Positions 1 through 64,000 of a stretch of DNA of 64,000 bases are shown here, one piece after another. Within the stretch, counting starts at the first letter, position 1, and each line of letters begins with the position of its first letter. A program made the position numbers and the translations under genes. The notes below the pieces were generated by a model. That model had not been told where the DNA came from, made no database searches, and was given only the letters and a program-made list of their open reading frames with translations. The DNA is from a candidate division Zixibacteria bacterium HGW-Zixibacteria-1 (GTDB lineage: Bacteria; Zixibacteria; MSB-5A5; GN15; PGXB01): positions 1 to 64,000 of the forward strand of contig PGXB01000013.1 of the NCBI GenBank assembly GCA_002838945.1. The letters are read 5' to 3'.

Positions 1-235
1 GTCATTCTACGCTGAATTATCTCAGCCCGGTTGACTTCGAACGGTTAAACCAACAACCTTATTTAATTGTCCAATAAAACAGGGCAAGATCAAATCCCCT
101 GCCTTTGACCCGAAGGGTCGAAGGTCACGAGTGAAGCCCATGAGCATAGCGAATGGGTTAAGCGAGTGAGGTTTCGACATCCTGACCAATAGATCCGGTT
201 CCGAATGAGTCATCAGACGAATGAGAAATCCGAAA
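1..235. other. Non-coding stretch with a palindromic repeat
   Basis: No credible gene is seen here. Positions about 88-180 hold a structured repeat, described as its own entry. The rest is featureless and moderately AT-rich. A short open frame across the repeat has no ribosome binding site and follows the repeat, so I do not call it. Confidence 0.6.
88..180 (-). repeat. REP-like palindromic element, copy A
   Basis: Read on the minus strand, the element opens with GTCGAAACCTCACTCGC and closes with CAGGGGATTTGATC. It contains an inner hairpin GACCC-gaa-GGGTC (107-119) and a CCCAT...ATGGG pair. The same framework, GTCGAAACCT ... CAGGGGATTTCGAC, recurs on the plus strand at 1707-1774. The two copies are inverted relative to each other and flank the prenyltransferase gene. 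Its ends are partly complementary, as expected of a mobile or REP-type palindrome. Confidence 0.6.
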
Positions 236-1093
236 TTATCGCTTAATAAGCCTGATTAATATAAAAATCAACAATCCTAATGTTGATCCTAAATAAATCC
301 AACGGATATATTTTCTCCCCTCAACATCGCCGGCTTTCAATAATCTGATCGAGGAATAGACAATTGCCGAATCCATGACAACGAACGGTATTAAATAAAT
401 GGTTGAAAACCAATTCATTATGATGGGAATGCTCGTTAGGAAAACAACCAGAAAGAATATATAAATACTTATTCTGAGAGCCGTATCGCGCCCATATTTA
501 ATGGCAATTGAATTCGAATGTATAAGAGTATCTCCATGTATATCCATTGCATCAGCAGCAATTTCTTCTCCAAGATCTATCAGTGCGGCAATTATGGAAA
601 AAAACAAGACAATTTTATTAAACGGCAATCCGACTGAAACCCCTCCATAAATAAATGTCATTCCGACCGAAAAACTTACCATAATATTCCCAAGTAATCC
701 GGTCCTTTTAAATCTCCAGTTATAAAGAAATCCAACAATAAATAAAACGATTGAGCATAATAGTGCAATTATACTGATCAAATAACCGAAGATAAGACCA
801 ATGAATAAAATAATTATTGAAAGTAATAGAGCTTCCGACGGCGTAACCAGACCCGCGGGAATCGGCCTGTCGGGAGCATTTACTTTATCGGTCTCAACAT
901 CGAAATAATCGTTTAATACTAATATTGAAGCAGAAACAAAAAATACCGCTCCGAAACCAAGTATTGTTTGGGAAAGGGAGGCAAATTTCCCCAATGCAAA
1001 CAATTGCCCCATAACCACGCACACTCCGGCCGAGAATGGCAGTTCAAATCGGAATAATCCTGCAAGACCCTTGATTTTAGCCATAAACATCAT
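236..1093 (-). CDS. UbiA-family prenyltransferase (DGGGP synthase-like)
   Basis: This is an integral membrane aromatic/glycerol prenyltransferase of about 285 residues with roughly eight to nine hydrophobic segments. The first Asp-rich motif is NDYFDVETDKVNAPDRPIP, an NDxxDxxxD prenyl-diphosphate/Mg site near residue 65. The second is DLGEEIAADAMDIHGD near residue 170. Both motifs resemble archaeal digeranylgeranylglyceryl phosphate synthases and related bacterial UbiA proteins more than UbiA of ubiquinone synthesis. The substrate cannot be fixed from sequence; quinone, chlorophyll-like or ether-lipid prenylation are possible. The start is ambiguous between the first ATG and the one three codons in. 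It stands alone, flanked by palindromic repeats, with no operon partner. Confidence 0.8.
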   Translation of the reverse strand: MMFMAKIKGLAGLFRFELPFSAGVCVVMGQLFALGKFASLSQTILGFGAVFFVSASILVLNDYFDVETDKVNAPDRPIPAGLVTPSEALLLSIIILFIGLIFGYLISIIALLCSIVLFIVGFLYNWRFKRTGLLGNIMVSFSVGMTFIYGGVSVGLPFNKIVLFFSIIAALIDLGEEIAADAMDIHGDTLIHSNSIAIKYGRDTALRISIYIFFLVVFLTSIPIIMNWFSTIYLIPFVVMDSAIVYSSIRLLKAGDVEGRKYIRWIYLGSTLGLLIFILIRLIKR

Positions 1094-1289
1094 ATCACTT
1101 TACCTAATTCCAATTTCAGCCCAAAACCCAAAAATCGGCCGAATACTGTATGTCCAAATAATAATAACCCGGTTAATGTTGATTAATCCAGTTTAAAAAA
1201 CAAAGTTCCAGTAGAGAAGGAGTTTCCGTCGAAGATCCCGCGTTTCGCGGGGGACTCCTGCCATCCTTTACTGCAAATAGTCCTATTTG

Positions 1290-1564
1290 ACAAAATCACT
1301 ACCACTTTGATGGTAAATTGGGCACCGGGGGGTATTATAGAGGAGTCTTTCTTTTATTATGGCTATATATGCGTCACAAATACGGATTGTCCTCTGGGTA
1401 GCCGCGCCAAATTTATTTGGGGCGGGTTTTCTCACTAGCAATTATACCCTAATTGGGGCAGACCATTTTTTTACCGGGGAATAACTTTTGAAATTTTTTA
1501 AAAACGCAAAAACAAAGCCGATTCCGTGCAACCGAAAGGAAACAAACAAAGTGCATGGAAAATT
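1290..1564. repeat. Dispersed intergenic repeat, copy 1
   Basis: This segment is clearly homologous to 41510-41731. Shared blocks include ACAAAATCACyACCACTTTG, GGGGTATTATAGAGGAGT, TTATTATGGCTATA and AAAACGCAAAAACAAA, in the same order and orientation. Copy 1 carries about 50 extra bases in the middle, containing a GC-rich hairpin near 1410-1430. On the minus strand both copies can encode the peptide RLHGIGFVFAFLK. The differences there fall largely at third codon positions, but copy 2 has a stop directly after it. This could be a decayed coding element or a non-coding mobile element. Confidence 0.75.
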
Positions 1565-1610
1565 ATCGTCAAAATCGGCCTCATAATCACATTTAAACAG
1601 GGTGGCCTTC

Positions 1611-1647
1611 GCAAAATAAAGAAACCCGCCCATGACGGGCGGGTTTC
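1611..1647 (-). terminator. Rho-independent terminator after the VWA gene
   Basis: An 11-bp perfect stem (1621-1631 with 1637-1647) has a 5-base loop. On the minus strand it is followed by TTTATTTT. It sits downstream of the VWA gene that ends at 1783. Confidence 0.7.
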
Positions 1648-1706
1648 GATGCGGGATGTGACATCCCTGTCCAGGGCTTAGCTGTCCTTGCTATGATGAA
1701 CCTGAT

Positions 1707-1774
1707 GTCGAAACCTGCCTCGCTGCGCTCGGCATCTTCGGCCCCTAAAGGGGCCGAAGACAGGGGATTTCGAC
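1707..1774 (+). repeat. REP-like palindromic element, copy B
   Basis: The element begins GTCGAAACC and ends GGGGATTTCGAC. A perfect 10-bp inner hairpin, CTTCGGCCCC-taaa-GGGGCCGAAG, lies at 1735-1758. It begins nine bases beyond the stop of the VWA gene and is an inverted relative of the element at 88-180. Confidence 0.65.
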
Positions 1775-1782
1775 CTTCTCAA

Positions 1783-2874
1783 TCACCCCTGCTTGCGTTT
1801 GTTCGAGAAAAAGTCCATGAAAACATAATTGCCCAGGTCCTGCGGCGAGGCGAAATACGCCCGCCCCTTGTTGAGCTCGGTCAATTGCATGACAAAATCC
1901 TGAAGGTAATGATCCTCGGCAATCATGAAAGTGGTGATCGGAATTATTTTCTTGCGGCATATAACCGCCTCATCGAGTGTCCGGTTGACAATCATTGGAT
2001 CGAGCCCCATCGGGTTCTGGTAAGTACTGCCGTCGCGGCGCTTGATCATCGACGGTTTCCCGTCGGTAATCATGAATATTTGCTTGTTGGCGTTTTTCTT
2101 GCGCAGGAGAATGTTACGCGCCATCTGCAGCCCGGCTTTGGTGTTGGTCAGGTACGGCCCGACCGACAGGTACGGCAGGTCTTTGATCTGTACTTCCTCG
2201 GCATCATTGCCGAAGGTTACGATATTGAGGCTGTCTTTCGGGAAACGGGTCGTTATCATCTCGGTGAAAGCCATCGCCACCTGCTTGGCGGGGGTGATAC
2301 GGTCCTCGCCGTACAGAATCATCGAATGCGAAATATCGATCAATATCACCGTTGCGGCGCTGGTGGTTTTGGAAGTGTCATACACATCGAGATCGGATTC
2401 GGACAGATCCATGCCCAGCGAGCCGGAACGGGAAATCGAATTGAGGAGCGAACCGGTGATATCCAGATTGCGCATATCATCACCGAAACCATATTTCCTT
2501 TTTTCGGGGAGAATCTCTTCGGATTCACCGCCGCTGAAACGGGTATGATGTCCGCCCGGGCCGGAGTTGCGAAGGTTATCGAAAACATAATCGAAAGCAT
2601 CCTTGCGCAGGCCGCGTTCCCCTTTGGCGGTCAGCACCGAGCCGTCTGTATCGGTATGAATCAGGCTCTCTTTCTCGAGTCGGCGGCGGAACTCTTCCGG
2701 ATCGAAATCCTCGGGAATATAGCCCATGTCGCGGAGCCGTTCCATTACTTTGAGCGCTTTCTCGACATCGCCGCTGACCTGAAGGAGGATATAATTGAAT
2801 ATTGCCATCAGGTTCCGGAGCGATTTCAGTTTATCGAAAAAGGCGCTGTCGAGCCTGGAGTAAATATATCGCAC
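1783..2874 (-). CDS. VWA-domain protein, partner of a MoxR-type ATPase
   Basis: The 363-residue cytoplasmic protein has an alpha-helical N-terminal half and a C-terminal von Willebrand factor A domain (about 173-350). The metal-ion-dependent adhesion site is complete: DISHS at 180-184, a Thr near 243-245 and TDG at 270-272. In MoxR/VWA and Mg-chelatase ChlI/ChlD-type pairs, such subunits present a client or metal to the AAA ring. The GTG start is chosen because it lies three bases beyond the ATPase stop and has AGGGG seven bases upstream. The tight spacing implies translational coupling with the ATPase. The client is unknown. Confidence 0.85.
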   Translation of the reverse strand: MRYIYSRLDSAFFDKLKSLRNLMAIFNYILLQVSGDVEKALKVMERLRDMGYIPEDFDPEEFRRRLEKESLIHTDTDGSVLTAKGERGLRKDAFDYVFDNLRNSGPGGHHTRFSGGESEEILPEKRKYGFGDDMRNLDITGSLLNSISRSGSLGMDLSESDLDVYDTSKTTSAATVILIDISHSMILYGEDRITPAKQVAMAFTEMITTRFPKDSLNIVTFGNDAEEVQIKDLPYLSVGPYLTNTKAGLQMARNILLRKKNANKQIFMITDGKPSMIKRRDGSTYQNPMGLDPMIVNRTLDEAVICRKKIIPITTFMIAEDHYLQDFVMQLTELNKGRAYFASPQDLGNYVFMDFFSNKRKQG

Positions 2875-2876
2875 GC

Positions 2877-4364
2877 TTAACCCCTGAGGATGTTTTCCAG
2901 CATGTCGGCATAGATAAACTTGTTATCCGGCGACTCTTTGGCGATGACATTCGAACGGTGCAATCCTTCGAGAATCAGTTCCATGGCCAGGTACGTTTCA
3001 GGCTCATCCTTCGGCTTGTAGTATTTCTGTGCCAGTTTTTTGAGGCCGACAATCTGGTCGAGGCTTGCTCGGTAATCTTCATTCGACATCTCGTCCGATA
3101 TTTCGAGGTGCTTGCCGGAGGCGAAGAAATCCTGCACCGGTTCATAAATGTTTTCATCGACGATCGTATCATTGCCGCGCTTGCGTTCGCTCCGGGGAGG
3201 CGGGAAGGTGCGGTCGAAGGCGTTCTTGACGGCGCTGCCGATAAGGTTTACGGCCAGGGTGGTCGGACCCTCGAGTTCCCCTTCATAGACCAGCTCGATC
3301 TTGCCGACGATGGAGGCGATAAGAGAATACAGGTCGCAGATGCGCGGGAAAAGCTCTGTTTCGTTGTTGATGGCGGCACGCCGTTCGATATTCGACAGCA
3401 GGTTTTCATAGGCCGATATCGATAATCTGGCCGAGACACCTGATGTCTGATCGACATATTCGCTGTTGCGGGCCTCGAAGGAAATTTCCTCGATAATATC
3501 GCGGATCACTTCCGGTACGTCGATTTTGGAGGTCCGCTCCGACCAGGCTTCCTGAGCGGTGATTCGTTTGGCATCCTCGAGGCTGTCGGGGTAATGCGTA
3601 TTAATCTGCGATGCAATACGATCTTTGAGCGGCGTAATAATATTGCCGCGGTTGGTATAGTCTTCGGGATTGGCCGTGAAAACCAGGAGCATGTCAAGCG
3701 GGATACGAATCGGAAAGCCGCGAATCTGGATATCGTTTTCCTCGAGAATATTCAACAGCGAAACCTGAATACGGGGCTGCAGGTCGGGCAGTTCATTGAT
3801 GGCAAAGATGCCGCGATTGGTGCGGGGAACTATACCCCAATGGATAACGTCTTCATCCGAGAGGTCGAGCCGCTCGCGGACCGCTTTGATCGGGTCGATG
3901 TCGCCGATCAGATCGGCCACCGAAACATCGGGTGTGGCCAGTTTTTCGTGATAGCGTTCGGACCGGTGAAGCCATTCGATTTCGAGGTTATCACCCGTTT
4001 CGGAAGCCAGATTCTTGTATTTCGATGAAATGGGCTGAAACGGATTCTCATTGAGCAGGCTGCCTTTGATGACAGGAATATATTCATCCAGCAGGGACAT
4101 TAACTCCCTGAGAATTCTGGTCTTAGCCTGTCCGCGAAGACCGAGGAGGATAAAATCGTGACGGGACAAAATGGCATTCTCGATCTGCGGCAGGACGGTC
4201 CGGTCATAGCCGATTATTCCGGGAAAGCGTTTCCGGCCGGATTTGATCATTTCAATCAGGTTTTTGCGAAGCTCGTCTTTGACGGAGAGCGGTTTATAGC
4301 CTGCTTTTTTCAGGCCGCCGAGAGTCTTTATGTCTTTCATATTTCCCTTACTGTTTATTTTCAT
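2877..4364 (-). CDS. MoxR/ChlI-like AAA+ ATPase
   Basis: This 495-residue AAA+ protein resembles the Mg-chelatase subunit I/MoxR clade. Walker A is GLRGQAKT at 75-82. The Walker B region reads IFAINELPDLQPRIQ, with Asn-Glu where Asp-Glu is usual. Sensor 1 lies in VFTANPEDYTNRG. The C-terminal third is helical and carries a charged linker (RSERKRGNDT). It is the first gene of a two-gene unit with the VWA protein. Such pairs typically act as metal-insertion or protein-remodelling machines. Nothing nearby names the target, and no tetrapyrrole genes are present, so I do not call it a chelatase. Confidence 0.85.
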   Translation of the reverse strand: MKINSKGNMKDIKTLGGLKKAGYKPLSVKDELRKNLIEMIKSGRKRFPGIIGYDRTVLPQIENAILSRHDFILLGLRGQAKTRILRELMSLLDEYIPVIKGSLLNENPFQPISSKYKNLASETGDNLEIEWLHRSERYHEKLATPDVSVADLIGDIDPIKAVRERLDLSDEDVIHWGIVPRTNRGIFAINELPDLQPRIQVSLLNILEENDIQIRGFPIRIPLDMLLVFTANPEDYTNRGNIITPLKDRIASQINTHYPDSLEDAKRITAQEAWSERTSKIDVPEVIRDIIEEISFEARNSEYVDQTSGVSARLSISAYENLLSNIERRAAINNETELFPRICDLYSLIASIVGKIELVYEGELEGPTTLAVNLIGSAVKNAFDRTFPPPRSERKRGNDTIVDENIYEPVQDFFASGKHLEISDEMSNEDYRASLDQIVGLKKLAQKYYKPKDEPETYLAMELILEGLHRSNVIAKESPDNKFIYADMLENILRG

Positions 4365-4445
4365 TTTGTTATACGCATATTCGGAAACAAGAAATAAGGG
4401 AGAAAGTTCTCAATTTACGGACTGATTAAGTCTAAATAAGGGTTT

Positions 4446-4482
4446 ATAAAAAATGCGGGTGTCGAAGGTTTCGACACCCGCA
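4446..4482 (-). terminator. Rho-independent terminator after the sigma-54 activator
   Basis: A perfect 13-bp stem (4454-4466 with 4470-4482) has a GGT loop on the plus strand. On the minus strand it is followed by ATTTTTTAT. It closes the small-protein/activator operon before the ATPase gene. Confidence 0.85.
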
Positions 4483-4540
4483 CCTCAAGGTAGTAGTAAA
4501 TGATGCCTTATGGCATTTATCGCTTCAGCAAATCGCTGAC

Positions 4541-6784
4541 TTAATTCGCATACGAAACCAGTTCGTACCGTTTCATCTTGGCCCGAAACGTCGATTCATG
4601 AATCGACAGCAGTCGCGCCGCTTCGGACTTATTGCCGCCGGAGGCGATAAGGGCCTGGATAAGCAGTTGCTTCTCGAATTGGTCGACCTGCTCAAACAGC
4701 GAATGTGATTCCTGATCATTCCCGGTTTCAAAAAATGATCGGGACAGTTCCACAATCGAGCCCTCTTTGGCCATCGATGCCAGCACTGACAACTGTTTGA
4801 CCTTATTCTCCATCTGCCTGATATTGCCCGGCCAGTCGAAATTCACGAACATCCGGATCAGTTCGCTTTCCGGTTTCTGGCCGTCGGGCAGAAGACCGAA
4901 TTTGCTCATGAAGAGTTCGAGCAGATATGGTATATCTTCACGGCGCTCTCTCAGCGGCGGCAGTTCGAAGGTTATGCCGGCCAGCCGGTAATAGAGATCC
5001 TGGCGGAAGGTGCCATTTTCGACCATTTCAAAGAGATTTCGGTTGGTCGCCGCAATGAGAATAATGTCGAGCGGAAATTCCCTGGCCGTGCCCAGCGGCC
5101 TGAGTTTCTTCGTTTCAAGTATACTGAGAAGTTTCGCCTGGAGCGAAAGCGGCAATTCGCCGATTTCATCCAGCAGCAAAACTCCTTTATCAGCCGCCAG
5201 GAAAAGCCCCTGCCGGTTTTCTTCTGCTCCCGTAAAGGCGCCTTTCCGATAACCGAACAACTCCGACTCGATCAGCGTATCCGGGACGGCGGCGCAATTG
5301 ACGGCGACAAAGGGTCCATCCGGCCTTATGATGGAATGAAAATATTTGGCCAGATGATCCTTGCCGGTTCCCGTTTCACCGGTCAACAGAATAGGCAGAT
5401 CGCTGTTTCCCAGCAGTTTCAATTGAGTGGTTATCTCTTTCATTCTGGCATTTCTGGTCGGGAATTCCGGCACATCGGTCATGATGTCACCCGCCGTATG
5501 AAGAGAGGACCGGTCGGTCAGTTCGAGGCTGCCGATCAGTTTTTGAATCTTCAACGCCTTTTCGGTAATGCCGCAGATAGTGTACAGCTCTTCGGCCCGG
5601 CACAGGTACATGATTCTCTGATTCAATCCGAAGGCGGTGGAATTTCCTGCGGAAGCCAGACTATCGGCCAGTTCAAACCGCGCCCGACATTCTTCCAGAG
5701 TCGAGATCGAATTGATAAAGGCATCTTTAGCCTTCTGTCCGTTTTCCAGATAGACGTGGCATCGGGCCTGGATTCTCTGCAAGGCTCCAATCTCGACCGA
5801 ATCCTCGAGTTTTTTCATGACGATCATAGCCTTGTTGGCTAATTGAAGCGCTTTGCGGTACTGACCGCTCTTGAGTGCCACTTTGGCCAGATGACGCAGC
5901 GGGCGGGCCGCCAGAAGTGAATCGGGAGCAATCTTGGAGGCCCCGGCGGCCGCTTTTGACAGAAGCGATTCCGATTCGGCCGTCCGTCCTGTCCTGTGCA
6001 TCAGTTCTCCGGCATAAGTCAGATAAATGATTTTCTCTTTGGGCATATTATTTTTTTCGATGTACTCCCGGCCCTGTTCGAGAGCCGCTTCCGCTTCTTT
6101 ATAATACGCCTGCTGGATTTTGACGTATCCCAGGGAGAGATAAGCTTTACCCAGCTCGACTTCATCACCGAGCTCTTTGGAAAGCTCGATATTGAAACGG
6201 ATATTCTCGGCCGCCTGATTAAGTTTGCCCATAAGAGTATAGACACGGCCGATATTGCCGAAGAGATAGGCCAGTTTTTGGTTATCATTTTCTATTTTGG
6301 CATATTCGACTGCCTCTAGCAGGCATTTCAGCGAGCTGTTGAACTCGCCCTTGCGAAAATGAATAGCGGCAAGGCGGTTAAGGGCCGTGCCTGCTTTGGT
6401 CAGGTTGTCACTTCGTCTGAACATTGATTCCGCGTCACGGAACGCTTTTTCGGCTTCACGGAATTTACCCATTTCTCTTAGTGTATCGCCCAGAATGATG
6501 TAGCATTCTGCGGCTTCGACCGTTTCTCCGATTTCACGGGAGAAAATATTAATGGCCGTCCTGATTAATGTGAGAGCTTTGGGTAAGTTATCCGATGAGC
6601 CATAAGCCTGCGCTCCAAGACGCAGAATGATACCGTTTTCCAGATCCGACTTGTTTTCCCAGATATCCCGAATCGAATCGAAATACCTGCAAGCGGCCTG
6701 GAAATCCCGGCGAGCCGTCATACCTTCGAGGTATTTTCGACAACTCCGGCGGTATTCCATTTCTGCGTTTTCGAGTTGGCCCAT
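4541..6784 (-). CDS. TPR-fused sigma-54-dependent transcriptional activator
   Basis: This 747-residue bacterial enhancer-binding protein has an unusual sensor. About 420 N-terminal residues form tetratricopeptide-like helical repeats in place of a receiver, GAF or PAS domain. The AAA+ core follows. Walker A is TGETGTGKDHL near 468, the sigma-54 contact loop GAFTGA near 513, and Walker B LLLDEIGE near 536. The C-terminus is a Fis-type HTH (GGNKSEAARLLSIHESTF, about 710-730). The TPR region probably binds a protein or peptide signal, which is inference. The ATG start is one base past the stop of the small exported protein and has GAGAGGGG upstream, indicating coupling. Two candidate -24/-12 promoters in this window are possible targets. 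Confidence 0.92.
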   Translation of the reverse strand: MGQLENAEMEYRRSCRKYLEGMTARRDFQAACRYFDSIRDIWENKSDLENGIILRLGAQAYGSSDNLPKALTLIRTAINIFSREIGETVEAAECYIILGDTLREMGKFREAEKAFRDAESMFRRSDNLTKAGTALNRLAAIHFRKGEFNSSLKCLLEAVEYAKIENDNQKLAYLFGNIGRVYTLMGKLNQAAENIRFNIELSKELGDEVELGKAYLSLGYVKIQQAYYKEAEAALEQGREYIEKNNMPKEKIIYLTYAGELMHRTGRTAESESLLSKAAAGASKIAPDSLLAARPLRHLAKVALKSGQYRKALQLANKAMIVMKKLEDSVEIGALQRIQARCHVYLENGQKAKDAFINSISTLEECRARFELADSLASAGNSTAFGLNQRIMYLCRAEELYTICGITEKALKIQKLIGSLELTDRSSLHTAGDIMTDVPEFPTRNARMKEITTQLKLLGNSDLPILLTGETGTGKDHLAKYFHSIIRPDGPFVAVNCAAVPDTLIESELFGYRKGAFTGAEENRQGLFLAADKGVLLLDEIGELPLSLQAKLLSILETKKLRPLGTAREFPLDIILIAATNRNLFEMVENGTFRQDLYYRLAGITFELPPLRERREDIPYLLELFMSKFGLLPDGQKPESELIRMFVNFDWPGNIRQMENKVKQLSVLASMAKEGSIVELSRSFFETGNDQESHSLFEQVDQFEKQLLIQALIASGGNKSEAARLLSIHESTFRAKMKRYELVSYAN

Positions 6785-6785
6785 A

Positions 6786-7148
6786 TTATCTTACCCCTCT
6801 CCCATCAGTGCTGTTTCCGACCTGATTTTCGTTAAAGGTACCGGGAAGAAGCGATTCGCTTTTTTGCCCGGAATCGGAGCTTCTATCGAAGTAAAAATCA
6901 GGAACCCAGATAATGCGGATCAGGTCAAGGAAGAAGATTCCGCCGGAATTAAGGGTTCCGCCGGACTGGCTGGTTCTGTTGACACTTCCGCCACCATTGG
7001 GATCGACTTCTCCGCCCCACGGATGGTCATCACCTTGATAGATAATGGGGATTTCAATTCTCTGCGGGTCGTAAAACCCGCTGACCGGCGGTGCAAAAAA
7101 CAAAAAGACCAGCACCGCCAGAAACGGCAAGAATTTGAGCGATTTCAT
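6786..7148 (-). CDS. Small exported protein coupled to the sigma-54 activator
   Basis: I do not recognise this 120-residue protein. It has a clear N-terminal signal peptide (hydrophobic stretch at about 5-22, possible cleavage after PVSG). A low-complexity Gly/Ser/Asn-rich centre and a Ser-rich polar tail follow. Its stop is one base from the start of the TPR-containing activator, so the two are probably co-transcribed and co-translated. One idea is that it is the exported or peptide signal sensed by that regulator; this is inference from arrangement only. The start ATG has an AGGAGT-type ribosome binding site. Confidence 0.65.
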   Translation of the reverse strand: MKSLKFLPFLAVLVFLFFAPPVSGFYDPQRIEIPIIYQGDDHPWGGEVDPNGGGSVNRTSQSGGTLNSGGIFFLDLIRIIWVPDFYFDRSSDSGQKSESLLPGTFNENQVGNSTDGRGVR

Positions 7149-7179
7149 TTTACTACTCCTTGATTGAGTTTAAAACATC

Positions 7180-7217
7180 TATTCTAACACCATAGAATAT
7201 ACTGCTTCTTATAGTAT
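7180..7217 (-). promoter_or_regulatory. Paired inverted repeats in the leader of the activator operon
   Basis: A perfect 7-bp inverted repeat, TATTCTA-acacca-TAGAATA (7180-7199), is immediately followed by ATACT-n9-AGTAT (7199-7217). Both lie between the predicted promoter and the start at 7148. They could be an operator or a leader hairpin. There is no U tract, so it is not a terminator. Confidence 0.4.
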
Positions 7218-7264
7218 GAGGGGTAAAATTGGTCTAGAGCCGAGGTGGTCACTCACTCTAATAA

Positions 7265-7293
7265 AATTTACATAATTTAATCCACCTTGTCAA
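7265..7293 (-). promoter_or_regulatory. Sigma-70-type promoter for the small protein/activator operon
   Basis: On the minus strand TTGACA (7293-7288) is followed by a 17-base spacer and TAAATT (7270-7265). This would give a leader of about 110 bases before the small exported protein, containing the inverted repeats described above. Confidence 0.5.
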
Positions 7294-7372
7294 GTGTTTT
7301 TTGTTATTGTACAACAGGTTAATAACTTAAAGATATTTTCAAAGCATGTGCGAAAACGATAAATTCCGCCCA

Positions 7373-7404
7373 TAAAAAAAAGCGGCCGGAGCCGCCTTTT
7401 TTAT
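7373..7404 (-). terminator. Hairpin terminator after the DUF3857 gene pair
   Basis: GCGGC-cgga-GCCGC forms the stem, with an A run on one side and a T run on the other, so it can work in both directions. It lies just after the stop at 7417, where the minus strand reads into TTTTTTTTAT. Confidence 0.75.
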
Positions 7405-7416
7405 AAATAAGAAATA

Positions 7417-9360
7417 TTATTTCTTATTTTCTGTTTTTTCTTTTGTTTTGAAAAGCAATGTCCTGTTTTGCTCATGACTGTCGGCCAGCAGCAACGTCCG
7501 CAGATCGGGCCATAGTCCGGGTTCGATATCAATCCGAGAAATGTATATTTCCCGTTTGACATCAAGCCGGTTATCATCCTGCTTTACACTCATGGCAAAG
7601 CCGCCCGCTTTATTTTCTACTTTTATTTCCGAGGGAAGATAAACCGAGACCATGTCATTCAATTTGATTCTCAGTTCGATACTGCAACGCATCAGGCATT
7701 GCAGGCTCACGGGTGACATGCGTGTGGCTTCATAAAGCAAAATATCGGCCGGCAGATGGTCATAAAGGCCGCCGGCAGGGTTGCCGATTTTAAGAGGCAG
7801 TCGCTCGAAGTCGTCCTTTTCCGGTTTTTTCATGCCGAATTCAAATCCGGCGGTGACATTGAAGATATCGAAGCGGTTGAAACTGTAGTCGGTTACCTCA
7901 GCGCCATCGATCAAACCGCTCATTACCTCATTGAGAAAATCCGCGGCTTCACTATCCAATCCCTCCATCCGTTCGAATACATTCAGGCAGTTGTCGGTGT
8001 AAAAAAATCCCTTTCCGGTTATGGAATCGCCGGTCGAATCAATGTCCAGGTCGATGATAATTTCCATGCGGCTGTACTCACTGGATCCCCTGATTCGTAT
8101 AACCGGTTTTTCATCGGTTCCTGGCGACCAGATGGTTCTTCCGGTAATTTGCGCTAGGCCTCTTTGCAGAACGCTTTCCTCGGGGTCATAGTACGCTTCA
8201 ATATCCGGCCCGGAAACCCAGACACCAATATTACCCAGGCGGGCCAATGATGGCACGGTGTTTTCAATTACACCGAATTCATTGCTGATGAAAACGGGAA
8301 GGGCGGTCAGTCCCGCTTTATTGAAAAGCGCCGCCGCCAGGACGGCCCGATCGAGCCGATGACCATAAGCGGAGCTATAAACGCTTATGGCTGCCCGAGG
8401 CGAAGCCGGCCAGAATTTATCGGAGTAATTGATGAAGGAAGTTCTCTCGCCGATAAAGGCCGCAATCAGGCTCGCTTTCTCCGGGCCGGTCCGGCTGTCG
8501 CGCAGTAGCGAGTCCAGCGATGTGGTGAGAGAGCTGTCGATGACCTGCGCCAGCCCAAAGGAACCTTTTATATAATTTCCAAGTGTGGTCCAATCCGGCC
8601 AGGTGGACCAGATTATATGAGGAGTATACCGGGCGGGATCATCGGTATGGGGAACCGGCAGGGCCGGAAGCGGCCCCATGGTCCAGCTAAGGGTCTCATA
8701 TTTCCCATCTTCCGATAAGCCTTTTTCCGGATCCGGGACGCCGGGCGATGAATAAACAGGTCGAACTTCATCCTTCGGCATGGCCAAGCTGAAGCGCGAC
8801 TTCACCACCGGATGTTCTTTGGCGAAAAGCCACATTCCTTCAGTGCCGCCGCGGAATGATCTGTTGTCTTCGATTGTGTACGATACTTCGAGAATACACG
8901 GAATTTCGATTCCGTTATGCAACAGCATCATTTCCCGCATATTGGCATAAGCATAAGCCGGCCTGAGCTGAGACGGGAGCGTTTCCACGATGCCGGTTTC
9001 TCCGGTTTCCCACCATTGATTATCGCGCCATGTCCTGAGTGCATTAACTTTGAAGGTGCAGTTATCATGATCGTACGGGATACGGTGATCGCCGTAAGTC
9101 TCGACCCCGATATCGGTCCCGATCCTGATAATTCGATGCACCGTGATGATCAGGCGATGGTCGCTTGTCCATTGATTGGAGATTTCGTCCAGCAGTATGA
9201 CGGCGTCATATTTGGTGAGATCAAATTCTTTTTCGGCGGCGGCCAGGAGTTGCGCGATATCATCCTCACCGGTGATGGATTGCTGCGCAAGAACGGGAGC
9301 GCCTGACAAGGTGATTGTCACGGTCGCGATAACCAGCAGGTACAATTTAATCGTTTTCAT
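7417..9360 (-). CDS. Exported DUF3857 protein with a degenerate transglutaminase domain
   Basis: This 647-residue protein has a signal peptide (cleavage likely near VLAQQ) and a DUF3857-like beta domain, followed by a transglutaminase-like region at about 290-400. In the paralogue encoded just upstream, the catalytic Cys sits in RSGVCKD. Here the matching segment reads SAYGHRLD, near residue 331, with no Cys. The His segment reads GNIGVWV, without His, while the Asp segment YYDPEE remains. It is therefore probably a non-catalytic paralogue. Its start overlaps the stop of the upstream gene by four bases (ATGA), so the two are made together and may form a complex. Role unknown; probably periplasmic or cell-envelope. 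Confidence 0.8.
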   Translation of the reverse strand: MKTIKLYLLVIATVTITLSGAPVLAQQSITGEDDIAQLLAAAEKEFDLTKYDAVILLDEISNQWTSDHRLIITVHRIIRIGTDIGVETYGDHRIPYDHDNCTFKVNALRTWRDNQWWETGETGIVETLPSQLRPAYAYANMREMMLLHNGIEIPCILEVSYTIEDNRSFRGGTEGMWLFAKEHPVVKSRFSLAMPKDEVRPVYSSPGVPDPEKGLSEDGKYETLSWTMGPLPALPVPHTDDPARYTPHIIWSTWPDWTTLGNYIKGSFGLAQVIDSSLTTSLDSLLRDSRTGPEKASLIAAFIGERTSFINYSDKFWPASPRAAISVYSSAYGHRLDRAVLAAALFNKAGLTALPVFISNEFGVIENTVPSLARLGNIGVWVSGPDIEAYYDPEESVLQRGLAQITGRTIWSPGTDEKPVIRIRGSSEYSRMEIIIDLDIDSTGDSITGKGFFYTDNCLNVFERMEGLDSEAADFLNEVMSGLIDGAEVTDYSFNRFDIFNVTAGFEFGMKKPEKDDFERLPLKIGNPAGGLYDHLPADILLYEATRMSPVSLQCLMRCSIELRIKLNDMVSVYLPSEIKVENKAGGFAMSVKQDDNRLDVKREIYISRIDIEPGLWPDLRTLLLADSHEQNRTLLFKTKEKTENKK

Positions 9361-11384
9361 CGGGCGCCTCCTTTCTCGGCACGGAAGACCGTTTTGGCAT
9401 AGTCTTTGGCTTCCTTGACCGCCTTTAAGAAACCACCATATCCGTCGGGTGGAATCTGTCGTCGTCGAATTTCGATATTCTGGGAAATTTGCAGTCCTTT
9501 GGCGGTCATCTCGCCGGTTCCTTTGAAGTAGGCATAAGTCTCGTCGATCACCTCGCTGCTTTTCGGCTCGGCGACACTGTAGCCGCGCGGCAGATGAATT
9601 GTCTCGGTGCCGTTAATCATCTGGGTGAAGTAAAAGAAAACATCATCGTGGCGCTCATCCGGCCAGTCATAATTGCCGCCGCGGTACAGCAGCCGGTTGT
9701 TCTGGACCACGGTCATCATCGGACTGATGAATTCCAGCCCGCCGTCGATGGGGAAGGCAAAATCGGGGATTCGATAATTGATTCGCCACCACATCGGTTT
9801 TTTGAAATCGTGCGGGTCGCCGTGATCGTACTTGATGATTTCGATGCGATCGCTGACCGCGCTGAATAATCTGGCCATGCTCTTATCCAGATCATAACGC
9901 GGATACCAGACCAGCATGCCCCGCAAATAATAATCACCGGCGCCGTCACCGCTGAGCCGCAGACTTCCTTCCAGCGTACCGTCAGGGAGAAGCGTCGCAT
10001 CATTCTGTACTTTGAGGGGCGACTCACCGGGCGGGCTGTAGGCTATGCGGCTGAGCGTTTCGCCCTGCGGGGAGCCGATCAGGTAGTGTTGCTCGGTTTC
10101 GAGCTTGCTCCAGATGTCTTTGTCATTGGGCACCCAGGTTGGATCATACATGACGAATGACCCATCCTTCATCCGAAGCGCCACGACGCAGTGATTGAAC
10201 TGGTCGGCCGGGATATCCTCGATCCTGCTTCCGGCCATGGTCATGGCGCCGTATGAGTCCAGTCCGGCGGCACGCATCATGGTAATAAGCATCCCGGCAA
10301 TGTCCTTGCACACACCGCTGCGCTGTTCGAAAATCATGGCTCCCGGATGCAGGGTATAGCCTTCGCCTTTGCCCATTGTCTGGCCGCTGTAGCGGATATT
10401 CTGGGCCACCCAGTGGACCAACTCGAATGCCTTTTCCTCTCCGGTACCATTAATGACACCGGCTTCGCTTAGAATCTCATCGACTTTAGCCTTGATGGCG
10501 TCGTTGTACTCGAATTGGCTCTCGTTGACGTCAAAAAACCAGCGACTCTTGGCTTCCCAGTTTTCGACAGTGGCGATCACCACTTTTGTCAGCAGGTCGG
10601 TTTCATCGGGACGGTAACGCTCCGGCTCCCGGGCCGGAACATTTTTTGTCCACCACGAATAAGTGGTCGTGTCTTTGACGTAGCCGGTGTGGCTGTACAT
10701 CGGGCCGTTATAAACCTGGGAGTGTATTCTTTTGCCGGCCGGCATTTTCAGAATATATTTTTTTTCGACAATCGGTTTGGCGGATTCGAAAAGGACAATA
10801 TCGAAATATTCACCCGGCATGGGCGGTGTGAATTTTTCATCACCGGAAGCGTTTTCATCGGCCGACTGATCATCAAGCAACGCGTAGGAAAAACCCTTCT
10901 TCTTCATTCTTACTTCGACACCATCGCCGATATGAAGGCGCGGAAGCTGGATGCTTTTGATTCGGTCCGACCAGTAGATAGCGCTCTGCGGCGCGGGAAG
11001 ATCTTTCAAAGACTGGAGGCCCACTTTTATGGTGCTGTCGTTCCGAAGGATATTTATTTCCTCTATTTCAACCATATTGGTCAGCGGCTCATAGCCCCAG
11101 GTGAGCACCGCCAGTTCCAGACATCCCTTTTCCGTCAATATTTTATACAAAATATAGCTATCCGTATAAGTGATTCCCGATTCATTAATGGTATTAACGG
11201 TCTGATCATAAACAATGGCATAGGCGGCGCTGTCGAAATCGGCCGCGACACCGGCATTTTGAATACGATCGAAGGCGGTCGGCGGCGGGGTGTCGCCGGG
11301 TGGAAGCGGGGCGGAACCGGTTGAATCCGCATGAATTATGGGGACGCAGAAAAGAGCCATAAGCAGCAATATGGTCAGTTTCAT
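9357..11384 (-). CDS. Exported DUF3857/transglutaminase-like protein, triad intact
   Basis: The 675-residue protein has a signal peptide (MKLTILLLMALFCVPIIHA), a DUF3857 beta-sandwich (about 45-230) and a transglutaminase-like cysteine protease/transferase domain. The triad is complete: Cys in RSGVCKD (about 358), His in FNHCVV (about 397) and Asp in YDPTW (about 413). A C-terminal beta domain follows. Proteins of this type are widespread in FCB bacteria and are usually envelope-associated, with unknown substrates. The start codon has GGAG a few bases upstream. It forms a two-gene operon with the catalytically degenerate paralogue. Confidence 0.85.
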   Translation of the reverse strand: MKLTILLLMALFCVPIIHADSTGSAPLPPGDTPPPTAFDRIQNAGVAADFDSAAYAIVYDQTVNTINESGITYTDSYILYKILTEKGCLELAVLTWGYEPLTNMVEIEEINILRNDSTIKVGLQSLKDLPAPQSAIYWSDRIKSIQLPRLHIGDGVEVRMKKKGFSYALLDDQSADENASGDEKFTPPMPGEYFDIVLFESAKPIVEKKYILKMPAGKRIHSQVYNGPMYSHTGYVKDTTTYSWWTKNVPAREPERYRPDETDLLTKVVIATVENWEAKSRWFFDVNESQFEYNDAIKAKVDEILSEAGVINGTGEEKAFELVHWVAQNIRYSGQTMGKGEGYTLHPGAMIFEQRSGVCKDIAGMLITMMRAAGLDSYGAMTMAGSRIEDIPADQFNHCVVALRMKDGSFVMYDPTWVPNDKDIWSKLETEQHYLIGSPQGETLSRIAYSPPGESPLKVQNDATLLPDGTLEGSLRLSGDGAGDYYLRGMLVWYPRYDLDKSMARLFSAVSDRIEIIKYDHGDPHDFKKPMWWRINYRIPDFAFPIDGGLEFISPMMTVVQNNRLLYRGGNYDWPDERHDDVFFYFTQMINGTETIHLPRGYSVAEPKSSEVIDETYAYFKGTGEMTAKGLQISQNIEIRRRQIPPDGYGGFLKAVKEAKDYAKTVFRAEKGGAR

Positions 11385-11701
11385 AAGCTTCTCCTCAAAT
11401 GCCGGAATGGGGGCAAATGTTTTTGGCCTTATATGGCCGGTTTGCGAGATAATATGATAGCAAAATTATATACAACAACGGTTTCCCTTTTTCGTCAATA
11501 ATATATGAGATTATGTCGCATTTTTGAATTAAAAGCTAACAAAGATGGCGTTTTTTTTCAAGACCTTTAACCCGAATTTATTTCCGGGCTGTTTCCCGGA
11601 CATATATATTTGTAAGAATCACAATCATGCCGTAAATTATATCAAATGACTTGTTCCGGTTGAAGCGATATAACATGAAGGCGGTGTGTATAGAAAAGGC
11701 C
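11385..11701. other. Divergent intergenic region
   Basis: This AT-rich region lies between the DUF3857 gene (leftward) and the subtilase gene (rightward) and must hold both promoters. No convincing -35/-10 pair, operator or conserved RNA stands out. Confidence 0.5.
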
Positions 11702-14700
11702 ATGAAAGCAATATCTGCACTAACCCTGCTGCTTGTGATATTCGCGATTGTCCCCGCCCCGCAGGCAATGCAGGGAATTACCTCACCAAAAAATAATCCC
11801 GATTCTCCCAGTCGAGTAATTGTGAAATTTTCCCCGAATTCGGGCCTGAATTTCTCGACCGGCAAAAGCGGCGCTGCGGTGTCAGGATTGGCGGCTATCG
11901 ATGAAATCAACCGGCGCTTACGGATTAAGGATATAAAACCGCTGTTGAAAAAAGTGGCCGTGGCTTCCGGCGAACGGCGTTTCGACAATGTCTTCCTTCT
12001 GACCGTCCCGCCCGGTGTCAGCGCCGAAACAGCCGCGGCCGAGTATGCCGCTCTGCCCGGTGTGGAATATGCCGAGCCCGATTATGAGGCCGAGCTTCAT
12101 GCCATTACCAACGACACCTATTTGTCGCATCAGTGGGGTTTACACAACTATGGCCAGGGGCATTACTTAATTATCCGCAATCCCGGTTATGAAAACGATA
12201 AAATGGTCATTGTCTTTGGCAAGCCTGAAGCCGATATCAAGGCGGCTGATGTCATTGTCAACCCGCCCGACAATACGGTGACCACGGTTGTTGCGATTAT
12301 CGATACCGGAGTGGATACCGATCATCCCGATCTGGAAGGGAAGATGTGGAACAATCCGAGAGAAATTCCCGATAACGGTATCGACGACGACAACAACGGT
12401 TATATCGATGATATTTTTGGCTGGGATTTTTCAACGTCAAATGAGTTTTTTGAAGCCGACATGGAGGATAATGACCCGACCGATTATTTCGGACACGGCA
12501 CCCATTGCGCCGGCATTGTGGCGGCAACCGAGAATAACGGCATCGGTATCGCCGGAACGTCGCCGAATACAAAAATAATGGCTTTGAAAATTTTTCCGAC
12601 CGCGCTGACTTCGAAGATGGCCCGTGCCGTGATCTATGCCGCGGATAACGGCGCCGATGTGGTCAGCATGAGTTTCGGGCTGCCGTACCGAAGCTATCTA
12701 TTGGAAGAGGCGGTCTCCTATGCCTATGAAAAGGGCGTCGTCCTCTGTGCATCATCCGGCAACAGTGGAACCGAAGAGTACAACTATCCGGCGGCTTTTG
12801 ACAAAACGATCGCCATCGGCGCCAGCAATGATTCCGATTTTGTCGCCTACTTTTCGACCATCGGGGATCATATCGATATCGTCGCCCCCGGACTGGCTAT
12901 CCTTTCGCTGCGGGCCGACACCACCGATATGTATCAGGACGACGAACCGTGGGTGCATATCGTCGGCGAGGATTATTATCTGGCCTCCGGCACCAGCATG
13001 TCATGCCCGATGGCCGCAGGTGTCGCGGCTTATCTGAGATCGGTTTCGTCCGGTCTGATTCCCGAAAAAGTGAGAGAGATCATGCAAGCGGCGGCCGATG
13101 ATATAGTTGATCCTTACGGTCAGGGTCTGAATTTGCCCGGGCCCGATATTTACAGCGGATATGGCCGCATCAATCTCATGCAAACGCTGGCCATCGCTCC
13201 CAAAGTGCGGGCCTATATCAATGCCCCGGAAATCGGTGAAATTATCAGCGGAGCTGTGGATATTACGGGAAGCGCCGATGGAGACGATTTTGTTTCTTAC
13301 TCTCTGGAATACGGAGCCGGCGCCAATCCAACGGAGTACAATACTATTTCAAGTTCCTTCGATCCGGTAACCGACGGACCGCTGGCGGTATGGGATACCG
13401 ACGGTATCTCGGGCCGTTATTCCATAAAATTGAAAGTCGGCGAATATAACGAATACAAGAGGAGCATTTTTATTGCCAATGAAGCTATGGCGCGAATCAG
13501 GTATCCGGAAGAGGGCGATACCCTGTCGAATATCGTCAATATAGTGGCCGATGCCTATTCGACCGACTTCAGTCATCTGGTGCTGGATTATGGCAGTGGA
13601 ACCTCGCCGACCTCCTGGACGGAAATTGTTACTGTAACGGCGCCCGCTTCGGGCGATGTTATTGCCGGCTGGCTGGTGGAGTCGCTTCCGGAGGGTCAGT
13701 ACACCCTGCGCCTGTCGGTTTATTCCACCACCAAACTTGAGATGCAGACCGAACTACATGTAAACATTCGTTCGATTTTTTCTTCGGAAAATGCCTGGAA
13801 ATTAAAAATTGACGCAGATGTTGCACTGCTGGCCAATTATGGTGATATTGATAATGACGACATAAACGAAATTATCCTGGGGACAACCGAGGGCGTAAAA
13901 ATATTCGAACCCGACGGCACCCCGGATAACACCAGCCCGGCCGTAAATATCGCCAATAATTTTATAGTGCCGCCCGCAGTCGGCCGCCTTGATAATGATA
14001 ATATCGAAGATTTTGTCGTTGTCGGCGCCGATCCCGCCCGACTGTACGGTTTTCGGTCCGGCGGCGCCGATTTTGAATATCCCTTGAATTCCCCGCCGAA
14101 TATTGAAGACTATTCCGGGATGGAATATGATTTTACGACGCTTTTTCTAAAAGACATCGACGGCGACGGCCGCGATGAAATTCATCTGGTCATCGTGGAC
14201 CGGTTCGGGGCGGTCACTTATATGTTTGATGCCGAATCGGGATTGACGCAGATATTCAGCGGAGTATCGATGCATCTGCCGATGGATATGAATGATGACG
14301 GGCAGGATGAGCTTTATCAATACCTCAATACAACCGGTATGATCAGACAACTGGATCTTGACGGGAATGTTGTGGCGAATACCGCGCCTATGTTGAATGG
14401 GAAGCGCTTCTATTGCAGGGGATTGACCGCTTACGATATAGATAATGACGATCGCCCGGAACTGATCGCGTCGGGCTTTTACACCGAAACCGGATACTGG
14501 TTGTATGCCTATGACGAAAATCTTGTCCTCAAACCGGGCTGGCCGCATCCGATGGGTATCGATGATTTTATTGTTCCGACGGTTCCCATATTCGGGGATA
14601 TTGACGGAGACGGTGCGCCGGAGTACTTTTGCGCCGATTTCGATGTCAGTTACAGTTATGTACATGCCTGGAACCTGGATGGTTCCGCTTTTGTACCGGG

Positions 14701-15430
14701 TAATCCCGATGGATTTTTTACGATAATTCCCCGTCCCGGCCGAATCAACATGCTTGTCCTGAGTGATGTCAACAATGACGGCCGGGCGGATATCATTGCC
14801 TGTACCAATGATGATTTGTTTTTCACGTACCGCGTGCAGCGTATTTACGCCTGGGATCTGTCGGGCGATTTAATCGGCGGATTCCCGATTATTACCGCCC
14901 CCGAAATACCTTTGAGTTCGGGGAGCAGCTTCCGATTTATCCCGACGCTTGGAGATATCGACAAAAACGGTTATATCGACCTGGTGATGCCCGCCGCCGA
15001 CAGTTCATTGATTTTTATGGATTTCGTCGGCATGTCATACGATTCGGCAAATTCTCTGGCGCCGGTCTGGAGATATAATCGCCGCCTGAACGGTATCGGT
15101 CAATATGTCGAATCACCGGTGACGGTCAATGACGGGCAAAACGGACGGCCCGGAGAATTCCGGCTCGGACAGAATTATCCCAACCCCTTCAATCCCGATA
15201 CGCGGATCGAGTTTGCGCTGCCGGCAAAGGGGCATGTGACAATCAGTATTTATGATATTCTGGGTCGAAAGGTAAAGACGCTGCTGGATGAAACAATCCC
15301 GGCCGGCAGTCATGCGATTGACTGGAATGGTCAAGATGATGAAGGAAATTCTCTGCCATCAGGGATATATCTGTACGGCATAAAGGCCGGGGAATACAAT
15401 CTGGCGAGAAAGATGGTGCTGATTAAATGA
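11702..15430 (+). CDS. Secreted subtilisin-like protease with FG-GAP-type repeats and C-terminal sorting domain
   Basis: Domain order: signal peptide (MKAISALTLLLVIFAIV), I9-like propeptide ending about residue 140, then an S8 catalytic domain. The triad is Asp in VAIIDTGVDTDHPDL, His in GHGTHCAGI and Ser in ASGTSMSCPMAAG, at roughly residues 200, 266 and 431. A beta-rich region and at least seven Asp-rich calcium-type repeats follow (DIDNDDINE, DIDGDGRDE, DMNDDGQDE, DIDGDGAPE, DVNNDGRAD and others). The end is a FlgD-like/type IX-like sorting domain with NYPNPFNPDTRIE and a terminal KMVLIK. I chose the ATG at 11702 because it gives a clean signal peptide with AGAAAAGG upstream; in-frame ATGs at 11651 and 11675 are alternatives. 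Probably exported to the cell surface. The next gene follows within 25 bases. Confidence 0.9.
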   Translation: MKAISALTLLLVIFAIVPAPQAMQGITSPKNNPDSPSRVIVKFSPNSGLNFSTGKSGAAVSGLAAIDEINRRLRIKDIKPLLKKVAVASGERRFDNVFLLTVPPGVSAETAAAEYAALPGVEYAEPDYEAELHAITNDTYLSHQWGLHNYGQGHYLIIRNPGYENDKMVIVFGKPEADIKAADVIVNPPDNTVTTVVAIIDTGVDTDHPDLEGKMWNNPREIPDNGIDDDNNGYIDDIFGWDFSTSNEFFEADMEDNDPTDYFGHGTHCAGIVAATENNGIGIAGTSPNTKIMALKIFPTALTSKMARAVIYAADNGADVVSMSFGLPYRSYLLEEAVSYAYEKGVVLCASSGNSGTEEYNYPAAFDKTIAIGASNDSDFVAYFSTIGDHIDIVAPGLAILSLRADTTDMYQDDEPWVHIVGEDYYLASGTSMSCPMAAGVAAYLRSVSSGLIPEKVREIMQAAADDIVDPYGQGLNLPGPDIYSGYGRINLMQTLAIAPKVRAYINAPEIGEIISGAVDITGSADGDDFVSYSLEYGAGANPTEYNTISSSFDPVTDGPLAVWDTDGISGRYSIKLKVGEYNEYKRSIFIANEAMARIRYPEEGDTLSNIVNIVADAYSTDFSHLVLDYGSGTSPTSWTEIVTVTAPASGDVIAGWLVESLPEGQYTLRLSVYSTTKLEMQTELHVNIRSIFSSENAWKLKIDADVALLANYGDIDNDDINEIILGTTEGVKIFEPDGTPDNTSPAVNIANNFIVPPAVGRLDNDNIEDFVVVGADPARLYGFRSGGADFEYPLNSPPNIEDYSGMEYDFTTLFLKDIDGDGRDEIHLVIVDRFGAVTYMFDAESGLTQIFSGVSMHLPMDMNDDGQDELYQYLNTTGMIRQLDLDGNVVANTAPMLNGKRFYCRGLTAYDIDNDDRPELIASGFYTETGYWLYAYDENLVLKPGWPHPMGIDDFIVPTVPIFGDIDGDGAPEYFCADFDVSYSYVHAWNLDGSAFVPGNPDGFFTIIPRPGRINMLVLSDVNNDGRADIIACTNDDLFFTYRVQRIYAWDLSGDLIGGFPIITAPEIPLSSGSSFRFIPTLGDIDKNGYIDLVMPAADSSLIFMDFVGMSYDSANSLAPVWRYNRRLNGIGQYVESPVTVNDGQNGRPGEFRLGQNYPNPFNPDTRIEFALPAKGHVTISIYDILGRKVKTLLDETIPAGSHAIDWNGQDDEGNSLPSGIYLYGIKAGEYNLARKMVLIK

Positions 15431-15453
15431 TGACGAGGCGGAAGGAATCATAT

Positions 15454-18009
15454 ATGCACGGACCCTTGCGCAATCTTGCTGTTGCTATACTGTTGATTGT
15501 ATGTACGGCGAGCCTGGTTTCGGCGCTTCCGCCGCGGTACACACCGCGGATCAGTTCCGCCGCCGGATATGAGAATTATGACCTGCGGACATTTTACGAT
15601 GTCAATAATCTGCTGATGTTTGTTACCAATTCTGGTTCGCTGGCCATGGATCAGACACTGTTATTCGGGCGGGCCGAAGGTTTCTATTATCCGTTTGCCG
15701 GTGATACCAGCGAAATCAGCAGCGGTGTTCTCGACAAAACCGTGGTCTATGCGGCGGGCCTGGTCCTTGCCGGAAAAGTTGACGGGCAAATCAGAACCGC
15801 CGTGGCGATGTACGACAACCCGGAGTTTGTGCCGGGTCCGATGGAGGAAGGAAGCTGCCTGCCGTTTCAGGAATCATTCAAGGTGTACAAAATCGACGGA
15901 AACTCCGCTCCGGGTGAATATGATTATGACAACTGGCCGGATTCATTGGGCGCTCCGGTCGATACCGAAGGTAACCCGCTTCTGATCGGGGCCCAGACTC
16001 TCTGGACGGTTTTCAATGATGCCGATCCGGGACTGCATGATAATTATTACGGGGGCGGCACGGAACCGCTGGGTATCGAGGTGCAGCAGACGGTATGGGG
16101 TTACGATACGCCCGAGGAGGAAAACTTCCTTTATCTCAAGTACAAATTTTATAACCGGGGGCCGAATATCATCGACAGCTTTTACATAAATTTATGGGCC
16201 GATCCCGATATAGGCGGGGCCAATGATGATTTGATCGGCTGCGATACGGTGCATGATATTTTCTTCGGGTTCAACGGCGATATGTACAGTTATGTCTATG
16301 ACACTATCCCGGCCGCCTGGGGGGGAAAAGTCATCGCCGGGCCGGTGGTCGAATCACCGGGGGATACCGCCCAATTTGACGGTGTGTCGATGCCCGATTA
16401 TAAAAATATCGGAATGTCGTCTTTTATAAGCTACATGAACGGCACCGAGCCGGATACACCGGAGGAGCTGTTGCTTTATGCCCGCGGGTGGGACGGCTTT
16501 AACGGTGTTCCGCTGGTGAACCCGTTCACCGGCGATACCGTGACATATTTTGCCTGCGGCGATCCGCTCTCACGGCGGGGTTATATCGACGATGAACAGG
16601 GTGACAAACGAATCATGGTCGGCTTCGGGCCGTTTACTTTCAATCCGGGCGACAGCCAGCAGGTTGTCTTCAAGCTGGCCGCCTATGCCGAGCGCGATAA
16701 TTTCTTCTCGCTCTCGGTCCTCAGGCATCTGCTCGACTCGAACATCGCCATCGACTCGGTCATGGATACGATAAATTATGTTGCCGCCGATTCGGCGCAG
16801 ATTATTATCGAGAATTCGGGCCTGGATCGGGTGGCTTTTTATCCGCTGAAAGAGCGGTGGCTGTCATCGTACAGCTGGGGCGGGAATTTCTACTATGGCG
16901 GGGCCGACTATGCCTCGGAATTTTTCGGAAGTGCGCTTGATTTTAACATCGTCCCCGATTCGTTTCATTCGGTCGAGGTGCGTTTCTCGAATATCGTGAA
17001 GCAAAAGGCCTATCGGTATGATAAAGGGCCGGAGTCGGCGTACTCGTATGCCGGCTATTATGATGTCCCGTTCACCGTCTGGGATATCGACAACGACCGC
17101 CAGCTTAATGCCGCTTTTGTGGAGTACTATCTTTCGGATGTTTATGATTCCACCTGGAGTCCCGGACTGGTCGAGGACAAGGGGGGTTGGGAATGGCTGG
17201 TGATTTTCAATTCCGACTACTCCGGGGAGAACCCGGTCAACAGCGGCGGATACGATTATACCACCGTCTCACTTCTCGATAACCCCGACTCGCTGGATAT
17301 TCTGTATTTCTTCTGGCCCGGTCTGGAACAGACGGACGATATGTCCCGCCTCAAGGATGGACAGAAGTTAATCTTTACCGGGCAATTTTTGAATCCGATG
17401 GGCCCGGTCGATACCCTGCAGTTTCCGACGGTCGAAATCGGGAGCACTATTGACCAGCCGATTACGGTCAAAACTTATGCCGATGGCCCGACGTTTCTGG
17501 CCGTCGAAGCCTCCGACCCCGGCGCCTTTCAGGTGTCGAGCCCCGTGCTTCGCTTTATTGAGTTTGACCAGGCGCGGATTTCGATCAGTTTTACACCGTA
17601 CCGGGAGGGAGAGTATAATGAGTACCTGTATGTGGTGGATTCAGTAACCAATAAAGTCATTCACACGGTCAGCCTATGCGGCAAAACGCATCTCTATACA
17701 TCGGTCGCAGAAAACAATGTAACGCTTCCGGACAGGTTCTTGCTGTTGCAGAATTACCCCAATCCCTTCAATCCGGCCACGACTATCGAATACAGTCTTC
17801 CGGCGCGGGCTCATGTCAATCTGAGCATATTTAATATTCTTGGCCGGAAGGTAATAACACTGGTCGATGAGGCCCGCGGCGCCGGGACTCACCGTGTAAT
17901 ATGGGACGGGGCCAATTATGCCGGCAACAATGTGGCCAGCGGCATTTATTTCTATCGCATGGAAGCCGGCGAATATATCGAGACGCGAAAAATGCTGTTG
18001 ATAAAATAG
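15454..18009 (+). CDS. Large secreted protein with C-terminal sorting domain
   Basis: This is an 851-residue secreted protein with a hydrophobic signal segment (LAVAILLIVCTASLVSA). The long beta-rich body is rich in Asp, Tyr and Gly and matches no enzyme family I recognise. It ends in NYPNPFNPATTIEYSLP and a terminal RKMLLIK, the same sorting domain as the subtilase upstream. The chosen ATG has GGAAGGA seven to eight bases upstream; an earlier ATG pair at 15427 overlaps the subtilase stop but has no comparable site. The two genes form a likely operon, so this may be a substrate or surface partner of the protease. Confidence 0.8.
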   Translation: MHGPLRNLAVAILLIVCTASLVSALPPRYTPRISSAAGYENYDLRTFYDVNNLLMFVTNSGSLAMDQTLLFGRAEGFYYPFAGDTSEISSGVLDKTVVYAAGLVLAGKVDGQIRTAVAMYDNPEFVPGPMEEGSCLPFQESFKVYKIDGNSAPGEYDYDNWPDSLGAPVDTEGNPLLIGAQTLWTVFNDADPGLHDNYYGGGTEPLGIEVQQTVWGYDTPEEENFLYLKYKFYNRGPNIIDSFYINLWADPDIGGANDDLIGCDTVHDIFFGFNGDMYSYVYDTIPAAWGGKVIAGPVVESPGDTAQFDGVSMPDYKNIGMSSFISYMNGTEPDTPEELLLYARGWDGFNGVPLVNPFTGDTVTYFACGDPLSRRGYIDDEQGDKRIMVGFGPFTFNPGDSQQVVFKLAAYAERDNFFSLSVLRHLLDSNIAIDSVMDTINYVAADSAQIIIENSGLDRVAFYPLKERWLSSYSWGGNFYYGGADYASEFFGSALDFNIVPDSFHSVEVRFSNIVKQKAYRYDKGPESAYSYAGYYDVPFTVWDIDNDRQLNAAFVEYYLSDVYDSTWSPGLVEDKGGWEWLVIFNSDYSGENPVNSGGYDYTTVSLLDNPDSLDILYFFWPGLEQTDDMSRLKDGQKLIFTGQFLNPMGPVDTLQFPTVEIGSTIDQPITVKTYADGPTFLAVEASDPGAFQVSSPVLRFIEFDQARISISFTPYREGEYNEYLYVVDSVTNKVIHTVSLCGKTHLYTSVAENNVTLPDRFLLLQNYPNPFNPATTIEYSLPARAHVNLSIFNILGRKVITLVDEARGAGTHRVIWDGANYAGNNVASGIYFYRMEAGEYIETRKMLLIK

Positions 18010-18032
18010 GTTATATTTTCTAATCTTCCATT

Positions 18033-18482
18033 ATGAATAAAGAACCAATTAGTCTGACCCCGGCAGCAGAGGGTGATATTCAGTTGATTCGGGCGCTGCT
18101 TGAACAAAACGGCCTGCCCGGGCAGGATATTGACGACAAAATCGGCTGTCTCTTCATGGCTTATCACGGTTCGGAACTGGTCGGAATCGGCGGGATGGAA
18201 ATTTACGGGCGGTACGGTCTGCTGCGGTCGTTGGTGACACTGGATAAATTCCGCGGCGGGGGATATGGTAAGATAATCACGCAGCAATTGCTTGACCATG
18301 CCAGGGCTGAAGGCTTGTCCGCAGTGTATCTTCTGACCACCACGGCGGCGAAGTTTTTCGAGAAGATGGGCTTTGATTATATCGAGCGAGCGGCGGTGCC
18401 GGAGCCGATCGCGAACACGACCGAATTCACCAGCCTATGTCCCGACTCGGCCGATTGCATGATGCTGAAATTGCGACCATAG
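18033..18482 (+). CDS. GNAT N-acetyltransferase, ArsN2-like
   Basis: This 149-residue cytoplasmic acetyltransferase has an acetyl-CoA loop seen as LRSLVTLDKFRGGGYGKII. LLTTTAAKFFEKMGF and the C-terminal TEFTSLCPDSADCMML are hallmarks of the ArsN2 subgroup associated with arsenic resistance. The Cys pair near the C-terminus is preserved. No other arsenic genes are nearby, so the substrate is uncertain. It starts 23 bases after the sorting-domain gene without an obvious ribosome binding site and could be read from the same transcript. Confidence 0.8.
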   Translation: MNKEPISLTPAAEGDIQLIRALLEQNGLPGQDIDDKIGCLFMAYHGSELVGIGGMEIYGRYGLLRSLVTLDKFRGGGYGKIITQQLLDHARAEGLSAVYLLTTTAAKFFEKMGFDYIERAAVPEPIANTTEFTSLCPDSADCMMLKLRP

Positions 18483-18557
18483 CCAGCTCAATTAGTTTGA
18501 ACATTCTTTTATAAAATAAGACTTGCTAATCGAATATCCATAAATTATATAACTATT

Positions 18558-19685
18558 ATGAGAATAGCATTTTTATTTGGAGCCGGGATTTCTACGCCAC
18601 TGGGCGTGTCTTCGACCATTGAAATCACAAAAGAAGTCATGAGTGGGAAATGTATTACGACTCATACTGAGGAGAATGTATCACAATACATTAAGCTACT
18701 TAAATTATTAAAGATTGAAGTAGAAAATTATTATTCAAATCAAAATCAGTATGAAGCCAACTATGAAGACTTATATTATATGGCAAGTCAAATTAGAGAT
18801 TCCAAATCCAAAGAGTATGATAATCCTGCAATAGCAGCATTATATGACAGAATTAATCGGTTAATAAAGCCCATTCTTAATGAGAAACCTGGAGATGCTC
18901 AAATTAATATGAATTTAGGCAATCTGGCAAAAGAGACTACAAATTATATTGCAGACATTGTCTGGCATTTATTGAAACGACATAAGAATGAGGTAAATCA
19001 TTTAAATTGCCTCGCCGGAGCATATCGGGATACCGATATAAGTAAGATTGATATATTTACATTAAATCATGATTTAATGATAGAGGCATTTTTAGATAAG
19101 AGTGGCATTTCTTATATTGATGGATTCAGCGAAAGGACTAATGATGTTAGATATTGGAATCCAAATCTGTATGATGGTGATGATTTTAAGATAAACCTTT
19201 TTAAGCTACATGGATCAATAAATTGGTTTCTTTGTCGCCCGAATATGGGATCAATTTATGACGACAATGCTTGCTTAATTTCCGGCAGAGACCCCTATTT
19301 GTTAATGGATATAGTGTGTGATTATCGACCCCTAATATTAATAGGCCGATTTAATAAAATGCTAGAGTACTCTAGGTGGATCTATTCAGAATTGTATTGC
19401 ATTTTTCATAATGTGTTAAAGACAGCTGTAAATATAATAGTCTCCGGGTACAGTTTTGGCGATAAAGGAATAAACAATCGTTTGATAGAATGGATGCGTT
19501 CATCTCGTCAAAATAGACTTGTAGTTATCCACCCGAAGCCGAAAGACATTGAAGATAAGGCACGGCCTTACTTCGCGAATCGATGGGACGATTTTGTTTC
19601 TTCCCACAAAATAGTTTTCATAAAAAAAGGGATTCAAGACACATCTTGGTTAGATATACAAAACCTCCCACAAATAAGAAAATAG
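18558..19685 (+). CDS. SIR2-like domain protein, candidate antiphage NADase
   Basis: The 375-residue protein opens with the NAD-binding motif FLFGAGIS. Later motifs are FTLNHDLMIEAFL, in the position of the TTNYD-type motif, and LFKLHGSINWF, which carries the likely catalytic His. This is the SIR2_2 arrangement found in defence proteins, not the zinc-binding deacetylase form; the CxxC zinc pairs are absent. Such domains in ThsA, DSR and pAgo-associated proteins deplete NAD+ on infection. The gene is markedly more AT-rich than its neighbours and has no partner, suggesting horizontal acquisition. It converges on the S9 peptidase gene with five bases between stops. Confidence 0.8.
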   Translation: MRIAFLFGAGISTPLGVSSTIEITKEVMSGKCITTHTEENVSQYIKLLKLLKIEVENYYSNQNQYEANYEDLYYMASQIRDSKSKEYDNPAIAALYDRINRLIKPILNEKPGDAQINMNLGNLAKETTNYIADIVWHLLKRHKNEVNHLNCLAGAYRDTDISKIDIFTLNHDLMIEAFLDKSGISYIDGFSERTNDVRYWNPNLYDGDDFKINLFKLHGSINWFLCRPNMGSIYDDNACLISGRDPYLLMDIVCDYRPLILIGRFNKMLEYSRWIYSELYCIFHNVLKTAVNIIVSGYSFGDKGINNRLIEWMRSSRQNRLVVIHPKPKDIEDKARPYFANRWDDFVSSHKIVFIKKGIQDTSWLDIQNLPQIRK

Positions 19686-19690
19686 CAATT

Positions 19691-22195
19691 TCAATTATCC
19701 GTAGACTGCCTTGATAGATTGTCTACTTCCCTCGGTGGGGCGTTCTTGACGTACTTCTCCAGCCAGCGGTCGGACTCCCAGAGAACGTGCATGATAGACT
19801 CCCTCGCACGATAGCTGTGACTTTCGTAAGGAAGCATCACCAGCCGCACCGTCGCGCCGTAGCCCTTGAGTGCATTATAGAAACGCTCACTTTGCATCGG
19901 GTACGTTCCGGAATTGTTGTCGAGTTCGCCGTGAACAAGCAGGATCGGCTCATTGATACTGTCCACATGCATGAACGGCGACATTTCATAATAAGTCTCG
20001 GGCGATTCCCATAAGGTCCGGTCCTCATTCTGAAAACCGAACGGTGTCAGCGTGCGGTTATAGGCGCCGGAGCGCGCCAGACCGGCCCGGAACAGATCGG
20101 AATGGGCCAGCAGGTTGGCGGCCATAAAGGCGCCGTAGGAGTGCCCGCCGACAGCGATTCGGTTACGGTCGGCGACACCGCGCCGGACGACTTCATCGAC
20201 GGCAGCCCTGGCATCGGCCACCAGTTGTTCGACGAAGGAATCATTGGGTTCTTCGTCGCCTTCGCCCACGATCGGCATACCGGCATCATCAAGTATCGCA
20301 TAGCCGCGGGTCACCCAGAGGATGGGCGACCACCAGCCGACGCGAATAAAACGATAGGGTGAATCGGTCACCTGCCCGGCGGCATCGGCGCTTTTGAATT
20401 CTGTCGGGTACGCCCACATGAGCATCGGCAGGGGACCGCTCTCCGGCGTGTATCCGGCCGGAAGATATAACGTGGCGGTCAGGGAAAGCCCGTCCTCGCG
20501 CGCATACCGAATCTGCTCCTTTTGAATCTCCATCAATTGCGGTGTCGGGTTCGGGAAGAAGGTTATTTGCTCGAGTTTCGCATTATCGAGATCACGCACG
20601 AAAGCATTGGGCGGTTCCGTAATCGATTCCCGCATGGTCAAAATTTTCGAATCACCGGGATCGGGCAGGTCCAGGACCGTTTCATAGTACGGGGCCTCCG
20701 ACTGCCACAGCCGCGTCTTTTCTTTGGTCACCAGATTCAATTTATCCAAAAAAGGCCGGTCTCCCTCGGGCGAGCCGCCTTCGCCGGTCAGGAACATGCT
20801 TTTGCCGTCTTTGCTCAGGAGGAGCACTTCTTTACCGGCCTCATTGTTATGGGTCATGGGTGTTCCGGGGTGATGGTAGCGATCCTCACGGGAATAATCG
20901 AAAATAAGCTCCGGATCGACTCTCATGGAACCGGGCGCGAAGGCCCAGGCTTTTATATTTCGCGTTTTCCACCATTTTTCATAAATAATGGCCAGGTCGT
21001 CACTGCTCCAGATTATGAAATTATATCTGAAATTGAGGGCAAAAAGCGGAATCGGATTCCCTTTAAAGGGTGCCACCAGTGTGTATATCTGGTCCCTTAC
21101 CTCCGCTTCCAGACGCGGGTCGCCGTTATCGAGAGCCTCGGCCCAATAAAGCATGGCTGCCTCATCGCTGCGCCAATTGATATCCCTTGGCCCGGTCCGG
21201 ACAGCATCGCTGACCGTTGGAATATTTTCGGCCAGCGGCTGATCGACGACTTTGCGGACAACCGTGCCTTCCAGATTCCAAACCTCCACCAGCCGGGGAA
21301 AACGTGAAATCGGCACCGTATAGGAAAACGGGCGGTGAATAGTTTCCACCAGAATGTACTGACCGTCAGGCGACGGTTCCGCCCCGGCAATCATTCCGGA
21401 TCGGCCGATGTTCCGCATTTCGCCATCCAGTGAAATTATGGTGAGCTGGCATTGTAGAAAATATTCGAGAAGAGCCTCATCATGACTGTTCATGAGAAGG
21501 TCGGCATAGGTCACAGCGGGCGCGATTTCACCGTCGTTTTGCCGAATGACCGGGCCGGAAGGTACCGGGGATGCTTCCGGAGCGTCACCCCGGTCGGGGG
21601 GTATAATTTTGCATATAAGAGTTCTGCTGTCAGGATGCCAGTAGTAGGGACTGCCGTAGATATCATTGAGATAAAATTGCCCGAGCCGCATAGCTATTGC
21701 TTTATCTATGTCGGCGACCCATAACTCGATGCCCTCCGGTGAGGTATTCGTAAAGGCTATTTTTTGGCCGTCGGGCGACCACGAAAAATTACCGATACGA
21801 GCTTTTTCCGGCAGACCGGCCAATTCTTTATCATCAAGACTGGCTATTTTTTTGAAAGTAATCCCGGTGTAGTAAGAAATCCGGCTTGGCCCGCTTACCT
21901 TCGGGTCGATGCGAAGACCGGCCAGGCGTAATTCCGGCAGTGCCAACTCCTCGATCGAAGGGTATCCCGGCCGATCCAGAATTGCCATCCATTCCCCGTC
22001 CGGGCCAATCGATATTCGGGGTGTGGGGGGGGCATCAATCAGGGCCGCAATTTCATCGGGGGGCATTTGGTACACCGGCTCCGACAGTGAGTTATCCTGC
22101 GCGGCAGCGGTCAGGCAGATAAGCATCAATAAAATCAGGAAAGATATAGATCCGAATTTGGGCGTAAAACGACCCGGAAAATAGAAATGATTCAT
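19691..22195 (-). CDS. Exported S9-family (prolyl oligopeptidase-like) serine peptidase
   Basis: This protein of about 834 residues has an N-terminal signal peptide (SISFLILLMLICLTAAAQ), a beta-propeller-like region (about 60-560) and a C-terminal alpha/beta-hydrolase domain. Ser lies in GGHSYGAF (about 685), Asp in GELDNNSG (about 757) and His in ESHSYRARES (about 793), so the triad is complete. The layout fits the S9C/S9D acylaminoacyl or glutamyl endopeptidase groups that degrade peptides in the periplasm. The ATG at 22195 is chosen over the one six codons upstream because GGGAG precedes it and the signal peptide is then standard. Confidence 0.88.
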   Translation of the reverse strand: MNHFYFPGRFTPKFGSISFLILLMLICLTAAAQDNSLSEPVYQMPPDEIAALIDAPPTPRISIGPDGEWMAILDRPGYPSIEELALPELRLAGLRIDPKVSGPSRISYYTGITFKKIASLDDKELAGLPEKARIGNFSWSPDGQKIAFTNTSPEGIELWVADIDKAIAMRLGQFYLNDIYGSPYYWHPDSRTLICKIIPPDRGDAPEASPVPSGPVIRQNDGEIAPAVTYADLLMNSHDEALLEYFLQCQLTIISLDGEMRNIGRSGMIAGAEPSPDGQYILVETIHRPFSYTVPISRFPRLVEVWNLEGTVVRKVVDQPLAENIPTVSDAVRTGPRDINWRSDEAAMLYWAEALDNGDPRLEAEVRDQIYTLVAPFKGNPIPLFALNFRYNFIIWSSDDLAIIYEKWWKTRNIKAWAFAPGSMRVDPELIFDYSREDRYHHPGTPMTHNNEAGKEVLLLSKDGKSMFLTGEGGSPEGDRPFLDKLNLVTKEKTRLWQSEAPYYETVLDLPDPGDSKILTMRESITEPPNAFVRDLDNAKLEQITFFPNPTPQLMEIQKEQIRYAREDGLSLTATLYLPAGYTPESGPLPMLMWAYPTEFKSADAAGQVTDSPYRFIRVGWWSPILWVTRGYAILDDAGMPIVGEGDEEPNDSFVEQLVADARAAVDEVVRRGVADRNRIAVGGHSYGAFMAANLLAHSDLFRAGLARSGAYNRTLTPFGFQNEDRTLWESPETYYEMSPFMHVDSINEPILLVHGELDNNSGTYPMQSERFYNALKGYGATVRLVMLPYESHSYRARESIMHVLWESDRWLEKYVKNAPPREVDNLSRQSTDN

Positions 22196-22359
22196 TTTTG
22201 ACTCCCTTCGCACCTGGAAATATGGCAGACTACCTCCTTAGATTAACATTTTGACCGATTTTCGTCAAGTAATTAGAGAATTTTTGTTTTTATGAACAGT
22301 CAGTCGAAAAGCATCTTATTAAGTTATGTTGCAGGGGAGAAGCTAAGCAAATCCGGCAA

Positions 22360-25125
22360 TTATGCATGAGACGGGATTTTATTTTTATCCAGCTCTTTTC
22401 TTATGGCCAGACCAAGTTGTTTTAACGTATAGGGCTTTTTGATATATTGTCCGGCCCCAAGTTCCATAGTCTGGCTGACCCGTTCGGTGGCCGAGAAGCC
22501 GCTGACGATAACAGCCTTCTGCGAAGGGTGATATTTAAGGATACTACCATAAGTATCAAGGCCGTCAAAATCCTTCTCCATGATCATGTCGAGTATAATA
22601 ATATCGACACTGTGTTTACTCAGATACTTGATCGCTTCGCGGCCGTTATTGACGGTGGTCACGGCGTACCCCAGTGACGAAAGCAATTCCCGGGCGATTT
22701 CGCGCTGTTCCGCGACATCATCGATTACCAGGATCGTTTCGGTCCCGCCGATAGTATCCTGGGCGTCATGGTGCCTCTCGACTTGGGTGGTGCAAAGGGG
22801 GAAATACAGAATAAACTCGGTTCCCACTCCGACCGTTGAATTGACGTCATAATAACCCCGGTGATCCTTGACGATTCCGTAGACGACCGATAATCCAAGA
22901 CCGCTGCCGCTGCTGCCCATTTCTTTCTTGGAGTAATAAGGCTCGAAAATATATTTGAGATTTTTCTCTTCGATTCCGATACCGGTATCGCGGACCCGGA
23001 CAATGATATAATCACCCTTTTCGATAGTGGAGAGACCGCCGTACAGCTTGTCCAGCCTGGCCTGACCGGTTTTGATGGTCAGTTTCCCGCCTGAGGTCAT
23101 GGCATCAAAAGCGTTTATGACCAGGTTCATGATTACTTTAAGAAGGTGGGGCGTCGATCCCGAAATGCATCCGATATCTCTATCGAGCGCAGTTTCCAGA
23201 AGGATATTGGGATTCCGGGATTTCAGTTCGGCCAGATTGGCGGATTCCAGATATGATTCGATGACTTCGTTAATATCGGTAGGTTTCATTTCATAGCGGC
23301 CGCGGCGCGCCAGGGTGAGCAAATCCTGTATAACATCGGCCGCTTCACGGGCCGATTTGCCGAGCATCGCAATCTGTTTTCGGGCCGGAGAATCGGGCGG
23401 TAATTTCATCAGGATCATCTCGGGGTAGGCGACCAGCGGCCCCAGAATATTATTCAAATCATGCGCCACGCCACCGGCCAGAATAGCGAGTGACTCCATT
23501 CGCTGGGCCCGTTCCAACTGATCCTTGAGTTTTTGCCTTTCCTCTTTTTCTATTTTACGCTCGGTAACATCCGAAAACAGGCCGATTGCCCCTTCAACAT
23601 TTCCATAGGTATCCTGGTATGGAGTCACCGAAATATAGAGGTGTCGTATCTGATTGTCCCTGCGCCGGATGGAAAATTCATATTTACTGGTAATGCCATT
23701 TTTTCTTTTTCCGGTCTCCGCAAGAATCTTGTTGAAATCCTCCGGCAAAATTATCTGCCTGAGGTTGATGCCGATCAATTCCTCGAGAGTATATCCGAAT
23801 ATCTTACAGGCGGCGGAATTGGCAAAAAGAATATTCTCATCGAAATCGACAATTGCCATGCCCTCGGTGATAGTTTCCACCAGACTCCGATACCGACGCT
23901 CGGACCTTTTCAGGAGTTCTTCGGCTCGTTTGAGCTCGGTAATGTCCCGTACGAAGGCCCACATACCGGTCGGTTTTCCGGAAGCATCCTTTAACAGGTA
24001 CGTTCGCAGCTCGACCGGAAATATGGTCCCGTCTTTTCGCCGGTATTCCTTTTCGTAATTTTCCGAATAGCCATTGGTCAGGACCTGTTTGTTGATTATG
24101 CCGGCCTCTGCCGCATGCCACTTGGGCGGAGTGATATCATTGTATGAAAGATTGGAAATTTCCTCTTTGGAATAACCGAGCATTTTTCTAAAGGCCGGAT
24201 TGCACTCAACTATTCGGCCATCCATATTGACCGTGGCGGCGCCGTCACGCAGGTTTTCATAAAGGTTGGAATAATTATTGATGGCCCTGTTGAGAGCCTC
24301 AAGCGTCTCTTTGTGATCGGTGATATTTATGACACTGCCTTCGACAAAACCTTTTTCAGGATAGGCTCGGGCCGATAGAAGCACCGTTCTTTTCAATCCA
24401 TCACGAAGCGTAAGATGCGCCTCATAACGATCAACCTGACCGTCTTCTTTAAGCATTTTGAGCAACTGCTGTCTTTCTTCAGCAGGATAAAAATCGGTTG
24501 ATCTATATTTGCCTATCAGGTCCGATTCGCTTTCAAAGCCAAGCGCATTAACGGCGGCCAAATTGGCCTTTAGAAATATTCCCTCTTTAATACTGGTTCG
24601 CCACCAGCCAATCATGGATGATTCGTAAAGATGGCGATAGCTCTTTTCGCTTTCAATTAAAGCCTGTTCGGCTTTCTTCTGGCTGGTGATATCCTGGGTC
24701 AGTTCCAGGGCGCCGATTATCGATGTGTCTTTGCCGCGAATCGGGTAGCTGCGAATATTCCAGTATCTCCCGTCCGGAGTCTTGATTTCACTTTTTGAAG
24801 GTCGGCCCGATTTTAGCGCTTCTACTACCGGACAGCCGGCGCAGGGGATATCACGTTGATGCCAGATTTCATAACATTTGCGGCCGATCAGGTCGGATCT
24901 TTCGGTGGTGACTGATTGTCCGGACGCCTTATTGGCCCAGACAATGCGCATATTAAGATCTTGAATAGTAATAAGTTCGGAAATGTTATCCAAAATCTCA
25001 ATGGTGTCAGGGAAAAAATCGCTGAATATGTCGAGTTTTTTTGATTCCATATCCATATAATTCGGCCAATATCTATATATTTCAGCCGGGTCAAAATTGT
25101 CCCGAATGCTCTTTTTATCGTCCAA
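22360..25125 (-). CDS. Hybrid sensor histidine kinase with four PAS domains and a receiver
   Basis: This 921-residue soluble kinase has no transmembrane segment. It has four PAS modules (about 40-150, 160-275, 285-400 and 405-525), then the H-box LAGGVAHDLNNILGP (about 550-565). The ATPase domain carries the N box NAFDAM and glycine motifs DTGIG and GSGLGLS. A C-terminal receiver has phospho-Asp in IIILDMIM and Lys in YIKKPY. The first PAS domain contains C-x10-C-x2-C (residues 84, 95, 98), a possible metal, cluster or redox site. No separate response regulator is adjacent. Phosphotransfer to its own receiver suggests a relay to an unlinked partner. Confidence 0.92.
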   Translation of the reverse strand: MDDKKSIRDNFDPAEIYRYWPNYMDMESKKLDIFSDFFPDTIEILDNISELITIQDLNMRIVWANKASGQSVTTERSDLIGRKCYEIWHQRDIPCAGCPVVEALKSGRPSKSEIKTPDGRYWNIRSYPIRGKDTSIIGALELTQDITSQKKAEQALIESEKSYRHLYESSMIGWWRTSIKEGIFLKANLAAVNALGFESESDLIGKYRSTDFYPAEERQQLLKMLKEDGQVDRYEAHLTLRDGLKRTVLLSARAYPEKGFVEGSVINITDHKETLEALNRAINNYSNLYENLRDGAATVNMDGRIVECNPAFRKMLGYSKEEISNLSYNDITPPKWHAAEAGIINKQVLTNGYSENYEKEYRRKDGTIFPVELRTYLLKDASGKPTGMWAFVRDITELKRAEELLKRSERRYRSLVETITEGMAIVDFDENILFANSAACKIFGYTLEELIGINLRQIILPEDFNKILAETGKRKNGITSKYEFSIRRRDNQIRHLYISVTPYQDTYGNVEGAIGLFSDVTERKIEKEERQKLKDQLERAQRMESLAILAGGVAHDLNNILGPLVAYPEMILMKLPPDSPARKQIAMLGKSAREAADVIQDLLTLARRGRYEMKPTDINEVIESYLESANLAELKSRNPNILLETALDRDIGCISGSTPHLLKVIMNLVINAFDAMTSGGKLTIKTGQARLDKLYGGLSTIEKGDYIIVRVRDTGIGIEEKNLKYIFEPYYSKKEMGSSGSGLGLSVVYGIVKDHRGYYDVNSTVGVGTEFILYFPLCTTQVERHHDAQDTIGGTETILVIDDVAEQREIARELLSSLGYAVTTVNNGREAIKYLSKHSVDIIILDMIMEKDFDGLDTYGSILKYHPSQKAVIVSGFSATERVSQTMELGAGQYIKKPYTLKQLGLAIRKELDKNKIPSHA

Positions 25126-25181
25126 AATCTTTAAAAATTAACAGCTTAGAATGATTGAAAGACTTCCGTGGTACAAGAAAA

Positions 25182-25215
25182 GCCCTGAATCTTTATGAAG
25201 ATTCAGGGCCTTTTT
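25182..25215 (-). terminator. Bidirectional terminator
   Basis: A 12-bp perfect stem, GCCCTGAATCTT-tatg-AAGATTCAGGGC, is flanked by an A run and a T run. It lies after the stop of the small membrane protein gene (25240) and before the kinase start (25125), so it mainly serves the minus strand. Confidence 0.88.
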
Positions 25216-25239
25216 CGGGATTAACAGCTATTTGTTATT

Positions 25240-25617
25240 CTATTCTTTTGTCATGCATTTTTGCTTGGATTTCTTTAATTCTCTTCTCGGCCAGGAAAAA
25301 TAATATACCAGTAAACCCAGACCGGCGGCTACCAGCATTATTCCGATGGCGGTTTCGGCCGGTATATAGTCGGACGCCAGGCGCATAAGAACCATGGCAA
25401 TGCCCAGGAAGGTAAGGACAATACCCCATTTGAGTGAAGAGGGCAGAAAGCGGTCGGCCCCGTCCTGGAAAAACTTCTTAACTTCCTCGCCCACAAGGCC
25501 TTTCTCAATCAGTCTTTTCCGCGTATAATGATCCAGAATCACTCTTAACATCATATACATGACCGGAAAAATGACAAATACCGGCGCAACATCAGCTAAT
25601 CTTTCGAGTGGTGTCAT
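25240..25617 (-). CDS. Small membrane protein, DUF6249-like
   Basis: This 125-residue protein has three hydrophobic segments (about 10-28, 63-83 and 88-107), an amphipathic cytoplasmic stretch (RKRLIEKGLVGEEVKKF) and a basic C-terminus. The order resembles the DUF6249 family, often found beside ECF sigma factors. It is divergent from the ECF sigma gene at 25757 across a 139-base gap with a long inverted repeat, suggesting shared control. GGAGG lies eight bases before the ATG. Function unknown. Confidence 0.7.
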   Translation of the reverse strand: MTPLERLADVAPVFVIFPVMYMMLRVILDHYTRKRLIEKGLVGEEVKKFFQDGADRFLPSSLKWGIVLTFLGIAMVLMRLASDYIPAETAIGIMLVAAGLGLLVYYFSWPRRELKKSKQKCMTKE

Positions 25618-25665
25618 CTTCGTTAAACCTCCGGGTTAAATATTTTCTTTCTTGTTCATCAAATT

Positions 25666-25737
25666 AGACCGGATTATTATTATTATGTTGCAGTAAAAAC
25701 CGGCGGATTAAGTAACATTTTTCCAGAAATCCGGTCT
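25666..25737. promoter_or_regulatory. Divergent inverted repeat between membrane protein and ECF genes
   Basis: AGACCGGATT (25666-25675) is matched by its exact complement AATCCGGTCT (25728-25737), with 52 bases between the arms. Each arm faces one of the divergent genes, so they could be promoter elements of the ECF factor itself or a shared operator. A third related CCGG block lies at 25700-25706. Confidence 0.45.
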
Positions 25738-25756
25738 TATTAATCAGGAAGATAAT

Positions 25757-26323
25757 GTGGAAGACACGGCAGCAATAATCCAGAGGATACTGTCCGGTGA
25801 CAATCGAGCCTTTGAAAGAGTGATAAATGACCACCAAAGGCTGGTAAATCACATTGTTTACAGGATGGTATCCAATCCGGGGGACCGGGAAGATGTTTGT
25901 CAGGATATTTTTATGAAAGTTTACCAGAATCTGGTCGGATTTAGACTGGACTCGAAACTTTCGACCTGGATTGCCAGAATTGCATATAACAGATGTATTG
26001 ATTATCTTAATAAGAACAGAGTGCCGGTAATTGATGAGGAATTCGATGAGGCGATTGCGGAGATCACCGATGAGTCAGCGACACCGGAGAAAAAGCTGAT
26101 GGAGGCGAACTTATCGAGTCTGTTGCAGGAGGAAATAAATCATCTTTCGGTGCAGTTCCGAACAATCGTAACTTTGTATCATCTCGATGAACTCAGTTAT
26201 GCCGAAATCGGCGATGTGATGTCGATACCCGAAGGGACCGTCAAGAATTATCTTTTTCGGGCGAGAAAGTTATTAAGAGAGAGGCTGACAGCCAAATATA
26301 CAGAGGAGGAGTTTCGGCCGTGA
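25757..26323 (+). CDS. ECF-type RNA polymerase sigma factor
   Basis: This 188-residue sigma-70-family factor contains region 2 (GDREDVCQDIFMKVYQNLVGF and WIARIAYNRCIDYL) and region 4 (LSYAEIGDVMSIPEGTVKNYLFRARKLL), with no region 3. The GTG start has AGGAAG six bases upstream. Its TGA overlaps the GTG of the anti-sigma gene (GTGA), the usual coupling for an ECF/anti-sigma pair. The divergent membrane protein may be a co-regulated target. Confidence 0.92.
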   Translation: MEDTAAIIQRILSGDNRAFERVINDHQRLVNHIVYRMVSNPGDREDVCQDIFMKVYQNLVGFRLDSKLSTWIARIAYNRCIDYLNKNRVPVIDEEFDEAIAEITDESATPEKKLMEANLSSLLQEEINHLSVQFRTIVTLYHLDELSYAEIGDVMSIPEGTVKNYLFRARKLLRERLTAKYTEEEFRP

Positions 26324-26832
26324 AACATTTGACTGATGATGAAATCCAGGGATATCTCGACGGCGATTTACCCGGCCGCCGGAAGGAATGTGCGGCTCAT
26401 CTGGAAATCTGCCCTGACTGTCGGCTGAGACTCGACCAATATAGAGCAATTGCCGCGGAGTTGAAAATCGATCGAATCCCGGCGCTGTCGCCGAATTTTA
26501 CAGCATCAGTAATGGCCGGCATAGGGCCCGAAAAACCGGTCACGATATTTCCAAAGGCGACTGTCTGGCTGTCGTATGCCGCCCTGTTTATTTTCGGTAT
26601 TGCGGTTTCGATATATTTTATGGGGACATCCGCAGTTAAGCAAATGGTACTGGCGCTGGCTCCATCAAACATGACGGAGCCGTCATTTATTTCCACATAT
26701 AAAAGTTACCTGGCCGGGCTGGACATCGATATCTCACTGATTCTTACCGTGGCGCTGGTGCTGGTCGTGATTGCCCTGATCGATCAGATGATTCGCAGGC
26801 GCCAGCATAAGCCGATATCTTTCATGATCTGA
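26320..26832 (+). CDS. Zinc-finger anti-sigma factor, membrane-anchored
   Basis: The 170-residue protein has an N-terminal zf-HC2 anti-sigma domain with H27-x3-C31-x2-C34 (HLEICPDC) and two hydrophobic segments (about 86-105 and 140-160). It should hold the upstream sigma factor inactive at the inner membrane until signalled. It lacks the extra N-terminal Cys of redox-sensing ZAS proteins, having His3 there instead. The GTG start is preceded by GAGGAGGAG within the sigma gene. Confidence 0.88.
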   Translation: MKHLTDDEIQGYLDGDLPGRRKECAAHLEICPDCRLRLDQYRAIAAELKIDRIPALSPNFTASVMAGIGPEKPVTIFPKATVWLSYAALFIFGIAVSIYFMGTSAVKQMVLALAPSNMTEPSFISTYKSYLAGLDIDISLILTVALVLVVIALIDQMIRRRQHKPISFMI

Positions 26833-26840
26833 TCACGCCG

Positions 26841-27638
26841 TTACTTGATAAAGACATTAAGCGCGGTATTGAATTGCCCCACGAAAAAAAGCGCATCTTC
26901 GGAACCGACTTCATTCAGTTTCTTGACCGCCTCGCCCAGTTTGTCGCGCCCTTTCTCATCGCCCGATATGATCATGGTCACCCCGATAAATCCCTCCGCC
27001 AGAAGTTCATTGAGCCGGTTGCCGGCGCTGATGGCATACTTTCTTGATTTGTCGAAAGCATCCAGCGCCTGGTCATATTGTTGGGTTGCGATCAGTTGCG
27101 CCCCCAGACCCCAATAAGCGATTGATATCGCCTCATCACCATTATTAAGCTCGTGCACCAGCCGCACATTCAACCGGGCGGCATCCAGCCCGACCAGAAT
27201 ATCCTGATGCGTGATAACATATCCCTTTTCATCCCAGCCGGGCCAGGTGAATGAGGCCAGGTTGTATGACATCTTTTTGGCGGACTCTTTGAGTGCGGCC
27301 GCTTCCTCAGGGTTTTCCTGCTTTATCCGTTCCGCTTCTGTCAGGCAGTACTGAAGTCCGGCGCGGGCGATAGAGACAACATCGGGAATCGATTTTGCCT
27401 TCCAGTAAAAATCGAGGACCAGCTTTTCGTAAACCTTGGCGACTTCTTCCGGTTTGCCGAGCGACTGAACATAAGTCACCGCCCCGAAAAAATTCTGATC
27501 TTCAATCAGCGTTTTGACCTTCTCGTAGGTCCTGATCCGGGTCGAATCTTCATCCTGCAGTGCCATTCCTGAACTCCATGAAAGTATTAATACAGCAAGC
27601 GCATATAGAGAAACATGAATGATCTTTGCTCCAGCCAT
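26841..27638 (-). CDS. Exported helical-repeat (TPR-like) protein
   Basis: This 265-residue protein has a signal peptide (VSLYALAVLILSWSSGMA) and an all-helical body with TPR-like spacing, for example AYWGLGAQLIATQQYDQALD and SRKYAISAGNRLNELLAE. No catalytic motif is visible. It probably acts as a periplasmic scaffold. GGAGAC lies just before the ATG. It converges on the anti-sigma gene and lies upstream of murQ's stop, with no terminator evident between. Specific role unknown. Confidence 0.7.
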   Translation of the reverse strand: MAGAKIIHVSLYALAVLILSWSSGMALQDEDSTRIRTYEKVKTLIEDQNFFGAVTYVQSLGKPEEVAKVYEKLVLDFYWKAKSIPDVVSIARAGLQYCLTEAERIKQENPEEAAALKESAKKMSYNLASFTWPGWDEKGYVITHQDILVGLDAARLNVRLVHELNNGDEAISIAYWGLGAQLIATQQYDQALDAFDKSRKYAISAGNRLNELLAEGFIGVTMIISGDEKGRDKLGEAVKKLNEVGSEDALFFVGQFNTALNVFIK

Positions 27639-27712
27639 AATGTCTCCTTTTGATTTATTTGTATAACGTAAGAAATGAGAGGGGTGATTGAGCCGATAAT
27701 GCCCGAAACCGT

Positions 27713-28630
27713 TTAAAAAATCCTTTTCAGAAACCCATCCGCTTCAATAAGTTTCTCTTCCGCTTCATCACGCGAGACAGATAATTTTTTCATCACGATG
27801 GCCGTTTTGACCGAGTCACCGGCTTCTTTGAGCAGCCGGTCCGCCTCGTCATAATCGATTCCCAGAAAATCCATCAAAATCTTGCGGGAGCGGGATTCGA
27901 GCTTTTCCGACCGGGCCTTGAGATCGACCATAAGGTTGCCATAAGTCTTGCCAAGCAGGATCATGGCGGCGGTGGTGATCATGTTGAGCGTCATCTTTTG
28001 GGCAGTTCCGGATTTCATCCGCGTCGATCCGGTAATGGCTTCGGCACCCACCGGAAGCTCAATTAAGATATCCGGCTTTATCTTCAAAATATCGGTTTTA
28101 TTGCAAACAATCAGAGCGGTGCGGCATCCTTGGGATATGGCATACTCCACTCCGGCAAGAGTGTACGGGGTTCTGACAGAAGCGGCAATGCCGATCACAA
28201 AATCAGACTTATCCAGCCTGATACGGTCGAGATCCTCCACCGCCCAGTCGGTATGATCCTCGGCGCCTTCTATGGAAAGAAGGAGCGTGTCATAACCGCC
28301 GGAGATAAGGCCGACCACCTGCGAGGGATCGGTGCCGAAAGTGGGCGGACATTCGGCGGCATCGAGCACGCCCAGCCGCCCCGATGTGCCGGCGCCGATA
28401 TATATGATTCGCCCGCCGTTCTTAAGAGCTGCCGCGGCCGTCTCGGCGGCAACGGCAATCTGCGGAAGCGTCTTCTCCACCACCTGGGCCACTTTTTTAT
28501 CTTCATTGTTGATTTTACGGACAATCTCGAGCGGCGGCAGGGTATCGATTTCAACCGTGTCGGGATTGACCTGCTCGGTTCCCAGTCGCGAGAGGATGTC
28601 GATCAAATCTTTTCTGGCATCGGAATTCAT
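27713..28630 (-). CDS. murQ: N-acetylmuramic acid 6-phosphate etherase
   Basis: MurQ removes the lactyl ether of MurNAc-6-phosphate to give GlcNAc-6-phosphate and D-lactate during cell-wall recycling. The 305-residue length is typical. The signature GAGTSGRLGVLDAAECPPTF is present, with the catalytic-type Glu, and the second acidic site lies in SIEGAEDHTD. The SIS sugar-phosphate motif GSTRMKSGTAQKM is intact, and the C-terminal helical domain is complete. No MurNAc transporter or AnmK kinase is adjacent, so the recycling pathway must be encoded elsewhere. Confidence 0.96.
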   Translation of the reverse strand: MNSDARKDLIDILSRLGTEQVNPDTVEIDTLPPLEIVRKINNEDKKVAQVVEKTLPQIAVAAETAAAALKNGGRIIYIGAGTSGRLGVLDAAECPPTFGTDPSQVVGLISGGYDTLLLSIEGAEDHTDWAVEDLDRIRLDKSDFVIGIAASVRTPYTLAGVEYAISQGCRTALIVCNKTDILKIKPDILIELPVGAEAITGSTRMKSGTAQKMTLNMITTAAMILLGKTYGNLMVDLKARSEKLESRSRKILMDFLGIDYDEADRLLKEAGDSVKTAIVMKKLSVSRDEAEEKLIEADGFLKRIF

Positions 28631-28692
28631 TTGCAGAACAATATCGCAATTCTTAATGGAGATGCAAAGATTAAAAATGAATAAACGAGAGC

Positions 28693-29448
28693 TTACTCGA
28701 GGGCGACATGAATCGAGTCATGGGGGGTGACAACAATGGCCCCGAAACGTCCGGTCAGGCGTAATTTCGAAATATTGTTGTTCAGGCCGTCCGGAATGAC
28801 CGTGGGAAGCAGGTAATCATTGGACGGTGAGCCGGAATAACTGCACACATAAACATAGTACCATCCGGTATCAAGGGCGCTGTATAGCTGAAAGGCGTCC
28901 CGGGGAATTGTAACCGAAGCGGTCCCGGTAGTGACAAAATCGGAATATCCGGCCGTTGTATAAGCCGAATCCTTGAGAACGACACTGAAAAAGTACCCGT
29001 CTCCGCCAAGCGCCAGGCTCCATATAATCGGAACCGGATCACCGCCGTTGTTGATGCGGTCATCGGGAAGTTGGATGGAGGTTATCTGGAAATTACCGGG
29101 AATGGTGAATTGTATTGCCTCGTTCAGCCAGGGGAGATCCTTGGCCCTGAGAGTATAAGTCCCTGCGGGAAGTACTGAAGCCAACTTTTCAAATGCATAT
29201 ATTTCACCAAGGCTGTCATAATCGAGCGTGTCGGTACCTATAGAGAGAATTGCCTTGGAGTAGAGACTATCGTCCTTTTCCATGTAAATAATAGTCTGGG
29301 CCGAATCGAGGTCGAGATTTTTAATCAGCCCGCCGCTGAGGAAATATTTACTGGAAGTGGCACCATCGGTGACACCGCCGTCGCATCCCATATTGGGCAC
29401 CAGCAAAAGCAGGACGATTAATATCTGAAATATACCCGTTTTATTCAT
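28693..29448 (-). CDS. Probable lipoprotein, beta-rich, unknown function
   Basis: The 251-residue protein begins with a hydrophobic signal ending in VPNMGC. This is a weak lipobox because Asn replaces the usual Leu at -3, but Gly precedes Cys. The mature part is beta-rich, with Thr, Ser and aromatic residues and no recognisable motif. It stands 62 bases upstream of murQ on the same strand, so co-transcription is possible. Confidence 0.6.
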   Translation of the reverse strand: MNKTGIFQILIVLLLLVPNMGCDGGVTDGATSSKYFLSGGLIKNLDLDSAQTIIYMEKDDSLYSKAILSIGTDTLDYDSLGEIYAFEKLASVLPAGTYTLRAKDLPWLNEAIQFTIPGNFQITSIQLPDDRINNGGDPVPIIWSLALGGDGYFFSVVLKDSAYTTAGYSDFVTTGTASVTIPRDAFQLYSALDTGWYYVYVCSYSGSPSNDYLLPTVIPDGLNNNISKLRLTGRFGAIVVTPHDSIHVALE

Positions 29449-29875
29449 ATCATTCTATACTTCGGTATTTTATGTCAATAAGTTAAGTATAATTTTCGGG
29501 CTTCAATTTAACCAGAGAAAAAGCAACAATATTCAAAATTATATAATAATAATTATCATTACAAAAAAATTTCTCTACTAAAATTGGTTCAAATATTCAC
29601 ATGTTTGCTTTGTAAGTCACAGAATAGCAATAGGTAAGATTAGCTTACAGGTCTTTTTAATTGCAAAATCCCATTTGTTTATGTAGATTAGAATTGAGGG
29701 ATTAGCCGGTTTGAAAAAATAAGCGTATAAACTGTAGAATCATGTATTTAATAATGATGCAGGACATAGGATTAATTAATTTGAATTCCCAAAAGGGGAA
29801 CAAGAGTGGTGCCGGAAATGTTATACAACTTGAGTGTAACGATTGTCCGGCCCTGCGAAGGTTTAAGGATTATTA
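29449..29875. other. AT-rich divergent intergenic region
   Basis: This 427-base region separates the lipoprotein gene (leftward) from the second ECF gene (rightward). No gene is seen. A perfect inverted repeat, GTAAG-attag-CTTAC, lies near 29635-29650. A GGAAC at 29797-29801 followed after 18 bases by GTTATAC could be an autoregulated ECF-type promoter, but the -10 part is not diagnostic. Confidence 0.45.
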
Positions 29876-30463
29876 ATGAGCAGCCGGCAATCAGAAGAAG
29901 CAAGAAACAAGGAAAGATTCGAAAAAGAGGCGTTGGTTCATATCGAATCGCTCTTTAGAACCGCCTTGCGGATGACAAAGAACGAGGGTGATGCCGACGA
30001 TCTTGTTCAGGAGACTTTCCTCAAAGCGTGGCGTTTCTGGGATAAGTTCCAGGAAGGTTCTAACTGCCGGGCGTGGTTGTTCAAGATAATGACCAATATC
30101 TTTATCAACAACTACCGCGCCAAAGCATGGACGCCACAGACGATTGACCTCGAAGATGTTGATGATGATTTCCTTTTCGGTCAATTGTCCGCGCTGGGTC
30201 CTTCCGATGATCCCGAGAAGCATTTTTTCAACAAGGTATTTGACGATGATGTTAAGAAGGCGATTGAAGAGCTTCCGGAAGACTTTCGACTGGTTGTGGT
30301 GCTTTCCTTCCTTGAAGGATTTAGTTATCAGGAGATCGCTGATATCGTTAACCTTAACATTGGCACAGTTAAATCCCGTTTACACCGGGGGCGGAAACTC
30401 CTTCAAAAGTCATTATGGGAGTATGCGGTGAAAAATGGTTTTGTTAAGGAAGCAGCTAAATGA
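29876..30463 (+). CDS. ECF-type RNA polymerase sigma factor, SigR-like
   Basis: The 195-residue sigma factor has region 2 (DADDLVQETFLKAWRFWDKF and NCRAWLFKIMTNIFINNYR) and region 4 (FSYQEIADIVNLNIGTVKSRLHRGRKLL). The NCRAWLFKI style is typical of the SigR/ECF12-type group paired with ZAS anti-sigma factors. Its stop overlaps the ATG of the anti-sigma gene by four bases. It differs clearly in sequence from the ECF factor at 25757, so the two control different responses. Confidence 0.92.
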   Translation: MSSRQSEEARNKERFEKEALVHIESLFRTALRMTKNEGDADDLVQETFLKAWRFWDKFQEGSNCRAWLFKIMTNIFINNYRAKAWTPQTIDLEDVDDDFLFGQLSALGPSDDPEKHFFNKVFDDDVKKAIEELPEDFRLVVVLSFLEGFSYQEIADIVNLNIGTVKSRLHRGRKLLQKSLWEYAVKNGFVKEAAK

Positions 30464-31239
30464 CATGTGAAGAAGCGCTCAGGTTGCTCTATGAAGTAAT
30501 TGATAAAGAAGCCAGTGACTACGATGTAAAGAGAGTCGAAGAACATCTGCATAAATGCAAGGATTGCATGTCTCGTTATCAATTCGAGGAGATGTTCAAG
30601 GCGTTTGTCTCGGAAAAGGCTTCTGCAAAATCAAAATCCGACCGGTTAAAATCAAGTATATTAAGATCCATCGAAGTATCCCACCGGCACCCGCGCCGGG
30701 CGCCGGGCGGTCATTTCCGCTTCGGGCTGGTTCTTGCCGCCGCGGCCGTGGCGCTCGTGTTTTGCGTTGTCGCGGCTTTCTCCGGGGCCAAATACTATCG
30801 GCACAAAGTCAATGTATATCCTCTTGAAAAAATACATATGGACAGTTCCGCCGGAATTATCAATGCCTCGGCATTGTCGATAGCCGATGTTGTCTCGGCC
30901 CGGAACTATCTCGCCAATGACATGCATTATAATTTCAACGGCGGATTCTCCGGTTTCAGCCTGGTCGGGGCCGGATTCAAGGATCTGTCGGGTCATCGGT
31001 TCGTCCACCTGAAGTACCTGACGGGCGATGATTATATTTCGCTCTTTATCGGGAAAGCGGGCGATGTCAATCTTCCCGACTTCGAGAAGGTTACAGGTTC
31101 CGGATTGGTATATTTCAAACATATCTGCCGGGATTGCCAGGTTATTTACTGGATAAGAAATGACACGATATCGATTGCCGTCACCGAAAACAAGAATATC
31201 GATCTGTCGGTTCTGGTACCTTATCTGGATTCCATTTAA
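30460..31239 (+). CDS. ZAS-type anti-sigma factor, possibly redox-sensing
   Basis: The 259-residue protein has a ZAS domain in its first 50 residues: Cys3 and H29-x3-C33-x2-C36 (EEHLHKCKDC). The zinc-ligand set matches RsrA-type thiol-sensing anti-sigma factors. One membrane segment (FGLVLAAAAVALVFCVVAAF, about 86-105) places a 150-residue beta-rich domain outside the cytoplasm, which soluble RsrA lacks. That domain contains a C-x2-C (HICRDCQV). Thiol sensing is inference from the ligand pattern; a bacillithiol-type deacetylase gene at 60.2 kb suggests low-molecular-weight thiol chemistry in the cell. Confidence 0.85.
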   Translation: MTCEEALRLLYEVIDKEASDYDVKRVEEHLHKCKDCMSRYQFEEMFKAFVSEKASAKSKSDRLKSSILRSIEVSHRHPRRAPGGHFRFGLVLAAAAVALVFCVVAAFSGAKYYRHKVNVYPLEKIHMDSSAGIINASALSIADVVSARNYLANDMHYNFNGGFSGFSLVGAGFKDLSGHRFVHLKYLTGDDYISLFIGKAGDVNLPDFEKVTGSGLVYFKHICRDCQVIYWIRNDTISIAVTENKNIDLSVLVPYLDSI

Positions 31240-31304
31240 TAAATAAAAATAAGTTGCCAATCATTTTCCAAATTCTTTATCTTGGAAGTGTGTAAAAGGT
31301 TATT

Positions 31305-32324
31305 ATGATTGGTAAAAAAGCATATTTATTTTTATTTATAATATTTTTTGTCTTTATTTCTTATCACCAGGTATTATCTCAGACCCGCCTGAAAGATTCA
31401 TCCGTCCATGAAATCTCCGTGGCGGTTTCGACCAATCGATTCGACGATGCCGTAACCCGGTCGCAGAGAATCATCGATAGTGAACCGGCCAACCCGGTCG
31501 GGTACTTTCTTCTCGGGGCGCTTGAGCAGACACTTTCGGAAGAGTTCCGGAGTGATGGCTATAATAAAGAAATCGACAGTCTTCTGACGCTGGCCATCGA
31601 GCGAAGCGATGAGATGAAGGATCTCGAACCGGATAATTCTGAACTGTATTTCATATCCGGGGCGTCATATGGATACCGCGCTATTCACCGCGCCTTTCAC
31701 GGTCATTGGTTTAAGGCTTTCCGCGATGGTTTGAAATGCAGTTCGCACCTCGGCCGGTCCCTGGAACTGGACAGCACCTATTATGATGCTTACTGGGGAA
31801 TGGGATCGTACCTGTACTATCGGACCATCAAAGCCAGGGATTTTCTATGGCTGCCGTTCATATCCGACCAGAGGGAAGAGGGAATGACCATGATAAAAGA
31901 GGCCATTGCCAACGGTCAGCTGGCGGGGCAGCTTGCGCGCGAATCGTTTTTGAGAATATATTGGACGGAAGAAAGATATGATGATCTGGTCAACCTGGCC
32001 GATTCGCTTTATGCGGGACTTCCCGAGGACGCCTATATTCTTATCTATTATGTCGAGGGTCTTTTGGGGCTGGATCGGCTTGACGAGGCCGAAATGAAGA
32101 TAAATGAATTGAAGACGGCGTGGAAGAACTCGCCTTATTATGATATATCGGGTGCGTTAGAAGGAGATTTCCTGGCGGCTCGACTGGCTCATAAAAGGGG
32201 CGAAACCGAAACAGCGAATAAGCTGCTTGAACAAATTCTGAGTCGGAAGGATCTTTGTGACTCCAATGCTTATTTTCGCGAGACCTATGATAAAGCCAAA
32301 GCTTTTCACAAAAAAATCAGATGA
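31305..32324 (+). CDS. Secreted TPR protein, paralogue 1
   Basis: The 339-residue protein has a strong signal peptide (AYLFLFIIFFVFISYHQVLS) and TPR-like helical repeats throughout. Its central segment, YYDAYWGMGSYLYYRTIKARDF, matches LYDLYVGLGTYHYWKSVKSG of the next gene, and REEGMTMIKEAI matches REKGIDEIETAV. The two are tandem paralogues. The stop overlaps the next ATG by four bases. Probably a periplasmic scaffold or binding protein; no catalytic residues are recognised. Confidence 0.75.
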   Translation: MIGKKAYLFLFIIFFVFISYHQVLSQTRLKDSSVHEISVAVSTNRFDDAVTRSQRIIDSEPANPVGYFLLGALEQTLSEEFRSDGYNKEIDSLLTLAIERSDEMKDLEPDNSELYFISGASYGYRAIHRAFHGHWFKAFRDGLKCSSHLGRSLELDSTYYDAYWGMGSYLYYRTIKARDFLWLPFISDQREEGMTMIKEAIANGQLAGQLARESFLRIYWTEERYDDLVNLADSLYAGLPEDAYILIYYVEGLLGLDRLDEAEMKINELKTAWKNSPYYDISGALEGDFLAARLAHKRGETETANKLLEQILSRKDLCDSNAYFRETYDKAKAFHKKIR

Positions 32325-33319
32325 ATTTTATTTTTAATTTTGCCTTTCTATTGGCCGCCGGTGTCTCATCGCTGCAGTCTCCCGAAAAAATCGAATTAAT
32401 CTTAAGAAGCCAGGAAGCTGTTTTCAACTGCCGGTGGGCGGCGGCCGACAGCATTATCACCGAATTATCCCGCCTTGATGCGGCTGATCCGGCCGGATTG
32501 CTTTTTCGTGCGGCCGCATTGCAGGTCGAGATGACCGACAGGGAAGAGAATCTCTACGGTAATCGATTTCTCGCTTTGTGTGACAGCGTCAAAAGTCTGG
32601 CGGAAGAAAAGCTGACAAATTGCAGCTCCCGCGATTCGGCGCTGTGTTATTTATATATCGGCCACCAGGACGCCTACCACTCATTATGGGAGTCGCGTTT
32701 CCGGTCCAATTTCTCCGCCGTCAAGCTCGGTATGAAGGCCAAAGGCGCCTACCAAAATGGGCTTAAGGCTGATTCCACCCTTTATGATTTGTATGTCGGT
32801 CTGGGGACCTATCATTATTGGAAGTCGGTGAAATCGGGTATCCTGCGGTCGGCGGGATTGTTCAAAGACGAGCGGGAGAAGGGCATAGATGAAATAGAAA
32901 CGGCGGTCGATTCCTCGCTTTTTTCCAAAGACGCCGCCCGGTCGGCCCTTATATGGATTATGATCGATCGCAAGGATTATGATTCGGCGCTCGCTCTGGC
33001 GCAGTCGCTGTATAAAAAATACCCGGAAGGCAAAACTTTTCTCTGGCCTCAGGCTGAAGCCTTTATCGAGTCGGGGCGCTTTGAAGAGGCCGCACAGGTT
33101 TATTCGCGTCTTCGCTTGTCCCTGCTGGAAGAACCCGGCAATTACTATAACCTGATCGAATGTTCTTACCAGCTTCACAAGGCGCTGACTGAAATCGGCG
33201 ACAAAGACAATATGAAAAATATCATAAACGATATTCGGGCGAATTATGAAAACATCCCCAGGGAAACCAAAAGAGTGCAAAAGCAAAAACTTGGTTATTT
33301 GCTGAAACAGGAAGATTAA
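32321..33319 (+). CDS. Secreted TPR protein, paralogue 2
   Basis: The 332-residue protein has a short hydrophobic leader (FIFNFAFLLAAGVSS) and TPR-like helices such as DYDSALALAQSLYKKYPEGKT and RFEEAAQVYSRLRL. It is the tandem paralogue of the preceding gene, coupled through an ATGA overlap. selD begins 42 bases after its stop, so all three may share a transcript. Function unknown. Confidence 0.75.
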   Translation: MNFIFNFAFLLAAGVSSLQSPEKIELILRSQEAVFNCRWAAADSIITELSRLDAADPAGLLFRAAALQVEMTDREENLYGNRFLALCDSVKSLAEEKLTNCSSRDSALCYLYIGHQDAYHSLWESRFRSNFSAVKLGMKAKGAYQNGLKADSTLYDLYVGLGTYHYWKSVKSGILRSAGLFKDEREKGIDEIETAVDSSLFSKDAARSALIWIMIDRKDYDSALALAQSLYKKYPEGKTFLWPQAEAFIESGRFEEAAQVYSRLRLSLLEEPGNYYNLIECSYQLHKALTEIGDKDNMKNIINDIRANYENIPRETKRVQKQKLGYLLKQED

Positions 33320-33361
33320 TGTTTTGCTTCCCTGATTGAATTGTATAATTGGCATTGAATT

Positions 33362-34414
33362 ATGAATGATAAGCGTAAAGAAACGGAAATAAAGCTGACG
33401 GCTGAAGTTTCCTGTGCCGGCTGAGCCTCGAAACTGGGGCCAAAGTTTTTGGCCGAAGTTTTGATGGAATTGCCGGTGGAAACGAACCCCAATCTGCTGG
33501 TTGGTTTCAACAAGGCGGATGATGCCGGTATTTATAAGATTAATGACCGGCAGGCACTGGTCCAGACGGTCGATTTTTTCCCGCCGATTGTCGATGATCC
33601 GTATGCCTTCGGACAAATTGCCGCCGCCAATGCTCTGTCGGATATTTATGCCATGGGTGGGACACCGCTGACGGCCCTGAATATTGTCGGTTTTCCGGCC
33701 GGGATGGATCCAAAAATTCTGACCGAGATTCTTCGCGGCGGCTCGGACAAAATTCATGAAGCCGGGGCCGCCGTGGTCGGCGGACATTCCATCAAAGATA
33801 AGGAACTTAAGTACGGGGTGGCCTGTACCGGAATTATCGACATCGATAAAATTATTAAAAATGACGGGGCCAAGCCGGGCGACATTTTATTTCTGACCAA
33901 ACCTCTTGGAACCGGAATCATTGCCACCGCCATCAAGCAGAACCGCGCCTCGCCGCTCGATATCAGCACCGTTACCGCCCAAATGGCCCAATTAAACAAA
34001 CCGGCGGCCGAGCTGATGGTGAAACACCAAGCGCATGCCGCCACCGATATTACCGGCTTCGGGCTACTTGGCCATGCTTTCGAGATGGCCGATGCTTCCG
34101 GGGTCACGATCGAATTCGACTATTCCTGTCTGCCGCTGCTTCCGAATGCCGTCGCTTTTGCCCGCGCCGGGGCCCTGACCGGCGGAGCCTCCGCCAACCG
34201 AGATTATCTGAGCGATAAGGCGAAAATCAGCGCAGCATTGAAAATGGAAGAAACCGATATATTATTCGACGCCCAGACATCCGGCGGGCTCCTGATTGCT
34301 TTCGCCGAAAGCCCGGCGGCTGCTTTTAAAGATGAGGCTGTTAAGGCCGGCATTGAGGTATGGCAAATCGGCCGCGTCGTCGAAAAAGCGGACCCGGCCA
34401 TATTAGTGAAGTAA
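33362..34414 (+). CDS. selD: Selenide, water dikinase (selenophosphate synthase), itself a selenoprotein
   Basis: SelD makes selenophosphate from selenide and ATP for selenocysteine synthesis. From ATG 33362 the frame reads MNDKRKETEIKLTAEVSCAG, then UGA at codon 21 (33422-33424), then ASKLGPKFLAEVLMELP and on without interruption to 34414. The UGA sits exactly where SelD carries its catalytic Cys or Sec (AG-U-ASKLGP). The downstream Lys is kept, as are the ATP-grip-like segments NALSDIYAMGG, VGGHSIKD and DITGFGLLGHA. A bSECIS-type hairpin follows the UGA. The full product is 350 residues, normal for SelD. A conventional caller would start at the TTG at 33449 and lose the active site. No strong ribosome binding site is seen at 33362. 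Confidence 0.93.
33429..33463 (+). promoter_or_regulatory. bSECIS hairpin directing selenocysteine insertion in selD
   Basis: Four bases after the in-frame UGA, CGAAACT pairs with AGTTTTG (one G-U). After a GG/GA internal mismatch, GGCCAAA pairs perfectly with TTTGGCC. The apical loop is GUU, starting with the G expected for SelB recognition, about 20 bases downstream of the UGA. That is within the normal bacterial SECIS distance. Confidence 0.88.
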
Positions 34415-34460
34415 TCTTACAACTTGCCAATAAATTTTAGATCGTTATCTTCTATGGTTA

Positions 34461-36551
34461 ATGGCCGTATCGATTCAACATAACGATAAATATCGCATAG
34501 CTGTCTGGCTGTTTGTTGCAGTCGTAAGCATTATCGGCCTGTACCTTTGGGTTGACGATCTTGATGCCGACCCGCCGATGTATTTCGACGGCCAAAGCCA
34601 GTCGCTCTCTACCGATCCGCATCATTATTCATATTTCGCCAGAAACAAGATTCTTTTCGATAAATGGGAGCTGTTCGACACCGGCCAATGGCGGGTTTTC
34701 GAGGTTACCCTGATTTCGGCCTTCAGTTATATTCTCTTTTCATTTTTCGGTATCAGCCGCACAATCGCCAATATACCGGGTCTGTTTTCCATCCTGGCCG
34801 CAATCTTTATCTTTCTGGCCGCCCTCCGGAAATATCTCAAACCGTGGGCATTGGCGGTCATTCTGATATTGCTCTTATTCAATAAGGTACTTTTTGTTTA
34901 CGGGCGGCTGCCATATACCGAAAACGGCATGATCCTGATATTGGCCCTGTTGTATTATGTCTTTGTTCATTACCGGGACCAGTCATGGGGCATTCTCTCG
35001 ATGGGCGTTTTAATCGCTTTAGCGGCTTTTGCCGGGAAAATTTTCGGCATCATCATCGCCGTACCGGTCATTATCTGCCTCTGGATCGAAAATAAACCGG
35101 ATCGCATTAAAAATATCGCCGGCTTGTCGCTGTCATCGCTGGCCGTGGCCATTCTCTGGATATTGATATTCTATGGCGGCAATCTGGGGCATTTCTATGA
35201 CTATTACCGGTCCCAGACCGTCGGGCTGTACGGCTTCCCGGATGCTTTCAAATCGCCGGTCACTTTTTTCGAGAAACTGATAAATTTCGGCAACGATTCC
35301 CGTTTCTTTTTCCATGCGCCGGTCGTCGGACTGGCCGGCTTTGTAGCGCTGGCAAGTTCGATCGTCTTCTTGACAAAGAATAAAATGAAAGAAAACATGC
35401 CTCTGTTGTTTTTGATAATCTGGTTTACAGCCGGACTGCTGTTCTTTATGCCCGAAAATTACCGCCCGCTAAGATATATATATATGCTTTACCTGCCGTT
35501 GGCTGGGATGTTCGGCCTGCTGTTGTCTTCTTCGTTTCAAAATGAATATGGTACTAATAATAAAAAGAACTATTTCCGGTATGTGTTGATGTTTTTCCTG
35601 ATTTGGATACTGCTGGAACAACTGGCTTTCAACATTTTCTATATCGGGCTTTATGGCACCATGTCCGATCCAATGGTTATTTACTCATTACCGCCGGCCG
35701 TTTTGATCACCTACCTTGTATTCAGGTTCGATTTACTGAGAATCGTCAGAAGCAGGCTGTTTATTGGGATTATCGCGGTTGTCTCGGTGCTGGCGGTCTT
35801 TATTAATTTCGGTCTGCCGTATCGTGATTGGCAGCAGCAAAAATCTTTCAATATCAAAGAGGCCGGGGAGGATCTCGCGCAGATTTTGGGCGAGAATGCG
35901 GTTATCTGCGGCCCGATGGCGCCGTCCCTGCTGCTTGAGAACAATCTCAAGGGTTCCATCTATGCGGTTGGTGTCTCGGATCAGGATCCGCGCTTTTTCC
36001 GAAAGAACCCAATCACGCATTTTGCCATTGATGCCGATGCCTCAGGAATGATTCTTGATAAATATGAGGAGCTGACTTCAGCCATCACGACCGCATTGTA
36101 CTGGATTCGAGACGGCAAAATCGTGATAGTCAACATCAGTCACCTTACCGGCAACAAAGAGGCGGCTCGATATCAGCCGACCGATTATGAAATCGCGCGA
36201 ATCTTTATGCAGGATAAGGTTTATGACAGCGCCCTATACTATATGGAGCGTTTCACGGCCAAATATCCGGGCAACAAATCGGCGCTTAAGTCTTTGGGTG
36301 ATCTATATCCGCTTAATGGCCGCCCCGACAAGGCCATGGCGCTGCTTCAGAGGGCGGACTCGCTGTATCCGCGTGACTTTTCGGTCAAATTTGCGCTGGC
36401 CATGTATTATCAGAGACGATTCGTGGCTTCCGGTGATGACAGGTTCCGTCATTTGGCGCGCCAGACATATGAGCAAGTCGTCGCTATGAATCCTTATCAG
36501 GCCGATGAGGTGACCGAAATTACCCGCTGGATCGCCAGTTTGAAGCAATAA
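34461..36551 (+). CDS. GT39-like membrane glycosyltransferase with C-terminal TPR
   Basis: The 696-residue polytopic membrane protein resembles the ArnT/PMT glycosyltransferase group. The first periplasmic loop has the acidic pair DDLDADPP and STDPHHYSYFARN after TM1. About ten to twelve hydrophobic segments follow. A soluble tail from about 560 to the end has TPR-like repeats (YDSALYYMERFTAKYPGNKS, RPDKAMALLQRADSLYPRD). Such enzymes move a sugar from polyprenyl-phosphate to lipid, protein or glycan in the periplasm. The acceptor is unknown. It follows selD by 46 bases but has no functional link to it. Confidence 0.75.
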   Translation: MAVSIQHNDKYRIAVWLFVAVVSIIGLYLWVDDLDADPPMYFDGQSQSLSTDPHHYSYFARNKILFDKWELFDTGQWRVFEVTLISAFSYILFSFFGISRTIANIPGLFSILAAIFIFLAALRKYLKPWALAVILILLLFNKVLFVYGRLPYTENGMILILALLYYVFVHYRDQSWGILSMGVLIALAAFAGKIFGIIIAVPVIICLWIENKPDRIKNIAGLSLSSLAVAILWILIFYGGNLGHFYDYYRSQTVGLYGFPDAFKSPVTFFEKLINFGNDSRFFFHAPVVGLAGFVALASSIVFLTKNKMKENMPLLFLIIWFTAGLLFFMPENYRPLRYIYMLYLPLAGMFGLLLSSSFQNEYGTNNKKNYFRYVLMFFLIWILLEQLAFNIFYIGLYGTMSDPMVIYSLPPAVLITYLVFRFDLLRIVRSRLFIGIIAVVSVLAVFINFGLPYRDWQQQKSFNIKEAGEDLAQILGENAVICGPMAPSLLLENNLKGSIYAVGVSDQDPRFFRKNPITHFAIDADASGMILDKYEELTSAITTALYWIRDGKIVIVNISHLTGNKEAARYQPTDYEIARIFMQDKVYDSALYYMERFTAKYPGNKSALKSLGDLYPLNGRPDKAMALLQRADSLYPRDFSVKFALAMYYQRRFVASGDDRFRHLARQTYEQVVAMNPYQADEVTEITRWIASLKQ

Positions 36552-36723
36552 ATTATCATTACCGATTCATAGTACAAATTTAATAAAAATTTTACATTTA
36601 AATTAAACCTTTTGGCTGCGTAAATTGTTTAAAGCAACAGAGGGTCAAATAAGTGCCCCGCGGATTTGGCTGACCGGACTTTCAGGGCTTCCTCGGCCGG
36701 TAACCCGCCAAAAAATGTTTTTG

Positions 36724-36753
36724 TTGACATTGATTTTATAAAAAAGGTATTCT
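36724..36753 (+). promoter_or_regulatory. Possible sigma-70 promoter before the 82-residue gene
   Basis: TTGACA (36724-36729) is followed by an 18-base AT-rich spacer and TATTCT (36748-36753). Transcription would start only about a dozen bases before the ATG, almost at the ribosome binding site, which weakens the call. Confidence 0.35.
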
Positions 36754-36772
36754 CGATTAGAGGTAATCTATT

Positions 36773-37021
36773 ATGGAAATCGCTCTATTTTATTCGAAAG
36801 AGAATTCTGACCACCTTAAGGCGGCTAATCTCGTCAAAAGGGCGGTGAGGAACCTCGGCATCTCCGCTATGATTACCGAGCGCGATACGCTTACGCCTGA
36901 CCCCAGGATCGTCATCAATGGTTTCGACCTTGTCAATTTAATAGAGCAGCCAGGGAAAGGCAGCGGAGCAAAGTTTTCTTATGATTCGGTTTTGAAGGCG
37001 CTTGAGAGCACCGCCTGGTAG
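36773..37021 (+). CDS. Small conserved-looking protein, unknown function
   Basis: This 82-residue soluble protein begins with a beta strand (MEIALFYS), then a helix (HLKAANLVKRAVRNLG). PDPRIVINGFDLVNL follows, a pattern reminiscent of thioredoxin-like or glutaredoxin-like small folds, but without a CxxC. It has AGAGG nine bases before its ATG and its own possible promoter. I do not recognise the family. Confidence 0.55.
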   Translation: MEIALFYSKENSDHLKAANLVKRAVRNLGISAMITERDTLTPDPRIVINGFDLVNLIEQPGKGSGAKFSYDSVLKALESTAW

Positions 37022-37223
37022 AATTCTTACATTACGTTTTAAATCGATACAACCATATTGGGGCTATACGTCTGTTTGACGTTACAGGTCTGCCCGGTAT
37101 CTGTCCCTCAGAGAACGGATTGATCGCGATTTGTACCGAGCGGTACGTAAAAAAACAAATAACATAATTCCCGCCTAATCCTAATCTGTTGTAGTCCAAT
37201 AGCTTGATGTCTAACTCCGGCAT

Positions 37224-37238
37224 TGGCACAAAGTTTGT
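37224..37238 (+). promoter_or_regulatory. Sigma-54 (-24/-12) promoter candidate before the lipoprotein gene
   Basis: TTGGCACA-AAGT-TTGT matches the TGGCACR-N4-TTGC consensus except for the final base. The GG and the -12 G are correctly 12 bases apart. It lies about 30 bases upstream of the lipoprotein start, the expected distance. A sigma-54 activator is encoded at 4541-6784. Confidence 0.5.
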
Positions 37239-37268
37239 ATGTAAGATTGGTGTTTGATGAGAACCTAG

Positions 37269-38402
37269 ATGAAAAGAGGAGCAATGAAATTAAGAAACCT
37301 TTTACTTGCGGCACTGATTCTCAGCCTGGTCGGGTTTCTTGCCGGATGCGGTGAGGACAGCACCTCGCCATCCGACGATGATCTGCTGACGATTGCCGAT
37401 GAATTCGGTGGCTATACGCCGACCGATGAACAGGCGGCCTTCGGCGATCCTGTTTTGCTGGATGATATGGACGCAGACAAAATTTATGACGACGAACTGC
37501 TGGCTTCGCCGGCGGTCGATTCCATTATCGATGAATCGATCGCGGGGGCCTATGCGCTTCGTATTGTCTGGGGATCGCTTCGGTATGATTCGACCATAAC
37601 CGAAATTACCGACTGGTCCGGTTCGCTGACGGTCAGTCGGGGGGCTGAGATTGTCCGACGGACAATCAGGTTCGAGGATGGCCAGGATTATATTCTCGAT
37701 CGCACCGACCGGACCTTGATCGAGTGGGTCTCGCTGACCACGGTCCACTTCGATGGCATTTTTGTCAACATCTATATTCCTCCGGTCGTGACCGATGATT
37801 CGGCCATGATCGCGGAAGAGCCGGTGACGGTGACCTTCGAGACCGGGCCGCTTATGGTCAGTTTCAGTACCGACCAGCTTCCCGCGCTCGATACCGTTTT
37901 CTATCTCGAGGATTCGGTCAATGCGGTCGCTTTCCACGGCTTCAAAGTGGAGCCGATGGGTTGTCCGAACGGATTTCTTGACGGCCGCTGGGGAACTGAC
38001 ACGACCGGCCTGGGCGTTTTCAACGGCCGCTGGATCGCTTCCAACGGCATGCTGGCCGGGTATATCCATGGCGAATGGGGCCAGGACAGCGCCGGCGCCA
38101 ATTATTTTGTCGGAAAATATATCGATATCAACGGCCAGTTCGAGGGCCTTCTGAAAGGCACCTATCGCTGGATGCCTTTCGGCAACATGAATGGTCTTCA
38201 GAACGGCCGGGTTCCTTGCCACGGCGGCGGCAAATTTTACGGACATTTCTATGATGCCGAACGTAACCCGATCGGGGTCCTCAAAGGGCGCTTCCGCCTG
38301 CCGAAGGACAACACCGATGGCGACATGGGTTATTTCTTCGGACGCTGGAAAAAATTCTGTTCGTCTGTTGCCACGGTCAACGATGGCATGGAGGAGCAGT
38401 AG
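37269..38402 (+). CDS. Lipoprotein with repeated GRW-type motifs
   Basis: The 377-residue protein has a clear lipoprotein signal (LLLAALILSLVGFLAGC). A mostly acidic N-terminal domain follows. The C-terminal 140 residues contain a run of related units: GFLDGRWGTD, GVFNGRWIASNG, GYIHGEWGQD, FVGKYIDINGQFEG, GVLKGRFRLP and GYFFGRWKKF. These G-x-[WFY] repeats recall MORN-like or carbohydrate-facing beta hairpins. I do not recognise the family. An in-frame ATG at 37284 is an alternative start. A -24/-12 promoter candidate precedes it and a strong terminator follows. Confidence 0.78.
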   Translation: MKRGAMKLRNLLLAALILSLVGFLAGCGEDSTSPSDDDLLTIADEFGGYTPTDEQAAFGDPVLLDDMDADKIYDDELLASPAVDSIIDESIAGAYALRIVWGSLRYDSTITEITDWSGSLTVSRGAEIVRRTIRFEDGQDYILDRTDRTLIEWVSLTTVHFDGIFVNIYIPPVVTDDSAMIAEEPVTVTFETGPLMVSFSTDQLPALDTVFYLEDSVNAVAFHGFKVEPMGCPNGFLDGRWGTDTTGLGVFNGRWIASNGMLAGYIHGEWGQDSAGANYFVGKYIDINGQFEGLLKGTYRWMPFGNMNGLQNGRVPCHGGGKFYGHFYDAERNPIGVLKGRFRLPKDNTDGDMGYFFGRWKKFCSSVATVNDGMEEQ

Positions 38403-38436
38403 TGTACCTCTCTTAGGTGGTTTGTGCATAGAGAGA

Positions 38437-38475
38437 GGGCCGGGTTCGTTTACGCAACCCGGCCCGCTATTTTTG
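38437..38475 (+). terminator. Rho-independent terminator after the lipoprotein gene
   Basis: A perfect 10-bp stem, GGGCCGGGTT with AACCCGGCCC, is followed by TATTTTTG. Confidence 0.88.
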
Positions 38476-38522
38476 TACGAGAGGCAATGGTTTTAAACAA
38501 AGTTAGGAATAACCTACCTTGA

Positions 38523-39983
38523 CTAAAACGGCAAATCATCTTCATCGTCCACTTTATTTTGCTTCGCAATATCCTGAATTATTTCCGATACTCCAAACGC
38601 CCCACTAACTTGGGAATTTCTTCTATGGGCAGCAACCATACGTGCGATTTGTTCAGGCGTAAAGGAATCAATCCCCGAAATTAGCCGCCCGATCGCAATT
38701 GAGGCAAGGTACGATGTTGACTTCTCCAGAGCCACAACTAAACCTTCCCGCATTTGAAAGCCTGTGGAGTCATTTTTAACAAGAGCATTCACAATTTTAG
38801 GCGCTAAAGATTCTATTTCGTTAAAATTTCCCGGCAATGCTTGGTGAGCTCCAAGAAAACCGTAAGGATTAATATCTATGCGAATCGGAATAATCATGAA
38901 TCCCCTTCCGAGAGCAAACCCGACTTCCTGATCTGTCCATTTACTATTATGAAAATCTTGTGTAAGTAGCGCTGCTAAGGCGTGCATTGAACACAACGCC
39001 TTCTTGATTTCAAGCTGCCATTCAACAGTAGGTTTAATATCTTCATGGGCAACAAATGACGAAATACCGTATATATGCAATTCCTGTTTTAATCTTGAAA
39101 CGGCAGTCCTATGCGCTGAGACATGGCTTATAAATAATCTCAACATTCCCGGTTCCCATAAATGCTTTCCTTTTTGTTCAGCCTCATTGTGATCACTAAT
39201 AAAACTGGTAGGCTCTATAATTGGCGCAACAACAACATTACTGATATGGTCTCTTTCAGCCGTCCGCAAAATAGATTGTGCCGTTTGTGTTATAGTCTTC
39301 TGAATTTCTTCTAATTTCAAATCGACTTCGGCAAAGAGCTCCATTGGTATGTGCAGATATAAAGTATATAGATAAATTCCGCCGTTCCAATTATCATAGT
39401 CAGTCTGCTCTATTTGTGCGGAGGCAGCTTTTAATATTTCTACAATATTATTTTTACGTTGCTTTTGGAAATATTTGGTAAGTGCAGAGATAACTACTTC
39501 TGTGCTCTCTGGAAATGGGACTTCCGCCATTGCATTATTAAGAGAATATTCGGTACCAACAAGAATTCGGCGGGCAGAGAATACCGGAGCACCTGAAATT
39601 CTGGTTTTTTCTACTATTTCCCACCCATCCTCCCCAAGATATTTATTGAATATTTTCACCAGACTTGAGACTTCATCGGTATCTGGCCTTACAATAGGGT
39701 TCACTATTTCGCAAAGAAATCTTAAGAAATCGTCATCATTCCCATACAAGAGATTGAAGCGCTTATCATAAAATATCCAATTATCTTCCCAATCGTGATT
39801 ACTTACTCGATGCTGCACTATGTCTTCATGCGCATTCTTAAAACGGTGATCTTCTGATGGCAGTTTTTCCAAATCAAAAAGCTTTGTCAGGAAACCAAGC
39901 TCCTCCAATCGGCCATTCCAGGAAATTTTTTGATTTTGTAAAGCATCAAAGATATTTCGGCGGGTTACTTCAGAAATTTTCAT
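38523..39983 (-). CDS. AbiJ-NTD/TIR fusion, candidate abortive-infection protein
   Basis: The first 140 residues of this 486-residue protein match the AbiJ N-terminal domain type 3 pattern: EVTRRNIFDAL, W-GRLEELGFL, DIVQHRVSNHDWEDNWIF and LRFLCEIVNPIVRPD. A middle helical region follows. A TIR domain starts near 282 (LRLFISHVSAHRTAVSRLKQ). The likely catalytic Glu lies in VEWQLEIKKAL, with later motifs SKWTDQEVGFALGRG. TIR domains of this class cleave NAD+; AbiJ-NTDs are thought to be sensing or regulatory modules in phage defence. It is a single-gene module of lower GC than the neighbouring housekeeping genes, with no adjacent mobile genes. Confidence 0.82.
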   Translation of the reverse strand: MKISEVTRRNIFDALQNQKISWNGRLEELGFLTKLFDLEKLPSEDHRFKNAHEDIVQHRVSNHDWEDNWIFYDKRFNLLYGNDDDFLRFLCEIVNPIVRPDTDEVSSLVKIFNKYLGEDGWEIVEKTRISGAPVFSARRILVGTEYSLNNAMAEVPFPESTEVVISALTKYFQKQRKNNIVEILKAASAQIEQTDYDNWNGGIYLYTLYLHIPMELFAEVDLKLEEIQKTITQTAQSILRTAERDHISNVVVAPIIEPTSFISDHNEAEQKGKHLWEPGMLRLFISHVSAHRTAVSRLKQELHIYGISSFVAHEDIKPTVEWQLEIKKALCSMHALAALLTQDFHNSKWTDQEVGFALGRGFMIIPIRIDINPYGFLGAHQALPGNFNEIESLAPKIVNALVKNDSTGFQMREGLVVALEKSTSYLASIAIGRLISGIDSFTPEQIARMVAAHRRNSQVSGAFGVSEIIQDIAKQNKVDDEDDLPF

Positions 39984-40106
39984 TTTGGTTTTCCTGAATC
40001 AAACTTGCTATTGTCGATCCTTATCTCACTCTTCAGAAACATTGGCAGTCTGAGTACGTCGGGTTTCTCGCTTATTCGCCGGCACTCATGCGCTCGGAAC
40101 ACCGAC

Positions 40107-41198
40107 CTACTTTTGCTTCTCCAAATGTCTTAATATTTCCCAGCGATCATTTATCTTATCCTGGTCAATATCCAATCTTAATCGCCTGGGTTTTATTTTG
40201 CTGCCGGCTTCGGGCAATCGTGAGGAGTATTTATTTTCCGGCAATCCGTCAGTGCTTCGACAAAAATATCTAAGATTGTTATCATCATCGAAAATCATCG
40301 AGCATCCTATTGCCTGTGTAAGGTGGTTGTTATCAAACTCGCCATTTTGCATTAAAATAAGAGTGATTCTATGCTCGTCCCTGAATGACATGGGCACGAT
40401 TTTAACGACGTAAAGAATCTCTTGCCCCTTATAAAAGGGAGGACTTAATTTATCCGGTGGGATCGGCAATGTCAGACCAAAGGTATGCAGATCGATCCTG
40501 CAGCCTTCCGGAATATCTTTATTAGCCTTCAAATCGAAAAGGATTGTCGAAGTGTCTCCGATTTTGGGTAGTGGAGCGACCATGATTTCATACTCGAAAG
40601 ACTCTTGTCCTCGTTGTTCCGGAAATAACTTGAAAAATACTGAATCTTTCGAGAAAAATGAGACGCGGGCATTTTCACAAGTCCTTTCAATATCATACCT
40701 TTTGGGTCCCAAATAGTGAATTGTGCCATCTTCATCAATGCACCACTGTAACGAAATACCTTTGAGATAGTTGCTGGGCAATAAATATCCCTCATGACCC
40801 TGATAATAAAATGTTATATCCCAATTGCCCGAGACCAGCGGCATAAATTCAAATGACCCGGTATATATCTGTCCCCGGTAATGTGGCCCCGGCCATACAA
40901 ACAACGTATCACCTAAGACCTGTACGACATTATCATAATAATAGAGCCTGAGAGCCCAATCCTCTTTGGCAAATGCGCTTTCAGGCAATTCCTTAATTAC
41001 TTCTAATGTGTAGCCAACCTTTACACGTTTATTTGGTTCGGGAATGTCGCGAATGGTAAATGTTCCCGTAAATACCGACGAGCGAGTGTCGGACCACACC
41101 GGGGCTCTGGTTACATCTACGGTAAATTGCCGACTAATCTGCGAATTTGCAGTGGCAGCAAAAAAAAGTAGAAGTAAGATCGGGATATTATATTTCAT
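40107..41198 (-). CDS. Secreted protein of unknown function
   Basis: This protein of about 363 residues has a signal peptide (MKYNIPILLLLFFAATANSQ) and a beta-rich mature region (TVDVTRAPVWSD, GYTLEVIKELPESAF). I chose the ATG at 41198 because it directly precedes the signal peptide; 28 further upstream residues read like non-coding sequence. No motif identifies its role. GC is somewhat lower than average. It lies between the TIR gene and a repeat-rich intergenic region. Confidence 0.68.
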   Translation of the reverse strand: MKYNIPILLLLFFAATANSQISRQFTVDVTRAPVWSDTRSSVFTGTFTIRDIPEPNKRVKVGYTLEVIKELPESAFAKEDWALRLYYYDNVVQVLGDTLFVWPGPHYRGQIYTGSFEFMPLVSGNWDITFYYQGHEGYLLPSNYLKGISLQWCIDEDGTIHYLGPKRYDIERTCENARVSFFSKDSVFFKLFPEQRGQESFEYEIMVAPLPKIGDTSTILFDLKANKDIPEGCRIDLHTFGLTLPIPPDKLSPPFYKGQEILYVVKIVPMSFRDEHRITLILMQNGEFDNNHLTQAIGCSMIFDDDNNLRYFCRSTDGLPENKYSSRLPEAGSKIKPRRLRLDIDQDKINDRWEILRHLEKQK

Positions 41199-41352
41199 AT
41201 ATATTTTGTGCGTTATAGATCCTCCGGGCCACACAGTTTTATTGCTACAATGTGGCTCCGTGGGTTTTCGCCATGGAATCACTCAATGATGTATTGACCC
41301 ACTTATGAAAGATAGATTATTTAGAAAAATTGGCAAGGGAAAAAGTGTTTCG

Positions 41353-41422
41353 GCGGCAGGTCACACGCTCACATCGGCTCGCGCCCTTCATTTCGTTCAG
41401 GGTCTACGACAAGACCTGCCGC
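41353..41422. repeat. Long palindromic (REP-like) element
   Basis: A perfect 10-bp outer inverted repeat, GCGGCAGGTC (41353-41362) and GACCTGCCGC (41413-41422), encloses an inner CCTTCATTTCGTTCAGG hairpin. The organisation, a GC-rich outer arm with an inner small hairpin, parallels the elements at 88-180 and 1707-1774, although the arm sequences differ. Confidence 0.65.
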
Positions 41423-41509
41423 AACTTTGAAAGCTTAAATTTGCATCCAATAAACTGTTATCGGCGGGTTTGTAACCCGCCGGGCGATTGTCTAAAAACC
41501 GTCCCCTAC

Positions 41510-41731
41510 ACAAAATCACCACCACTTTGTTGTTAATTCCGGCCGAGGGGTATTATAGAGGAGTATGAATATTATTATGGCTATAGGTGCGTCAAAAACA
41601 CGGTTTTTCCATGCCTCATTTAGGACAGATATTTTCTCCACGGGGGAATAAGTTTTGAATTATTTTAAAAACGCAAAAACAAACCCAATTCCGTGTAATC
41701 GAATGAAAATAAATATAGTACAAGGAAATAT
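41510..41731. repeat. Dispersed intergenic repeat, copy 2
   Basis: This segment aligns with 1290-1564 in the same orientation, without about 50 central bases. Conserved blocks include CAAAATCACCACCACTTTG, GGGGTATTATAGAGGAGT and CGCAAAAACAAA. The potential minus-strand peptide RLHGIGFVFAFLK is conserved, then meets a stop codon. Confidence 0.75.
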
Positions 41732-41926
41732 TTATGAAATATGGCATCGCCAAAACATCAATTTGATGGTAATTTGTTACGCAATGGTATATGTAATTAA
41801 TAAATGGCCGCACACTACCCCAAAATGCCGGCGGTCTTTTATTTTGTGGACAATGCTTCCACTATGCCATTATCTTAATTGCGGGAAACAGGCAAGGTTT
41901 GGAATGTTTAACCGGAGAATTGATAT

Positions 41927-42361
41927 ATGAAATGGGTAACACGTTCTCATGTCCATGTCGACCGGGTGGCGTGCCCGTGGCTGATAATTCGATTCGTTGA
42001 TTCCGACGCGGAGTTCCTCTTCGTGGCGAAATCGCAAATTGAAGACATGGTCAAAAAGGAAGGAGCCATTCCGTTCGATGCTCCCGGTGTGGAACTGGGT
42101 CATCATGACGGCAAATGTTCCTTCGAAGCCATCATTGAAAAGTATGGTTTGACCGACAAGGCGCTATTAAGAATGGCAAAAATCATCCATGCCGCGGATA
42201 CCGACCAGCTTGCCAGCGATCCGCTTGCCGCCGGCTATGAAGCGATAGCGGTCGGCTACAGTCTTCGCTTTCCGGATGATCTGGAAAATCTTGACCATCA
42301 ATTCGAGGTGCTCGATGCCCTCTATGCCTGGTGCCGTCTTGATGCGGCCAAAAACGGATGA
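41927..42361 (+). CDS. Stand-alone ChrB-type chromate resistance domain protein
   Basis: This 144-residue protein consists of the Chrome_Resist (ChrB C-terminal) domain alone: WVTRSHVHVDRVACPWLIIRF, DSDAEFLFV, ELGHHDGKCSFEAII and HAADTDQL. In ChrB this domain follows a regulatory N-terminus and senses or handles chromate. The compact free-standing form occurs without ChrA in many genomes. The conserved Cys and His residues suggest metal or anion binding. GGAGAA lies nine bases before the ATG. No chromate transporter is nearby, so a role in chromate resistance is not established. Confidence 0.82.
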   Translation: MKWVTRSHVHVDRVACPWLIIRFVDSDAEFLFVAKSQIEDMVKKEGAIPFDAPGVELGHHDGKCSFEAIIEKYGLTDKALLRMAKIIHAADTDQLASDPLAAGYEAIAVGYSLRFPDDLENLDHQFEVLDALYAWCRLDAAKNG

Positions 42362-42688
42362 CCCGCGGGTTAAACCAGTCTAAAATGGGCGGGCGCACAC
42401 ACGGATGCGCCCCTACTCAATTTATAAGCTGAAATCTATGTCTCTACTCGGCTTTATTTCCACCATAAATAAAACGCCGGCAAATGACGCTGCGTCCTTT
42501 CTGCGACACTCGCCGGCCATACGCTGAGGACGACGCCCCCCCTCAGGATAAACCGACGGCTGGGCCGGATCATCGAAGAACATCATCCTCACCTATAAGA
42601 GTAAATTGAAGCCTAAAAAATACAAGTGGATGATAAATAATTCGAAAAAGATTAACTATAGATTAAATATTCGTTAGAACGAAATTGA
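42362..42688. other. Intergenic hairpin-rich region
   Basis: There is no gene in this 327-base convergent gap. Two structured repeats are visible: GGGCGCA-n8-TGCGCCC at 42391-42412, and a longer imperfect palindrome at 42475-42517. The first may act as a terminator-like hairpin for the ChrB-domain gene, but it lacks a T run. Confidence 0.6.
42475..42517. repeat. Imperfect palindrome with GCCGGC ends
   Basis: GCCGGCAAATGACGC is mirrored by GCGACACTCGCCGGC with a few mismatches, giving a potential stem of about 15 bp. It is of REP type, distinct from the GTCGAAACC elements. Confidence 0.5.
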
Positions 42689-43924
42689 TTAATCAACGGA
42701 TAGTCTTTTAAGATCGACCGGATGTCGCCGATTGTCGAATATTTCGCATATATCGGGCGATACATGTCCGGTTTCGTGCAACCGGGCAAAATGTTCCCGG
42801 CAAACTGCATCCATGAAGGTTTCAAAATTATCACGGAACCGTGCGACAGAAAACCTGATGGCATTGTCGCGGATTACATAAGGATTGAACGGCCGAAAAT
42901 GCTCGAACTGCCTGACCGCATCGACAATCGAAGCGCTGTCCTGCCGGTGGAAAAATATTCCGGTGACACCATCGATAACCGTTTCCCTAGCGCCGCCCGC
43001 TTTATAGGCAATTACCGGTGTCCCGCAAGCCTGCGCCTCGATTGGGAGAATGCCAAAATCCTCCTCGGCGGCAAAGACGAAGGCTTTGGCCCTCTGCAGG
43101 TAATCTTTCAAGACTGCCGTAGGCTGGAAGCCGAGAAATTCGACATTATCGGAAGCCTTGCTTTTTATCTTGGCAAATTCCGGCCCGTCACCGATGACGA
43201 TCAGTTTTTTGTCCGGCATTTTGGAGAAGGCTTCGACAATGATATCAATTTTTTTGTAGGGCACCATCCGCGAGGCGGTCAGATAGAAATCTTCCTTTTG
43301 CGTGTGGACGGCGAAGTTGTCCACATCGACCGGTGGATAGATAACATCCGCTTCGCGGCCATACACTTTTTTGATTCGCCGCCGGATATAATCGGAAATG
43401 GCAATAAACCGATCAACCCCGTTAGCGGTCCGGTAATCCCACAACCGTATCCGGTGGAGAATAAACCGTGCCAGCCAGCTTTTAAGACCCCTGGTCAGGC
43501 CGGATTCTCTTAAGTATTGATGGGTCAGATCCCAGGCATAACGCATGGGGGAGTAGCACATGCAAACATGAAGCTGATCCGGGCCGGTGATGACCCCTTT
43601 GGCGACGGCATGACTGCTGGAAATGATAAGATCATAACCGGACAGGTCGAACTGCTCGACGGCAAAAGGCATCAGCGGCAGATATGAACGGTATTTTGTT
43701 TTCGCTTTGGGGAGCATTTGAATGAATGATGTCTTTACTTCTTTATTCTTAATGAATCCTTTCAGATGATCCGGCAGAAACTCTACCTGCGCATAGAGAT
43801 CGGCGTGCGGGAACAGGTTGAGCATCTGCTCGACCACCCGCTCCGAGCCGGAATAATCGACGAACCATTCGTGGACTATGGCCACTCTCAAATGACTGAA
43901 ATCGAATCCGGATTCGGTACTCAT
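42689..43924 (-). CDS. GT4-family glycosyltransferase
   Basis: The 411-residue cytosolic glycosyltransferase has a GT-B fold. The N-terminal domain starts LRVAIVHEWFVDYSGSERVVEQ, with its donor loop. The C-terminal Rossmann half carries GDGPEFAKI and the EX7E-type motif EEDFGILPIEAQACGTPVIAY. The style resembles WbaZ-like mannosyltransferases; the donor is inferred only. It is the last gene of the wzz-epimerase-GT unit, and its start overlaps the epimerase stop by four bases. Confidence 0.9.
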   Translation of the reverse strand: MSTESGFDFSHLRVAIVHEWFVDYSGSERVVEQMLNLFPHADLYAQVEFLPDHLKGFIKNKEVKTSFIQMLPKAKTKYRSYLPLMPFAVEQFDLSGYDLIISSSHAVAKGVITGPDQLHVCMCYSPMRYAWDLTHQYLRESGLTRGLKSWLARFILHRIRLWDYRTANGVDRFIAISDYIRRRIKKVYGREADVIYPPVDVDNFAVHTQKEDFYLTASRMVPYKKIDIIVEAFSKMPDKKLIVIGDGPEFAKIKSKASDNVEFLGFQPTAVLKDYLQRAKAFVFAAEEDFGILPIEAQACGTPVIAYKAGGARETVIDGVTGIFFHRQDSASIVDAVRQFEHFRPFNPYVIRDNAIRFSVARFRDNFETFMDAVCREHFARLHETGHVSPDICEIFDNRRHPVDLKRLSVD

Positions 43925-45024
43925 CGGGCAGTTTCCTTCTCTTTGGCAGGATCATTGCCCGTTTTCAATTCGGACGCGGTCAATTGTTCGATTATTTCAG
44001 GCGGTCTCTTCAGGGTGATTTTGTCGCGGCGAACATGCTTTTTCTTCAGCGGCATATCGCCGAAATCTTCGGGAGCAACCTTGTGCCAGTGGTGCAGTGA
44101 GCTTTCGAAGGTGTATCTGAAATAAAAGCCTTTTTCCATCAGGGCGCCGGGGATAATATGCGTCGGAGTGGCCGCCTTCTTGACTCTGACCGGATGAATC
44201 GGATTGCGAAATCCCAGAATCTTCTGAATGGTTTTAGAAACCGGCAGCAGAATCCAGAGCGGTATCGGCAGTACCAGCGCATTGGTGCCGTTGAACCGTT
44301 TTATCACATCGACCACTTCGGCGAGCGGCTGGGTCGGGGTTTCGACATAATTGTAGCAGAAAAAATCACGGTTTATGCCCATGGTAAAATCGATGCTGTC
44401 GAGAAAACCGTAAATGTAGCCGTACGATTTATATATTCCGGGAGAGCCGGGGAAAGCAAAATAGCCTTTTTTAATGGCCCGAATCATCCGCATGATATTG
44501 CCCGGATCACCGGGACCATAGAGCACACCCGGTCGGGAGATGATCAATCTTCGATGTGGATAGGCCCGTTGCCACATCTCATGAATCAATTCGGCGGGAT
44601 ATTTGGAGCCGCCATACGGGGTGGAGGGCTGTATCGGCGAAAATTCATCGGTGGGGCCGGTGGTCGGCCCATAAACCGAAATGCTGCTGGTGAAATAGAT
44701 ACTGTCACAGCCGACCGCATCGGCATAGGCGCAGACATTATGCGCACCCTTTAGATTGGTTTCGAAATATTCTTCGCGAATATGTCCCGGCTCGCGGTGC
44801 ACCGCCGCCAGATTAAAAATCCATTCCGGCCGGAAATTAATTAATTCGACCGGGATGGATTTGCGGACATCGGTGAATGAGGTCGAGATGCCGGGTTGGC
44901 CGGCAAGAATGCTTGGCCTGATGTCGGCCAGATGAACATGGTCGAATCTTTGGGTTTTTAGCAGATGCTGCGCCAGATGTGTCCCGACAAAACCGGCGCC
45001 GCCGAAAATAACACAGCTTCTCAT
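43921..45024 (-). CDS. NAD-dependent sugar epimerase/dehydratase
   Basis: The 367-residue extended SDR enzyme has the NAD-binding GGAGFVGTHLAQHLL at the N-terminus, the catalytic Ser in SSISVYG and YxxxK in PYGGSKYPAELI. It should act on a nucleotide sugar for the polysaccharide made by this cluster. The C-terminus is longer and more basic than in GalE-type enzymes. It overlaps both the Wzz-like and GT4 genes by four bases, so the three are translated together. Confidence 0.88.
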   Translation of the reverse strand: MRSCVIFGGAGFVGTHLAQHLLKTQRFDHVHLADIRPSILAGQPGISTSFTDVRKSIPVELINFRPEWIFNLAAVHREPGHIREEYFETNLKGAHNVCAYADAVGCDSIYFTSSISVYGPTTGPTDEFSPIQPSTPYGGSKYPAELIHEMWQRAYPHRRLIISRPGVLYGPGDPGNIMRMIRAIKKGYFAFPGSPGIYKSYGYIYGFLDSIDFTMGINRDFFCYNYVETPTQPLAEVVDVIKRFNGTNALVLPIPLWILLPVSKTIQKILGFRNPIHPVRVKKAATPTHIIPGALMEKGFYFRYTFESSLHHWHKVAPEDFGDMPLKKKHVRRDKITLKRPPEIIEQLTASELKTGNDPAKEKETAR

Positions 45025-46094
45025 GCTTCGATCTCTTCCCTGAGAGCAAGCCGCCGGCGAATAACATCCGGCAGTTTGAAATTGATTTCGGTTTTCAGTC
45101 CCTTTTTTGCGGCGGTGTCTGTTGCTATTATCCAGAACGCAGCCAGGAATAATGTCAGGAAGCCGGTCAGAAAAGTAGTGATCATTCGACGCGGGCCCGA
45201 TTTCAAGGTCGGCAGGGAAGGATTATCCAGAATGCGCACGATCGGAACATCTTTTTGAACATCGAGCCGGGCCAGTTCGTACTGCTCGAGAACCAGCATG
45301 TAAGTTTTCGATTTTATTTCCACTTCGCGCTTAAGCTGCATCAGGTTTTTCAAAATTTCCGGATCGGAGGTCATATCCCAGTCACGGTTGACGGTCTGGT
45401 ATTCCTGAAGCTTTTCTTCGGACTTCCTGAGTTGTTGCTCGCGGTCGGCCACCTCGCGTTCAAGATAGCGGACATTGTCCTTGGCCTGAGAGCGGCGTTT
45501 GTGGAGATTGAATAATTCCAGCTCTTCCAAATAGCGGCTTAGTATTGCCTTTGAAAGTCGGGGATATTTGGTTTCCACCGACAGACTGATCACTCCCGTT
45601 TTCTTATCCATTTCGAACGATGAAATGTTGGACAACGCCCGTCTGAGCTTTTCCGGGTTGTCCTGATTGAAATATTCGGGGAGGGTCAGTTGCATGACCT
45701 GATCGTTATGAACGAACGAGTATTCGCCGGCCAGGACGGCATCAACCACCGTCCGCGATGTCAGAATGGTCGGAAACAGTTCCGAAGAGTTCTCATCCTG
45801 CGACATGAAACCATCAAGACCGGCCAGACTTTTCAATTGAGCCATTTTGTCGACTTTGCCGGAGGGAAGAATCGAAGCGGTGGAACGGAATTGATTGGGC
45901 ATAATGAAAACAATAACCGCGGTGAGGATCATGACTGAAAGAACACACCCGCCAATTAGCTTTTTTCTCGCAAGCAACAGGCGGATTATTTCTATCAGGT
46001 TGATTTCACCGGTTTGGTTTTGCCCGGTTTCCGTTTCGCCGTTGTTCTCATCCCTGAGTCCGGCGTTTTTAAGCGTAATTTTTCTATTCTGCAT
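45021..46094 (-). CDS. Wzz-type polysaccharide chain-length determinant
   Basis: This 357-residue co-polymerase has two membrane segments (about 42-62 and 305-327) around a periplasmic coiled-coil region (YLEREVADREQQLRKSEEKLQEYQ). The proline-rich motif before TM2 is present (NPSLPTLKSGPRRM). It controls glycan length together with the Wzy-type polymerase encoded upstream. No tyrosine-kinase domain is attached. GGAG lies six bases before the ATG. It has its own upstream -24/-12 promoter candidate, so this part of the cluster may be separately regulated. Confidence 0.88.
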   Translation of the reverse strand: MQNRKITLKNAGLRDENNGETETGQNQTGEINLIEIIRLLLARKKLIGGCVLSVMILTAVIVFIMPNQFRSTASILPSGKVDKMAQLKSLAGLDGFMSQDENSSELFPTILTSRTVVDAVLAGEYSFVHNDQVMQLTLPEYFNQDNPEKLRRALSNISSFEMDKKTGVISLSVETKYPRLSKAILSRYLEELELFNLHKRRSQAKDNVRYLEREVADREQQLRKSEEKLQEYQTVNRDWDMTSDPEILKNLMQLKREVEIKSKTYMLVLEQYELARLDVQKDVPIVRILDNPSLPTLKSGPRRMITTFLTGFLTLFLAAFWIIATDTAAKKGLKTEINFKLPDVIRRRLALREEIEA

Positions 46095-46128
46095 TAGCTA
46101 CTCCATTAGCTCAACACCTTTTGTTTAT

Positions 46129-46143
46129 GCAACAGCCGTGCCG
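46129..46143 (-). promoter_or_regulatory. Sigma-54 (-24/-12) promoter candidate before wzz
   Basis: On the minus strand CGGCACG-GCTG-TTGC differs from TGGCACR-N4-TTGC only at the first base, with exact spacing and with the GG and GC dinucleotides intact. It lies 35 bases upstream of the Wzz-like start. A GCAA-cacc-TTGC inverted repeat about 45 bases farther upstream could be an enhancer site for the activator. Confidence 0.6.
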
Positions 46144-46287
46144 AAGAAAACAGTGATGTTATTATATTGTCTTGCAACACCTTGCGATGATTGAGGTAAT
46201 GCCAGATGACTATATTACATATAAAGAAGGAAATTTATTCTTTGGCAGGGTGGAAAAAATTTCGAAAATAAGCCGGGGGTTGCCGGA

Positions 46288-47367
46288 CTAATCGGATGGT
46301 TTATCGAGGCTTAGGATTGCTTCAAGAAGTTCCGAGGCTGATTTATTCCAGTCGAATTTTTGCGCATGCAGTAAACCATTTTCTATCAAGTTTTGGCCAA
46401 GAACATTGTCTGACAAAATCATGTCCATCTTCTCGGCGATGTCGGCAGGGTCATACGGATTGAAATAAAGCGCCGCCTTGCCGCACACTTCAGGCAATGA
46501 TCCGGCGTTCGAAACAGCACACGGGCAGCCGCAGGCCATGGCTTCCAGCGGCGGCAGTCCGAAGCCCTCGTACAGCGAGGGGTAAACGAACAGCCGCGCT
46601 TCTTGGTAAAGCTCGATTAATCGATCGTCATCGATATATCCGGTAAATTCTATACGTTTACTGTCATCAAGCATCTTATGCAATTTATTATCCGCAAAAA
46701 TGCTGCTTGAACTGCCGGCGATTACAAGTTTCAGATTATGGCTTTTCAAGTGATTGAAAGCCTTGACCAGTCGGATGAAATTTTTCCTCGGTTCCAGCGA
46801 GGCCACGCACAGAATATAATCCTCAGGCGATATATTTTGTTCATCTGATATGGCACTTTGAAATTGCTGCCCCACGCCGCAGTAAATGACTATGATTTTA
46901 TCGTGGTCGATTCCAAAAAGATCCGCTATTTCACTTTTGGAAAAGTTGCTGTCCGAAAAAATGATTCGTGATGATTTCGCCACGCGCGGTATGAGCAGTT
47001 TATAGGCAGCCGCGAATTTCCATGAATACCATTCAGGATGGCGCAGCGGGGCGGTATCATGAATGGTCGCCACTTTATTTTTAGAAGCAACAGGGGCGGT
47101 GTTGGCCAGATTGATTAGAATTTTCCCGGACGCATGCTTTTTCATGTACATCGGAAGTTCGTACTGCTCCCATAAATATCCGGTGAAACGCCCGATGACT
47201 TTTGCCTTCAATTGTTCTGCAATGTCCTTATGAATGATATTTTTCGGTGCGACAAATTTGATATCGGGATGAATTTCTTTAAGCGCCAGCGACATCTCGA
47301 TAGCGTGGCGCTGGACGCCGGTCAGCCGCTGAGTCAGAAAACGCGCATTAACTATCACCGTTGTCAC
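46288..47367 (-). CDS. GT4-family glycosyltransferase
   Basis: The 359-residue GT-B glycosyltransferase has an N-terminal acceptor domain ([19 protein letters not shown]). The C-terminal donor domain contains [11 protein letters not shown]-like [15 protein letters not shown] and the EX7E motif [21 protein letters not shown]. It resembles mannosyl- or glucosyltransferases of capsule clusters. The start overlaps the stop of the polymerase gene by about 20 bases. Confidence 0.9.
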
Positions 47368-48625
47368 CTCTGTCCCACAAAGCCAGCAAAAAGCCGAGGC
47401 AGATCATCAGGGTGGGTGATTCGATGACATTCAAAGTCGCTCCATAGGAGAAAAATATCAGGGCAAATGTAAGGAAGAATACACTTTTTCGATCATTAAT
47501 CTTCATGGATATGATTTTGAAGAATAGAATTCCCAAAATCATCAACAGAATAATAATTCCGAAATCGACCAGCAGATAAACATAAACATTGTCGGCGGCA
47601 TTGTACAGCTCCGGCTCGAAATATTTTTGCGATGCCCCGATTCCGCCCAGGCCGCGGCCGGTGAAATACATGTACCCGTCGGATAGTAATTTATAGGCAT
47701 CGGGCCACATGATTTCCATGCGCTCCACATATGAGGCCGATATGGCCGCCATGATGAGATCATCGGAGCTGAGATAGCCGGTTACCGTTTTGGGTGAGGT
47801 GACCGCCAGGACCGGTGGTATGACACCGTAGAGCAAAACCAGAACCAGAAGAACCTTGATGACAAACCCGGCTACACGGTTGAAACGGCTTGTGGCGGCG
47901 GTCGCTTTCTTCAGGAAATAATAAAACAGGATCAATATCAGGAAGGCAAAGATCGATGACTTGGCGGTGGTCAGGATGATGCCGATGAAAGACAAGAATA
48001 GAAAAATTCTATCAAGGATTTTCCAGCTTCCTGCAAGAAGACTTTTTCCGTATACATTCGCGGCCAGATACATCGCCGAAAGACAGACCAGCAGGATGGC
48101 GGTTTCATATGAGACCCGTCCAAAGCCGGACAGACGCGGCAGGTCCAGCGTCCACCATGAAATCGACCCCGGGATGATGACTCCATATGCTTCATACTCG
48201 AACCCGATCCAGGGCAGATCAAACAGCAGTTCCAGAAGAAGCCCGAACAGAATAAGCGGTACAAAAAGACGGTACAGGCCGATGAAAAACTCTTTCTTCA
48301 AGCCCAGGGTGTAGACAGCCATGAAACCGACAAAAAATGTGAGGACGATTTTCATCCCGAAAGCGGTTTGCATGGGAGACAGGCCGTTAATCAGGCCGAC
48401 CACAACGCCGTACAGGACAAGGGTCAGTGAAGCCAGCATCAGCTTGTTCATTCTTGCCGTCACGGTCGCTTCAAGAGCGAACGAGACAAAAATCCCGATC
48501 AGGAGGATGTCCTTGAGATAAACCAGAAAAGGGGCCCCGGCATTGAAGAATATGTATCGCAGCGGCGCTTCGAAAACGATAAAACCGAACCAGACATAGA
48601 GTACTTTTTCGGTGAGATTTTTCAT
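47348..48625 (-). CDS. O-antigen polymerase/ligase-like membrane protein
   Basis: This 425-residue protein has about eleven to twelve hydrophobic segments and one large periplasmic loop (about 290-350) with RMEIMWPDAYKLLSDGYMYFTGRGLGGIG, the arrangement of Wzy/WaaL (PF04932-like) enzymes. It should join polyprenyl-linked repeat units or ligate glycan to a lipid carrier. Polymerase and ligase cannot be separated by sequence here. Its start overlaps the stop of the GT4 gene upstream by four bases. Confidence 0.82.
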   Translation of the reverse strand: MKNLTEKVLYVWFGFIVFEAPLRYIFFNAGAPFLVYLKDILLIGIFVSFALEATVTARMNKLMLASLTLVLYGVVVGLINGLSPMQTAFGMKIVLTFFVGFMAVYTLGLKKEFFIGLYRLFVPLILFGLLLELLFDLPWIGFEYEAYGVIIPGSISWWTLDLPRLSGFGRVSYETAILLVCLSAMYLAANVYGKSLLAGSWKILDRIFLFLSFIGIILTTAKSSIFAFLILILFYYFLKKATAATSRFNRVAGFVIKVLLVLVLLYGVIPPVLAVTSPKTVTGYLSSDDLIMAAISASYVERMEIMWPDAYKLLSDGYMYFTGRGLGGIGASQKYFEPELYNAADNVYVYLLVDFGIIILLMILGILFFKIISMKINDRKSVFFLTFALIFFSYGATLNVIESPTLMICLGFLLALWDRGDNGDS

Positions 48626-49809
48626 CGAATCACCTGCGAGTAAACATCCGTATATCGGCCGACGACCTTGTCTATGTGGAATATTTCGGCCTTTTCACGG
48701 CAGGCGGGTGACAGCGCCCGCGCCAGGCCGGGATCGGAAATAAATTTATCGATTTTACTCTCCAGGTCACCTTCAAGGGATGGATCGAACACGTAGCCGG
48801 TTTTACCGTTATCGACCGTCTCCGGGACTCCGCCCATGGAGGTGGCGATAACCGGAAGGCCATGGGAATAGGCTTCGATTTTGATCCTGGAAAAAGCGTC
48901 GTCGCACAATGATGGAATAATGGCGACGTCGATTTCGCAGTATATCCCTTCCGGCTTTTTAAATCCCATAAACTCAATGTTATCACTCTTATAACGCTCA
49001 ATCAACATTTTTTCGTATGCTTCGGTGATTCCCCGGCCGAATATTTTCAGTTTCGCCGGGTTGTTTTTCATCGACGCAAATCGCCTTATCAAATATTCCG
49101 TCCCTTTGATCGGGGCCAGCAGACCAATAATGCCGAAAGTGACAACATTGCTGTCATTCCTATCGGAAGCGGGCGTGTCGGCCGAGTCGGAGGGATTGTA
49201 TATATGTGTCGCTATTTTGGCATCAGGGAAATAGTCTCGCTTTCGATGTTTTTCCAGAATAAAGCGGCTGACACCGACGACGGCATCGACAAGACCGGAA
49301 TACCTTTTGCGCGGCGACGACAACATTCGGCAACGCAGGCACTGTTTGGAGCAATTTTTATCATTTCGGTACATGGTCGAGTTGGGGCACAGAAGATAAT
49401 GATCCCGGATGGTATGGACGATCGGAACATTCGACTTTCGAGCGGCCTTCCATACCGCGACCGAAAAGCCGGCCAGGTTATTGGTGTGAATCACATCCGG
49501 TTTTTCCGAGTTAATTATGTGAGTCAGCTTCGATACTGCAAACGGATTATATGAGTCGATCAGATGCCAGAGCGGTTTTTTATATGCCGGCTGTTGTTTG
49601 GCGGTGCGCATCCAGTACATGTTGGGAATCTTCAGGTAATAAACTTTGATGCCATTGACAAAATCGATTTGCTCCCGGTCGGCGGTCGAGACAATGACCG
49701 GCTCCATGCCGGCTCTTTTCAGCCCTTCGGCCAGAAGCTGGAGCGAGCGTTCCGCCCCGCCGGTGACATGGGGATAATAGAGACTGTTAACGATCAGGAT
49801 TTTTTTCAT
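48622..49809 (-). CDS. GT4-family glycosyltransferase
   Basis: This GT-B enzyme of about 395 residues has the N-terminal loop NSLYYPHVTGGAERSLQLLAEGLK, a donor-side GRGITEAYEKM region, and DDAFSRIKIEAYSHGLPVIATSMGG in place of the usual EX7E segment. It has four Cys residues in a short stretch (CPNSTMYRNDKNCSKQCLRC) that could bind metal. I chose the ATG at 49809, one base after the flippase stop; an ATG at 49830 overlaps that gene. Part of the polysaccharide operon. Confidence 0.88.
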   Translation of the reverse strand: MKKILIVNSLYYPHVTGGAERSLQLLAEGLKRAGMEPVIVSTADREQIDFVNGIKVYYLKIPNMYWMRTAKQQPAYKKPLWHLIDSYNPFAVSKLTHIINSEKPDVIHTNNLAGFSVAVWKAARKSNVPIVHTIRDHYLLCPNSTMYRNDKNCSKQCLRCRMLSSPRKRYSGLVDAVVGVSRFILEKHRKRDYFPDAKIATHIYNPSDSADTPASDRNDSNVVTFGIIGLLAPIKGTEYLIRRFASMKNNPAKLKIFGRGITEAYEKMLIERYKSDNIEFMGFKKPEGIYCEIDVAIIPSLCDDAFSRIKIEAYSHGLPVIATSMGGVPETVDNGKTGYVFDPSLEGDLESKIDKFISDPGLARALSPACREKAEIFHIDKVVGRYTDVYSQVIR

Positions 49810-49810
49810 A

Positions 49811-51376
49811 CTAACCAAGCGACGAGCCATTTCTAAGATTTGATATTCTTGATATAATATTTAATAAGGCGGAGCGCTCCTCTTCATCAAGAATTACGAT
49901 GTATGCCAAATATAGTGTAGCGCTGACAAAGATAATTGCCGCACTGGCCATCAAAAGGATATTGGGGATTAAAGAGATTAAGTAAGATACAGCCACGATA
50001 GCAGACATCCATAAATATATCGATCTATCCAGTACCTTTGTTGATGCCTCCGAGAATGGTTTCAAACGCTCGATTAATATTATGAGAATTATCATTTCAA
50101 TAATGAGATGTGATGTCCAAACGATGGCTACACCCAAAATGCCAAGATTTCTTGTCATCAGGAAAACAGCAGTCAAATAAAGCGGCAACTCCAATAGTAG
50201 AAGTTTTGCGGTGATGTCGGGACGACCGAGGGCCTGAATGGCATTAAGTGGAACTCTGCCGACCGAGGAAAAAAGAACACCTGCGGCAAGAATTTGCAGG
50301 ACAAGTGAAGATTGATCAGCGAATTCTTCACTTAGCCACAACTGCAAAAATGGTTTTGCGAAAATAATCAGAGCAATTACCAACGGAGTCATTACGATAA
50401 GAATATATTTTATGGCCTGTTTATGCAGTCTTACCAGTTTTTTTTCATTGGCCGCGGCATAAGCGCTGAATGCAGGGAAAATAACCCCCAAAATGCCTAT
50501 TGGAATGACAAATGATCTCGTTATCATATCATAGGGAGTAACATAATAAGTCACCGCCGTCATGGTAAGAATTGAACCAATGAAGAATCGATCAAGATTC
50601 CCCATCATTGGAGCGATTATGTTACTAATACTCAACCACCCGCCGAAACGCATTAGCATCCCAACCATGCCTTTGTCTTGCGGCGATGGGGGAGATGATT
50701 TTTCCAGATATTTCCAGCAATAATATGAATAAAACATTAATGAAATGGCCTTGCTGATAACCAGCATACCGACGATAGGATATAGGTTATGAGAAAAAGG
50801 AAGTACAATGATTGGCGCCAACAACGTGGCCAGGCTGGATGGTATCTTTATGGCATTGATAACCCCGAATTTCTGCTGGGCCTCAAGAACACCCTTTGTC
50901 CCCGCTATAAGGAGGACTAGCGGTATTGAAACGGATAACAAGTAAAATGCCTGTCGAGATTCTTCGATCAAATCAGGGGGGATATTCAGGAGTACGGTAA
51001 CCATCCAACCAGTTAGAAAGAAAACTATGGCACCAGCAATTATGCCAAATAGTAGTAACAGGATTAAGGATGTTGTAACAAGCCTTCTTATGACGTGATA
51101 TTCACCTCGTGCGGCATACTCAGCTACAAATTTTGTTGTCGCCCGCCCGATCCCCATATCAAACAAACTGAAATAACCAATCACCATCCACGCAATGGTC
51201 AGTATCCCGAATCGATCGGTCCCAAGCGCTTTGACCAGTATGGGAATTGTTATCAGTGCCACCGGTATCGGCGATATATAACCGATCAAATTATAAATTG
51301 TGTTGCGAGCGAGATGGCTGCCGTCGAAGTAGAATGGTTTTATTCCCGGTATGGATTTTTTTGATCCGTCATTCAT
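49811..51376 (-). CDS. Wzx-type polysaccharide flippase (MOP superfamily)
   Basis: The 521-residue polytopic protein has about twelve to fourteen hydrophobic segments. The N-terminus LARNTIYNLIGYISPIPVALITIPILVKALGTDRFG is typical of polysaccharide flippases. It should move lipid-linked repeat units across the inner membrane for the polymerase encoded next. It is the first gene of the downstream run of overlapping genes. Its codon composition is a little more AT-rich than that of its neighbours, common for surface-polysaccharide genes. Confidence 0.88.
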   Translation of the reverse strand: MNDGSKKSIPGIKPFYFDGSHLARNTIYNLIGYISPIPVALITIPILVKALGTDRFGILTIAWMVIGYFSLFDMGIGRATTKFVAEYAARGEYHVIRRLVTTSLILLLLFGIIAGAIVFFLTGWMVTVLLNIPPDLIEESRQAFYLLSVSIPLVLLIAGTKGVLEAQQKFGVINAIKIPSSLATLLAPIIVLPFSHNLYPIVGMLVISKAISLMFYSYYCWKYLEKSSPPSPQDKGMVGMLMRFGGWLSISNIIAPMMGNLDRFFIGSILTMTAVTYYVTPYDMITRSFVIPIGILGVIFPAFSAYAAANEKKLVRLHKQAIKYILIVMTPLVIALIIFAKPFLQLWLSEEFADQSSLVLQILAAGVLFSSVGRVPLNAIQALGRPDITAKLLLLELPLYLTAVFLMTRNLGILGVAIVWTSHLIIEMIILIILIERLKPFSEASTKVLDRSIYLWMSAIVAVSYLISLIPNILLMASAAIIFVSATLYLAYIVILDEEERSALLNIISRISNLRNGSSLG

Positions 51377-51593
51377 TTTTAATAATACCTGTAATTGCTG
51401 ACAGTCTGATCAAACGCCCGGGGCAGGAAGATATATTTGTGGTCAACATCTTCATCCGTGAACATATACCGGGATCCGGATTATATCGGATATCCCATTT
51501 GACAAATATAAGAATAAACCGGCATCCATGCCTTAATGTTAATTTTATTATTATATGTTTATTGGATTAAAGTCAACCAGTATAATATCCGTT

Positions 51594-52457
51594 TTACCGG
51601 CCCAGTTCGGCCTCAAGGGCGGGGATGAGAGAGTCAAGCAGGTAGGTCGGAGGGGTCTGTTCCCGGTACTTTTTGAAAATCTCCAGCGCCTCTTCCTTTT
51701 TGGCCCGGCTGTCCTGCTCGGCCAGAACCCTGGCAAGATTTATCCAACTGGAAATATTGTCCGGGTTGATATTGATACTTTTTCGGAAGTTTTCCTCGGC
51801 CCTATCAAGATTATCCAGGGCGACAAAATTGACGGCAATATTGGCATAACCTTCCGACGACGGTCCGAATCTTTTCAGCGCCTCCATCAGCGTTTCGTTG
51901 GATTCCTCGAATTTTCCCAATTGCGACAGCGACCGTGACAGATATAAATAGTAATCCCTGTTCTCGGGGTCATCGTCTATAATCAGTTTGCAGTATTTGA
52001 CCGCCATGAACATATCCCCGTTGCGATAGTTTAATTCGGCCAGCCGGGGCCAGTACATTTTCTCGTTGTCACCGGTGGCGACCATGACGGCAATGGCGTT
52101 AATGGCGTCGGTGTAATCGCCGAAGGTCGGGGCCAATTCAATAATTTCCTTATTTATTTCACGGTCGCGTACATTCAGCACCTTAGCTCTTCTGAGATAA
52201 ACATAGGCGGAATCATAAAGATCGAATTTCTTGTAACTGAGACCAAGGTTGTAAAGCAGATCGCGGTCCGAAGGCTGCATTTTCAGGGCCTCCCTGAAAA
52301 TATTGATGGCTTTGCTATAGTCGCCGGCATCAAGGGCCTTCAGCCCTTCAAGTTTTAATTGCCCTGCATCACCGCTTTTTTCACCACATCCGGCGAAGAT
52401 AATCATCGCTATTAAAATAAGAGCGGTGGCAAATATGAATTTCCATTTTGGCATCAC
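51594..52457 (-). CDS. TPR lipoprotein
   Basis: The 287-residue protein has a clear lipoprotein signal (ALILIAMIIFAGC). Six or more TPR units follow, including GDYSKAINIFREALKMQPSDR, LYDSAYVYLRRAKVLN and NLDRAEENFRKSININPDN. It is probably an envelope scaffold, perhaps for the polysaccharide machinery downstream, from which it is separated by 217 bases. It is divergent from the metzincin gene. Start at either of two adjacent ATGs. Confidence 0.82.
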   Translation of the reverse strand: MMPKWKFIFATALILIAMIIFAGCGEKSGDAGQLKLEGLKALDAGDYSKAINIFREALKMQPSDRDLLYNLGLSYKKFDLYDSAYVYLRRAKVLNVRDREINKEIIELAPTFGDYTDAINAIAVMVATGDNEKMYWPRLAELNYRNGDMFMAVKYCKLIIDDDPENRDYYLYLSRSLSQLGKFEESNETLMEALKRFGPSSEGYANIAVNFVALDNLDRAEENFRKSININPDNISSWINLARVLAEQDSRAKKEEALEIFKKYREQTPPTYLLDSLIPALEAELGR

Positions 52458-52516
52458 TGCGTATAATAGGTAAAAACGGCTTGATTTTCAAGTCTGATTA
52501 ACTCATTTTGGACGGC

Positions 52517-54076
52517 ATGAAGATTTTCACGACCTGTTTATTGATTCTGTTCATGTTTTCTCTGCACCCGGTTGCCCGGGAAACTCTGACTCCCCTCCAA
52601 AAGGGGAAACTGCTGATTAATATCAAATATAACGAAATAATCTCCGGCCCCGAATATAACACCGAAAATCTCGACCAAAGCCTGAGAAACCATCTCGACT
52701 TTTATCTCTGGAGCCGCGGCTGGGATTTCGAATTCGTTCCGAAAGATGCCGCCGGAAAGATTGATTCTGTCATAAAAGCGGGCGCGGTGTCGGGAGCGCA
52801 GTATCTCTTGAATATAGATGTGACGCCAACATTCAAAACAGCGAAAGTCCGGACAAACTCTGATACGGGCAATAAGAAAATCAAATATGGCGGTTTTCTC
52901 GAGCTCGAGCTGGCCGTTTCTTTAAAAAATCTGACTTCAGGCCAAATGTGGCCGGAAAGCCGGAATGTTACCTGCGAGAGCAGAAAAGAATGGGTCAGGG
53001 ATGGCGACGGCTTTCTGTCATCCGATCAGACTCTGCCCGAACCGCCGGACTATGTCATAATGAGAGCGCTTTCCGAAGCACTCGAGTTTCTTCCTGTCTC
53101 TGAGCCGGTGATTCTTTATTCCAAGCAGGATATTCCTCTTTACATGATTCTCAATACCGCCGCCGCCGATCAGTGGGATAATAAGGACGTCAGTGATGTT
53201 CGTCTGGCGCTGGCTTATGCTTCGAGGTCCCTTCAAAGGCAATTCGGTATCGGCTTAAGGCCGGTCGGCTTCGGCCGTTTGATGGATGATTCGGTTTCGT
53301 TCGAAGGCATTCAGCGTTTTTTCAACCTGTTGCTCAAAACCGAACCGAAGCGGCCCGATACTTTTACCATTGCCGTCTTTGACCCTGTTCATCCCGAAGA
53401 CTTTTTCAAGCGGGTGCAGCCGTCACGGATCGGATTGTCGGACCTTGGCCGACATTTCTCGCTGGTTTCCCGTTTACAGCCTCCCAATGAAGATGTCGCA
53501 AAATGGATTTCCTGTATGAACGGGCAACTGCTGTTGCATGAGATAGGTCACCTTATGGGAGCCATTCATGTTTCCGACCTGCATTCGATCATGAATCCGG
53601 TTACCGCCTGGGTTGCTTCGGATCAGTTCGATATCCTTAATCGGCGCATAATCGAAGCGCGGCGGCCGGCCGGTTTCTCTAACGGAAATGTTAAAGATTA
53701 TCTCAAACTTATTGCCGATGCTCTTGATAATTCCGGCTATGGACTGGCGGACTATCCGGCCGTGTATTTCAGCTACATTAATATAAATCGTTTCATGTTG
53801 CAGCGAGATACCTTTGGCGAAGATGGAGTGGGGCAGTCGATACCGTACGCAGTGGCCGGTATGCAAATGTATCTCATAAAAAATCTTGAATCAGCCCGCG
53901 ACAATTTCTATAAGGCGCTGGTCCGCGATACTTCGCAGGCATCAATCCAGTATTATTTATCAAAAGTCACCTCCGGTAAGCTGTCGGAGCTGCATTTGAA
54001 AAAAGCGGCCGAGATGGGCTATTACCGGGCCATTAATGAGCTGAGTCGAGCAGGCCAACCTATCATGCTGGATTAA
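52517..54076 (+). CDS. Exported metzincin-type metalloprotease, unassigned family
   Basis: This 519-residue protein has a signal peptide (FTTCLLILFMFSLHPVA). An N-terminal beta domain (about 25-180) precedes a helical region. The zinc site LLLHEIGHLMGAIH follows, a perfect HExxHxxGxxH at about 341-351. The Met-turn is in SIMNP (Met about 359), only eight residues later. The C-terminal part is helical and ends in a TPR-like unit (ARDNFYKALVRDTSQASI). I do not recognise the family. The neighbouring TPR lipoprotein is divergent. The ATG at 52517 is preferred over an in-frame TTG nine bases upstream. Confidence 0.78.
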   Translation: MKIFTTCLLILFMFSLHPVARETLTPLQKGKLLINIKYNEIISGPEYNTENLDQSLRNHLDFYLWSRGWDFEFVPKDAAGKIDSVIKAGAVSGAQYLLNIDVTPTFKTAKVRTNSDTGNKKIKYGGFLELELAVSLKNLTSGQMWPESRNVTCESRKEWVRDGDGFLSSDQTLPEPPDYVIMRALSEALEFLPVSEPVILYSKQDIPLYMILNTAAADQWDNKDVSDVRLALAYASRSLQRQFGIGLRPVGFGRLMDDSVSFEGIQRFFNLLLKTEPKRPDTFTIAVFDPVHPEDFFKRVQPSRIGLSDLGRHFSLVSRLQPPNEDVAKWISCMNGQLLLHEIGHLMGAIHVSDLHSIMNPVTAWVASDQFDILNRRIIEARRPAGFSNGNVKDYLKLIADALDNSGYGLADYPAVYFSYININRFMLQRDTFGEDGVGQSIPYAVAGMQMYLIKNLESARDNFYKALVRDTSQASIQYYLSKVTSGKLSELHLKKAAEMGYYRAINELSRAGQPIMLD

Positions 54077-54129
54077 AACAACTTGCGAAAGTTGCCGTAA
54101 TTCGGAACAATCGGACACATTTTTGCTTA

Positions 54130-54171
54130 TTGACAAATGGTAATACAATGTAATATCCTGCGTTTGATAAT
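54130..54171 (+). promoter_or_regulatory. Promoter/operator region of the zinc-uptake operon
   Basis: TTGACA (54130-54135) is followed by two direct repeats GTAATA at 54140 and 54150, exactly one helical turn apart, and by GATAAT at 54166. The repeats overlap the expected spacer and -10 region, where an RHH repressor could bind as paired dimers. The -10 is uncertain. Confidence 0.4.
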
Positions 54172-54201
54172 AATCGAATTGTAAAAAAAAGAGTTTTTCA
54201 G

Positions 54202-54477
54202 GTGAAGAGAAATAAAAAAGAAATTGTGACATTTAAGGCTGATGAATCGCTGCTGGAAGCCATGAAAGATATTCCCAATCGCTCCGAATTCATCCGTTCA
54301 GCGGTGATGCATGCGCTCGACTCGGTTTGTCCGCTCTGCAATGGGACCGGTATTCTGACCCCCAATCAAAGGGATCACTGGAAAGAATTCACGAACGGTC
54401 ATCGGGTTGAGGAATGCCATGACTGCCACGAAAGGCATCTTGTCTGCGAACACCAGAATGAAAATGGCACGGAATAA
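54202..54477 (+). CDS. RHH DNA-binding protein with zinc-finger tail, candidate zinc-uptake regulator
   Basis: The 91-residue protein starts with a ribbon-helix-helix domain of the CopG/MetJ type (strand EIVTFKADESLLEAM, helix PNRSEFIRSAVMHAL). It continues into a Cys/His cluster: C43-x2-C46-xGTG, then C72-x2-C75, H79, C82 and H84. The CPLCNGTG element resembles the zinc knuckles of DnaJ. It sits directly upstream of znuA, overlapping it by 14 bases, in an operon for zinc import. The natural inference is a repressor that reads zinc through the tail. GTG start. The family is seen beside metal transporters in other bacteria; I know of no defined mechanism. Confidence 0.8.
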   Translation: MKRNKKEIVTFKADESLLEAMKDIPNRSEFIRSAVMHALDSVCPLCNGTGILTPNQRDHWKEFTNGHRVEECHDCHERHLVCEHQNENGTE

Positions 54478-55411
54478 CTTCCGGGGTAGTAAATTGAAAC
54501 GGCTACAAGAAATAAATCGAGCCAGGCATATATTTTCTATTACTTCGGCTATGCTGCTATTGTCGATTTTGTCGCCTGCCTCAGGACACGCCGTTGATAA
54601 TCAGAAGCTTCATACGTTTGTCAGCATTTTGCCCCAGGCATATTTTGTCGAGCGCATCGGCGGTGAATATGTGGATATCGAAGTAATGGTCGCTCCCGGT
54701 CAATCGCCCGAGACTTATGCGCCGACCCCGCGACAGATGTCCGACCTGGATCATGCCGAAGTTTATTTTGCCATCGGCCTTCCTTTTGAAAACCAGTTGT
54801 TGCGCAAGATCAGGGAGATATTCAGGGATCTTGACATTGTCGGTACCCAGAATGGAATAGCGTTAAGAGCGATGGAATCTCATGGGGAAGTGCATGAAGG
54901 GCATGAGCATGAGGCCGGCGCCTCTGATCCGCATGTCTGGTTGGACCCGATTGCGGTAAAAACAATTTCGAAAAATATATGCGATGAATTGACAAAACTC
55001 GATCCGGCACATCAGCCATATTATGAGAAAAATCTAACAATATTCCAGGCCGAATTGGACAGTATAAACGCGGCCATTACAGGCAGATTGGAGCCATACA
55101 AAGGGCGCCACATTTTTGTTTTTCATCCGGTTTACGGTTATTTTGCCGACCGCTATGGTTTGGAACAGACGGCGGTGGAAATAGAGGGCAAGGAGCCGAG
55201 CGCCAAACAGTTGGCTTCGTTTATCGACATGGCCCGGGCCGACAGTGTCACGGTCATTTTTGTTCAGCCGCAGTTCTCGACCAAAACGGCCGAGACAATT
55301 GCCTCTGCCATCGGCGGGACAGTGATAAAAGTCGATCCCCTGTCGCGCGATTACCTGAATAATCTGGGAAATATCGCCGACCGGCTGGCGGAAGGATTGG
55401 GGGGCAAATGA
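54464..55411 (+). CDS. znuA: Zinc ABC transporter, periplasmic binding protein
   Basis: This cluster A-I metal-binding lipid-free protein of about 315 residues has a signal segment (ITSAMLLLSILSPASGHA). It then reads FVSILPQAYFVERIGGEYVDIEVMVAPGQSPETYAPTPRQ. A His-rich acidic loop (HGEVHEGHEHE) precedes DPHVWLDP, which carries a metal ligand, as does FHPVYGYFADRYGL. The His-rich loop favours zinc over manganese. The start is uncertain: ATG 54464 overlaps the regulator, while TTG 54494 has GGGGTAG upstream. Its stop overlaps znuC's ATG. Confidence 0.9.
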   Translation: MARNNFRGSKLKRLQEINRARHIFSITSAMLLLSILSPASGHAVDNQKLHTFVSILPQAYFVERIGGEYVDIEVMVAPGQSPETYAPTPRQMSDLDHAEVYFAIGLPFENQLLRKIREIFRDLDIVGTQNGIALRAMESHGEVHEGHEHEAGASDPHVWLDPIAVKTISKNICDELTKLDPAHQPYYEKNLTIFQAELDSINAAITGRLEPYKGRHIFVFHPVYGYFADRYGLEQTAVEIEGKEPSAKQLASFIDMARADSVTVIFVQPQFSTKTAETIASAIGGTVIKVDPLSRDYLNNLGNIADRLAEGLGGK

Positions 55412-56166
55412 GCAAAAATCAGGTGGTCCGAATCGAAAATTTGACTTTCTCATATGACGGCGTCCCGGTTCTGGAAAGTGTCAATCTTACGATTGATGAA
55501 AATGATTTTGTCTGGGTGGTTGGTCCCAACGGCGGCGGCAAAACGACCCTGGTTAAACTGATTTTGGGTTTGTTGCAGCCCCGTTCCGGCAAAGTCGAGG
55601 TTTTCGGACGGCATCCGGCTGAAGTGCGCTCCCGAATCGGTTATATGTCTCAATTCGCGCGACTCGATCCTCAATTCCCGATAAATGTCATCGATGTGGT
55701 CCTGATGGGACGTTTGGGAAATGACCGGCGGTTGGGGCCATTCCGCAAAAGTGACCGGGAAATCGCCGAAAGCGTCCTTGATGAAGTCGGGCTGCTGGAT
55801 TTAAGCCGGAAATCGTTTTCGTCGCTTTCGGGCGGCCAGCAGAGGCGGGTTTTGATTGCCCGGGCGCTGGCGGTGGAGCCGGAGTTGCTCATTCTGGATG
55901 AACCGACGGCCAATCTTGACTTGCTGGTCGAAAAAGAGCTGTATGATCTTCTCCGCATATTGAATTCCCGGCTGACCATTATCATGGTTTCGCACGACCC
56001 GGCTTTTGTGAGCGATAATGTCGAACGAGTGGTATGCGTCAAACGCAAAGTTTCGGAGCATCCGACCTGCGAACTGGAGGGGAATTTTATCGGTGAATTG
56101 TTCGGCGGGGAGATGCGCCTGGTTCGGCACGACAAACATATCGGAAAGAGGAAAAACGGTGGGTGA
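55408..56166 (+). CDS. znuC: Zinc ABC transporter, ATPase
   Basis: The 252-residue ABC ATPase contains Walker A GPNGGGKTTLVKL, the signature LSGGQQRRVLIARAL, Walker B LLILDEPTANLD and the H-loop IMVSHD. Gly replaces Ala or Cys in the usual GPNGAGK, as in several metal transporters. It overlaps znuA by four bases and the start of znuB by eight, so the three are one translated unit. Confidence 0.95.
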   Translation: MSKNQVVRIENLTFSYDGVPVLESVNLTIDENDFVWVVGPNGGGKTTLVKLILGLLQPRSGKVEVFGRHPAEVRSRIGYMSQFARLDPQFPINVIDVVLMGRLGNDRRLGPFRKSDREIAESVLDEVGLLDLSRKSFSSLSGGQQRRVLIARALAVEPELLILDEPTANLDLLVEKELYDLLRILNSRLTIIMVSHDPAFVSDNVERVVCVKRKVSEHPTCELEGNFIGELFGGEMRLVRHDKHIGKRKNGG

Positions 56167-57010
56167 GTTTATTGATGCCCTCATGCATCATTCCTTCCTG
56201 CAGTATGCCCTTCTGACCGGGCTGCTGGCCAGTGTGGCCTGCGGCATTGTCGGGACCTATGTCGTAACACGCCGGATCACCTATATCGGCGGCGGAATCG
56301 CTCATTCCATTCTCGGGGGCATGGGCGTGGCATATTTTCTTTCGGTGGCCTATCGGTGGAACGGCTTGAAGCCCATGTATGGGGCGATTATTGCGGCCCT
56401 GCTGGCGGCAATAATAATCGGGCTGGTCAGTTTGAAATCCCGCCAGCGGGAGGATACAGTCATCAGTTCCATTTGGGCCATCGGGATGGCGGTCGGGGTT
56501 ATCTTTATTTCCCGAACACCCGGCTATAATCAGGATCTGATGAGCTACCTGTTCGGCAATATATTAATGGTGACCCATTCCGATTTGTGGCTGATTGCCG
56601 GCCTGGATGCTCTCGTTATAGTGATCGGGATACTTTTTTATAATCAATTCACGGCAGTCTGTTTCGATGAGGAATTCGCCCGGGTACGGGGTTTGAATGT
56701 CTCATTTTATTATCTTTTGCTTTTATGTCTGACTGCCCTGACGGTGGTAATACTGGTCACGGTGGTCGGAATCGTCATGGTCATTGCGCTGCTGACGCTT
56801 CCGGTCGCGGTGGCGGGGCATTTTACGCGAACCATGTGGGGGACGATGATCCTGGCGACGATTTTGTCGATTGTTTTTGTCGTAACCGGTCTGGCGGTAA
56901 GCTACGGCCCGAATCTTCCGGCCGGCGCGACCGTTATCCTTATCGCGGGTCTGGCGTATCTGCTGGTGGCGGTTGGAGCGGGGATTTATCGATCAGGCCG
57001 GAGAACATAG
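56159..57010 (+). CDS. znuB: Zinc ABC transporter, permease
   Basis: The 283-residue ABC-3 family permease has eight to nine hydrophobic segments and the family motifs VTRRITYIGGGIAHSILGGMGVAYF and ARVRGLNVSFYY. The GTG at 56159 is chosen because AGAGGA lies eight bases upstream and the product then begins GEFIDALMHHSFLQYALL, as is usual. A longer frame running back into znuC has no ribosome binding site. Confidence 0.93.
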   Translation: MGEFIDALMHHSFLQYALLTGLLASVACGIVGTYVVTRRITYIGGGIAHSILGGMGVAYFLSVAYRWNGLKPMYGAIIAALLAAIIIGLVSLKSRQREDTVISSIWAIGMAVGVIFISRTPGYNQDLMSYLFGNILMVTHSDLWLIAGLDALVIVIGILFYNQFTAVCFDEEFARVRGLNVSFYYLLLLCLTALTVVILVTVVGIVMVIALLTLPVAVAGHFTRTMWGTMILATILSIVFVVTGLAVSYGPNLPAGATVILIAGLAYLLVAVGAGIYRSGRRT

Positions 57011-57319
57011 AATCGGCAATTCTATAATATTTTCAGTTTAATTTGACCCGTCAAAAAATTGCTCAAAAACGGCTTTTGGCGCGTCTCTACCAAAAGAGAG
57101 GTAAAAACTGCTGAAATGTAGGGTTTATTCGCTTCAAAAAAAGCCGACGAGGGCTTGACAAACCGGTCGGATTATAGTAATTTTTCTGAACTTTTTGGCT
57201 GCATTTTGTTTGGCAGGCCGGGAGTTATGAAAATTGGTAAACACCGGGCATTGATGATTGGCTGGGTGTCCGGAGAAGGTCGAAAAAAGTTGTTCAGTTT
57301 TTTTAATATGGAGATGCGA
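57011..57319. other. Intergenic region before the porin gene
   Basis: This 309-base gap has no gene. A TTGACA at 57155-57160 lacks a good -10 at the normal distance. A short hairpin TCTCT-accaaa-AGAGA lies near 57093. I tested it by eye for a riboswitch and saw no convincing match. Confidence 0.5.
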
Positions 57320-58789
57320 ATGGGAGTTTTGAGGTTTTTTGCCTATTGTCTTATGCTTATCGTGTTGATATTACCCAGCGCCTTCGGCAGCGGGTTTACG
57401 TATGACGGACTGGGCGCTAAGGCAAGAGGTATGGGTGGGGCATTTAGAGCCCTGGCCGATGATTGGTCGGCGGCGTATTATAATCCGGCCGGGTATAATC
57501 TTATTCCGGACAATTACATTGCCGGGAACCTGGCCATTTTTGAAAATCGCTATACGGCGATTACCGATATCACCTGGGATGGGTATGAGTCCGGATTTTA
57601 TAACGGTATTGAGCTTTATAACGAACATGAGGTCCTGAATGTGCCTCAGGGCGCGATTGTGGCCCGTTTGCCGTTGCCGGTCCTGGGCGAGACCATGACG
57701 GGCTTTTCCATAATGCAGATTTTCGACCAGAATCAAAGCTGGGAGATGTTCGCCAATATACCCGTTTACAGCACGGCGGCGATTTCTCCGAAGCAGTTCT
57801 ACAATAATCTTGATGTCGTTGCCTTTCAGGTCACTGCGGCCAAAGGCTTTAAAGAGGATAAACTATCGATCGGCGTCGGCCTGTCGCTTCTCAGAGGCGA
57901 CCTGGCGTATAACAGCATGATTATCCATGATAATCCTTATGCTTATGTCGATGATCCCGACCTGTCGCAGATTGCCGATCGTCCTTACGACAAGATCCCG
58001 GAGTGGTATCACAATGACGGCCGCGGCTGGGGCTTCGGCTATCGGGCCGGAATGCTTTATCATTTTAATGATAATTTGAATCTCGGCCTGACCTTTTCCG
58101 GCCAGAGTTCGATCACTATAAGCGGAAAATCGGAATTCCTTTACTATCTCGGCAGCAATCCCAGTCTGGCCGAGAACTATTTCGATACGACAGAAGAGAG
58201 ATATTTTCTGGAAGGTAATATCATCGACATAACCGCCGATTTCGAGACCACTCTCAAGACACCCAATTCGGTCGGTGCCGGCATTGCTTATACGCTGAAC
58301 GAAAAGCTGACTCTGGCGGTGGACGGCGAGTATATCTTCTGGTCGCAGTTCGAAGGTTTTGAATTTACATATACCAATTATGTGGGACTCCCGCGTGCAA
58401 ACTTTACCCGGGCCAATGCATTGATGACGGGTGATATTACGGTTCCGATCGAATGGGATGACGCCGGGCGAATGATGGTCGGCGCCGACTATAAGGTCAA
58501 CAGCTATGCCGACCTTCGGGCCGGTTTTTCGGTCGATCAAACGGCGCTGAAAGAAGACACCTTTATACCGCAATTCATCGATTTGAATACGAAGTACAAC
58601 TATAGTATCGGTCTGGGGGTGGAAATCGGTTTCTGGCACCTTGATTTTGCGACCACCTATACGCATCACAAAGATCTCAATGTGCCGAATATGACCGATG
58701 TCGACGGCGATGGACTTATGGACAATATCTCGGCCTTCTACAAAGCCGACAGCTACCAGACAGTTCTTGGTATATCTTACAGATTTTAG
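57320..58789 (+). CDS. FadL/TodX-like outer membrane transport protein
   Basis: This protein of about 489 residues has a signal peptide (FFAYCLMLIVLILPSAFG). The N-terminal hatch sequence TYDGLGAKARGMGGAFRALADDWSAAYYNPAGYNLI is the OMPP1/FadL hallmark (N-P-A-G after an S/A-rich turn). The remainder alternates as beta strands, ending in YQTVLGISYRF with a terminal Phe. FadL proteins let hydrophobic substrates enter through the outer membrane. Start chosen at the third of three close ATGs because GGAG lies six bases upstream and the signal peptide is clean. Confidence 0.88.
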   Translation: MGVLRFFAYCLMLIVLILPSAFGSGFTYDGLGAKARGMGGAFRALADDWSAAYYNPAGYNLIPDNYIAGNLAIFENRYTAITDITWDGYESGFYNGIELYNEHEVLNVPQGAIVARLPLPVLGETMTGFSIMQIFDQNQSWEMFANIPVYSTAAISPKQFYNNLDVVAFQVTAAKGFKEDKLSIGVGLSLLRGDLAYNSMIIHDNPYAYVDDPDLSQIADRPYDKIPEWYHNDGRGWGFGYRAGMLYHFNDNLNLGLTFSGQSSITISGKSEFLYYLGSNPSLAENYFDTTEERYFLEGNIIDITADFETTLKTPNSVGAGIAYTLNEKLTLAVDGEYIFWSQFEGFEFTYTNYVGLPRANFTRANALMTGDITVPIEWDDAGRMMVGADYKVNSYADLRAGFSVDQTALKEDTFIPQFIDLNTKYNYSIGLGVEIGFWHLDFATTYTHHKDLNVPNMTDVDGDGLMDNISAFYKADSYQTVLGISYRF

Positions 58790-58800
58790 GAGGGCCAGTA

Positions 58801-60072
58801 ATGTTTAGAAAATTTGGTATAGTTCTCATGATTCTTACTGCCGCCCTTCTTTTCTTCGGCTGCAGTGAGCGCGAATCGAATATAGTGAAACCTGATCCCA
58901 ATATCCGCAATGGTTTCACCGGCGTTTACACGCATCCGGGTGGTCACCTTGAGTCCGACTACCTGTCTTTCACCATGTTCACTCCGGTCCGCAAGGTTCC
59001 GAGTATCAACCTGAAAGTCTATGTCCCGCCAAACTATGCTGCGACGGGTACTAAATATCCGGTTCTCTACCTGCTATCGCCTTTCCGCGGGAATGATTTT
59101 TATTATATCAACCACGGACTGGTGGCTATTGCCGACAAGATGATTCTCGAAGGTACCATCAAGCCGATGGTCATTGTCTGTATCGACGGTTCGGCCGGCT
59201 ACGGCGGCGTTTTCTATGGAGACAACTGGTTCAGCGGCAAATATGCCGAGGCGATTGGCTCCATTACGGGCAATTCATTTGAAGGCTCGATCGTCGATTA
59301 TATCGACGGCGTATATAATACTCTTGATTCCACGCGCGCTAACCGCGCCATCTCCGGTTTTGAGATGGGCGGCTATGGGGCGATGCGAATCGCGGCTATG
59401 TTCCCGGATAATTTCTCCTCGGTCAGTGCCATCTCGGCCCCGCTCGATTTTGACGGCGCCGGCGGCACCGGCGGTTTTGTGCCGCTCTTCAAGCAGGTAA
59501 TTCGGAATGCATCTCCGCTGGGCAACAGCTTTATCTCGATGGCCCAGTATCGTGATCTGGATACCGCTTACACCAATCCACTCCGCACCATGGTTATGGC
59601 AGCATCATGCGCCTTTTCGCCGCATCTGGATTTCGACAATGTCGTAACTCTTAATCCGCCGACCGCGCTCGATACCTTCTTTGTCCAGGATACTCTGACT
59701 TATCTCAACCCCGAAGGCGGCATCAAGTTCCACCTGCCGTTCGATACCGCCGGTAATATCCGCCAGGTCGTCTGGAACATGTGGCTGGATAACAATATGT
59801 CGTCGATTATCGAGGCGAACCCGGGATGTTTCGATGATATGGCCATCAAGCTGTTCACGACAAACGACGACGAATACGGTTTCAATGTTCAGACATACAA
59901 TTTTGCGAGCTGGCTCCAGGGCCACCTGAATATGCGCGGTATTTCCAGTGATATGACACCGGATAATTATGAAGGTTACGAAGATTATGAAGCCGCCCGC
60001 GGGCGATTCCTTTATGATATCCTGCCAGTGATCCTGAAATTCCACTCCGACAATTTCCCGGATCCTGACTGA
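58801..60072 (+). CDS. Esterase D-like lipoprotein lacking the catalytic Ser and His
   Basis: The 423-residue protein has a lipoprotein signal (LILTAALLFFGC) and an alpha/beta-hydrolase of the esterase D type (NLKVYVPPNYAATGTKYPVLYLL; ANRAISGFEMGGYGAMRIAAMFP). The nucleophile elbow is normally G-x-S-x-G; here it reads GFEMGG, with Glu188 in place of Ser. The C-terminal GGH position reads YEGYEDYEAA, so the His is also absent, while an Asp-like NDDEYG remains. It probably lost hydrolase activity and may bind a ligand. It lies 11 bases after the FadL-like gene and ends at a strong terminator, so the two form an operon. Confidence 0.82.
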   Translation: MFRKFGIVLMILTAALLFFGCSERESNIVKPDPNIRNGFTGVYTHPGGHLESDYLSFTMFTPVRKVPSINLKVYVPPNYAATGTKYPVLYLLSPFRGNDFYYINHGLVAIADKMILEGTIKPMVIVCIDGSAGYGGVFYGDNWFSGKYAEAIGSITGNSFEGSIVDYIDGVYNTLDSTRANRAISGFEMGGYGAMRIAAMFPDNFSSVSAISAPLDFDGAGGTGGFVPLFKQVIRNASPLGNSFISMAQYRDLDTAYTNPLRTMVMAASCAFSPHLDFDNVVTLNPPTALDTFFVQDTLTYLNPEGGIKFHLPFDTAGNIRQVVWNMWLDNNMSSIIEANPGCFDDMAIKLFTTNDDEYGFNVQTYNFASWLQGHLNMRGISSDMTPDNYEGYEDYEAARGRFLYDILPVILKFHSDNFPDPD

Positions 60073-60098
60073 GATTTTTATCAATGTTTCGTATATTT

Positions 60099-60133
60099 AC
60101 CGGAAGAGGCCGAAATCCTCTTCCGGTTTTTTA
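60099..60133 (+). terminator. Rho-independent terminator after the esterase-like gene
   Basis: A perfect 11-bp stem, ACCGGAAGAGG with CCTCTTCCGGT, is followed by TTTTTTATT. Confidence 0.9.
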
Positions 60134-60153
60134 TTAACAGATAAGGATATAGT

Positions 60154-60852
60154 ATGGAATATGATTTAATATCGATCGGGGCCCACCCGGATGATGTCGA
60201 GGTCGGAACCGGCGGGGTCCTGATTGATCTCAACAAGCGCGGTTATAAAACCGGTATCGTTTATCTGACGCATGGCGAGATGGGCACCGGCGGCACGCCG
60301 GAAATCCGGGCCGAAGAGTCGATCAACGCCGCCAGAGTGCTCGGCTCCGATCTGATAGAAACATTTGACTGGGGTGACTGCAAGCTGTTCGATACCTATG
60401 AAAGACGTACCGAGCTGGCCAACCTTATCCGTAAATACAAGCCGAAAATTATCCTGGCTCCGTATCCCTGTGTCGGTCACGGCAAGCGGCAGTCGCATGC
60501 CGACCATGTCGCGGCCGGGCAGATAGTCATCAATGCCGCCAATTATGCCACCTTGATAAAGATGCCGGTCGAAGGGGAGGTTCATCGCACCCAGCGTGTT
60601 TTTCATTATTTTCTGCCGCCCGGCCTGACGCCCAATTTCGTTGTCGATATCACCGAACATTTCGAACAATGGATCGAGGCGCTCAAATGCCATAAGTCGC
60701 AGTTCCTGAACCCCGAAAAAACGCGCGATTATATCTGGTCGCTGGAATCGATGGCGCGCGCCTTCGGACAGCAGGCCGGATGCAAGTATGGCCAGGGCTT
60801 CTATAATGTCGAACCGACGCGGATTGTTGATCTGTTCGATTTGGTGAAGTGA
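60154..60852 (+). CDS. bshB1: PIG-L/LmbE deacetylase, BshB1-like
   Basis: The 232-residue zinc-dependent deacetylase shows the N-terminal AHPDD, with metal ligands (residues 10-14), and the third ligand in SHADHV. EMGTGGTPEIRAEE and DWGDCKLFD match the BshB1 subgroup, which deacetylates N-acetylglucosaminyl-malate in bacillithiol synthesis. BshA and BshC are not in this window, so the pathway is inferred. Its free gene between two terminators suggests separate control. If correct, the cell has a low-molecular-weight thiol that might signal to the ZAS anti-sigma factor at 30.5 kb. Confidence 0.82.
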   Translation: MEYDLISIGAHPDDVEVGTGGVLIDLNKRGYKTGIVYLTHGEMGTGGTPEIRAEESINAARVLGSDLIETFDWGDCKLFDTYERRTELANLIRKYKPKIILAPYPCVGHGKRQSHADHVAAGQIVINAANYATLIKMPVEGEVHRTQRVFHYFLPPGLTPNFVVDITEHFEQWIEALKCHKSQFLNPEKTRDYIWSLESMARAFGQQAGCKYGQGFYNVEPTRIVDLFDLVK

Positions 60853-60878
60853 GTCATCTTACTATAAAAGTCAAAGAC

Positions 60879-60907
60879 AAGGCCGGACTATAAATATCCG
60901 GCCTTTT
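60879..60907. terminator. Bidirectional terminator between convergent genes
   Basis: A perfect 9-bp stem, AAGGCCGGA with TCCGGCCTT, is followed by TTTTG on the plus strand. It lies between the convergent deacetylase and acetyltransferase genes and can serve both. Confidence 0.8.
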
Positions 60908-60928
60908 GTATAATAATGAAAGGTGTCT

Positions 60929-62182
60929 TTAAAACTGTGTCCAGCAGACCGGTTTCTGATCCACCAGGAACAGACGATTGACCGTGTCCAGATGTTTCAT
61001 GTCCGAGATCTCGGTCAGGCCGTAATCATAAAGCGACCTGAAATCCACACATCCCATAAGCATCGAGGAGAACTCGGCAATATCCATTTCGATCCCGACA
61101 TGGAAGGCGCCCTTGTTTTTCAAAGCCGGCCGGCCATCGGCAAAATGCACAATATAATCCCCGGCGTTTTGGGGCAGGAAGCTGTCGCGGATGGCTATTT
61201 TAAGTTTAACATTCTGCCCGTTAAAATTATGTCCGGCCAGTACTGCGAACAGCCCGTTCATATCGATAATTCGATACATCAGACCGACGCCTTGGATGTT
61301 GCTTTCATGGTACACCGGGGCGGTCAAGTTTTGAGAATTATTGCGCGGATCGAACGGGAGGAAGTGGAAATTATCGTCGAGAAGATTAAATACCACGGCG
61401 TTGATTTGATCGGCCTGGGTGTGCAGAAAGGCCATCATTTCCATAAGAGCGTCGCGGTTTTCGTAAATAATCTGCTCGATTATAATATCATTGAGAATGA
61501 AATTGTCTTTCTTGAGGTTTTTGAATGAAAAGGCCATATAGCCGAGAATATTCTTTCCGCTCTTATATCCAACCATCCGCAGGTTGCGTCTTTCAAAACC
61601 GGGCAGTTCATGTTTCATCCGTTTCATCATTCCATGCGTTTTGGCGGCAAAGCGATTGTAACAGGCTTCCATGGCCGGGAAATCCCTGTTGGTCAGAAAG
61701 CAAATATGTTCGCGGGTTTTGCCGCGCGGCAGATCAGCCGGTCTGATACTGTATTGACTCAACTTGGGACCGTAGCCGTATCCCATTTTCCGATAAAAAT
61801 CGGGACGGAACGGATACAGCGCCGTCATGCTAGCGCCCTTTTCAAGATAATGCTGATGGAAAAATTCGATCAGTTCCTTGCACACCCGCTCCTTTTTATG
61901 ATTCAAATCGACCGCCACCAGACCGACACCGCCGACCGTGATACCGGTTTCGAACAAAGTCATATCAAAATCGAACAGGCGCATGCCGCCCACCAGCTCT
62001 TTGTCGCGAAACAGGCCGTATGACCTGATCTTAGGATCATTTCTTTCCAGCGTAAGGAGTCTTTCGCGGACGCGCTTTTTGTCTTCATCGGTATTCGGGA
62101 TGCCCATCCCGGGGTAGGCATTGGCGACGATGTCAATAAACTCCGCATAGCGCCCCGCAGTTATTCTTTTTATCGGGCTCAT
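60929..62182 (-). CDS. Eis-like GNAT acetyltransferase
   Basis: The 417-residue cytoplasmic enzyme has two GNAT-type halves followed by an SCP2-like C-terminal domain, as in Eis. Visible elements are VGGVGLVAVDLNHKKERVCKEL (acetyl-CoA loop), the substrate-side ALYPFRPDFYRKMGYGYG, and a terminal Phe whose carboxylate acts as base in Eis enzymes. Mycobacterial Eis acetylates aminoglycoside and other amines; the substrate here is unknown. It ends at the bidirectional terminator and is the last gene of a leftward unit. Confidence 0.82.
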   Translation of the reverse strand: MSPIKRITAGRYAEFIDIVANAYPGMGIPNTDEDKKRVRERLLTLERNDPKIRSYGLFRDKELVGGMRLFDFDMTLFETGITVGGVGLVAVDLNHKKERVCKELIEFFHQHYLEKGASMTALYPFRPDFYRKMGYGYGPKLSQYSIRPADLPRGKTREHICFLTNRDFPAMEACYNRFAAKTHGMMKRMKHELPGFERRNLRMVGYKSGKNILGYMAFSFKNLKKDNFILNDIIIEQIIYENRDALMEMMAFLHTQADQINAVVFNLLDDNFHFLPFDPRNNSQNLTAPVYHESNIQGVGLMYRIIDMNGLFAVLAGHNFNGQNVKLKIAIRDSFLPQNAGDYIVHFADGRPALKNKGAFHVGIEMDIAEFSSMLMGCVDFRSLYDYGLTEISDMKHLDTVNRLFLVDQKPVCWTQF

Positions 62183-62220
62183 AATTCTATTCTCTCCATG
62201 AATTGATTCCTCGGCAGCAT

Positions 62221-63219
62221 TTATTTTTTTAAATCTGAGATCACACGGCTTTCAACCCAGTAAATATTCGCCTGCCCATTGACGATACCATCCAATGTTT
62301 CTATGATACCGTTGTACTTACGCCTGGCAGATGAATAGGCGCTAAGCTGGCTGCGGCTGCTGGTAAAAAAGAAAAACCGGCCATCGGGTGAAACATAAGG
62401 ACAATAATCCAACGTCGGTGAATTGATAGCTTCACCCATATTGACGGCTTTGGTCCAGGTATCGTTATCAGACTTAAAACTCACATACAGGTCGCCGCCG
62501 CCCATATCATCGTCGCGGCCGTACGAGGTAAATATGATATAACTTTCATCGGGCGCGATAAAGGCGTTGAATTCATAAGTATCGCCATTATTAATCGAAT
62601 CGTTCAGCTTTTCCGGCGGTTGATATTGCCCGTCGATCAATCGGCTGCGGTAGATATCTTCGGTTTTTTCGTACTCGGCCGTAAAGTAAATGGTTCCATC
62701 GGCGGTAAGTGAAGGATAAAATTCGTCCTTATCGGTATTGATGGGCGCGCCGAGATTAACCGGCCTGCTCCATCCTGTTTCCTCTTTCTCGACATACCAG
62801 ATATCATAATCCTTCGGTTCGCCGGAGTCTCCTGTCGGCCGGTTCGAGACAAAATACAACCGGTTGCCGTCGGGCGAAAAGGCCGGTTCGAGATCGCTGT
62901 AGTTTCCCGAGAACGATGCGACTTCCGGCAAAGTCCAACGGCCGTTTTCCTGCTTAAGGCAGACCATGGCGTTGATCGGACGGGCGGACAACGTAAAATA
63001 GAATTCATTCCCATCCGGCGAGAAAGCGGCATCACGCTCGTTGAAACGGGTCGATACCAGACCGGGAGCGAAGATTTGAATGGTCTGTTGCGGCTCGGTT
63101 TGCCCGAGATATTTCCCGGCAAGTTTTGGTGCGGTATCATCTATTTTTTTAATGCACCCAGCCGAAAACAATAATATAAATATGCTTATACCAAGTTTCG
63201 CGGATTTAATAATAAACAA
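62221..63219 (-). CDS. PD40 beta-propeller lipoprotein
   Basis: The 332-residue protein has a lipoprotein signal (IFILLFSAGC) and repeated TolB/PD40-type motifs: AAFSPDGNEFYFTLS, PAFSPDGNRLYFVSN, PSLTADGTIYFTAEY, APDESYIIFTSYG and YVSPDGRFFFFTSS. Five or six blades suggest one propeller. It is probably a periplasmic or surface ligand-binding protein. It is placed just upstream of the Eis-like gene on the same strand. Confidence 0.83.
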   Translation of the reverse strand: MFIIKSAKLGISIFILLFSAGCIKKIDDTAPKLAGKYLGQTEPQQTIQIFAPGLVSTRFNERDAAFSPDGNEFYFTLSARPINAMVCLKQENGRWTLPEVASFSGNYSDLEPAFSPDGNRLYFVSNRPTGDSGEPKDYDIWYVEKEETGWSRPVNLGAPINTDKDEFYPSLTADGTIYFTAEYEKTEDIYRSRLIDGQYQPPEKLNDSINNGDTYEFNAFIAPDESYIIFTSYGRDDDMGGGDLYVSFKSDNDTWTKAVNMGEAINSPTLDYCPYVSPDGRFFFFTSSRSQLSAYSSARRKYNGIIETLDGIVNGQANIYWVESRVISDLKK

Positions 63220-63262
63220 TTTAACCTCCGATCATGACATATTCCCGAAGTCCGATAATATA

Positions 63263-64000
63263 TTACCACGCCGACTTCATGGATACAAGCAAAAAAGCCA
63301 TCAGATATAATACGGCTCCCAGAAGCAGGGCTGCGTTGAATCCATAAGCAAAAGCGGCCAGAACAATCAAGGTCGATCCCAGGACCGAACCGGCGCCATT
63401 GACCGCAAAGCCCCAGTCAATCAGTTCCTTTACCCTCAAGGTTCCTTTCGGGAACGGCATGCCCATAAAGAAGCCGAGAGGGCAGATCAGAAGCATTGCA
63501 GTAATGATTCTCGGGACAATGGTCAGATGACCGAGTTGATATGTCAGGTTTCGGAAAAGAAATATATCAAGAAGAATCCAGATAATTATTCCGGCAAATG
63601 GAACCAGATTGCTGACTTTATCGGCGAAACGACTCCCGATACCGGAGCAGACGAGAAGTGTCAATAGGATGGCAATGATGCTGTAAACCGAAGGCCCGAT
63701 AAAGAGCGTATATTTCTGGATAAGGATTATTTCCACCGCCATAAAGGCCATCCCGATCAGGAAGAAGTACAGCCAGGGTGCTATTCGCAATTTGGAACCG
63801 GCCTTCAAGTACGGTATCAGGTTTAAAGGGATAATTATGGCAATCACCACCAGAAGGATGATGCCGATAATTATTTTTGACAGGGGGAATCCGAGGAATT
63901 CATAGGGCAGCACTTTTTCGAGATTTTCGCTTGTAAAGTTTTTCCATAAACCCATCTGGGCCACGAATGGCTGATTGTCGGTGCTGGGCGAGATATCGAT
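63263..64000 (-). CDS. Spermidine-synthase-like membrane protein, C-terminal part
   Basis: The gene enters from beyond the right edge and ends at 63263. The last 245 or so residues are visible: a TDNQPF motif like the ISPxTDDRPF segment of spermidine/spermine-synthase-related proteins, then six or seven hydrophobic segments with GMPFPKGTLRV and GAGSVLGSTL. Such proteins join a SpeE-like domain to a large membrane domain. The enzyme domain lies outside the window, so the reaction is not known. A GTG at 63964 is inside the frame, not the start. Confidence 0.75.
   Translation of the reverse strand: MDISPSTDNQPFVAQMGLWKNFTSENLEKVLPYEFLGFPLSKIIIGIILLVVIAIIIPLNLIPYLKAGSKLRIAPWLYFFLIGMAFMAVEIILIQKYTLFIGPSVYSIIAILLTLLVCSGIGSRFADKVSNLVPFAGIIIWILLDIFLFRNLTYQLGHLTIVPRIITAMLLICPLGFFMGMPFPKGTLRVKELIDWGFAVNGAGSVLGSTLIVLAAFAYGFNAALLLGAVLYLMAFLLVSMKSAW

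Follow-up and report, generated by a model that had tools for sequence, protein, structure and literature searches.

Directly ahead of the znuACB genes of candidate division Zixibacteria bacterium HGW-Zixibacteria-1 lies a gene for a small ribbon-helix-helix (RHH) protein with a Cys/His tail, which, judged from sequence comparison, can be read with a probability of roughly 0.83 as an autoregulated repressor of zinc uptake that takes zinc as its co-repressor. As a metalloregulator of zinc uptake, it would have a new architecture. The homologues likely form an undescribed family of zinc-uptake repressors, a second independent metal-sensing RHH family that spans at least five phyla, replaces Zur and, by way of a single conserved operator, commands a compact regulon of znuACB, a ZnuD-like receptor and a COG0523 GTPase. 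Comparison among genomes shows linkage to znu genes, invariant residues, a putative operator conserved in sequence and position, further such sites at zinc genes not linked to the regulator, and, in one relative, occupation of the regulator's operon slot by a Fur-family gene.

The regulator gene and its product

The window, i.e., the whole stretch of 64,000 nucleotides of contig PGXB01000013.1 that was analysed, carries the following features:

54130..54159, + strand: sigma-70-like promoter, TTGACA (54130-54135), 18 nt, TATCCT (54154-54159); 10/12 match
54140..54156, + strand: candidate operator GTAATAC-AAT-GTAATAT, the sole exact match in the genome, kept in relatives and across phyla
54202..54477, + strand: RHH regulator gene, predicted to act in zinc uptake; 91 aa, GTG start; RHH domain at about residues 5-40, Cys/His tail at about 41-86
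54464..55411, + strand: znuA, periplasmic zinc-binding protein with a His-rich loop (PF01297, 230.9 bits, E 2.4e-68)
55408..56166, + strand: znuC, ABC transporter ATPase (ABC_tran PF00005, E 9e-31)
about 56162..57010, + strand: znuB, ABC-3 permease (PF00950, E 4.7e-73)

An earlier note on this DNA had proposed an RHH-Cys/His reading frame ahead of znuA, znuC and znuB on the same strand, an overlap of this frame with znuA, and a His-rich loop in the ZnuA protein. All of this was borne out, with the frame at 54202-54477, an overlap of 14 nt provided that the candidate start ATG 54464 is the start of znuA, and the loop HGEVHEGHEHE. Immediately upstream, positions 52508-54076 encode a secreted-looking protein of 522 aa with HEIGHLMGAIHVSDLHSIMNP, a matrixin-like zinc metallopeptidase motif, whose match to PF00413 (E 2.6e-4) stays below the cut-off. 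Proteins resembling it, along with TPR lipoproteins, lie around other znu-type transporters in relatives that lack the RHH gene (L163, L164, L165, L180 and L181). Elsewhere in the window genome (L162:2798-4494, G000 contig C34), another ZnuA-family binding protein is encoded together with a permease of its own and lacks the operator.

Taking profile, model and invariant residue pattern jointly, the N-terminal part of the protein is assigned to the ribbon-helix-helix (MetJ/Arc/CopG) class with its predicted beta-alpha-alpha fold. Pfam RHH_1 matches 19 of the 52 family members at E<=0.01; the window protein itself reaches no Pfam or NCBIfam cut-off, that of RHH_1 included, and the 52 members match families weakly. 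All 52 match the archaeal aCcr1 model (NF053762; best E 2.2e-07, below the cut-off), and the 28 bits of the window protein against a curated cut-off of 60 bits place it outside that family. In an AlphaFold2 model built from 52 sequences (mean pLDDT 80.8, pTM 0.49), the RHH helices 15-21 and 27-40 follow residues 5-14, and the small tail forms one helix and two strands. The top structural match to this model (VIA-align) was residues 1-43 of Escherichia coli NikR (37 residues, 38% identity), which scores low (Z 2.3, rmsd 1.8 over 37 residues). As Foldseek returned no significant match for the whole predicted model, statements on the fold rest on the model helices, the low-scoring NikR row and sequence.

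Little or no variation is seen at K5, K12, N26, S28, F30, I31 and R32 of the RHH part and at C43, P44, C46, G48, G50, Q56, H59, H67, C72, C75 and C82 of the tail. C43, C46, H59, H67, C72, C75 and C82 are invariant among the homologues and, by alignment, make up the conserved ligand-type set, which may be enough for one four-Cys site and part of a second site. The ligand list drawn up before (C43, C46, C72, C75, H79, C82 and H84) was correct in its positions and in its five cysteines, all invariant, but H79 is kept in only 30/39 relatives and H84 in 12/39, and the invariant H59 and H67 had been omitted.

Family scans upheld the proposal that the protein is unrelated to Zur or AdcR, as they show no Fur or MarR membership. 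Neither the FUR domain (PF01475) nor the C-terminal domain of NikR appears in the family listing for the 52 members; the window protein has no FUR match and, at E<=1, none to the NikR domain. Of the suggested search key, RHH plus CPLCNGTG, the motif CPLCNGTG alone is an insufficient marker: recQ-looking helicase genes adjoin remoter RHH-CPxCxGTG proteins in which the C-terminal His/Cys set is missing (L209, L210, L212 and L215). By their sequences, these are a related but different family.

Distribution, operator and regulon

The protein was found in 39 of 98 related genomes searched. An alignment-based scan of GTDB representatives, which overlaps this set, yielded 52 loci whose record titles name Zixibacteria, Eisenbacteria, Spirochaetes, Acidobacteria and Deltaproteobacteria. 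Homologues beside unrelated genes had been named beforehand as the observation that would speak against a zinc regulator. The neighbour check, once run, placed the gene next to znu genes in 39/39 relatives, where the nearest downstream znu gene is znuA in 38 and znuC in one (L024), and in 49/52 cross-phylum homologues. On the same strand, these continue with znuA in 44 loci and with znuC in three, and in two spirochaetes the znu genes lie downstream on the opposite strand. The other three, all spirochaetes and including Alkalispirochaeta alkalica, have no znu genes within 4 kb, and each has a one-mismatch operator before znuA on another contig. Across the phylum of Alkalispirochaeta, 21 of 296 genomes encode the protein, and 14 of these 21 genes adjoin znu genes. 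No plasmid record with the regulator protein was found. Spirochaete loci (L142:4306-7059, L139:6961-8155) also have a pyruvate phosphate dikinase N-terminal-domain protein next to the regulator or its znu genes.

The conserved putative operator, GTAWTAC-N3-GTAWTA, consists of two 7-bp half-sites, each palindromic in itself, at a 10-bp period. In the window, GTAATAC (54140-54146) and GTAATAT (54150-54156) lie 10 bp apart in the spacer between the -35 and -10 boxes and overlap the -10 box, so that the two GTAATA half-sites described earlier as one turn apart over the promoter are indeed found within TTGACA(54130)-18-TATCCT. A simple repeat finder did not have the half-sites among the repeats listed. 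GTAWTACNNNGTAWTA occurs exactly once in the 3.8-Mb window genome, at the regulator promoter, and a search of the same genome for a second operator gave only near matches, at unrelated genes or in coding sequence. The local regulon therefore seems to be the regulator-znuACB operon, and the wider regulon is visible only in relatives.

At least 12 of the 14 specified positions of GTAWTAC-N3-GTAWTAC are matched in the upstream regions of 38/39 relatives, compared with about 0.5% of shuffles, and upstream in 49/52 cross-phylum loci. The same operator sequence precedes the regulator in other phyla (Spirochaetes, Acidobacteria and Deltaproteobacteria). Three spirochaetes have a degraded operator, or none, ahead of the regulator itself. 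TTGAC lies 9-12 nt 5' of the operator in 35/38 relatives, which brings the second half-site over the -10 box. Of the relatives with the protein, 34/38 have the exact 16-bp pattern, versus 4/37 of those without it. Operator variants within one genus (L016, L017 and L022) read GTAATAAAAAGTAATAC, GTAGTATAAAGTAATAC and TTAATAAAAAGTAATAC.

Genomes in which regulator and znuA lie apart provide the strongest test of action in trans. Eight such genomes have the operator, exact or with one mismatch, at separate znuA or znu promoters. It is exact before the separate znuA of G093/G106 (L082), G105 (L145) and G310 (L227), and has one mismatch at znuA in G098 (L152), G099 (L155), G100, which is A. alkalica (L153), G101 (L157) and G102 (L139). 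Such one-mismatch sites are individually weak evidence, since they also arise by chance in the same genomes. The gene after the regulator is znuC in G093/G106 and G105, where znuA lies elsewhere with an exact operator of its own; in G098, G099 and G100, the regulator has no znu neighbour, and the one-mismatch site precedes znuA on another contig. G101 and G102 have convergent znu genes with operators at their own promoters (L157 and L139), in G102 as several overlapping sites with four half-sites in 10-bp phase. G310, assembled as one contig, has six exact sites, of which four lie at the regulator's own promoter and at separate znuA, znuCB and znuACB loci; its RHH gene (L198) retains the operator at its promoter despite the large distance from znu. 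The operator thus lies over promoters of zinc import genes, including that of the regulator itself. A znuA target was not resolved for the solitary homologues L193, L194, L196 and L197, for L203 and L205 from the Deltaproteobacteria phylum sample, or for the acidobacterial L137, where znuA was not located.

Not every exact site marks a zinc gene. In G024, a dispersed repeat carries a perfect or near-perfect operator copy, GTAATACAAAGTAATAC, at about nine places (L073-L081) away from metal genes. These nine extra exact sites were rejected as zinc targets, and they could titrate the regulator or be due to chance. Further stray exact sites (L085-L092, L222, L224, L225, L228 and L229) lie in coding sequence or at genes without an evident zinc role and were likewise set aside.

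Outside znu, operator-bearing genes in two genomes likewise point to zinc. In G093, a third operator is followed immediately by the gene for a small His-rich secreted protein (DLFHNHGIEHCCDHAVIKHNHICP, L083:1879-2226), and then by those for a lipoprotein and a TonB-dependent receptor that is ZnuD-like, with ZnuD as its best PDB match (E 5e-24; next 4e-7). In G098, the operator precedes a COG0523 GTPase with CobW domains, a class that is often under zinc control. ZnuA proteins under the operator have His-rich loops, with means of 5.4 to 10.7 His per window counted, compared with a mean of 1.8 His for five substrate-binding proteins of relatives without the RHH protein, several of which adjoin genes that are DtxR-like by inspection. 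Control of nickel genes, as by NikR, is not what was found here, since neighbours and operator-bearing genes alike are those of zinc uptake.

Predicted mechanism and competing readings

A single Fur-family protein is encoded in the window genome; it adjoins thiol peroxidase (Tpx) and rubrerythrin and looks like PerR. Six regulator-bearing relatives, incomplete assemblies among them, gave no Fur-family match. The relative G091 has neither the RHH protein nor the operator; there, a Fur-family gene directly precedes a similar znuACB operon and, by gene order, fills the slot of the RHH gene. The RHH protein is probably a previously undescribed zinc sensor standing in for Zur, because the operator precedes zinc-import genes even far from the regulator gene.

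In the proposed mechanism, the N-terminal RHH part would dimerise and recognise GTAWTAC half-sites, and two adjacent dimers, spaced by 10 bp, would probably occupy GTAWTAC-N3-GTAWTA between -35 and -10, where they would block RNA polymerase. Binding by the beta-ribbon of RHH dimers would agree with an operator made of two self-palindromic half-sites at this spacing. When zinc is plentiful, the Cys/His tail would bind it and the DNA-binding form would be favoured, which would switch the regulator-znuACB operon off; when zinc is scarce, the metal would leave the tail and the import genes would be expressed. C43, C46, C72 and C75 would likely form one site, and H59, H67 and C82 would belong either to it or to another; this invariant set is consistent with zinc-dependent DNA binding. 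We infer the binding of protein to operator, the two dimers per site, zinc as the ligand and its role as co-repressor, and with it the direction of the response.

The tail zinc might instead be structural, a knuckle as in DnaJ or anti-TRAP, with znu repression exerted through the same operator by a plain autorepressor or in response to another cue. The CPxCxGxG motif does resemble such knuckles (DnaJ_CXXCXGXG gave sub-cut-off matches in 30/52 members, and anti-TRAP matched as well), and paired CxxC sites are often structural. This reading is nevertheless unlikely: a zinc-blind regulator of znuACB, a ZnuD-like receptor and a COG0523 GTPase would be pointless, three more ligand-type residues (H59, H67 and C82) are invariant besides the four cysteines, and in G091 a Fur-family gene takes the regulator's place.

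That sensor and transporter are specific for another metal, such as manganese, iron, nickel or cobalt, is quite improbable. ZnuA-family proteins are known to carry manganese or iron as well, and NikR, the only RHH metalloregulator reported, senses nickel (PMC7055735). Against this stand the His-rich loops of the linked ZnuA proteins, unlike those of the relatives without the RHH protein, the nature of the other operator-bearing genes (ZnuD-like receptor and COG0523 GTPase), and the Cys-rich ligands, which suit zinc and not manganese. Hardly credible is a third view, by which the operator serves activation or some other, unrelated regulator, with the RHH gene as a mere passenger of the operon: protein and operator co-occur, the operator stays at the RHH gene's own promoter even where this gene is far from znu (G310), and overlap with the -10 box is the position of a repressor. 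A zinc-responsive repressor, as the earlier note had supposed, thus remains the preferred reading.

Relation to known systems

Some bacteria have znuABC without a recognisable Zur, and for at least some lineages the RHH family would be an answer. A comparative study of delta-proteobacteria from 2004 could not account for how znu genes are regulated in several of the species (PMC545781). No description of an RHH zinc-uptake regulator was found in the full-text literature searched, in which most subscription journals are missing, so that this absence is no proof. A CopG-family gene in a Paracoccus zinc study was considered as a precedent and dismissed, being merely one entry in an expression table (PMC5387054). 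The RHH-Cys/His family supplies a rule by which proteins left unnamed by Pfam and NCBIfam can be annotated, and because the protein has only about 90 residues and the operator is sharply defined, zinc sensing, DNA binding and allostery are quickly testable.

Among curated RHH families, the aCcr1 archaeal cell-cycle repressors are closest to the regulator; these act on archaeal cell-division genes, however, and the match spans RHH residues 8-36 and not the Cys/His tail. The tail motif CPLCxGTG resembles the zinc sites of anti-TRAP and the CxxCxGxG knuckles of DnaJ, but the similarity is weak and sub-threshold, and neither is a zinc-sensing DNA-binding repressor. Zur, of the Fur family, represses znu operons and in various bacteria also ZnuD-type receptors and COG0523 genes. 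The RHH protein has the same predicted job, and in G091 a Fur-family gene occupies the same operon position, whereas protein family and operator are unrelated and the regulator has no Fur match. AdcR, which represses zinc ABC import in some Firmicutes, has a MarR fold, and the regulator has no MarR match.

According to a 2019 review, NikR is the sole metal-regulated RHH protein (PMC7055735), and the family described here, if the reading is true, would be the second to respond to a metal. Both combine an N-terminal RHH domain with a C-terminal metal-binding part, predicted in the present case, and NikR represses metal import, as the regulator is proposed to do. The regulator differs in that it has a short Cys/His tail in place of the NikR C-terminal domain and is linked to zinc rather than nickel genes, and its operator consists of adjacent half-sites with a 10-bp period, compared with GTATGA-N16-TCATAC for NikR (PMC7055735).
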